From Candidatus Dadabacteria bacterium (GTDB lineage: Bacteria; Bdellovibrionota_C; UBA2361; J046), in NCBI GenBank assembly GCA_003696425.1, contig RFHI01000226.1, forward strand, positions 1 to 35,119: DNA of 35,119 nucleotides. Reading direction: 5' to 3'. Of this stretch, positions 1 to 35,119 are shown one piece after another; positions within the stretch are counted from its first letter, which is position 1, and each line of letters opens with the position of its first letter. The position numbers and the translations under genes are program-made. The notes beneath the pieces were generated by a model. It was not told where the DNA came from. It did not search any database and was given only the letters and a program-made list of their open reading frames with translations.

Positions 1-1345
1 TAGATGAGCTCTGTTCATTCACTGGAAGGCCTACAACCAGGAAGGCATAACGACCGGCTGGTAAATTTTTTTCACTGCTTCCTGAAAGCTCTTTTGCAGA
101 GGTTCTGAGCAGTAGAGCATTTTTGTTTTTAAACAATTCTGCTGCAAGCCTCAAAACATTTTCAATTAATTCTACAAGCTCCGAATGACGTGTTACAATT
201 GAAGGAGGAGTTCCGAAGGTAACTGCCAGCTTAAGCCCAACAGCAAACAGATCGCTGATACGATTTACAGCTGACATGGCAGCAATGTTAAGATCCACAA
301 GGGATAAAATACTGGAGCTGCTGTCATCTGAAGCAACCTGATCAACTAACTGTGCTTCTCTGTTAACAAGCTCAATGATTTTTTGAGCCGCACGTTCTGT
401 TATTTCAGGATTTTTAGGGTGGTTTTTAACTGCTGTTGCCTCTCCCAGTACTGACTGCAGGGTATTACGCAGGTTGTGAATAATACCCTCCGAGATTATA
501 CACCTGCTCTGTGCTTTACGAAGTTCAGCGTTCTCTTTTTCAAGCTGGACTGTTTGTGTTATATCGCTGACAATTCCCAGCAGTCCCTGCACAACCTCCT
601 GTTCTCTTATGGGACCAAACTCAACCCGGTAACTTCGTTTGCCGGAATCTACCCGGACGTGGAAGCGGTTTTTTGTTCCGGAAATCAGGGCTTTTAATCC
701 GCCATCGTATTTAGTGCGAATCTCTGCAGACTGAAAGCATTCAAGAAAGGGCCGGCCAATCTTAAGCTCAGCAGGGTTAAAATTTTTGTCGCCAAAATTA
801 AAGGTGCTGCTGCCTGCGGGTCGGTTTATCCTGAGAAGACGCATATCACGATCAAGGGTTAACACCATCAACGGAAAAGCCGACAGGACAGTTTCAATTG
901 AATCCGGACCAGCGATTTGACTTAACGGCCCCGTTACCTCCTGGCTTAAGTCAATGATTACGCCCTCAAAAAGGCGCTCTCCATCCCTTTCAACCATGGC
1001 TGCCCGGCAGTGGAGCCAGCAGAGCTCATTATCATCTGGACGAATCCAGCGGTAGGTTGCCCGGTAATCACTTTCTCCCTTAAGCGCTGCCTCAAGCTGG
1101 TTCAGCAGCAAAAAACGATCATCCGGGTGAACGTGTCGCAAAAAAAGATTTGCATCACGGGTTATTGCAGAATCTTCCACACCAAGTACATTCCTGGCGT
1201 TATCACTCCAGCAGACCAGGCTTCGAAGATCCGGTGAATAGGAGAAAAAAAAGAGAGCAGAGTGATCAGTAAGAGCTTGAAGAAGCGCGCCGCTGCTGAA
1301 CGCAGACTGATCCGGCTCGCTTATGCGACGAAAGTTAACCACCAC
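1..1345 (-). CDS. PAS-domain sensor histidine kinase, C-terminus cut by window edge
   Basis: The open frame runs from GTG at 1345 (a second GTG follows directly) leftward off the window, giving 448 residues without a stop. A TGA lies immediately upstream in frame, so the start cannot be further out. Residues about 45-135 look like a PAS_3 domain with its PAC end (HVHPDD near 71-76, WLHCRAAMVERDG near 110-122). A second, more diverged PAS spans about 150-268. Residues 281-305 form a dimerisation/H-box of the type with a conserved N three to four residues after the histidine: IIHNLRNTLQSVLG, with likely phosphoacceptor His290. The N-box would be around residues 390-402 (ELVELIENVLRL). The rest of the ATPase domain lies outside the window. 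No signal peptide or membrane segment is visible in this part, so it is probably a cytoplasmic sensor. The partner regulator is unknown. Confidence 0.8.
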   Translation of the reverse strand, partial: MVVNFRRISEPDQSAFSSGALLQALTDHSALFFFSYSPDLRSLVCWSDNARNVLGVEDSAITRDANLFLRHVHPDDRFLLLNQLEAALKGESDYRATYRWIRPDDNELCWLHCRAAMVERDGERLFEGVIIDLSQEVTGPLSQIAGPDSIETVLSAFPLMVLTLDRDMRLLRINRPAGSSTFNFGDKNFNPAELKIGRPFLECFQSAEIRTKYDGGLKALISGTKNRFHVRVDSGKRSYRVEFGPIREQEVVQGLLGIVSDITQTVQLEKENAELRKAQSRCIISEGIIHNLRNTLQSVLGEATAVKNHPKNPEITERAAQKIIELVNREAQLVDQVASDDSSSSILSLVDLNIAAMSAVNRISDLFAVGLKLAVTFGTPPSIVTRHSELVELIENVLRLAAELFKNKNALLLRTSAKELSGSSEKNLPAGRYAFLVVGLPVNEQSSS

Positions 1346-1371
1346 TCAGTCCCGGAATAAAGTTCAAAGTG

Positions 1372-1401
1372 ATTATACTTAAAAACCTAACATCGTTGTA
1401 G
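1372..1401 (-). promoter_or_regulatory. Candidate sigma-70 promoter for the PAS kinase
   Basis: On the minus strand a perfect TATAAT (1377-1372) is preceded, after 18 bases, by TCTACA (1401-1396; 4 of 6 match to TTGACA). The predicted transcription start is about 20 bases before the GTG start at 1345. The 143-base region is divergent, so it must also hold the promoter of the glycosyltransferase at 1489; no clear plus-strand promoter was recognised. Confidence 0.45.
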
Positions 1402-1488
1402 ATTTAAATTTTATTATCATATCAGGTAATTAGCCTGTTTAGTGCTTATGCTTGTTAAGGGAACTGTTCTGTTATTAAAGTTTCGGCT

Positions 1489-2607
1489 GTGAATATCAGG
1501 CAGTTAAAAATAGCGATTCTCGGCACTCGTGGAATACCGGCCCGTTACGGTGGGTTTGAAACTTTTGCTGAAGAACTTTCCCAAAGGCTTGTTCTTAAAG
1601 GACATCAGGTCTCGGTATATGCGAGGAAAAGGTTTTTTGAAAAGAAGAATTCACCTGGAGAGTACGCTGGAGTTCATATCCGTTATACCGCCACTATTAT
1701 GCATAAGTACTTTGAAACACCTGTGCATGCTGTTACGTCATTGATAGATGTTTTATTTAAACCGGCCGACGTTATTCTGCTTTGCAATGCAGCCAATGCC
1801 CCCTTTGCCTGGATCACAGCTTTTGCCGGCATGCCTGTTGTCATTAATGTTGATGGGATTGAACGTAAGCGGGCTAAATGGAATCTCTTTGGCAGACTCT
1901 GGTATATGCTGGGTGAGCGATGTGCAGTCTGGTTCTCTAAGCAGATCATTGCGGATGCTGAGGTTATTGCTGAGTATTACCGCAACAGATATAAAGCCAG
2001 TCCTGTTGTAATAGCATATGGCGCAACGGCAAAAAGGATTCCGGCTGGTGAAACTCTGGCACGCTTTAATTTAAAGGCCAGAAATTATATTCTTTATGTC
2101 AGTCGGCTAGAGCCTGAAAATAACGCGTTGGGGGTAATTGAAGCTTACAACTCAATAGATACTGATGTTCCGCTTGTAATTGTGGGGGATGCACCTTATG
2201 CTGATCAGTATAAGAAACTGTTAAAAGAAAAAGCCTCTGACAAAGTGGTGTTTACCGGTTTTCAGTTTGGTGAGGCTTATCACGAGTTGCAGTCTAATGC
2301 GCTGATTTATATCCAGGCTACTGAAGTAGGGGGTACACACCCTGCACTTGTTGAAGCAATGGCGCACGGCAATTGTATAATTGCCAATGGCACTCCGGAA
2401 AATATGGAAGTTCTGGCTGATTGTGGTGAATACTATAAGAAAAACAATTTTAAGGAACTGGCAGTAAAACTTAAGAACTTATTATCTGACGGTCGGCGGC
2501 GTACTGAACTGTCAGAAAAGGCACGTAAGCGGGCTGAAGGTGTTTATAACTGGGATAAGGTTACTGAAGAGTATTTAAGACTTTTTAAAAGTGTTTTGAA
2601 CAAGTGA
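1489..2607 (+). CDS. GT4 glycosyltransferase with DUF1972 N-terminal domain (rhamnosyltransferase-like)
   Basis: A 372-residue protein starting at GTG. The N-terminal stretch ILGTRGIPARYGGFETFAEE (residues 10-29) is the hallmark of the DUF1972 type of GT-B glycosyltransferase, which includes capsule/EPS rhamnosyltransferases of the Cps2T/WchF type. The C-terminal Rossmann half carries the donor-binding region (YVSRLEPENN near 203-212) and the GT4 E-x7-E signature in the form TEVGGTHPALVEAMAHG (near 281-297). It probably acts at the cytoplasmic membrane face on a lipid-linked oligosaccharide. The acceptor and sugar cannot be deduced. It opens the polysaccharide cluster but is separated from the next gene by a 332-base gap. 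The ribosome binding site is weak. Confidence 0.85.
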   Translation: MNIRQLKIAILGTRGIPARYGGFETFAEELSQRLVLKGHQVSVYARKRFFEKKNSPGEYAGVHIRYTATIMHKYFETPVHAVTSLIDVLFKPADVILLCNAANAPFAWITAFAGMPVVINVDGIERKRAKWNLFGRLWYMLGERCAVWFSKQIIADAEVIAEYYRNRYKASPVVIAYGATAKRIPAGETLARFNLKARNYILYVSRLEPENNALGVIEAYNSIDTDVPLVIVGDAPYADQYKKLLKEKASDKVVFTGFQFGEAYHELQSNALIYIQATEVGGTHPALVEAMAHGNCIIANGTPENMEVLADCGEYYKKNNFKELAVKLKNLLSDGRRRTELSEKARKRAEGVYNWDKVTEEYLRLFKSVLNK

Positions 2608-2939
2608 GCAGGAGCCTTAAATTGATAACTTCTGCCTGAGCATTTCAGGTTAACGGTCTTGTCGGCAAATCCGAATCTGGCGGCCCCTTTAGTTACAATC
2701 CTGTTTCAGCTGCTTTTGAGAGTGAAACCGGCTTGATTTGCTTAACGCCAGCCCCTCGCTTCTTGCGGATACAGGGACAGGATTTGGAATGATACATCCA
2801 TTTAAAAGAGCCGTGACCCCCGGCGTGCCGCTATTATACTGAAAATACGGGGTTTTTAAACCATCATGTAAATGTGCTTAAAATTACTGCTGTGTTAGAA
2901 TGAGGTTTTGTAAATCGTGTGTGACCTTAGTGAGGAGCA
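2608..2939 (+). other. 332-base intergenic region inside the polysaccharide cluster
   Basis: No convincing ORF was found on either strand and no U-tailed terminator after the upstream gene. Two promoter-like elements point to the next gene. One is GTGACC (2813-2818), 16 bases, TATACT (2835-2840). The other is an extended -10 at 2893-2901, listed separately. The length and the absence of coding suggest that the downstream glycosyltransferase-to-epimerase genes form their own transcription unit. Confidence 0.5.
2893..2901 (+). promoter_or_regulatory. Candidate extended -10 promoter for the glycosyltransferase operon
   Basis: TGTTAGAAT fits the extended -10 form TG-N-TATAAT with 5 of 6 matches in the hexamer. 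There is no good -35 element 16-18 bases upstream, as is usual for extended -10 promoters. Transcription would start near 2908, giving a leader of about 32 bases with a GAGG ribosome binding site before the ATG at 2940. Confidence 0.4.
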
Positions 2940-3950
2940 ATGAAAGGAATTTCTGTAGTTGTGCCGGTATATAACGAGGCTGAGAATGTCGAAGCCTGTT
3001 ATCGCGAAATCAAGCAGGTGCTCGAATCCACCGGCGAGCAGTATGAAATAATCTTTGTTAATGACGGCTCAACCGACAGAACTATGGATCGCCTTATGCT
3101 CGCCGGAAGTGGCGATCCGCATCTTACTGTAATTGAATTCCGCCGTAATTTTGGTCAGACCGCCGCTATGGCTGCCGGGCTTGAAAACAGCCGCTATGAT
3201 ACGGTTGTCACCATGGACGGTGATATGCAAAACGATCCGGCTGAAATCCCTGCCATGATAAAAAAATTAAGAGAAGGTTATGATCTCGTAGCCGGCTGGC
3301 GCAAGAACAGGCAGGATAAACTGTTAAGCCGCAAGATCCCAAGCAGGATTGCTAACTGGATCATCTCAAAATCTACCAGCGTCAAGTTGCACGATTACGG
3401 ATGCAGCCTGAAAGTTATGACAGGAGATGTTGCCAGGGGGATTAAGCTTTACGGAGAGATGCATCGCTTCATTCCGGCACTGGCTGCTGAACTTGGTGCA
3501 AAAATTTATGAAATGCCGGTTAATCACCGTGCAAGAAAATTCGGTCAGTCCAAATACGGTATATCGCGTACTATTCGGGTAATTCTTGATCTTATCACTG
3601 TCAAATTTCTGTTGGGCTATTCCAAGCGGCCAATTCATCTCTTTGGAAGTCTCGGTTTTCTAACCGGCGGGACAGGTTTTGCCATCCTGCTGTATATGAG
3701 CTACCAGAAGTTCTTTCTGGATATTCCAATGGGAAACCGGCCGCTGATGGCGCTCGGCGTGATGCTGGTCATTATCGGGCTGCAGTTTCTGGTATTTGGT
3801 CTTTTGGCTGAGATTCTTGCCCGCACCTATTATGAATCTCAGGACAAACGTACTTATGTAATTAGAAATATCTTTCACGGTCAAGAACGTAAGCTGCGGC
3901 CGGTAGCAGTGCCGGGACGTGAGTCTCAGCGGCGGCGCGTAGTAAACTAA
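2940..3950 (+). CDS. Membrane GT2 glycosyltransferase, ArnC/GtrB/DPM1-like
   Basis: A 336-residue protein with a good Shine-Dalgarno (GTGAGGAGC) just before its ATG. The N-terminal GT-A fold begins ISVVVPVYNEAENVE (residues 4-18). It carries NDGSTDRT (near 41-48) and the metal-binding acidic motif TMDGDMQNDP (near 92-101). Two hydrophobic segments at about 235-260 and 270-300 form the C-terminal membrane hairpin typical of polyprenyl-phosphate sugar transferases. The family moves a sugar from a nucleotide donor to undecaprenyl or dolichyl phosphate at the inner membrane. Here it could make a lipid-linked donor for side-group addition to the polysaccharide. No ArnA/ArnT-type partner is nearby, so an aminoarabinose role is not supported. 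Confidence 0.88.
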   Translation: MKGISVVVPVYNEAENVEACYREIKQVLESTGEQYEIIFVNDGSTDRTMDRLMLAGSGDPHLTVIEFRRNFGQTAAMAAGLENSRYDTVVTMDGDMQNDPAEIPAMIKKLREGYDLVAGWRKNRQDKLLSRKIPSRIANWIISKSTSVKLHDYGCSLKVMTGDVARGIKLYGEMHRFIPALAAELGAKIYEMPVNHRARKFGQSKYGISRTIRVILDLITVKFLLGYSKRPIHLFGSLGFLTGGTGFAILLYMSYQKFFLDIPMGNRPLMALGVMLVIIGLQFLVFGLLAEILARTYYESQDKRTYVIRNIFHGQERKLRPVAVPGRESQRRRVVN

Positions 3951-3959
3951 AGTAGTTCC

Positions 3960-5159
3960 ATGTCTATTCTTCTTAACAAAGCAGACCAGAGCTTTGATAA
4001 AGCTGTGGCACCTCCTTTGAGGGTATTGATTGACGGTCGGATGCTTGGGACAAGCGGCCTCGGCATTTACACCGAAAATCTTATTCGGGGTCTGCTCTCA
4101 AGTGCTGAGGTAAATATAACAGTCCTTTTACGTTCTGACGATTTTAATGAATATGACTGGGCGGGCAGTGTACAGTTTTTACGTGATAGTGCCAGGCTGT
4201 ACTCATATGATGAGCTCTTTAAGCTGGGACTTAGAATAGATCAGTCCCAGTTCGATCTTTATCACTACCCGCACTATACCCTGCCATTTAATATCAGGAT
4301 ACCGGCAGTAATAACTGTTCATGATCTTATCCATATAACCCATCCGGAAAGGCGCTATTACCCGCTGCTATCTAAAGCAATCCTCAGATCTGCTCTTAAA
4401 AGGGCTAGCCGGATTATAAGCGTTAGCCAGTCAACAGTGGACCAGATTGCAAGATTTACCGGCAGTAACCAGAGAATCATGAATAAGGTAAGACTTGTAC
4501 CGAATGTAATTGATCCTTACTTTTTGTCTGAGCAGAATGCCGGCACACAACGACAAGCGGTTAAGGGTAAGTATTTGCTGAGTATAGTTTCAAATACAAA
4601 GCCGCATAAAGGCATAAACGATTTGTTGGATGCATTCGATCTCTTTTTAGATAAATTGTCGCTGTTAGCTGCCCAGGATAATCGATATAAATCATTTCTC
4701 GACCTTAAGCTCGTATTAGCCGGAGCAGGTGCACGTGAGCTTGTGGAACTGGAAAAACTCCTTAATAAGGTCGGCTCAATTAAACGTGTCTGCGTACTTG
4801 GACAGGTAAGACGCAGCGAACTCAAGGCGCTTTATAAGGGGGCTATGGCTCTGGTAGTTCCCTCTCTGGCTGAAGGGTTTTGCCTGCCGGTACTTGAGGC
4901 GCAGTCTCAGGGTACGCCTGTTATAGCCAGGCCCGTTCCGGCTGTTTGTGAGCTTTTGACAGCTCACGATATAGGTTGTGAAGATTTCAGTATTACGAAA
5001 CTGTGCGAAGCAATGATAATGTTTGTAAAACGTGTAATTGAGAGCCCTGATACTGATATTCATAAAGTTAACCGTGAGCATTTGCGCTGTTTTGATCGTG
5101 ATGCTCTGGCTCGTGTAGTTTGTGATGTTTACCGTGAAGCCAGGGGAGAACAGAAGTGA
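3960..5159 (+). CDS. GT4 family glycosyltransferase
   Basis: A 399-residue GT-B fold protein starting at ATG, nine bases after the preceding stop. Residues 21-46 (RVLIDGRMLGTSGLGIYTEN and following) are the usual N-terminal glycine-rich loop of GT4 mannosyltransferase-like enzymes. TVHDLIH (near 119-125) and the C-terminal EGFCLPVLEAQSQGTPV (E-x7-E, near 307-323) complete the family signature. It is predicted to extend a lipid-linked saccharide from a nucleotide sugar donor in the cytoplasm; specificity is unknown. Its stop overlaps the next GTG start by four bases, implying translational coupling. Confidence 0.85.
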   Translation: MSILLNKADQSFDKAVAPPLRVLIDGRMLGTSGLGIYTENLIRGLLSSAEVNITVLLRSDDFNEYDWAGSVQFLRDSARLYSYDELFKLGLRIDQSQFDLYHYPHYTLPFNIRIPAVITVHDLIHITHPERRYYPLLSKAILRSALKRASRIISVSQSTVDQIARFTGSNQRIMNKVRLVPNVIDPYFLSEQNAGTQRQAVKGKYLLSIVSNTKPHKGINDLLDAFDLFLDKLSLLAAQDNRYKSFLDLKLVLAGAGARELVELEKLLNKVGSIKRVCVLGQVRRSELKALYKGAMALVVPSLAEGFCLPVLEAQSQGTPVIARPVPAVCELLTAHDIGCEDFSITKLCEAMIMFVKRVIESPDTDIHKVNREHLRCFDRDALARVVCDVYREARGEQK

Positions 5160-6313
5160 GAGTCGCACTGGTACATGATTGGCTTACCGGTATGCGTGGT
5201 GGTGAGCGCTGCCTTAAGTTTTTTTTAAAGGTCTATCCTGAAGCAGATATTTATACCCTGGTTCATGTAGCGGGTTCTACTGATCGGCTGATTGACAGAC
5301 GTGTTTGCGGGACCTCAGCGCTGAATAAGCTACCAGGAATAGGACGTTACTACAGGCTGTTTTTGCCGCTTTACCCGTCAGCGATATCTACTTTTGATTT
5401 CAGTGACTACGATCTGGTTATATCGTTAAGCCATGCAGCTGCAAAAAATATTCATGTTCCAGAAAGCGTGCCGCATCTGTGTTACTGCTTTACACCTATG
5501 CGCTATATCTGGGATCAGGCTAACAGCTACTTTGGAGCATTAACTCTGCCGCTCTGGCCTGTAATTAAAGGACTAAGAAATTGGGATAAGCGAGGGGCAG
5601 AAGGAGTGACCCGCTTTGCAGCAATAAGTAAACTGGTTAAGGCAAGGATTAGAAAGTTTTATGGCCGTCGGGCTGAGATAATATATCCTCCGGTTGATAC
5701 ATCCTGGATTAGCCCTGCTCACTCAGAAAAGGGGGAGGCTTATCTTTATGCTGGTGCGCTTGTGCCCTATAAGCGTCCGGACCTGGTAGTAGAGGTTTTT
5801 AATGACCTGAAAAAAGAGCTATGGATAGCCGGAAGCGGGCCAATGGAGAAAAAGCTTCGCCGAATGGCCGGTCCTAACATTAAATTTCTTGGAAGGGTGT
5901 CAGACATACGCCTGGCTGAGATTTATGCCGCCTGTCGGGCGCTTATTTTTCCGGGGAAAGAAGATTTTGGAATGATTCCGGTTGAATGCATGGCAGCCGG
6001 AAGAGCTGTTATCGGCCTTTTTAGCGGCGGCCTGCGTGAGACTGTTGATGGTGTAAGATATTGGGATAGTTCAGATATTGCAAAAGAGGCAGCAAGCGGG
6101 GTATTTTTTCGTAAGAGCCGTGAGCAGGCAAAAGAGCTTAAGAACGCCATCGGGTTTTTTGAAAATAATCAGGAACTTTTTAGCCCGGAGGTATGTATCA
6201 GACAGGCTAAAAAATTTAGCCCTGAGAGATTTCTGGTAGAATGGGGTAAGTTTGTGGAACATTCTGTTGGGATAGGCTCAGGGAGTGATATAAGGCAGGC
6301 AGGCAATGCTTAA
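5156..6313 (+). CDS. GT4 family glycosyltransferase, WbaZ-like
   Basis: A 385-residue protein starting at GTG inside the preceding gene's stop (GTGA overlap). The N-terminus VALVHDWLTGMRGGERCL (residues 3-20) and CYCFTPMRYIWD (near 106-117) are typical of the WbaZ/RfaG-like mannosyltransferase group. The donor site includes YAGALVPYKRPDLVVE (near 198-213) and FPGKEDFGMIPVECMAAG (near 264-281), which holds the GT4 E-x7-E signature. It is one of four glycosyltransferases in this cluster. Its 3' end overlaps the next gene by eight bases. Confidence 0.87.
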   Translation: MRVALVHDWLTGMRGGERCLKFFLKVYPEADIYTLVHVAGSTDRLIDRRVCGTSALNKLPGIGRYYRLFLPLYPSAISTFDFSDYDLVISLSHAAAKNIHVPESVPHLCYCFTPMRYIWDQANSYFGALTLPLWPVIKGLRNWDKRGAEGVTRFAAISKLVKARIRKFYGRRAEIIYPPVDTSWISPAHSEKGEAYLYAGALVPYKRPDLVVEVFNDLKKELWIAGSGPMEKKLRRMAGPNIKFLGRVSDIRLAEIYAACRALIFPGKEDFGMIPVECMAAGRAVIGLFSGGLRETVDGVRYWDSSDIAKEAASGVFFRKSREQAKELKNAIGFFENNQELFSPEVCIRQAKKFSPERFLVEWGKFVEHSVGIGSGSDIRQAGNA

Positions 6314-7709
6314 ACAGAAACGCCAGCTTTTTGAATTTATGTTTATGGCCAGCGACTTGCTGGTTGTAACAGTTGCCTGGTTTCTGGCTTACTGGTTCAG
6401 GTTTCTCTCTGGTGTTGTTCCAATAGACAAAGGTGTGCCGCCCTTTTCGCACTATCTTTCGATGGTGCTCTTTATCTGGTTAATCTGGGCGTTTGTCTTT
6501 AGGCGCATGGGACTTTACCGCCCGATGCGGGGGGTACGGCGGGTACGTGAAATCTGGATGCTGGTAAATGCCAATGTGCTTGCGCTTTTGTTATTTATCT
6601 CTGTTACCTATCTGTTCCGTGAGAAGAGTATCCCATATTCACGACTGGTGTTTGTGTATTTTGGACTTTTGGCAACAGCCTTTACAGTAATCCAGAGATC
6701 TTTTCTGCGATTTGTTTTAAGAGAGTTGCGGCGAAAGGGGTATAACCTCAGGTATCTTCTAATTGTTGGTGCCGGCAAGGTTGCTGCTGACATTGCCACG
6801 CGGGTAAGGCTTCACCGTGAACTTGGCATCCAGCTTCTGGGGTGTCTTTCCAGAACAGGTAAGGAGAAAAAGGGTCCCAGGGGGATTCCAGTCATAGGAT
6901 CATATGATGATCTGCCGGAGATTTTGGATAAGATGGATATCGATCAGGTGGTAGTAGCGCTCCCGTTGGAAGACAATAACAGATTGCCGGATATTATGTC
7001 TATGATTGGCGATTCTCTTGTTGATGTCAGGATCGTGCCTGATATCTATCAGTTTGTAACACTTGGTGGCCACATTGAAGAGTTTGAGGGGCTGCCGGTA
7101 ATTGCTGTCCGTTCCTCTCCGCTTGAAGGACCCGGGCTTATTATTAAAAGAATCTGTGATCTGGTGCTGGCGTCAGTGCTGTTGGTACTGCTCTCTCCAT
7201 TAATGGTCATTATAGCGGTATTAGTTAAGTTAACTTCGCGGGGACCGGTTTTTTACCGGCAGGAGCGTGTTAGTTACGACGGCAGCCGGTTTAATATTTA
7301 CAAGTTTCGTACAATGTATGTGGATGCGGAAAAATCAGGGCCTGGTTGGACCAGGGCTAATGATAGTCGGGTAACTCCATTTGGAAGGTTCTTACGTCAT
7401 TACAATCTCGATGAGCTCCCTCAACTATACAACGTTCTACGGGGAGATATGTCGATTGTGGGTCCGCGTCCCGAGAGGCCGGTATTTATTCAGGATTTCC
7501 GCAAAAAAATTCCGCGCTACATGTTGCGTCACAAAGTTCCGGCCGGTATGACCGGTTGGGCCCAGGTTAATGGCTGGCGTGGAGATACATCCATAGATAA
7601 GCGGATAGAATATGACCTTTATTACATAGAAAACTGGTCGCTGCTACTTGACTTTAAAATACTGTGCCTTACCCTTCTTAAGGGCTTCAGAGACAGAAAT
7701 GCCTACTGA
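6306..7709 (+). CDS. Undecaprenyl-phosphate sugar-1-phosphate transferase (WcaJ/WbaP type)
   Basis: A 467-residue polyprenyl glycosylphosphotransferase. The N-terminal third has several hydrophobic segments (about 12-35, 50-67, 88-104, 112-130). They are followed by a CoA-binding-like Rossmann region starting LLIVGAGKVAADIA (near 151-164). The C-terminal catalytic domain starts near residue 281 (KRICDLVLASVLLVLLSP) and includes FYRQERVSYDG, YKFRTMY, LDELPQLYNVLRGDMSIVGP and the PRPERP element with the catalytic acidic residues. It transfers a sugar-1-phosphate, in the best-known members glucose or galactose, to undecaprenyl phosphate, the first committed step of a repeat unit. It overlaps the upstream gene by eight bases, so the sugar transferases are co-translated. 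Confidence 0.92.
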   Translation: MLKQKRQLFEFMFMASDLLVVTVAWFLAYWFRFLSGVVPIDKGVPPFSHYLSMVLFIWLIWAFVFRRMGLYRPMRGVRRVREIWMLVNANVLALLLFISVTYLFREKSIPYSRLVFVYFGLLATAFTVIQRSFLRFVLRELRRKGYNLRYLLIVGAGKVAADIATRVRLHRELGIQLLGCLSRTGKEKKGPRGIPVIGSYDDLPEILDKMDIDQVVVALPLEDNNRLPDIMSMIGDSLVDVRIVPDIYQFVTLGGHIEEFEGLPVIAVRSSPLEGPGLIIKRICDLVLASVLLVLLSPLMVIIAVLVKLTSRGPVFYRQERVSYDGSRFNIYKFRTMYVDAEKSGPGWTRANDSRVTPFGRFLRHYNLDELPQLYNVLRGDMSIVGPRPERPVFIQDFRKKIPRYMLRHKVPAGMTGWAQVNGWRGDTSIDKRIEYDLYYIENWSLLLDFKILCLTLLKGFRDRNAY

Positions 7710-7750
7710 GGAGTGCTGCGCTTAATTTTTATTAATCAGGGAGACAACTA

Positions 7751-9073
7751 ATGAAAATCTGTGTGGTTGGTTCAGGTTATGTTGGTCTGGTTGCAGGAGC
7801 ATGTTTTGCCGAGTCGGGAAATGATGTCATCTGCGTAGATGTGGATCAGGAAAAAATTGAGGCCTTAAAAAAGGGAGTCATTCCGATTTATGAGCCTGGC
7901 CTTGAGGGTCTGGTCACTCGCAATTCCAACGCAGGCCGCTTGCATTTTACCACCGATTTAAGTGAAGGGGTGCAAAAATCAGAGATTATATTTATTGCCG
8001 TGGGCACTCCGCAGGACGAAGACGGTTCAGCAGATCTAACGCATGTTCTCGACGTTGCCAGAGGGATCGGAAAGGCCATGAACGGGCCCAAAATAATAGT
8101 CGATAAATCTACAGTGCCTGTTGGCACTGCAGAGCGGGTTAGAGAAGAGATTGAAAAACTGACTGATTATGAGTTTGAAGTTGTAAGTAACCCCGAGTTT
8201 CTTAAAGAAGGTGCGGCAATCGATGATTTTATGAAACCCGATCGGGTGGTTATCGGGGCGCCCTCGGAGCATTCGGCTAATATCATGCGCGAACTTTACG
8301 CTCCCTTTGTAAGAACCAATAAACCGATCCTGGTAATGGATGTTGTTTCAGCTGAAATGACCAAGTATGCAGCTAATGCCATGCTGGCAGCGCGGGTCTC
8401 TTTTATGAACGAAATCGCAGTACTGTGTGAAAAGACCGGTGCTGACATAGACCAGGTGCGGGTAGGAATTGGGACCGACACCAGAATAGGCATGCCGTTT
8501 TTATTTCCCGGCATAGGTTATGGTGGATCGTGTTTTCCTAAGGATGTTCAGGCATTAATTCGTACCGGCAAGGATTACGGCCTGGAGCTTAAGATACCGA
8601 CAGCTGTAGAGGCCGTTAATTTTGAGCAAAAGAGACTGATTGTAAAAAAAATCTGCGCATACTACGGTACTGAGGATCTCAGTGGCAGAACGTTTGCTGT
8701 CTGGGGTCTGGCTTTTAAACCAAAGACTGATGATGTGCGCGAGGCTCCGGCACTGGTAGTTATAGGTGAGCTTTTAAATCGTGGAGCAACTGTTAAAGCC
8801 TATGACCCTGAGGCTATGGAAACCTTCCGTAATCGCCTCGGAGAAAACGCAAAGGTGACTTACGTAGCGACAAATTATGATGCTTTGGGTGGTGCTGATG
8901 CGCTTGTTATCTGTACTGAGTGGAATGAGTTTAGAAGGCCTGATTTTAACAGGATAAAAGGCTTAATGGAAGCTCCGGTAATCTTTGACGGCCGTAACTT
9001 ATACGGGCTTTCGGAGATGAGAGAAAAAGGCTTTGTGTACCATTCAATTGGCAGGCCGTCTGTTGGTGTTTAA
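7751..9073 (+). CDS. ugd: UDP-glucose 6-dehydrogenase
   Basis: A 440-residue protein, usual length for the family. It starts at ATG after GGGAG. The NAD-binding motif is [20 protein letters not shown] (residues 4-23) with the acidic ribose-binding D30. [11 protein letters not shown] lies at 118-128. The catalytic region holds Lys205 ([12 protein letters not shown]) and the nucleophile Cys261 within [12 protein letters not shown]. The enzyme makes two sequential NAD-dependent oxidations of UDP-glucose to UDP-glucuronate. The next gene is the enzyme that decarboxylates this product, so the two make a short UDP-xylose pathway for the polysaccharide. Confidence 0.96.
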
Positions 9074-9117
9074 AGTGTAATGGGCATTGCTGTTTTGCCC
9101 GTAGAGGATATTTCTTT

Positions 9118-10059
9118 ATGGCCAGAGTGATTGTTACAGGTGGTGCTGGTTTTATCGGCTCGCATCTCTGCGATCGTTTAATTGCTGACGGGCATGACGT
9201 TTTGTGTCTTGATAATTTTTATACTGGTCGCAAAGTTAACATAGCCCACCACCTTGGAAACTCGGCTTTTGAACTGGTGAGGCATGATGTGATCGAGCCG
9301 ATACTGCTTGAAGGAGATCTGGTTTATCACTTAGCCTGTCCGGCCTCTCCAGTCCATTATCAGTTTAATCCTGTAAAAACCATTAAGACTAACGTAATGG
9401 GCACTATTAACATGCTGGGGCTCTGTAAACGAATTAAAGCCAAATTTCTGCTGGCATCGACCTCGGAGGTTTACGGAGATCCGCTCGAACATCCACAATC
9501 GGAGTCCTACTGGGGAAATGTGAATCCGATCGGTCCCAGAAGCTGTTACGATGAAGGTAAGAGAGTTGCGGAAACTCTGGTTGAAAGTTATCGCAACGAA
9601 AACGGGGTTGATACTACTATTGTGCGTATATTTAATACGTACGGCCCCAGAATGCTTTTTGATGATGGTCGTGTGGTCTCTAATTTTATAATTCAGGCTT
9701 TAAAAGGCCAGGATATAACAATCTATGGTGATGGCTCCCAGACCCGTTCTTTTTGTTACATAGACGATCTGGTGGATGGCCTGATATCTGCGATGGATAA
9801 AGAGGGTTTTCACGGACCTGTTAATCTGGGAAATCCTACTGAGATGACAATCAAATCTCTGGCCGAGCTTGTTATAGAACTTACCGGCAGCAGGTCAAAG
9901 CTTGTCTATCGCAAGTTACCGGAGGATGATCCGGCTCGCAGAAGGCCTGACATTAACCTTGCAAAAAAGGAACTGGGCTGGCAACCGGGTGTCGAGTTAA
10001 AGGACGGGCTAATGAAAACCATTAACGATTTTGAAGAACGACTTAAGCAGGAGGGATAA
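9118..10059 (+). CDS. uxs: UDP-glucuronate decarboxylase (UDP-xylose synthase)
   Basis: A 313-residue extended short-chain dehydrogenase. The NAD motif is [11 protein letters not shown] (residues 6-16) with D32. Family-specific stretches are [19 protein letters not shown] (72-90) and the catalytic S/T-x-Y-x3-K set: TSEVYG (115-120) with Y144 and K148 in RSCYDEGKR. This YDEGKR form and the ASPVHYQ element distinguish UDP-xylose synthases from GalE and from dTDP-glucose dehydratases. It oxidises, decarboxylates and re-reduces UDP-glucuronate to UDP-xylose with bound NAD. It follows ugd by 44 bases; that gap holds a small hairpin (GGGCA/TGCCC) before the start. Confidence 0.95.
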
Positions 10060-10983
10060 TTGAATAAAGTTCTTGTTACCGGAGGAGCCGGCTTTATTGG
10101 TTCACATATTGTCGATGCGATGGTCGAGGAGGGGAATTCGGTAGTGGTGATTGATGATCTCTCATCGGGCAGCAGAGATAACCTGCGTGCTGGCGTTGAG
10201 CTGCTTGAGTGGGATGTAAGGTCAGACCAGACACGTGAATATATAGCCAGTGAAGAATTCGACTTCATTATCCATGCCGCTGCACAAATATCTGTGCGCA
10301 TAAGCATGGAAAAACCGCGCTTTGATACAGAAGTTAACGTAGTTGGCCTGATGAATATGCTGGAAGCCTTACGCAATAAACGGCAGCCTCACTTTATTAT
10401 GATTTCAACAGGTGGTGCTATTTATGGAGAGCAGGAACAGTTCCCTGCTGATGAAAACCATCCGATTTTACCTACGAGTGTTTATGGGCTTGCAAAGAGA
10501 GTAAGCGAGCTTTATCTGGACCTGTGGCGGCGTCAGTTCAAGCTCCCTTTTACAGCTTTGAGGCTCTCTAATGTTTATGGTCCCCGGCAGAATCCGCATG
10601 GTGAGGCAGGGGTAGTAGCTATTTTTTCAAAGAAGCTGATAGCCGGAGAAAGACCGCGTATAAACGGTTCCGGTGAACAAACGCGCGATTTTGTTTACGT
10701 AGGAGATGTCGCCGAAGCAGTAAGAAAGGTGGTGGCTGAAAAACCTGCGGGTATATTTAACATTGGTACCGGGAGAGAAACTTCCGTAAATCAGCTATAT
10801 CAGATTATTACCAGGTCACTTGATATGGAGGTTGAACCTGAATATGGGCCTCCGGCTCCCGGCGAACAGATGCGCAGCTGTATTGATCCATCGCTGGCTC
10901 TGAGAACTTTTGGCTGGCAGCCAACTGTTTCGATTGATGATGGCATTAAGCTTACTACTGATTGGTTCAGGCAACAGAGCTAA
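10060..10983 (+). CDS. NAD-dependent sugar-nucleotide epimerase, GalE-like SDR
   Basis: A 307-residue protein starting at TTG directly after the preceding TAA. AGGAGGG just upstream is a strong ribosome binding site and decides this start. The NAD motif [15 protein letters not shown] is at residues 6-20, with D32-D33 for the adenosine ribose. The catalytic residues would be S116/T117 and Y142/K146 (VYGLAK). The overall pattern fits UDP-glucose or UDP-glucuronate 4-epimerases. Being coupled to uxs, it might act on UDP-glucuronate, UDP-xylose or UDP-glucose; the sequence does not decide. Confidence 0.87.
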   Translation: MNKVLVTGGAGFIGSHIVDAMVEEGNSVVVIDDLSSGSRDNLRAGVELLEWDVRSDQTREYIASEEFDFIIHAAAQISVRISMEKPRFDTEVNVVGLMNMLEALRNKRQPHFIMISTGGAIYGEQEQFPADENHPILPTSVYGLAKRVSELYLDLWRRQFKLPFTALRLSNVYGPRQNPHGEAGVVAIFSKKLIAGERPRINGSGEQTRDFVYVGDVAEAVRKVVAEKPAGIFNIGTGRETSVNQLYQIITRSLDMEVEPEYGPPAPGEQMRSCIDPSLALRTFGWQPTVSIDDGIKLTTDWFRQQS

Positions 10984-11055
10984 TATCAGTTAAAAACGGA
11001 TTATATTATTGTTGGTGCATCTTATTCATCTGAGCATTTTCTGCTCTAAAATTCG

Positions 11056-11061
11056 TATAAT
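11056..11061 (+). promoter_or_regulatory. Possible -10 element upstream of lepA
   Basis: A perfect TATAAT lies in the AT-rich 159-base gap before lepA, but no good -35 is found 16-18 bases upstream. A second candidate, TATACT at 11076-11081, is also weakly supported. No intrinsic terminator for the preceding epimerase was seen in the gap. Confidence 0.3.
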
Positions 11062-11142
11062 AAGTAGCTGATTGCTATACTCTCTTAGGTGCTGTAGTAA
11101 TTGTAACTATACTTTATATTTTAACGTTTTATTCTATTTGGC

Positions 11143-12951
11143 GTGACCGACAACAGATCACATATCCGCAACTTCAGTATCATAGCTCATATTGATCACG
11201 GTAAATCCACGCTTGCCGATAGAATACTTGAGCTTACCCGCGCTGTTACCGAGCGGGAAATGCAGTCTCAGCTACTCGATAAACTTGATCTGGAACGTGA
11301 GCGAGGCATTACCATTAAGGCTCAGACGGTCAGGCTGAACTATACTGCTATGGATGGAAAAACCTATCAGTTCAACCTGATTGATACGCCTGGGCACGTT
11401 GACTTTCACTATGAAGTTTCGCGCAGTTTAGCTGCGTGTGAAGGGGCCCTGCTGGTAGTAGATGCCTCGCAGGGGGTAGAGGCGCAGACCCTGGCTAATG
11501 TGTGGGTAGCTATTGAAAATGATCTCGAGATTATACCGGTGCTTAATAAAATTGATTTAAATAGCGCTGACCCAGAACGGGTTGCCAGGGAGATTGAGGA
11601 AATTATCGGGATATCAACTGAAGATGCATATAAGATTAGCGCTAAAACAGGAGAAGGTGTTGCTGATCTGCTGGAGGCAGTCGTTAAAAGAATACCTCCT
11701 CCCACTCGCGGTTCTGTTGATGCCCCCTTCAGAGCGCTTGTTTATGATTCCTGGTTTGACTCATATTTAGGTGTAGTGGTTCAGATACGTGTTATAGATG
11801 GTGAGTTAAAACCGGGTGATAAAGTGCGTTTTTTGAGCACCGGTGCTGATTACGAAGTATATAAGATGGGGGTATTTACTCCCGCTGCGAAAGAAATCTC
11901 TTCGCTATCGTCTGGAGAGGTTGGTTATTTTTCTGCTTCGATTAAAAACCTACGCGATATTAAGATCGGTGATACTGTTGTACTGAGCGGCAAAAATTTG
12001 CCAGAGCCGCTGCCCGGTTTTAAAGAGGTAAAACCGATGGTATTTGGTGGTCTATTTCCGGTTGATTCAGACGATTATGGTGACCTGAGAAACGCCCTTG
12101 AGAAACTGAGTTTAAATGACTCTTCTTTCACGTTTGAACCCGAAACATCCGCTGCACTGGGCTTCGGTTTTCGTTGTGGATATCTGGGCCTGCTGCATAT
12201 GGAAATAATTCAGGCACGGCTTGAGCGTGAATTTGAGCTTGATCTTATTACTACCGCGCCGACTGTAGTGTACCGGGTGCTGATGAACGATGGCAGCTAT
12301 ATGGAGGTTGATAATCCGACGCGTCTTCCGGCTGAAAACCTTTATCAGCATATTGAAGAGCCAGTGGTACAGGCTACAATACATACTCCGCGAGACTATG
12401 TAGGAAATGTATTAAAGCTCTGTGAAGATCGCCGGGGAGTACAAAAGAGCCTTTCTTTTCACGGGCCTTACAGAGCTGTAGTGGTCTATGAGATGCCGCT
12501 TAATGAAATAGTATTGGACTTTCAGGATAAGCTCAAAAGCGCTACGCGTGGATACGGTTCTTTTGATTACGAAATGCTGGAATATAGAGCATCAAACCTT
12601 GTAAAGTTAGATATTAAATTAAACGGCGAAAATGTAGATGCGCTCAGCGTTATTATTCATCGCGATAAGGCCTACAGCCGTGGTCGAGAACTTACTGAGA
12701 AGTTGAAAGAATTAATAGACCGGCAGATGTTTGAGGTGGCTATTCAGGCAGCTATTGGCTCCAGAATTATCGCCCGTAGTACAGTAAAAGCTTTGAGAAA
12801 AAACGTTACTTCAAAGTGCTATGGTGGCGATATAACCCGTAAGCGCAAGCTGCTGGAGAAGCAGAAAGCCGGTAAAAAAAGGATGAAACAGGTCGGTAAA
12901 GTTGCTATTTCACAGGAGGCTTTTTTAGCGGTGCTTAAGCTCGGTGAGTAA
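11143..12951 (+). CDS. lepA: Elongation factor 4 (back-translocating ribosomal GTPase)
   Basis: A 602-residue protein, normal for LepA. Translation starts at GTG. The N-terminus [20 protein letters not shown] (residues 7-26) matches the family, with the P-loop at [26 protein letters not shown] and NKIDL complete the GTPase motifs. The EF-G-like domains II, III and V follow. The LepA-specific C-terminal domain ends in a basic region ([20 protein letters not shown]) characteristic of the family. No Shine-Dalgarno sequence is obvious before the GTG. It is followed after 40 bases by a phosphoesterase gene on the same strand. Confidence 0.97.
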
Positions 12952-12991
12952 ACGGATTGCCAGTCAAGCGCTCTCCCGATAGGTTATAGTC

Positions 12992-13771
12992 ATGCAGGCA
13001 GGAAGCGAACTTGAGAAATTTATTGAAGTAGACGGTAATTACGATCGGATCTACGTAATAGGTGATATACACGGTTGCCTGCCGGAGACAGAGACTTTAC
13101 TTAGCCATCTTGAAAAGAAAGAAAAGGTTTCCAGGACGGATCTGATAGTCTTTATCGGAGATTATATTGATCGCGGTGAAAATTCAAAAGAGGTTATTGA
13201 CCTGCTGATAGAGTTCAGAAAAAACAATCGTGAAGCTTATTTTCTGAGGGGCAATCATGAAGATATGCTATTACACTATCTTGGTTGTGAGGAGGTTAGT
13301 GGAGTAGGAGCAGACTATCTTGCAAACGGAGGGGCCGCTACGCTTAAAAGCTACGGTTATACTTCACGAAAGAAACCGGAGAATGTGGCAAATGAAATGC
13401 CCAAGTCGCATTTAAGCTTCCTGCTGAACCTGGACCGTTATATCATCCACCCACAGTATGTATTCGTTCATGCGGGATTAAATCCGCTTCGGGATTTAAG
13501 GGCGCAGCTTGACAAAGACATTTTTTGGATTCGTGATGAATTTATATCAAACGTGCATTATTTTGACAGAATAGTACTGTTCGGTCATACCCCTTATGAA
13601 GAGGTTATGTTTCATATCCCGTATAAAATAGGGATAGATACAGGGCTTGTTTATGGTAACAAGTTGACCTGTATTGAGCTTAATGAGCAGCGATTAATTC
13701 AGGTGGAAGCTGGAAGCAGTAAAGTTAAGACCCGTAAGTTCAAGCTGGAATCACCACTGAAAACAGAGTAA
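12992..13771 (+). CDS. Calcineurin-like metallophosphoesterase, PPP Ser/Thr phosphatase or ApaH type
   Basis: A 259-residue protein with the complete metallophosphoesterase motif set: GDIHG (residues 24-28), GDYIDRG (56-62), RGNHED (86-91), then VHAGL and FGHTPYEE. This is the arrangement of bacterial PPP-family phosphatases such as PrpA and of diadenosine tetraphosphatase-like enzymes. It could dephosphorylate Ser/Thr or Tyr residues, or hydrolyse a dinucleotide; the motifs do not separate these. No signal peptide is visible. It lies 40 bases behind lepA and ends one base from the stop of a convergent gene. Confidence 0.85.
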   Translation: MQAGSELEKFIEVDGNYDRIYVIGDIHGCLPETETLLSHLEKKEKVSRTDLIVFIGDYIDRGENSKEVIDLLIEFRKNNREAYFLRGNHEDMLLHYLGCEEVSGVGADYLANGGAATLKSYGYTSRKKPENVANEMPKSHLSFLLNLDRYIIHPQYVFVHAGLNPLRDLRAQLDKDIFWIRDEFISNVHYFDRIVLFGHTPYEEVMFHIPYKIGIDTGLVYGNKLTCIELNEQRLIQVEAGSSKVKTRKFKLESPLKTE

Positions 13772-13772
13772 A

Positions 13773-15077
13773 TTATGAAGGCTTGCGTCTGCTTGTCCAG
13801 ATAAGAAAGAGGAAAAACGATAGCGGCCAGAGCAGTAATCCGATCACAGCCGATGCAATCAATCGCTTTAAAATACTGCCTTTTATCACTGCAAAAACAT
13901 AGCCGAGTGATGCCCCCCAGATAACTAAAAAAAAGGCAACTGCAGGCAACCATTTTAACAGCCAGGATATGAGTGTACGTTCAATCCCCATATAGCCTGA
14001 CTTGAGGACAGCTCTGACAGTTTCAGCCAGGAGTTCAACCTGCTGCTCTGATCTTGGAGTTTTTAAGAGCTCTGCCTTAAACTTATTTAGGTCTATTTTA
14101 CGGTAGAGATGTTTGTAGGGGCCGTTATATTCAAGGCTGGCAGCAAGGGAAATTCTTTCAACAGCAGACGTAAGTCTGTTCGGTTGAGCACTAATGTGTA
14201 TGCGCGGTAAAAAGTCAGGAGCTGTAGATGAGACATTTAGGAGTGCTAAAGCATCAGAGGTCAGCTTTGTTGTGAGTAGTTCCTCTCGAAGCGCGCGATA
14301 TGAATCCATAAAACCCATGCTTTTAAAGAATCGAGCACTGCCGGTTGTACTGCTTACCCCACTCTGGTAATAATCCCAGAGCGTTTCAGCCTGGTATAAC
14401 AGCCTCTCAGCTAGTGGGGTTTTCGTTATGTTCAGTATCTGTTCAGCCCGAACTGCTCTGTTATAGAATCGTTTGCCGAAAAAGGTAGATAGCAGTGCGC
14501 CATTTATACTGGACGCCTCATCAACCACTCCAGCCAGAGAGTAATCAGATCTAAAGACTGGGCTGCCGCTTACGCCGTGTTTGCCGCGAGTACTTGTATA
14601 CAGGTAAAGTGAATCGCTAGAAAGAACTTTGCCGCGCGATAAGGTCAGCTTTTTACATTTTTCAAATCCAAGCGAGGCAATTTGATCGGAACGTTTAGGT
14701 TCTGTCAGTCGGAAAACACCGTTAATATCTTCATCGGTATCAATTTTTACCAGTGCAAAATCAAGCGAGCGGATATCAGCAATAATTTTAATTCCGTTGT
14801 GAGCTATTTCGGGTCCTGCCATACCTCCAAGGGCCACTCCACGACGCAACACCAGACTACGACATGGTGGAGCCTTACAGAGTGCATCCAGTACATGGGA
14901 GTTAGTAACTAATGTCCCATCTTCGATAGTAAAAGCTGTGGCGCAAGTGTTAGAATCAACCGAACTAAGCATAAATACTGAGTTTAATAGTTCTTCAGAT
15001 ACGGGAAGCTCGGCAGCTGCTATTTGCGGCCATGTGAAAATAATTGATATAACCAGCAGGTACGTATTAATCTTCAT
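13773..15077 (-). CDS. Exported trypsin-like serine protease with C-terminal membrane anchor
   Basis: The chosen ATG at 15077 gives 434 residues with a clear signal peptide: MKIN, a hydrophobic run to about residue 18, and a cut near AAA-E (20-23). An ATG two codons upstream (15083) is an alternative. Longer versions would run into gnd on the other strand. The S1-type triad is visible as His61 (TNSHV), Asp106 (SLDFALVKI) and Ser170 in GVSGSP. The region after about 190 is not recognised. Two hydrophobic segments lie at roughly 375-400 and 405-425, followed by a basic tail (SRRKPS). It would be a periplasmic protease tethered to the inner membrane. No PDZ domain was seen, so it is not DegP-like. 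Substrate unknown. Confidence 0.8.
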   Translation of the reverse strand: MKINTYLLVISIIFTWPQIAAAELPVSEELLNSVFMLSSVDSNTCATAFTIEDGTLVTNSHVLDALCKAPPCRSLVLRRGVALGGMAGPEIAHNGIKIIADIRSLDFALVKIDTDEDINGVFRLTEPKRSDQIASLGFEKCKKLTLSRGKVLSSDSLYLYTSTRGKHGVSGSPVFRSDYSLAGVVDEASSINGALLSTFFGKRFYNRAVRAEQILNITKTPLAERLLYQAETLWDYYQSGVSSTTGSARFFKSMGFMDSYRALREELLTTKLTSDALALLNVSSTAPDFLPRIHISAQPNRLTSAVERISLAASLEYNGPYKHLYRKIDLNKFKAELLKTPRSEQQVELLAETVRAVLKSGYMGIERTLISWLLKWLPAVAFFLVIWGASLGYVFAVIKGSILKRLIASAVIGLLLWPLSFFLFLIWTSRRKPS

Positions 15078-15108
15078 AAGCATTTTTAATTTATCAGAAG
15101 AGGAACTA

Positions 15109-16512
15109 ATGCAAAAACCCCATATTGGAATGATTGGTCTGGGCGTAATGGGAGCCAATCTGGCACGAAACATAGAAAATAAGGGCTACGCCTGTGCTGT
15201 TTATAATCGCACCTATTCTGTAACAGAAAGGTTTATGGCGGAAAATCAGGGCAAAAACTTTCATCCTGCTTCGTCAATGGAAGAATTCGTCAGTTTGATG
15301 GAGCGACCGCGGCAGATTTTTATCATGGTAAAAGCCGGGAAGCCAGTTGATTCTGTGTTGGAACACCTGCTTGAAATTGTAGACCAGGGTGATGTCATTA
15401 TTGATGCGGGTAATAGCCACTACAGTGATACTGAACGTAGGGAAGCCCTGGCAAAGTCTAAAGGCATATATTTTCTTGGAACCGGCGTGTCAGGTGGAGA
15501 GGAGGGGGCACTGCACGGACCCAGTATTATGCCTGGTGGGTCGAAAGAAGCCTGGGAGATAGTTAAAGAAGTTTTACAAAAGATAGCAGCTAAGTACGAA
15601 GGCGAGCCGTGTGTTGATTATATCGGCCCGGGCGGTTCAGGGCATTTTGTAAAAATGGTTCATAACGGCATTGAGTATGGCGATATGCAGCTTATAGCTG
15701 AAGCCTATCAGATCCTTCGTGAGGGGAAGGGCCTTTCCAATGAACAGCTTTCGGAGGTTTTTAGCGAATGGAATCAGGGAGAGCTTAAGTCTTATTTAAT
15801 AGAGATAACAGCAAAGATCTTTACGGTTAAAGATCAGTCAAGCGGGGACTATCTGGTTGATAAGATACTGGATCGTGCTGGCCAGAAGGGAACCGGGCGC
15901 TGGACGGCGGAGAGCGCCATTTCTTTAGGTGTACCTATTCCAACTCTGGCTGCTGCCGTGGATGCTCGCGTTTTAAGCAGTTTAAAAGATGAAAGAGTGG
16001 CTGCTTCTAAAGTACTTAAAGGGCAAGTTTTGTCAGAATTGAATAATATCGAGTGCAGCGTTAAAGATGTGCGAGATGCTCTCTATGCCGCTAAGATTAT
16101 TTGTTATGCCCAGGGGATGGATTTACTTAGACGGGCGTCGAATGAGTGGAATTGGAATCTTAATTTGAGCTCAATAGCATCTCTTTGGAGGGCTGGCTGT
16201 ATTATACGTGCAGCATTTCTGGATCAGATTAGAGAAGCTTTTGCCGGAGAAGAGCTTCCTGCAAATATGATGTTGGCAGGTAATTTATGTGAAACACTTC
16301 AAAGTAAAATACCTGCATTAAGAAAAGTATCGGTGAAGGCAACACTGGCAGGTATTCCTGCTCTGGCATTTTCATCTGCAGTTGGATATTACGACAGCTA
16401 TCGGCTTGAAAGGCTTCCGCAGAATCTTACTCAGGCTCAGCGTGATTTTTTTGGGGCACATACTTACGAGAGAGTTGATAAGCAGGGCGTTTTTCATACT
16501 GAGTGGGAATGA
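15109..16512 (+). CDS. gnd: 6-phosphogluconate dehydrogenase, decarboxylating
   Basis: A 467-residue protein, full length for the long-form NADP enzyme. Start chosen at ATG 15109 because GAGGAAC is just upstream and the protein then begins directly with the NADP motif HIGMIGLGVMGANLARN; the frame is open further upstream but that is protease antisense. Other family features are VKAGKPVD, the GTGVSGGEEGALHGPSIMPG stretch, GSGHFVKMVHNGIEYGDMQL (catalytic Lys and substrate-binding His/Asn), and the C-terminal YYDSYR near the end. It converts 6-phosphogluconate to ribulose 5-phosphate, CO2 and NADPH. Only 31 bases separate it from the divergent protease start, so at least one promoter must lie inside the neighbouring gene. 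Confidence 0.96.
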   Translation: MQKPHIGMIGLGVMGANLARNIENKGYACAVYNRTYSVTERFMAENQGKNFHPASSMEEFVSLMERPRQIFIMVKAGKPVDSVLEHLLEIVDQGDVIIDAGNSHYSDTERREALAKSKGIYFLGTGVSGGEEGALHGPSIMPGGSKEAWEIVKEVLQKIAAKYEGEPCVDYIGPGGSGHFVKMVHNGIEYGDMQLIAEAYQILREGKGLSNEQLSEVFSEWNQGELKSYLIEITAKIFTVKDQSSGDYLVDKILDRAGQKGTGRWTAESAISLGVPIPTLAAAVDARVLSSLKDERVAASKVLKGQVLSELNNIECSVKDVRDALYAAKIICYAQGMDLLRRASNEWNWNLNLSSIASLWRAGCIIRAAFLDQIREAFAGEELPANMMLAGNLCETLQSKIPALRKVSVKATLAGIPALAFSSAVGYYDSYRLERLPQNLTQAQRDFFGAHTYERVDKQGVFHTEWE

Positions 16513-16643
16513 AATTGATCGGATTATCATAATTTTGCTGTAAAAAACCATATCGATATGAGAGATGTTGAGAACAGCTGTTTGTGGTCGTAATGTGCTG
16601 TTATTGTTGCCGTTTTGTCGATATTAGTGTGATTTACTTGAGC

Positions 16644-16672
16644 TTGCACTAAAGTTTTCAAGATGTTATCTT
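16644..16672 (+). promoter_or_regulatory. Sigma-70 promoter of the rimP-nusA-infB operon
   Basis: TTGCAC (16644-16649, 5 of 6) and TATCTT (16667-16672, 4 of 6) are separated by exactly 17 bases. Transcription would start near 16679, leaving a leader of about 214 bases before rimP. The preceding stretch 16513-16643 is AT-rich and holds no gene that I can see, only a 12-base palindrome CATATCGATATG at 16549-16560; no U-tailed terminator for gnd is evident. Confidence 0.55.
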
Positions 16673-16684
16673 TTAAACCGTTCT

Positions 16685-16792
16685 GAGGGTGGCATTCCTC
16701 ACCCTGCCGGAGTACTTCCTGTGCTTCGTGCGGATTTAGCCTGTTGCGTCAGGTCAGGCAAGGTTGGCGCGCACCTTGTAGGGTGCTTAGCC
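16685..16792 (+). promoter_or_regulatory. Structured 5' leader of the rimP operon
   Basis: Three consecutive stem-loops can be drawn. First, AGGGTG/CACCCT (16686-16691 with 16700-16705). Second, GCCTG/CAGGC (16739-16743 with 16755-16759). Third, GCACC/GGTGC (16771-16775 with 16782-16786), extended through a small internal loop by GGC/GCC (16766-16768 with 16790-16792). None is followed by a U-run, so this is not a simple attenuator. Leaders in front of rimP-nusA operons are known in enterobacteria, where NusA and ribosome-related autoregulation acts, but I see no match to a named RNA family here. Regulation of the operon is inferred. Confidence 0.45.
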
Positions 16793-16854
16793 GTTAAGTC
16801 TTATTGCCTGTAATTGTAGTGAATCCGTTGATTGACGCAATGGGGACGGAAGGA

Positions 16855-16896
16855 ATGCACCAATTTAGAAGTTTTGGTTTGTTGAGGTCAGAGTGA
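16855..16896 (+). CDS. Possible 13-codon leader ORF overlapping the rimP start
   Basis: ATG at 16855 sits two bases after GGAAGG and encodes MHQFRSFGLLRSE, ending at TGA 16894-16896, which overlaps the rimP GTG (16893-16895) as GTGA. The arrangement is that of translational coupling by termination and reinitiation. Against it, the purine run is rather close to the ATG, and rimP has its own GAGG five bases before its GTG, so initiation there could be independent. Seen in one sequence only. Confidence 0.3.
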   Translation: MHQFRSFGLLRSE

Positions 16897-17360
16897 AGTC
16901 GAGTAACGAGCTTTGGAAGTATCTTGAAACACAGGTGCAAAATGCTGGCTATCAGCTGTTTGATATTGATTTGCCGCATAAGAGTACCGGAACTTTAAGG
17001 GTATATATTGCCCGACAGGAGGGTCATTCAGGGGCGATCAGTATTGATGATTGCGTTGCCGTCAGTAAGGCGCTTAGCTCAGATGCAGAATTTGAAAGCT
17101 TTGTAGCGCCTGACTGTACTCTGGAAGTGTCAAGTCCCGGGATTAACAGGCGCTTAAGGCGCAGGGAACACTATCTGGGGGCGATTGGAGAGCGGGTGCG
17201 GGTTAAGACCAGGGCTGTTGAGGGGAATAATCTGGATGCGCTCGGCATCTTGCGAGATGTTACTGAACAGGGTTTGGTCATAGAGGATGAGAGGTTAAAG
17301 GAGACAGTTACGGTTAAATTGGCTGATATTAAAGAGGCTAGGATAGATTTTTTGTTTTAA
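16893..17360 (+). CDS. rimP: Ribosome maturation factor RimP
   Basis: A 155-residue protein of family-normal size, start GTG with GAGG five bases upstream. The N-terminal domain has the characteristic GYQLFDIDLPHKSTGTLRVYI pattern shared with RimP orthologues. It is followed by ISIDDCVAVSKALS and LEVSSPGINRRLRRREHY (the family's LEVSSPGxxRPL motif, here with N-R). The C-terminal half is an Sm-like barrel. It assists 30S subunit maturation. It is the first gene of a nine-gene operon; nusA starts 17 bases downstream. Confidence 0.93.
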   Translation: MKSSNELWKYLETQVQNAGYQLFDIDLPHKSTGTLRVYIARQEGHSGAISIDDCVAVSKALSSDAEFESFVAPDCTLEVSSPGINRRLRRREHYLGAIGERVRVKTRAVEGNNLDALGILRDVTEQGLVIEDERLKETVTVKLADIKEARIDFLF

Positions 17361-17377
17361 TATTGTAGAGGACTGAG

Positions 17378-18874
17378 ATGGCAGTAGATTTAAACGCTTT
17401 AATTGGACAGATAGGAAAAGATAAGGGAATTGATCGTTCAATTCTGATTGAGGCTCTCGAGTCAGCAATGTTGTCGGCAGCCAGGAAGCATTACGGACAT
17501 AATCTTAATTTGGAAACCCAATATGATGAGGATACAAATGAGATTGAAGTGCTGCAGTTTAAAGTTGTTGTTGATAAGGTTGAGGATCCTGATACACAGA
17601 TTTCGCTTGAAGAAGCACGTGCTGAGTACGATGCTGATGCAATGATTGGTGATGAGATCGGGAAGAAGCTTGATACGAAAGTGCTGGGACGAATTGCTGC
17701 TCAGACTGCCAAGCAGGTAATTATTCAAAAAGTTCGTGATGCTGAGAGGGGGGTTATTTATGAAGAATACAAAGACAGTAAAGGAGAGCTGATTAATGGA
17801 ATAGTCCAACGTTATGATCGGGGTAACGTTATCGTAAATCTTGGTCGCACTGAAGCAATTTTGCCCAGGCGTGAACAGATTCAACGCGAAAGATACCGTC
17901 AGGGGGACAGAATCAGAAGTATGATTCTTGACATAGATCGTTCAGCGCGCGGCCCGCAGATTATTCTCACACGCAGCCATCCGGACTTTTTAAGGAAGCT
18001 TTTTGAGCTGGAAGTTCCTGAGATCGCCGAGGGGATAATAGAGATTAAGGGCGTTGCAAGAGAACCTGGAGAGCGGGCAAAAATTGCAGTGCACTCAAGT
18101 GACAGTAGTATTGATCCGGTTGGTGCTTGTGTTGGTATTAAGGGGTCACGTGTTCAAGCAGTAGTACAGGAGCTGCGTGGCGAGAGGATAGATATTATTA
18201 CCTGGACACCTGATGAACCTTCCTTTGTCGCAAGAGCACTATCACCTGCTGAAGTTAAAAGTGTGGTAGTTGATGAGGACGAGCACTCAATGGAAGTAAT
18301 AGTTCCAGATGATCAACTATCGCTTGCTATTGGAAAGCGCGGACAGAATGTGAAGTTAGCCAGTAAGCTTACTGGCTGGAAACTGGATGTGCGCAGTGCT
18401 TCGGTTGCCGAAGAGGAGGCTCGCAGGGCCAGGCGTTCACTTGAGGCAATACCCGGTATTGAGTTTACGCATGCCGAATTACTGTTTCAGGAAGGCTTTA
18501 GGAGCGCCCGTGAGGTCGCCGAGGCAAATCTTGAGGACCTGGCAGAAGTTCAAGGGATACCACAGGAAGTTGCTTCTGAAATTATAAAAAGTGCTAAAGA
18601 AAACCTGGATAAAATAGAGGAACAGCTTAAGCAGGAAGAGGAAAGTGAAACGGGAGCTGTAAAGGATCTTGATAACCTTCACCTTAGTCCTGAAATTCGG
18701 GATAAGCTTATAAATGCCGGGTATGAGACCATTCAGAGCCTGGTTTCTGCTGAAGAAGAAGAGCTGCAGGGCATTGAAGATTTAAGTGAAGAAGAGCTTG
18801 AGCTTGTTCGCCAGGCGTTGGATACGTTTTTTAAGAGCTCAGCTCCCGGGGGACGTCCAGGGGCGATAAGGTAG
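17378..18874 (+). CDS. nusA: Transcription termination/antitermination factor NusA
   Basis: A 498-residue protein. The N-terminal RNA polymerase-binding domain spans 1-130 (IGQIGKDKGIDRSILIEALE near the start). An S1 domain lies at about 137-200 (GIVQRYDRGNVIVNLGRTEA). Two KH domains follow, with GIKGSR at 254-259 and IGKRGQN near 318-324. The C-terminal third (about 355-490) holds two helix-hairpin-helix acidic repeats separated by an acidic linker, as in the long proteobacterial form. It binds RNA polymerase and nascent RNA, modulating pausing, termination and antitermination. Its position between rimP and ylxR is the conserved one. Confidence 0.97.
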   Translation: MAVDLNALIGQIGKDKGIDRSILIEALESAMLSAARKHYGHNLNLETQYDEDTNEIEVLQFKVVVDKVEDPDTQISLEEARAEYDADAMIGDEIGKKLDTKVLGRIAAQTAKQVIIQKVRDAERGVIYEEYKDSKGELINGIVQRYDRGNVIVNLGRTEAILPRREQIQRERYRQGDRIRSMILDIDRSARGPQIILTRSHPDFLRKLFELEVPEIAEGIIEIKGVAREPGERAKIAVHSSDSSIDPVGACVGIKGSRVQAVVQELRGERIDIITWTPDEPSFVARALSPAEVKSVVVDEDEHSMEVIVPDDQLSLAIGKRGQNVKLASKLTGWKLDVRSASVAEEEARRARRSLEAIPGIEFTHAELLFQEGFRSAREVAEANLEDLAEVQGIPQEVASEIIKSAKENLDKIEEQLKQEEESETGAVKDLDNLHLSPEIRDKLINAGYETIQSLVSAEEEELQGIEDLSEEELELVRQALDTFFKSSAPGGRPGAIR

Positions 18875-18892
18875 GTTAGAGGTTTTCAGCTT

Positions 18893-19201
18893 ATGGGCAG
18901 ACCGCTCAGAATGTGTGCTGTTTGCCGTAAGCGCGCTACAAAAGATGTGCTGCTGCGGGTAGTAAGTCGGGAGCGTGAGCTCTGCGTTGACGTAAGGCAG
19001 CAGATGCCGGGACGGGGCGTCTATTTTCATGCTCGTAGGGAGTGTGTGCTGGGCAGGTTGAAGCCGCGTCTTTTTAAGGCAGCCCTGAGAATGTCAGATT
19101 TGCCTTCTCAAAAGGCGCTGACTGACATTGAAAATGAGTTGCTGGCAGCTATCTGTGTGAGAGAAGTAGAGCGGCAGAAGGCAGATTTTAAGGAAAGATA
19201 G
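18893..19201 (+). CDS. ylxR: YlxR/RnpM-family RNA-binding protein (DUF448)
   Basis: A 102-residue protein. The start RMCAVCRKRATKDVLLRVV (residues 6-24) and PGRGVYFHARRECV (near 44-57) are the YlxR signature; the family usually has about 90-100 residues. The protein lies as expected between nusA and infB and ends three bases before infB. The family folds as a small RNA-binding protein and has been linked in Bacillus subtilis to RNase P. It is rare in gammaproteobacterial nusA operons, which helps to place this genome elsewhere. Confidence 0.9.
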   Translation: MGRPLRMCAVCRKRATKDVLLRVVSRERELCVDVRQQMPGRGVYFHARRECVLGRLKPRLFKAALRMSDLPSQKALTDIENELLAAICVREVERQKADFKER

Positions 19202-19204
19202 TAA

Positions 19205-21784
19205 ATGGCTAAGATTAGAATATACGAACTGGCTAAAGAACTGGGTGTGGAAAATAAAGTTGTGCTTGAGCAGGCAGCACAGCTCGGGATCCCCGGCAAG
19301 ACTTCACACTCAAATTCTTTAGAACAGGAGGAGGCCGATCGTATCCGCCGCGAAATTATTCGTAATGCAATTGGCTCATCACCCGATTCTGAGCGGATTA
19401 GAACTCGTGTCGAGCGTTCTACCGGGGAGACTGATACTGTCGTTGAGCGCCGCAAAGGGAATATTATACGCAGGCGAAAGAGAAAAGAACCTGCTCCTGA
19501 GCCGGAAGTGGAAAAACCGCTTGAAGTAAAAGAGGAACAGCCTGAGGTTGAAGCTGAAGTAGCAGCCGGTGAGAGTGTTGAGGAGGGGCAAGAAGGGGAC
19601 CAGGTTTCTGCTCTTAAGAAGGAGCAGGAAGTCAGTGAGTCACCAGAGCAGGAAGCTGAGACGCAGGAGGCTATTGAGGAAGAACCCAAAGAAGAACAAG
19701 AAAAGAAAGGTCCAAAGGTTTTGGGCAGAATTGAACTGCCAGTTCGCAAAAAAGCCAAGCCTTCAAGAAAACCCAAAGACGAGTACGATGCGGCACAGAT
19801 TGAAGAAGAGTTGTTTGAAGAGGACGATGAAGAGGAGGGGGACGGAAAACGTAAGAAGCGCAAAGATCGGAAGAAGAGGCGCAAACGAGCTATCAGTGGG
19901 GTTGATCTGGTTGACTATGATGGACGTTCAGCCCGGCGTGCAGCACGTGGTAAGACGAGAGGTAAAGATCAGCAGCAGCAAGAGGAAGAACAGGCACATA
20001 CTGAGATAACAACCCCCAAGGCTTCTAAGCGAATTGTCAGAATGGATGAAGCCATAACGGTTGGGGATCTTGCCCGACAGATGAGTCTTAAAGCCAGTGA
20101 GGTTATTCAAAAGCTGATTGAGCTGGGTGTGATGGCCACAATTAATCAGGTGATTGATTTTGACACAGCGTCTATTGTGGCAGAAGAGTTTGGTTTTCAG
20201 GTGGAGTCGACAAGCTTTGATGAGAGTGAAGTACTCGCTGTTGATGAAGACCAGGGGGAAGCGTTACCACGCCCACCGGTTGTCACCGTAATGGGGCATG
20301 TGGATCACGGTAAAACTTCACTTTTAGACTATATACGTAATTCCAGTGTAGCTGCTAAGGAAGCAGGGGGAATTACTCAGCATATCGGTGCTTATAGTGT
20401 TAAGGTTGGTGAAAACAGACGGGTGACTTTTGTCGATACACCCGGGCACGCTGCATTTACGGCAATGCGTGCTCGTGGAGCTCAGGTGACCGATATTGTG
20501 GTACTGGTGGTGGCTGCAGATGACGGTGTGATGCCGCAGACTGTTGAAGCAATTAATCATGCCAAGGCGGCAGATGTTCCAATTATTGTTGCCATAAACA
20601 AAATCGATAAGCCGGAAGCTAAGCCGGATAAGATAAAGCAGCAGCTATCAGAGCACGGTTTGCAGCCGGAAGAATGGGGTGGGGATACACTCTTCTTCCA
20701 TGTTTCTGCGTTGACTGGCGAGGGCATTCAGGATCTTTTAGAAGGTATCGCACTTGTTGCTGAGATTAAGGAGCTAAAGGCCGTAGTTGAGGGTAAAGCC
20801 AGGGGGGTTGTGATTGAAGCACGCCAGGAACGAGGTCGTGGAACGGTAGCTACAGTATTAGTTCAACGTGGCACACTTAAGGTAGGTGATATATTTGTGA
20901 CAGGCTGCCAACACGGTCGTGTCCGCTCAATGTTTGATCATACCGGCACACCGCTGGAAGAAGCTACGCCATCAATTCCGGTAGAGATCTCGGGTCTTAC
21001 GGGAGTGCCAACTGCCGGGGATGATTTTGTAGTAGTTGAGAGTGAAGCTGTAGCCCGTCAGGTGGCATCAAAGCGTGCTGAGAAGATTGCTCAAAAAGAG
21101 GCGCTTAAAGCATCACAGCCGATAACTCTGGAAGAGTTTGCCAGACGGGCCAGTGAAGAGGCAGCCCAGGAGCTGCATTTGGTAATAAAGGCGGACGTGC
21201 AGGGGTCAATTGAGGCTGTAAAGGAGGCAGTTGAGAAGCTGAGCACAGAAAAAGTACGGGTTAAAATTATTCACTCAGCGGTTGGTGGTATAAACGAAAG
21301 TGATATTAAGCTTGCTGCTGCTTCAAATGCAATTGTGGTAGGATTTAATGTAAGGGCTGAGGTGCGTGCTGCTGCTGATGCTGAAGCCAGTGGTGTTGAG
21401 CTTCGGTTTTATAAGGTCATTTACGAGCTTGTTGATGATATTAAAAAGGCCATGGAAGGTCTTCTGCCGCCTATCAGGCAGGAGAAGCCGCTCGGGCGTG
21501 TTGAAGTTCGCGATACGTTTTCTGTTCCCAAGATCGGTAAAGTTGCAGGCTGTTATGTCTCAGACGGAGTTGTGAAACGTGGCGCAATGTTACGACTTTT
21601 GAGAGATAACGTAGTAGTGTATGAGGGCAAGATGATGAGCCTTAAGCGCTTTAAGGATGATGTTAAGGAGGTTCAGTCCGGCTATGAGTGTGGTATCGCA
21701 ATAGATGGCTATAATGATATAAAAGTTGGGGATGTTATGGAAGTGTTTGAGATTGAAGAGATAGCTCAAAAGCTAGATCAATAA
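19205..21784 (+). CDS. infB: Translation initiation factor IF-2
   Basis: An 859-residue protein. The N-terminal IF2_N helix bundle (KIRIYELAKELGVENKVVLE) is followed by a long charged, low-complexity linker rich in E, K and R (about 85-260) and a second IF2_N module (near 280-330). The G domain starts near residue 360 with VVTVMGHVDHGKTSLLDYIR. It continues with AGGITQHIGAY, VDTPGHAAFTAMRARGAQVTD and AINKIDKPEA. Domains II-IV follow, ending in the fMet-tRNA-binding barrel. It recruits initiator tRNA and promotes subunit joining. The linker's skewed composition explains a long serine-rich shadow ORF on the opposite strand. Confidence 0.97.
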   Translation: MAKIRIYELAKELGVENKVVLEQAAQLGIPGKTSHSNSLEQEEADRIRREIIRNAIGSSPDSERIRTRVERSTGETDTVVERRKGNIIRRRKRKEPAPEPEVEKPLEVKEEQPEVEAEVAAGESVEEGQEGDQVSALKKEQEVSESPEQEAETQEAIEEEPKEEQEKKGPKVLGRIELPVRKKAKPSRKPKDEYDAAQIEEELFEEDDEEEGDGKRKKRKDRKKRRKRAISGVDLVDYDGRSARRAARGKTRGKDQQQQEEEQAHTEITTPKASKRIVRMDEAITVGDLARQMSLKASEVIQKLIELGVMATINQVIDFDTASIVAEEFGFQVESTSFDESEVLAVDEDQGEALPRPPVVTVMGHVDHGKTSLLDYIRNSSVAAKEAGGITQHIGAYSVKVGENRRVTFVDTPGHAAFTAMRARGAQVTDIVVLVVAADDGVMPQTVEAINHAKAADVPIIVAINKIDKPEAKPDKIKQQLSEHGLQPEEWGGDTLFFHVSALTGEGIQDLLEGIALVAEIKELKAVVEGKARGVVIEARQERGRGTVATVLVQRGTLKVGDIFVTGCQHGRVRSMFDHTGTPLEEATPSIPVEISGLTGVPTAGDDFVVVESEAVARQVASKRAEKIAQKEALKASQPITLEEFARRASEEAAQELHLVIKADVQGSIEAVKEAVEKLSTEKVRVKIIHSAVGGINESDIKLAAASNAIVVGFNVRAEVRAAADAEASGVELRFYKVIYELVDDIKKAMEGLLPPIRQEKPLGRVEVRDTFSVPKIGKVAGCYVSDGVVKRGAMLRLLRDNVVVYEGKMMSLKRFKDDVKEVQSGYECGIAIDGYNDIKVGDVMEVFEIEEIAQKLDQ

Positions 21785-21800
21785 GCTGGGTTAAGCTCGC

Positions 21801-22160
21801 ATGGCAGTACGTCGTAGAACATACAAGGTGGCGGAGCAAATTCGCATGTCGGTTGCATCTAGCTTAAGAAAAGTAGCCGATCCGCGGCTTGAACTCGCAA
21901 CAATAACATCTGTATCTGTCAGTGCCGATCTAAGGCATGCAAAAGTCTATTGGATGGGGCACGACCGAAGTAAAATTGAAGATATGCAGAGAGCGTTTGA
22001 TGGTGCCAGCGGGTTTTTTAAGCGCCAGCTGGCAAAGGATTTGAGAATTAAGGCTATACCTGAGTTGCGTTTTTATTATGATGATACTCTGGATACCCGC
22101 GAGGAGATTAACGCTTTGTTGGAACGCGTCAGTTTGGCTGAGGGCAGCGAAAGCAAGTAG
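21801..22160 (+). CDS. rbfA: Ribosome-binding factor A
   Basis: A 119-residue protein of normal family length with a type II KH-like fold. It carries VAEQIRMSVASSLRKVADPRL near the N-terminus, ITSVSVSADLRHAKVYW (near 35-51), and the C-terminal IPELRFYYDDTLDTREEINALL (near 85-106), which is the RbfA signature. It acts in late 30S maturation at helix 1 of 16S rRNA. It is located 16 bases after infB, as is usual. Confidence 0.94.
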   Translation: MAVRRRTYKVAEQIRMSVASSLRKVADPRLELATITSVSVSADLRHAKVYWMGHDRSKIEDMQRAFDGASGFFKRQLAKDLRIKAIPELRFYYDDTLDTREEINALLERVSLAEGSESK

Positions 22161-22192
22161 ATGATTTGTCTAGGTGAGCACTGGAAAGTTTA

Positions 22193-23158
22193 ATGGATTT
22201 TACTCCGGCTATAAAACTTCTTAACTCCTGTAATACAGTTTTAATATTAAGTCATCATAATCCCGATGCTGATGCGTATGGCTCCTCTTTGGGACTTGCT
22301 CTGGCGTTAAGGGGGGTTGGCAAAGAGGTTGTTGTAGCAAATCAGAGCGGTAAGGTTGGTCGTTTTTCGTTCATTCCTGGATTTGCAGAAGTCGTTGATA
22401 AGATCGCCGTCAATAACCCGGAGTTGATTGTATTTTGTGATTGCGGGGAGCTAAGAAGAGTTGGGGAGAGGTTCGAGCAGGAGATAAAGACAATCAAGTG
22501 TTCAACCATAAATATTGATCATCATGCAACCAACGACCTTTTTGGCAGTGTTAATCTTGTAGACGAACATGCTTCATCGACCTGTGAGATTGTTTATAAT
22601 TTGTTGCGAGATGCCAAGATAGATATAGGAAAGGAGGTAGCAACAGCGTTGTTTTCAGGCATTTCAGGTGATACAGGTTCTTTCCAGTATTCCAGCACGA
22701 CGGAAGCTGCGTTTAGGGTAGCAACAGAATTAGTGGCATTCGGGGCTGATGCCTATTTTGTAGCATGTAATCTGTGGGCTAGTCGCTCGCTGGCAGCGTT
22801 AAAGCTTGAGGCTGATGTAATCAGTAACCTTAAGTCTCACTGTGGAGGTCGTCTTGTTGAGGGGCTGATAACAGAAGAGATGTACAATAAGCATGGGGTT
22901 GATTCGAGTGAAGCCGATTTTATAGTTGGTCGCTTAAGAGATATTAAGGGGGTTGAAGTTGCGGTGCTTTTCAGAAAGGAGGATGATATATGGCGGGTTA
23001 ACCTGCGCTCAAAAAGTACTGCGCTGGATGTCTCCGCTGTAGCTGCTAAATTTGGTGGTGGTGGTCATAAGGCTGCAGCAGCATTCAGATCAAAAATGGA
23101 GCTTGAATCATTTCACGATCAGGTGATTAGGGAACTTATGGATCTGTTTGAGGGCTGA
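22193..23158 (+). CDS. nrnA: DHH-family bifunctional oligoribonuclease / pAp phosphatase
   Basis: A 321-residue protein. DHH-domain metal ligands are visible: HHNPDADAYGS (residues 21-31), FCDCG with D83, and IDHHATND (109-115). DHHA1 at the C-terminus has GGGGHKAAAAF, the nucleotide-binding loop. This set is that of NrnA, which degrades short RNA pieces (2-5 nt) and dephosphorylates pAp. It lies between rbfA and truB, as in many non-gammaproteobacterial nusA operons. It ends two bases before truB. Confidence 0.92.
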   Translation: MDFTPAIKLLNSCNTVLILSHHNPDADAYGSSLGLALALRGVGKEVVVANQSGKVGRFSFIPGFAEVVDKIAVNNPELIVFCDCGELRRVGERFEQEIKTIKCSTINIDHHATNDLFGSVNLVDEHASSTCEIVYNLLRDAKIDIGKEVATALFSGISGDTGSFQYSSTTEAAFRVATELVAFGADAYFVACNLWASRSLAALKLEADVISNLKSHCGGRLVEGLITEEMYNKHGVDSSEADFIVGRLRDIKGVEVAVLFRKEDDIWRVNLRSKSTALDVSAVAAKFGGGGHKAAAAFRSKMELESFHDQVIRELMDLFEG

Positions 23159-23160
23159 TT

Positions 23161-24051
23161 ATGAAAGCAGGCTTGCTCTTAGTTGACAAACCGGCCGGGA
23201 TGTCCTCGGCAGCAGCATTAACTGTCGTTAAAAAAAAGCTCGCGCCAGGTAAGATTGGCCATGCCGGTACTCTGGATCCTTTTGCAACCGGTCTGCTTGT
23301 CTGTCTTACCGGAGAAGCAACCAGGCTGGCAAAATTTGCTTCCTCAGGGAAAAAAGCCTATAGCGGGACGATTAAGTTCGGAGTGGTAACTGACAGTGAT
23401 GATATAACCGGTAAGGTGTTAAAGACCACAGGCAAGCTTCCTAATTTTGCTGATATTGCTCGTGCTGCAAAAGCCTTTAGCGGCAGCTTTCAGCAGGTCC
23501 CACCGAAAATAAGCGCTGTTAAAGTAGCAGGTCAGCGTGCTTACAAACTGGCTCGCAGGGGGCAAAATTTTGAGCTTAAGTCCAGGAAGGTATCTGTTTA
23601 CTCATTTGATTTAAGTCCAGTCAGTGAGGCTACGGTTTTCTTTAGAATTTCTTGTAGCGCCGGCACTTACATAAGGTCTATTGCAAGGGATCTCGGTGAA
23701 CTGCTTGGGTGTGGTGGCTGCCTTGAGTCTCTTAGAAGAGAAGAGTGTGAGCCATTCAGTGTTGATGAAGCTGTTTCACTGGAGGAGCTCTCAAAAGAGC
23801 ATCTTAGAAGCTGGGAGGATTTATTCCCCGATATTGATAAAATTGAGGTTTCTGAAAAAGTTGCCTTAAGGCTCTTAAATGGAGACATTCGTGTTTTACA
23901 GAGTTTAAAGGAGTTTACTGCCTCAGATCGTTTTATTTATAAAGCTCCCGGTTCGGGCCCATTGGGGATAATAAGTCGGGAGAAGAGTAAGTGGGCATAT
24001 GATTTTAATATGGCCTTTGATAGTGTTAAGGCAGATATAATAGGGGCTTAA
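23161..24051 (+). CDS. truB: tRNA pseudouridine-55 synthase
   Basis: A 296-residue protein. The N-terminus LLLVDKPAGMSSAAAL (residues 5-20) and the catalytic motif GKIGHAGTLDPFATGLLV (30-47) with nucleophile Asp39 identify TruB. PPKISAVKVAGQRAYKLARRG (near 117-137) and CSAGTYIRSIARDLGELLG also fit. It forms pseudouridine 55 in the T-loop of tRNAs. The sequence after about residue 215 is less conserved, a region that is variable in the family. The usual downstream rpsO and pnp are missing; purA follows after three bases. Confidence 0.95.
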   Translation: MKAGLLLVDKPAGMSSAAALTVVKKKLAPGKIGHAGTLDPFATGLLVCLTGEATRLAKFASSGKKAYSGTIKFGVVTDSDDITGKVLKTTGKLPNFADIARAAKAFSGSFQQVPPKISAVKVAGQRAYKLARRGQNFELKSRKVSVYSFDLSPVSEATVFFRISCSAGTYIRSIARDLGELLGCGGCLESLRREECEPFSVDEAVSLEELSKEHLRSWEDLFPDIDKIEVSEKVALRLLNGDIRVLQSLKEFTASDRFIYKAPGSGPLGIISREKSKWAYDFNMAFDSVKADIIGA

Positions 24052-25368
<1,317 letters not shown>

Positions 25369-25380
25369 TTAGGAAGTATA

Positions 25381-26754
25381 ATGGGTGTAGGAACGAATAT
25401 ATCTGAGAGTGATGCCAGTAGTGTTCGTACTGTTTTGGTAGTTGACGATGAAGAAAGCATTTGCCGTTCACTTGAGCGGGTACTGGCCGATGAGGGTTTT
25501 AAGCCTTTGGTGGCTCATAACGGGGAAGATGCGCTCAGAAAAATTCATGATTATTCTCCAGCGCTGGTACTGCTGGATATTTGGCTTCCGGGAGCTGACG
25601 GGATGGAAACGCTGCGACGTATTAAATCGGAGTATCCTGCTCTGCCGGTCATAATGATTAGTGGTCATGCAACCATTGGAACTGCAGTTACGGCAACTAA
25701 GCTTGGTGCTGTTGATTTTATTGAAAAGCCGTTGGACCTGGACGTGATTTTAGCGTCGGTACGTAAGGCATTGGGGTTGGCAGGAGGCTCGTCTAAGTTA
25801 GAGGAGCCTGAAAGACAAGAGAGGGAGAGCACGGCGACGCGGCTCAGGATCGGAATTGCCGGAGAAGAATTGGATCTTAATCCGATAGCTTTCAGACATA
25901 ACACCCTGCGCGGCAAGGCTGTAAAGCAGCGTACGCTTGCAAGCAGTGCCCTTCTTTACGGGCAGGGGCTTCATACCGGACAAAAGAGTGGCTTGATACT
26001 GGAACCACTTCCGCCTAATTCAGGTATTCATTTTGTTGGCATCTCGGGTGGGACGGTGGTTCCTGCCCACGTTGATTTTGTAGAATCTACAGGATTTGCC
26101 ACAACGGTGAAATTAGGTGAGACGCAGGTCAGTACCATTGAGCACCTGATGTCTGCCCTGCATGTATATCGCATCTCCAATTTACTGGTGAAGTGTAACG
26201 GGGAAATACCTGTAATGGATGGGTCGGCAGTTGAATTTTGCCGCATTATTGAAGATGCCGGGCTTGATGAGCAGGATGGCGAGTGGTATGAGATAGCGCT
26301 GCCTGAAAAGATTGAGGTTGGTGCGGGTAATGAGAAGATCTCAATTGAGCCGGATGAGCGTTTTGTAATTGACTATACTCTTAATTATCCGGAACCGGTA
26401 GGTCAGCAACGGTTTGTTTTCTGTGTTGATGATCCTGAAAGTTACAAACGCGAGATTGCTCCTGCCAGGACCTTTGGCTTTGTACGTGACATTGGCAGGC
26501 TGCAGCAACAGGGCCTGGCGCAGGGGGGGCGTTTTGACAATTTCGTGTTGATTGGAGAGGATGGCGCAATCAATGATAATCTGCGTTTTGAAAACGAACC
26601 GGTCAGACACAAAATTCTTGATGCAATAGGAGATCTGTATTTACTCGGACGGCCAATAAGTGGACGTGTAACGGCGCATCTGACCGGTCATTCAGATAAC
26701 TATGCACTGCTTAACCGGATCTGGCAGGCTGTTAAAGCTTCTGCAGCCCTTTAA
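25381..26754 (+). CDS. lpxC: Receiver domain fused to LpxC (UDP-3-O-acyl-GlcNAc deacetylase)
   Basis: One uninterrupted 457-residue frame, started by ATG after AGGAAG. Residues 17-133 are a CheY-like receiver close to NtrX: D22-D23 (VVDDEE), phosphoacceptor Asp66 (LLDIWLPG), Ser94 (MISGHATI) and Lys116 (IEKP). A linker of about 45 residues with a charged stretch (EEPERQERES) follows. From about 182 (KQRTLASSALLYGQGLHTG) to the end it is a full LpxC. It has STIEHLMSALH (Glu254, His255), IAPARTFGF, FDNFVL, NEPVRHKILDAIGDL (His410, Asp414) and His437 in TGHSDNYALL. Thus three zinc ligands and the catalytic acids are kept. LpxC catalyses the committed deacetylation in lipid A synthesis. No internal start before the LpxC part is apparent, so LpxC is made only as the fusion. 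The stop overlaps the convergent gene. Confidence 0.93.
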   Translation: MGVGTNISESDASSVRTVLVVDDEESICRSLERVLADEGFKPLVAHNGEDALRKIHDYSPALVLLDIWLPGADGMETLRRIKSEYPALPVIMISGHATIGTAVTATKLGAVDFIEKPLDLDVILASVRKALGLAGGSSKLEEPERQERESTATRLRIGIAGEELDLNPIAFRHNTLRGKAVKQRTLASSALLYGQGLHTGQKSGLILEPLPPNSGIHFVGISGGTVVPAHVDFVESTGFATTVKLGETQVSTIEHLMSALHVYRISNLLVKCNGEIPVMDGSAVEFCRIIEDAGLDEQDGEWYEIALPEKIEVGAGNEKISIEPDERFVIDYTLNYPEPVGQQRFVFCVDDPESYKREIAPARTFGFVRDIGRLQQQGLAQGGRFDNFVLIGEDGAINDNLRFENEPVRHKILDAIGDLYLLGRPISGRVTAHLTGHSDNYALLNRIWQAVKASAAL

Positions 26755-27605
26755 CTGTAGCTGTAAAATCCGCGGCCGCTTTTTCTTCCGTACCAGCCAG
26801 CTTCTACGTATTTTACCAGTAGTGGGCAGGGGCGGTATTTGTCTTCACCCAGCTCGCGGTGAAGTATCCGCAATATATAAAGAAGCGTATCAAGGCCTAC
26901 AAAATCAGCCAGGGTAAGTGGGCCCATGGGCTGATTAGTTCCGAGTTTCATGGCATTATCTATATCTTCAGCTTTTACACCCTCCTGTAGGAGATAAATA
27001 GCTTCATTTATCATCGGGCAGAGAATGCGGTTTACGATAAAACCGGGCATATCAACTGCAAGCACAGAGGTTTTTCCCATCTGTTCAACAACAGAGCATA
27101 TAGTATTATATGTCTCATCACTTGTTTGAAGTCCGCGAATAAGTTCAACCAGCTTCATTACCGGAACAGGATTCATAAAATGCATACCAATCATTTTTTC
27201 CGGGCGGGTAGTTGAAGCGGCAAGCCGTGTTATCGATATTGAGGATGTGTTACTTGCAAAGATAGTATTTTCCGGGATAAGTGTATCCAGCTCTTTAAAG
27301 AGATCGCATTTTATTTCAACGTTTTCAATAATTGCCTCAATAATAAGATCGCAGTCCTGAAAATCTTTGAGGCCATTTACCTGCGACAGACGGGCCAAGC
27401 TGTCATTAGCCTTTTCAGCGCTGATTTTTTCTTTTTCAACCAGTCTGTTGAGTTGGCTTTCAATACCTTTATAGCCGCGTCTCAGGGCGTCTTCACTGGT
27501 ATCAAATAACTTTGTTTCAAAGCCGGTCATGGCGCTGACCTGGGCGATACCGGCTCCCATTTGCCCGGCTCCAATTACACCGATTCTTTTAATTGCATCG
27601 CTCAT
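26751..27605 (-). CDS. hbd: 3-hydroxyacyl-CoA (3-hydroxybutyryl-CoA) dehydrogenase
   Basis: A 284-residue protein, normal for the stand-alone enzyme. The N-terminal NAD motif is GVIGAGQMGAGIAQV (residues 9-23). The region IIEAIIENVEIKCDLFKELD, the ASNTSSISITRLA active-site Ser/Asn region, and GMHFMNPVPVMKLVE with the catalytic His are all present. The C-terminal helical domain starts at GFIVNRILCPMINEAIYLL. It oxidises (S)-3-hydroxybutyryl-CoA to acetoacetyl-CoA or works in reverse. It has no other beta-oxidation or butyrate gene next to it. Its stop shares the bases TTAA with the stop of the lpxC fusion. Confidence 0.93.
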   Translation of the reverse strand: MSDAIKRIGVIGAGQMGAGIAQVSAMTGFETKLFDTSEDALRRGYKGIESQLNRLVEKEKISAEKANDSLARLSQVNGLKDFQDCDLIIEAIIENVEIKCDLFKELDTLIPENTIFASNTSSISITRLAASTTRPEKMIGMHFMNPVPVMKLVELIRGLQTSDETYNTICSVVEQMGKTSVLAVDMPGFIVNRILCPMINEAIYLLQEGVKAEDIDNAMKLGTNQPMGPLTLADFVGLDTLLYILRILHRELGEDKYRPCPLLVKYVEAGWYGRKSGRGFYSYS

Positions 27606-27728
27606 CTAACTATTCTCCCATAATGGTTTGCTTACTCTATTACAAAGTATGGCGACTGCGGGCAAGTGTTACTGCAGATAGCCAGCAAATATAAACAGCG
27701 TTTGTGTTGAATTTTGAGTTATTGCTTT

Positions 27729-27756
27729 TTGATTAGATAAATTGAATAGTTACGAT
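27729..27756 (+). promoter_or_regulatory. Candidate promoter of mreB
   Basis: TTGATT (27729-27734) and TACGAT (27751-27756) stand 16 bases apart, each matching 4 of 6 consensus bases. Transcription would start near 27763. GGAAGGA nine bases before the ATG at 27789 is a strong ribosome binding site. The remaining intergenic bases to the divergent dehydrogenase (from 27606) are AT-rich and otherwise featureless. Confidence 0.45.
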
Positions 27757-27788
27757 AGCACTCTTAGCTTCTGGAAGGATTTTTATAT

Positions 27789-28808
27789 ATGTTTCGAGTT
27801 TTAGCACGTGACCTGGCAGTAGACCTCGGGACAGCTAATACGCTTATTTACGAAAAGGGAACAGGGGTAGTTTTGGATGAGCCTTCGATTGTTGCTTTAA
27901 AGCAGGATGGTCCCCGTCGGGATATAGTTGCAATTGGTGCTGAAGCCAAGGAAATGCTTGGCCGTACACCGGAGGGAGTAAAAGTCATTCGGCCGATCAG
28001 GACCGGGGTAATTGCTGATTTTGAGGTTGCCGGTCTTATGCTGCGTGAGTTTATAGGCAGGGCCCGTAAGAAAGCCAGAGCCTTATTTAAACCGCGAGTA
28101 ATTGTTGGTGTGCCGAGCGGTATAACTGAAGTAGAAAAAAGAGCCATCCGTGATTCTATTGAAGGGGAGGCACGCGAAGTAAAACTAATAGATGAGGCCA
28201 TGGCTGCCGCAATAGGGTGTGGCCTTCCGGTTACAGAAGCGACTGCCAGTTTGATAGTAGATATAGGCGGGGGCACAACGGATATTGCAGTAATCAGTCT
28301 TAAAGATATAGTTCATTCCGTTTCTGTGAGGCGCGGTGGTGATGCTATGGACGAAGCTATTATAAATCACATGCGTCGTCGTCATCATCTGCTTATTGGG
28401 GAAGCCACTGCTGAGTTGATAAAGAAAACTATTGGCAGTGCTCATTCTGATTACGACAATCAGGAGATGGAGGTGCGTGGCCGCAGTCTTACAAGCGGAT
28501 CTCCGGCGGCACTGGTAGTAACTGGCGAGGAGATAAGGGAAGCCACGGCTGAAGTTGTCAATACAATTTGTGCTTCTATTCGTCAGGCGCTTGAAAATAC
28601 GCCGCCTGAACTTTCAGGGGATATTATTGAAAGCGGCATTATGCTGGCGGGCGGAGGTGCGCTGCTTAAGGGGCTTGATCGGCGGGTGCATGAAGAGCTT
28701 GGCATTGAGGTTAAGGTTGCTGAGGATCCTCTCTGTGCAGTAGTAGAAGGGGCCGGTAAGGTCCTTGACAATACTGAGCTTTATAAAGACGTATGGTTTC
28801 AGGCTTAA
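27789..28808 (+). CDS. mreB: Rod-shape-determining actin homologue MreB
   Basis: A 339-residue protein. The actin-fold phosphate-1 motif DLAVDLGTANTLIY (residues 8-21), EPSIVAL, VIRPIRTGVIADFEVA, the IDEAMAAAIGCGLPV connection and the phosphate-2 motif LIVDIGGGTTDIAVIS are all typical of MreB. The family's SVRRGGDAMDEAIINHMRR and C-terminal GGGALLKGLD adenosine motif are also present. It polymerises under the inner membrane and directs lateral wall synthesis. No mreC or mreD follows; instead a PP2C-type gene starts 16 bases later on the same strand. Confidence 0.97.
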   Translation: MFRVLARDLAVDLGTANTLIYEKGTGVVLDEPSIVALKQDGPRRDIVAIGAEAKEMLGRTPEGVKVIRPIRTGVIADFEVAGLMLREFIGRARKKARALFKPRVIVGVPSGITEVEKRAIRDSIEGEAREVKLIDEAMAAAIGCGLPVTEATASLIVDIGGGTTDIAVISLKDIVHSVSVRRGGDAMDEAIINHMRRRHHLLIGEATAELIKKTIGSAHSDYDNQEMEVRGRSLTSGSPAALVVTGEEIREATAEVVNTICASIRQALENTPPELSGDIIESGIMLAGGGALLKGLDRRVHEELGIEVKVAEDPLCAVVEGAGKVLDNTELYKDVWFQA

Positions 28809-28824
28809 AGGGATATCGAGATTA

Positions 28825-30021
28825 ATGGAGATAAAATCTGCTGCTAAGAGCGATTGTGGAATAAAGCGGGAGAATAACGAAGATAGTATTCTGACGCGAT
28901 CGGATCTTGGGCTGTACATTGTTTGTGATGGTATGGGCGGACATGCCGGTGGTGAACTTGCTTCAAAAATAGCAGTTGAGGTGATTGAAGAGTGTGTAAG
29001 TAATGCGCTCCTTGATGGCGAATTAACTGAGTCGAATGCATCAGCTATTGTAAGTGATGCAATCCAGTCTGCCAGTCGGGAAATATACAACCGTGCGCAG
29101 CTTGAACCTGAATATAGAGGGATGGGTACTACTGCCACAGTGCTGATTTTTTTTAATAATCATGCCGTACTGGGACATGTAGGTGACAGCCGTTGTTATT
29201 TACGCCGTCGTGAAAAGCTTCATCAGCTATCTAATGATCACACTCTTGCAGCTGAGCTTGTAGCGAGTGGTAAGAGTAATTCAGCTGAAGTTAAGAAAAT
29301 GCCGTTTGCTCATGCACTGACCAGGGCAGTAGGAATACAGCCATCTGTAGTTGTTGATACTCTTGTATTTGATCTGATTGATGGTGATACGCTTTTACTC
29401 TGTACGGACGGCTTAATTGAACTGTGTTATGATCAGGAACAGCTCTTTGATTTGATTGGTCAGGAATCAATATCTGGCTTGCCGGAGAAGCTGATTAAAT
29501 TGGCGAATGAGTTGGACGGTTCTGATAATGTCAGTGTAATTGTGCTTAGAGCCTTTGATAGTACCCGCGATGCGGCCAGGGAGCAGGAAGTTGTATTAAA
29601 GATTGATACGCTAAAAGGGCTCTCCTTTTTTAAAGAGCTTGAGCTAGCAGAGTTGTTGCAGATTGTTGAGAGGGTAACGGTACTGCCGGCCGCAGAGGGA
29701 GCTGATTTGGTAAGAGAAGGGGAGCAGGGAGATTCGATGCTGGTTATTTTAAGTGGCAGGGTGGCGGTGTATCATCAGGGGCGTCAGCTTAATACACTGG
29801 AAAGCGGCAATCATTTTGGAGAGATGTCGCTTTTAAGGGAGTCGCCGCGTTCAGCGACTGTTAGGGCGATTGAGCCTTCAATATTGCTTAAGCTTAAGAA
29901 GAATGATTTCCAGGAGATTGTCAGTGGCAACCCCCGACTGGGTGTTAAGCTTTTAGCGGCCTTATCGCGTGAGCTATGCAGTCGTCTTGATCAGGCTAAC
30001 AGGAAAGTTGTTGCAGGGTAA
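28825..30021 (+). CDS. PP2C-type Ser/Thr phosphatase fused to a cyclic-nucleotide-binding domain
   Basis: Start chosen at ATG 28825 (398 residues), because the frame upstream of it overlaps the mreB end and the protein then begins at the usual PP2C start (KSAAKSDCGIKRENNEDS). Residues 1-250 form a PPM/PP2C phosphatase with metal ligands in NNEDS (E19-D20 region), VCDGMGGHAGGE (D35), VGDSR, CTDGL and GSDNVSVIV. From about 260 to 390 a CRP-like cNMP-binding domain follows. Its phosphate-binding cassette is FGEMSLLRESPRSATV, with the conserved Glu and Arg. The protein should be cytoplasmic, removing phosphate from Ser/Thr under control of a nucleotide. No partner kinase is seen. The gene directly follows mreB. 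Confidence 0.88.
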   Translation: MEIKSAAKSDCGIKRENNEDSILTRSDLGLYIVCDGMGGHAGGELASKIAVEVIEECVSNALLDGELTESNASAIVSDAIQSASREIYNRAQLEPEYRGMGTTATVLIFFNNHAVLGHVGDSRCYLRRREKLHQLSNDHTLAAELVASGKSNSAEVKKMPFAHALTRAVGIQPSVVVDTLVFDLIDGDTLLLCTDGLIELCYDQEQLFDLIGQESISGLPEKLIKLANELDGSDNVSVIVLRAFDSTRDAAREQEVVLKIDTLKGLSFFKELELAELLQIVERVTVLPAAEGADLVREGEQGDSMLVILSGRVAVYHQGRQLNTLESGNHFGEMSLLRESPRSATVRAIEPSILLKLKKNDFQEIVSGNPRLGVKLLAALSRELCSRLDQANRKVVAG

Positions 30022-30055
30022 AATATCCGGCTAGGTGTAACTTATGAAGAGGCAG

Positions 30056-31168
30056 CTAGACATTAAATCTGAAGTGTACGACATCGCCGTCGCGGACCAC
30101 ATAATCTTTTCCTTCGATGCGAAGCTTTCCGGCTTCGCGAGCGCCACTTTCACCACCACAGCTAACATAGTCCTGGTAGCTTATTACCTCTGCTCTGATA
30201 AAGCCGCGTTCAAAATCGCTGTGAATCTTGCCTGCGCAGCGCGGAGCTGTTGACCCGCGGCGGGCTGTCCAGGCGCGGGTTTCTTTAGGCCCAGCTGTAA
30301 AAAATGTTATTAAATCCAGTAGCTTATAACCCGCATGGGCCAGCCGGTCTATGCCACTTTCACTGAGTCCCAGCTCATTAAGGTATGCCAGTCTTTCATC
30401 AGCTGCGAGTTCTGCCAGCTCTGCCTCTACCTGACCGGAGATAACTACAAGTTCGGCGGACTGACTGGCAGCAAAAGCTGCGACTTTATCAATCTGGCGC
30501 TGGACTGTCGGGTCTGGTTTACAGGCAGCATCTTTTTCATCAACGTTAGCTACAAAGAGTACGGGTTTGGCAGTGAGCAGAGTATTTTTGATTGCGTACA
30601 TAACCGCATGCTCCTGTTCGATTTCAAAAAGTCTGGCGGGCTTTCCGTCTGCCAGATGATTTTCGAGTTGTTTTACCAGATCAAGATTCTGCTTTGCGGA
30701 TTTTTCTCCTGATTTAGCTGTTTTTTCAAACTTTGCTACCTGTTTTTGAACGGACTCAAGGTCGGCCAATAAGAGCTCGGTATCAATTGTTTCAATATCG
30801 CGAACAGGATCGATTGATCCGTCAACGTGGACGATATTATCGTTTTCGAAAATTCTTACCACGTGTGCAACGGCATCTACTGTACGAATATGCCCGAGAA
30901 ACTGGTTTCCGAGGCCTTCGCCTTTAGAGGCGCCCCTTATAAGTCCGGCAATATCTACGAAGGTTATCTGAGTTGGGATAATTTCTTTTGATTTTGCAAG
31001 TTCTGCCAGGACATTAAGTCTCTTATCGGGTACTGGCACCATACCGGTGTTAGGATCTTTTGTGCAGAATGGGAAATTGGCTGCTTCAGCACCAGCAGAA
31101 GTTAAGGCATTAAAAATTGTTGATTTGCCGACGTTTGGGAGACCGATTATGCCGCAGGTAAAACCCAT
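30056..31168 (-). CDS. ychF: Redox-responsive ribosome-associated ATPase/GTPase YchF
   Basis: A 370-residue protein of family length. The P-loop GIIGLPNVGKSTIFNALTSA (residues 7-26), the ANFPFCTKDPNTGMVPVPD stretch, DIAGLIRGASKGEGLGNQFL and the G4 variant NVDE (in place of NKxD) identify the OLA1/YchF subfamily. The missing NKxD is known to give ATP preference in this family. The C-terminal TGS-like domain ends in VRDGDVVHFRFNV. It is co-oriented with and 17 bases downstream of a UPF0104 gene. It converges with the PP2C gene, leaving 34 bases between the stops. Confidence 0.96.
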   Translation of the reverse strand: MGFTCGIIGLPNVGKSTIFNALTSAGAEAANFPFCTKDPNTGMVPVPDKRLNVLAELAKSKEIIPTQITFVDIAGLIRGASKGEGLGNQFLGHIRTVDAVAHVVRIFENDNIVHVDGSIDPVRDIETIDTELLLADLESVQKQVAKFEKTAKSGEKSAKQNLDLVKQLENHLADGKPARLFEIEQEHAVMYAIKNTLLTAKPVLFVANVDEKDAACKPDPTVQRQIDKVAAFAASQSAELVVISGQVEAELAELAADERLAYLNELGLSESGIDRLAHAGYKLLDLITFFTAGPKETRAWTARRGSTAPRCAGKIHSDFERGFIRAEVISYQDYVSCGGESGAREAGKLRIEGKDYVVRDGDVVHFRFNV

Positions 31169-31185
31169 AGTTCAGTACAAAAGTA

Positions 31186-32124
31186 TCAAGCTGAGGATGC
31201 AAGAGATTCTTTTTTAAGATAGACGCTAAAATCTTTGGTAATAAAGGCTACGATTCCGCCTATAGCGCTGGTAATTGTAATCGCCACAAGCCAGATGGCG
31301 CCGAGGGCTACGGCCTGTTCGTTTGTTATGATGCCTGAGAGAAAAGTGGCGTACGAATATTCACGAACTCCGAGACCGTTCCAGCTGATAGGCAGGCTAC
31401 TGAACATATTTACAAATGGGATAGCGACAAGCAGTGTGCCAAAGCTAATCTCAATTCCGATACCGTGTGCCATTACCCAGTGAAGTGCGATTTGAAGCAA
31501 ATGAAAAGTTATTGAAAGAGTTGTGATAATTATAAACTCGCTGCGTTTATGAGGAAACATTTTGGATACCTGTTCTGCTTTATCTCTTAGTTTGTTGCCG
31601 GGCTTTACAAATTTAAGAAGCAGCTTTGGTCCGGCAAACCAGCCGCAGAGAATCACCACTCCGATAGCAAGCAGAATAAATACCAGATCGGGGTGCATGC
31701 CGTGTGGTTCAAGCAGAGCAGCTGAGAGAGTTCCGAGTAGTGCCAGTACGGCCAGCCCCTGGGCTCTGTCTGCTACTACTGAAGCGAGTGCAGCAGTTTT
31801 TACCTGTTTTCCGTGTGCCAGCAGCACTCCGCGGGCCACATCGCCTCCTACCAGGCCCATACCGAAACTGTTAACGAACATGCCGATAAAGTATGATTTA
31901 AGGGCAACTGAGTAGGGTACATCTATTCCGCCTGCTTTTGCGATGCGCCACCATTTGTATGAGCTAAGTACCTGTCCGGCCAGGTAACCGAGAACAACTG
32001 TAATAGCTGTACTCACTGGTATGGCTAGAAGAGTTTCTTTAAGTGCGCGAAGATCTGCGAGGCGCAGCACGAGAGCGAGCAGAATCAGGCTAATTATTAA
32101 CTTTATCAAGCGTTTAACTTTCAT
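31186..32124 (-). CDS. UPF0104 / lysylphosphatidylglycerol synthase TM-domain family membrane protein
   Basis: The ATG at 32124 gives 312 residues; a TTG 13 codons upstream is possible but less likely. The protein starts KVKRLIKLIISLILLALVLRL, a strong first membrane segment, and has about seven to eight further hydrophobic segments. Near 85-90 it has NSFGMGLVGGDVARG and near 250 PISWNGLGVREYSYATFL, the conserved loops of the family that includes AglD and the flippase domain of MprF. Members are inner-membrane proteins with a proposed lipid-linked substrate transport role; many have no known substrate. No catalytic lysyltransferase domain is present. Confidence 0.85.
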   Translation of the reverse strand: MKVKRLIKLIISLILLALVLRLADLRALKETLLAIPVSTAITVVLGYLAGQVLSSYKWWRIAKAGGIDVPYSVALKSYFIGMFVNSFGMGLVGGDVARGVLLAHGKQVKTAALASVVADRAQGLAVLALLGTLSAALLEPHGMHPDLVFILLAIGVVILCGWFAGPKLLLKFVKPGNKLRDKAEQVSKMFPHKRSEFIIITTLSITFHLLQIALHWVMAHGIGIEISFGTLLVAIPFVNMFSSLPISWNGLGVREYSYATFLSGIITNEQAVALGAIWLVAITITSAIGGIVAFITKDFSVYLKKESLASSA

Positions 32125-32221
32125 AAGAGAGTATAGAGTACGATAAGGCGGAGATGCAGGCAAGCGCAGCGGCTAAGATTCTTTAGTGTTTGTCGGAGCT
32201 GGCTGCAGAAAATCTGTGGTG

Positions 32222-32250
32222 TTGACAGGGGCGGTTATAATGTAGAGAAT
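32222..32250 (+). promoter_or_regulatory. Candidate promoter of tRNA-Lys
   Basis: A perfect TTGACA (32222-32227) is followed after 17 bases by GAGAAT (32245-32250; 4 of 6). This gives a start at about 32257, 18 bases before the tRNA. A perfect TATAAT at 32236-32241 also lies here but is only eight bases from this -35 and has no other -35 at a usual distance. Confidence 0.5.
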
Positions 32251-32274
32251 CGCTCTGCTTTTTTCTTAAATTAT

Positions 32275-32326
<52 letters not shown>

Positions 32327-32347
<21 letters not shown>

Positions 32348-32393
32348 ATTTTTGAACGAAGTGAAAAAATTACAAGCCGAGCAGGATTCGAAC
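32327..32393 (+). repeat. 19-base inverted copy of the tRNA-Lys T-arm/acceptor end
   Basis: Bases 32375-32393 (AGCCGAGCAGGATTCGAAC) are the exact reverse complement of 32327-32345 within the tRNA. The copy could pair with the 3' half of the unprocessed tRNA transcript and compete with cloverleaf folding, or it could be a trace of an insertion event. The base next to each end does not continue the pairing, so the repeat is exactly 19 bases. Confidence 0.85.
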
Positions 32394-32456
32394 GCCCCGC
32401 AGGGACAAGACGGCGAATCAGATGAAGCGGAGCTTCATCATCTGCTCGGCTCAATT
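32336..32456 (+). repeat. 15-base direct repeat of the tRNA 3' end, flanking a palindromic insert
   Basis: CTGCTCGGCTCAATT occurs at 32336-32350 (tRNA end plus three following bases) and again at 32442-32456. This is the layout of attL/attR of an element integrated at a tRNA 3' end, but only 91 bases separate the copies and no integrase is visible. Between them lie the inverted copy and an 8-bp hairpin GATGAAGC-GGA-GCTTCATC (32421-32439). GCCGAGCAG at 32376-32384 also pairs with CTGCTCGGC at 32442-32450. Confidence 0.7.
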
Positions 32457-32491
32457 ATGAGTGCGGCCAGCTTCGCTGGCTGCACTCATAA
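32455..32491. repeat. 17-bp perfect hairpin with UUC loop
   Basis: Bases 32455-32471 pair with 32475-32491 throughout (one G-U pair), loop TTC. There is no U-run after it on the plus strand, so it is not a normal intrinsic terminator for the tRNA, though it may protect or end the transcript. It lies right beside the next hairpin, so the region has three palindromes in about 100 bases. Confidence 0.8.
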
Positions 32492-32520
32492 AAAGGCGAA
32501 GAACCTTTCAGTTCTTCGCC
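32490..32520 (-). terminator. Intrinsic terminator for the minus-strand gene at 32566-33156
   Basis: GGCGAAGAAC (32495-32504) and GTTCTTCGCC (32511-32520) form a perfect 10-bp stem with a 6-base loop. Read on the minus strand it is directly followed by five T (32494-32490). It stands 45 bases past the stop codon of the minus-strand gene, the expected place. Confidence 0.85.
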
Positions 32521-32565
32521 GCTATGGGAGTTTTATCAAGGAGTTTGTGAATGCCCTTCAGAAAG

Positions 32566-33156
32566 TTAAAAAATAGACTTTATCAGGTTAAATCCCTTAC
32601 TGATCAGTCCACCAACTTTACCGAATCCACCCTTTAGAAGACCGAGGCCCTTTCCGATAACACCACCGATTGGGCCGCCAAAGATGCTCAGAACCGGCCC
32701 GATTAGCTCCTTTCCGATATCCCAGAGCTTTGAGCCGGTCTCTTTCAGTGTAGACCAGAGGTCCTGTCCGTTCTGAGCGAGTCTCCCGATCTGTTCGGGA
32801 ATCTGCCCTAAAAGTGAGAGCGGGGAGCTGGCTACCGGTTTTTGGCCGGGTACAACATTAACTGCACCAGTGTTGGTAGCGCTGGCTCCAGCGGCTGCGC
32901 TGTTTCCGCCAATAAAGAGTGAGACAACCCTGGTAACAACCCGTACAATTGCGTTAACCGCAGTTTTAACGATTGCAACCATCGGGTTGTAGGCTGGAGC
33001 TGTCCACATATTTGGCAGGTAAGGATTGCGGTCAATTAAGGGCCTTGTATATGCCATGGGCCCATTTTGCTGGCCCTGAACCGGTGTGCCGTTAAAGGGG
33101 TTTACCTGGCTTTGACTTGCCGGTACTGAGCTGTAAGGTTGAATATTCTGTATCAT
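32566..33156 (-). CDS. Unrecognised 196-residue glycine- and serine-rich protein
   Basis: I do not recognise this protein. ATG at 33156 is preceded at good distance by GAGGA. Residues 1-55 are polar and rich in N, Q, P and S. A hydrophobic/beta-branched stretch at about 59-83 (VAIVKTAVNAIVRVVTRVVS) could be an amphipathic helix or membrane contact. Residues 85-115 are A/S/G/N-rich and look unstructured. From 115 on there are helices with LGQIPEQIGRLAQNGQDLW and then short glycine-containing repeats (GGPIGGVIGKGLGLLKGGFG, GGLISKGFN). There is no signal peptide, zinc motif or catalytic motif. It has its own terminator. The 209 bases upstream (33157-33365) hold no gene. Confidence 0.75.
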   Translation of the reverse strand: MIQNIQPYSSVPASQSQVNPFNGTPVQGQQNGPMAYTRPLIDRNPYLPNMWTAPAYNPMVAIVKTAVNAIVRVVTRVVSLFIGGNSAAAGASATNTGAVNVVPGQKPVASSPLSLLGQIPEQIGRLAQNGQDLWSTLKETGSKLWDIGKELIGPVLSIFGGPIGGVIGKGLGLLKGGFGKVGGLISKGFNLIKSIF

Positions 33157-33365
33157 ATTTTCCTCGCTAATATTAGTTGTTAGAGTGAAACAGGCCTTTT
33201 AAGTTAATGGCAGATATAAGCCAGGCAGTCTTCCAAACACGCTGCATCAGCCGGTATTAGAGGACTGGACTGTAAAGGCCTTTCTGCCGTTTTATCTGTT
33301 TCATAGAGATATATCGCAGGAGAGATGAAAAAGTTTCTCCGGCTAAAGCCCAGGCCTAAAGTCAT

Positions 33366-34928
33366 TTAATATGCCGGTTTTGTACGCCCTATCAGACGCG
33401 AGGCAGCTCTCTTTATGACCTGCCAGATGCTAAGCTCTTTCTTTTCAGACTGCTCGTTTTGCGGATGGTTAGAATTTGACGCGGAATTATTGCTACTGGA
33501 AGGGCCCCCAAATTTCTCTGCAAGCTCTTCTAAAGCGCTGGCTGCTTTCTCAGCCTTTTCAGCTCTGCGCCGGGCTATCTCTGCTTCGATTCTTTCGTTA
33601 TTGCTTTGAATCAGTTCTACAGGATCGATATCTTCAAGATCAGAAGAAAGCTGCTTGAGTAATGCTTTTAATTGAGCCAGTTTTTTTTCTGATTGAACCG
33701 AGTCAGAATCTAAAGATTCTGCCATCTGGCTTAAGAGCTTAAGCGAATTAATAACTTTATAAAATTCTTCTATAGAGGTGATTCCTTTTAGATAATCCGG
33801 TATCGCCCTACTATTTTCGTATAGTGGATCAAGATCCTCTTTGTTTAACTTTAAAAGTTCACTGTTTTCTGAAGCTTTTATATGTTTAAAGGTCTTACTC
33901 CAGCGCTTTAGCGTGCGTAGGGCAGATTCTACACTTTTACGAGATTCTATTGAAAGGCCGTCAAAAACATCTCCAATAATAAAAGTATGAAGCTTAATAT
34001 CACCCAGCGGGTTACCGTCAAGGTATGAAAGACCATCAGTAATAAGGAGAATATCAGCGCGTGAATATTCGCCGCCCCCTTGGATATCACGTACGGCGTC
34101 TACAATAGCCATCCGAATATCTGTGCCTCCCCAAGGACGGCTTGAAATAATTCTTCTAGCAATTTCTTCCAAGGCTTCCTCTCCACGGCCTGCTGATAAG
34201 TCGTGCGGCGAGTCTGTAAAAGTTCTAATGGCAAGCCTTGCGTTTTGTTTATGGCCCTGCCTTAAAAATGCCAGCGTAAGTCCGCAAGCGATAATCGCGC
34301 GTCCATCATCATTGTTCATTGACCCGGAAGTATCGAGTAGTACATAAGCGTGCTGTTTTTCGTACTGTGGCGGAGCAGGTTCTTCGTGTACTTCTATCTC
34401 TTTTATGGTCTCGTAGGACTTTACCGGAGTTCTTACCGGTCTTCGCCAGTCAGGGCGAAGAAGAGTTTTATCTGCCAGCCTTCTATAGAACTCATCAGGC
34501 ATTTCTTCTTCCAGCATCCATTCTGTGGGAAGAACGCGGGGGAGTTCTTCAGTTGTTTCAATTGGAGTAATATCCATGCTGTTATCAGGAGTAGGAGTGC
34601 TTTCTTCTCCATCCCGGTATGTTGTCTTTTCAATAACACGCTCAACCTCGTGCTCTACCAGAATCATTTCACCTGAGGCGGTACGCACTTTGGCAGCAGG
34701 GATTTTTAAATCCTTAATTTTGTCTTCCAGATTTCTTGCCGCTATAAACATGGCAAGCTGGCGGGGGTTCAGTTCTGAGATGTCTATTCCGAACTCAGCA
34801 ATATAGCCGGCAATAGTCTCTGCTTCCGGCCCGACTTTGGCTTCAAAGAGTTCAGGGTCATTTAGACCTTTGTCGTCAGGAGCAGCCTCTGGCTGTTCTT
34901 TTTTACCTCTTCGGTCATGCATATCCAT
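33366..34928 (-). CDS. von Willebrand factor A domain protein (MIDAS intact)
   Basis: Start chosen at ATG 34928, eight bases after GAAGG (520 residues); a GTG three codons earlier lacks a usable ribosome binding site. Residues 1-190 are charged, without a recognised domain. From about 193 a VWA domain follows: DTSGSMNNDD (MIDAS DxSxS, near 199), GGTD (near 267) and ITDG (near 299). After about 390 it is a helical coiled-coil-like region rich in K, E, L and A. It ends in a S/N/G-rich linker and a basic helix (SIWQVIKRAASRL). It resembles cytosolic VWA partners of MoxR-type AAA+ ATPases (ViaA/CoxE). No signal peptide. The upstream co-oriented gene ends 42 bases before it. Confidence 0.8.
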   Translation of the reverse strand: MDMHDRRGKKEQPEAAPDDKGLNDPELFEAKVGPEAETIAGYIAEFGIDISELNPRQLAMFIAARNLEDKIKDLKIPAAKVRTASGEMILVEHEVERVIEKTTYRDGEESTPTPDNSMDITPIETTEELPRVLPTEWMLEEEMPDEFYRRLADKTLLRPDWRRPVRTPVKSYETIKEIEVHEEPAPPQYEKQHAYVLLDTSGSMNNDDGRAIIACGLTLAFLRQGHKQNARLAIRTFTDSPHDLSAGRGEEALEEIARRIISSRPWGGTDIRMAIVDAVRDIQGGGEYSRADILLITDGLSYLDGNPLGDIKLHTFIIGDVFDGLSIESRKSVESALRTLKRWSKTFKHIKASENSELLKLNKEDLDPLYENSRAIPDYLKGITSIEEFYKVINSLKLLSQMAESLDSDSVQSEKKLAQLKALLKQLSSDLEDIDPVELIQSNNERIEAEIARRRAEKAEKAASALEELAEKFGGPSSSNNSASNSNHPQNEQSEKKELSIWQVIKRAASRLIGRTKPAY

Positions 34929-34970
34929 AACGGGCACCTTCAGGATCTGACAGATCTGTGCGGCAATAAA

Positions 34971-35119
34971 TTACTCACTGGCTTTTTCTGTCATGCTTTC
35001 TTCATAAGCTATACGTTTAAGCAGGCCATTTCGCATGTTGATTACAGCAGGATGAGCCGGCTCGATGCCCTCGATTACTTCGCGCAGGTCTTTGTAGGTG
35101 AGTTTCCCCAGGGTAGTGA
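34971..35119 (-). CDS. C-terminus of an unidentified gene, cut by the right edge
   Basis: An open frame enters from the right edge and stops at TAA (34973-34971). The last 48 residues include LGKLTYKDLREVIEGIEP, then PAVINMRNGLLKRIAYEESM and TEKASE. This tail is not specific enough for a family call. Because VWA proteins of the ViaA/CoxE type usually follow a MoxR-type AAA+ ATPase gene, such an identity is a guess to be tested. The 42-base gap to the VWA start suggests one transcription unit. Confidence 0.6.
   Translation of the reverse strand, partial: TTLGKLTYKDLREVIEGIEPAHPAVINMRNGLLKRIAYEESMTEKASE

Follow-up and report, generated by a model that had tools for sequence, protein, structure and literature searches.

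The question raised by this locus is whether LpxC, which catalyses the committed step of lipid A synthesis, can be controlled by a membrane sensor kinase through a receiver domain that is part of the same polypeptide chain. In the window, which here indicates the whole stretch of 35,119 nucleotides that was analysed, positions 25381-26754 of the plus strand form one open frame (ATG start, stop codon at 26752-26754) encoding a 457-residue protein in which a receiver (REC) and LpxC are joined, as the original prediction had read from the DNA. The evidence reviewed below leads us to propose that an NtrX response regulator would have exchanged its transcription output for LpxC, so that the NtrY kinase would control lipid A synthesis post-translationally through Asp66 of the fused receiver, a reading to which a probability of roughly 70% can be assigned.

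Domain architecture and genome context

Pfam searches with the 457-residue protein identified a Response_reg domain at residues 18-127 (PF00072, E 1.9e-28; 25432-25761, plus strand) and an LpxC deacetylase domain at residues 183-448 (PF03331, E 4.3e-82; 25927-26724, plus strand), the latter complete, as it covers positions 1-267 of the 268 of the profile. The score with the LpxC equivalog TIGR00325 was 235, to be compared with a cut-off of 187. The residues of an active receiver, namely, the acidic pair D22 and D23, the predicted phosphoacceptor D66 (codon at 25576-25578, plus strand), S94 and K116, and the LpxC residues E254, H255, H410, D414 and H437 are all found where the original prediction had placed them. 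In an alignment of 60 fusions D23, D66, K116, E254 and H255 are each present in 60/60 sequences, S94 in 59 with a T in the remaining one, and H410, D414 and H437 in 59 out of 59, the 60th sequence being truncated, so that the zinc and catalytic residues are invariant. The two domains are separated by a variable linker at residues 128-182 (25762-25926, plus strand), with an entropy of 3.0-3.3 bits versus 1.4 for LpxC, and the protein terminates with a short C-terminal end (26725-26751, plus strand). Neither a sigma-54 AAA+ domain with its GAFTGA loop nor a Fis-type helix-turn-helix DNA-binding domain was detected by the Pfam scan of the window protein. The NCBIfam label of the protein is LpxC and nothing more, which may be the reason why the REC-LpxC architecture went unremarked.

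The genome, which amounts to 2.98 Mb in 280 contigs and is 95.8% complete, was found to contain no other LpxC, including the stand-alone copy that the original prediction had considered, so that the fusion is the sole LpxC; LpxK is present along with LpxC, as expected of a genome that encodes lipid A synthesis. Within the window, the fusion gene is preceded by the run rimP-nusA-ylxR-infB-rbfA-DHH-truB-purA and followed by a hydroxyacyl-CoA dehydrogenase gene on the opposite strand and then by mreB, with no adjoining kinase gene. Two further features of the same contig may be mentioned. Just past mreB, a 418-residue frame (28765-30018, plus strand) combines a Ser/Thr phosphatase of the PP2C type with a C-terminal cyclic-nucleotide-binding domain, so that here, too, a regulatory domain is fused to an enzyme. 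At 1489-10980 (plus strand) glycosyltransferases, a sugar transferase and UDP-sugar dehydrogenase/epimerases make up a polysaccharide locus.

Distribution of the fusion

The two-domain order recurs in many lineages. A search of 58 relatives revealed the same ORF across the order and the class of the window at 50-64% identity. An LpxC match was obtained in 40 of the 46 genomes of the class and, among those of good quality, in 20 out of 20, with one match each; the LpxC frame has the length of the fusion except where a contig end cuts the gene. The scan of named genomes added fusions from Acidobacteriota, Nitrospinota, Nitrospirota (Thermodesulfovibrionia), Thermodesulfobacteriota (including Desulfomonile), Binatota and 'Deltaproteobacteria' metagenome-assembled genomes (MAGs). 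Beyond the class of the window, at least five other phyla have scattered members with the fusion, the phylum assignments being the names on the genome records. Of the 23 fusion genomes outside the class, 20 possess no LpxC but the fusion; a second lpxC beside the fusion is present in three Acidobacteriota, which also keep ntrX, and in no genome of the class.

Since essentially every class relative with an uncut gene carries the same two-domain ORF, the fusion is real and is not due to a joining error. That the frame may be an assembly error, or that the LpxC part may be made separately from an internal start, for which a TTG codon with a Shine-Dalgarno-like stretch at 25870 could speak, is very improbable, given the identical layout of the frame across many genomes and phyla and the finding that start codons with such a stretch occur in the linker (9/52) no more often than in stretches within LpxC taken as controls (21/156). 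The latter result does not support a conserved separate LpxC start, and the internal start was rejected; the original prediction had likewise seen no separate start.

A very divergent short REC-LpxC, only 32% identical to the window protein, is encoded directly past a trmD-like gene (L033:3405-4640, plus strand) in a 1.2 Mb genome of the class of the window; with no NtrY match at E 1e-40 in that genome, it would be a receiver without its kinase and a possible exception.

Descent of the receiver from NtrX

In relatives with a stand-alone LpxC the same-strand neighbourhood lpxC - DUF4390 gene - ntrY - ntrX was found at 11 loci, from Geobacteraceae, Desulfobacteraceae, Syntrophaceae, other deltaproteobacterial MAGs and an acidobacterium. 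In a careful tree of 45 rows the fused receivers and the NtrX receivers of these operons form one clade with support values of 98/94, and 13 other receivers of the window genome fall outside it. The clade was recovered with a support of 95 in a quick tree of 104 rows, with the divergent L033 sequence falling outside on a very long branch. The nearest other AAA+ regulator of the window genome (L152, 482 residues) was considered as a surviving NtrX and discarded, because its receiver lies outside the NtrX clade; by eye it resembles a regulator of the NtrC type. All 53 fused LpxC domains are found on one side of a single branch of the unrooted LpxC tree (support 99), which is compatible with one origin of the fusion.

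Further indications came from the linker, which in eight fusions (L032, L057, L058, L060-L064) is 259-333 residues long, versus 25-58 residues in the others, and matches the sigma-54 AAA+ domain of NtrX. In these long fusions the Walker A loop is mostly retained, the GAFTGA loop is lost in 8/8, the acidic pair of Walker B is gone and the Fis-type helix can be discerned in only three of the eight, while the receiver and the enzyme are intact. The eight proteins represent decay stages of a dead NtrX AAA+ domain, that is, a fossil series, and the degenerate AAA+ module between receiver and LpxC indicates that NtrX joined LpxC whole, that its transcription machinery died, and that this machinery was later deleted in most lineages. 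Thus, the receiver, originally described as 'NtrX-like', can be regarded as NtrX-derived on the basis of both the receiver trees and the AAA+ remnants, and its sequence shows that the residues for phosphorylation are intact.

In the three Acidobacteriota with both lpxC forms, G080 (L203), G068 (L204/L205) and G067 (L219), the old lpxC-DUF4390-ntrY-ntrX set is found together with REC-LpxC. This double set looks like acquisition of the fusion by transfer, which is also the likely route of spread for the Acidobacteriota fusions.

The NtrY kinase and the loss of ntrX

A profile search for NtrY gave one strong match in the window genome (E 6e-213, at G000:C157), with NtrY_N, HAMP, PAS, HisKA and HATPase domains. 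The NtrY-like kinase that the original prediction proposed to look for is thus present, on a contig different from that of the fusion and with no regulator gene beside it: a DUF4390 gene lies directly upstream of ntrY, as in the ancestral operon, and no receiver gene was found within 5.8 kb downstream. The original prediction was thus borne out by three of the checks that it had named, on the domain order in other lineages, on a second stand-alone lpxC and on the kinase. The DUF4390 gene is consistently beside ntrY (L070, L072, L119 and L134:8135-8713, minus strand), even where ntrX is gone, and its product may be part of NtrY sensing.

Forty genomes have the fusion as their sole LpxC, 19 from the class of the window and 21 from elsewhere; they include a few class members with fusions cut by contig ends and G043, for which no LpxC was recovered. 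None of the 40 has ntrX adjoining ntrY; in seven ntrY lies directly upstream of the fusion, and in 33 it is without a neighbouring receiver gene. Conversely, ntrX is beside ntrY in 11/11 stand-alone loci and in 3/3 genomes with both lpxC forms (G067, G068 and G080), or 14/14 overall. For four genomes (G064, G073, G068 and G080) the ntrX outcome was forecast before the loci were looked up, and it was as forecast. In principle, the absent ntrX might belong to the part of the 95.8% complete window genome that was not sequenced, yet the pattern spans 40 genomes.

The helix carrying the phosphorylatable His, HEIKNPLTPIQL, is nearly identical between orphan and operon NtrYs. The retention of this helix and the orphan-NtrY pattern are most simply read as a pairing of NtrY with the receiver of the fusion. 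With NtrY on another contig in the class of the window, the pairing of NtrY with the fusion is one that we infer, and, with about 57 receivers in the window genome, another kinase could serve the fused receiver.

Proposed mechanism and alternatives

An ancestral NtrX, encoded in the lpxC-DUF4390-ntrY-ntrX neighbourhood, would have become joined to LpxC, and its AAA+ and DNA-binding parts would have decayed and then been lost, leading to REC-linker-LpxC. NtrY, a membrane kinase with sensor, HAMP and PAS regions, would phosphorylate Asp66 of the fused receiver, and phosphorylation would change the activity, stability or location of LpxC independently of transcription. The original prediction spoke of direct phosphorelay control: direct control is maintained here, while phosphorelay is a loose term, since the expected route is a two-component transfer from NtrY to the receiver. 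The tethered receiver would most likely act through a phospho-dependent contact with the enzyme or through dimerization. The structure model of the fusion (mean pLDDT 83, pTM 0.66) contains neither an ordered linker nor a defined REC-LpxC interface, and the stretch 135-162 of the linker is predicted to be disordered (pLDDT <50). The variability and disorder of the linker, along with the lack of a fixed interface in the model, make a docking or dimerizing tethered receiver more likely than a rigid coupling. As to the sign of the effect, by analogy with the NtrYX repression of lpxC in alphaproteobacteria one may guess that phosphorylation is a brake on lipid A synthesis.

The best surviving alternative, which may be entertained tentatively, is that the receiver phosphorylated by NtrY acts on LpxC stability, by hiding the enzyme from or exposing it to a protease, rather than on catalysis. 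Receivers are known to act as adaptors in regulated proteolysis, RssB being an example. E. coli LpxC is controlled through turnover (PMC12444477). In the E. coli-type enzyme the FtsH degron has the motif LAxxxxxAVLA (PMC12444477). The window protein lacks such a C-terminal motif, its end being GHSDNYALLNRIWQAVKASAAL, and only 20 residues follow the catalytic His; the short C-terminus ending in VKASAAL had been correctly noticed at the outset. The median length of this tail is 17 residues in fused LpxCs versus 42 in 21 stand-alone LpxCs with a comparable motif. The short tail makes an E. coli-type FtsH control by a C-terminal degron unlikely, and turnover control would need another element. Against this possibility, neither a degron nor a protease partner was identified, and no member of the LapB zinc-ribbon family was detected in the window genome, in a search that is weak because the model is short.

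That the receiver may be mainly a docking tag, which takes LpxC to the membrane kinase NtrY with phosphorylation being secondary, is less probable still. A long and variable linker (25-58 residues) would suit a tether, and in Neisseria, Ght is reported to favour LPS synthesis through the positioning of LpxC at the inner membrane (PMC12444477); however, the residues for phosphorylation are all invariant, which is more than docking requires. A vestigial receiver, left over as a passenger of the fusion event, is hard to sustain and was rejected: the AAA+ remnants of the long fusions do indicate that useless parts can linger for some time, but a neutral receiver would decay alike, while D23, D66 and K116 are kept in 60/60 fusions, including the very proteins in which the AAA+ domain decays. 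With control of LpxC by NtrY through D66 as the preferred reading, the fusions probably constitute a widespread response-regulator class of single origin, in which a membrane sensor kinase would directly phosphorylate the enzyme of the committed step towards lipid A, the NtrX output having been swapped for LpxC, with intermediates of the process still living.

Significance

LpxC is an antibiotic target, which makes a natural built-in regulatory domain of practical interest. How bacteria other than E. coli and Pseudomonas set the rate of LPS synthesis is still a largely unsettled matter (PMC12444477). In the fusion the wiring can be read in the protein itself, with one kinase, one receiver and one enzyme, so that direct two-component control of LpxC is reduced to a question for a single in vitro assay. 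Moreover, the fusion arrives at the same connection between NtrYX and lpxC that alphaproteobacteria display, and the series of intermediates provides a rare stepwise record of the conversion of a transcription factor into a regulated metabolic enzyme.

Comparison with known systems

Response regulators with enzymatic outputs, in which REC covalently controls an enzyme, are well known, as in the CheB, PleD, HD-GYP and RsbU types, the outputs of which produce or eliminate signals or modify proteins of signalling. The output of REC-LpxC is, in contrast, the committed step of an essential biosynthetic pathway. With respect to other LpxCs, the window protein has the full domain, with all zinc and catalytic residues, and is the sole copy, but it differs in the N-terminal receiver and in the lack of a C-terminal tail of the FtsH-degron kind.

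The similarity with the NtrY-NtrX system is close, in that the receiver is phylogenetically NtrX, NtrY and its DUF4390 neighbour are kept, and NtrYX in alphaproteobacteria already governs lpxC expression (PMC7240162, PMC12444477). For Rhodobacter and Caulobacter the effect is a repression of lpxC transcription (PMC12444477, PMC7240162); in R. sphaeroides, where lpxC has no NtrX binding site (PMC7240162), the link is therefore indirect. The window protein departs from NtrX in lacking the sigma-54 AAA+ and DNA-binding domains, its output being the enzyme itself. The D. vulgaris response regulator DVU2934, for which lpxC is the only mapped target (PMC3333781), is likewise aimed at lpxC, but it acts on transcription from DNA.

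A review of lipid A regulation from 2025 names FtsH-LapB-YejM, MurA, Lon, Ght and the transcriptional NtrYX/ChvGI systems among the controls of LpxC, and the words 'receiver' and 'fused' are absent from its text (PMC12444477); searches of the open-access literature brought up no description of a receiver-LpxC protein, and absence there is no proof. As in the fusion, LpxC is the controlled point for FtsH-LapB-YejM in E. coli, for activation by MurA in P. aeruginosa and for Ght in Neisseria (PMC12444477). These systems, however, make use of separate partner proteins, whereas in REC-LpxC the signal input lies inside the LpxC chain.
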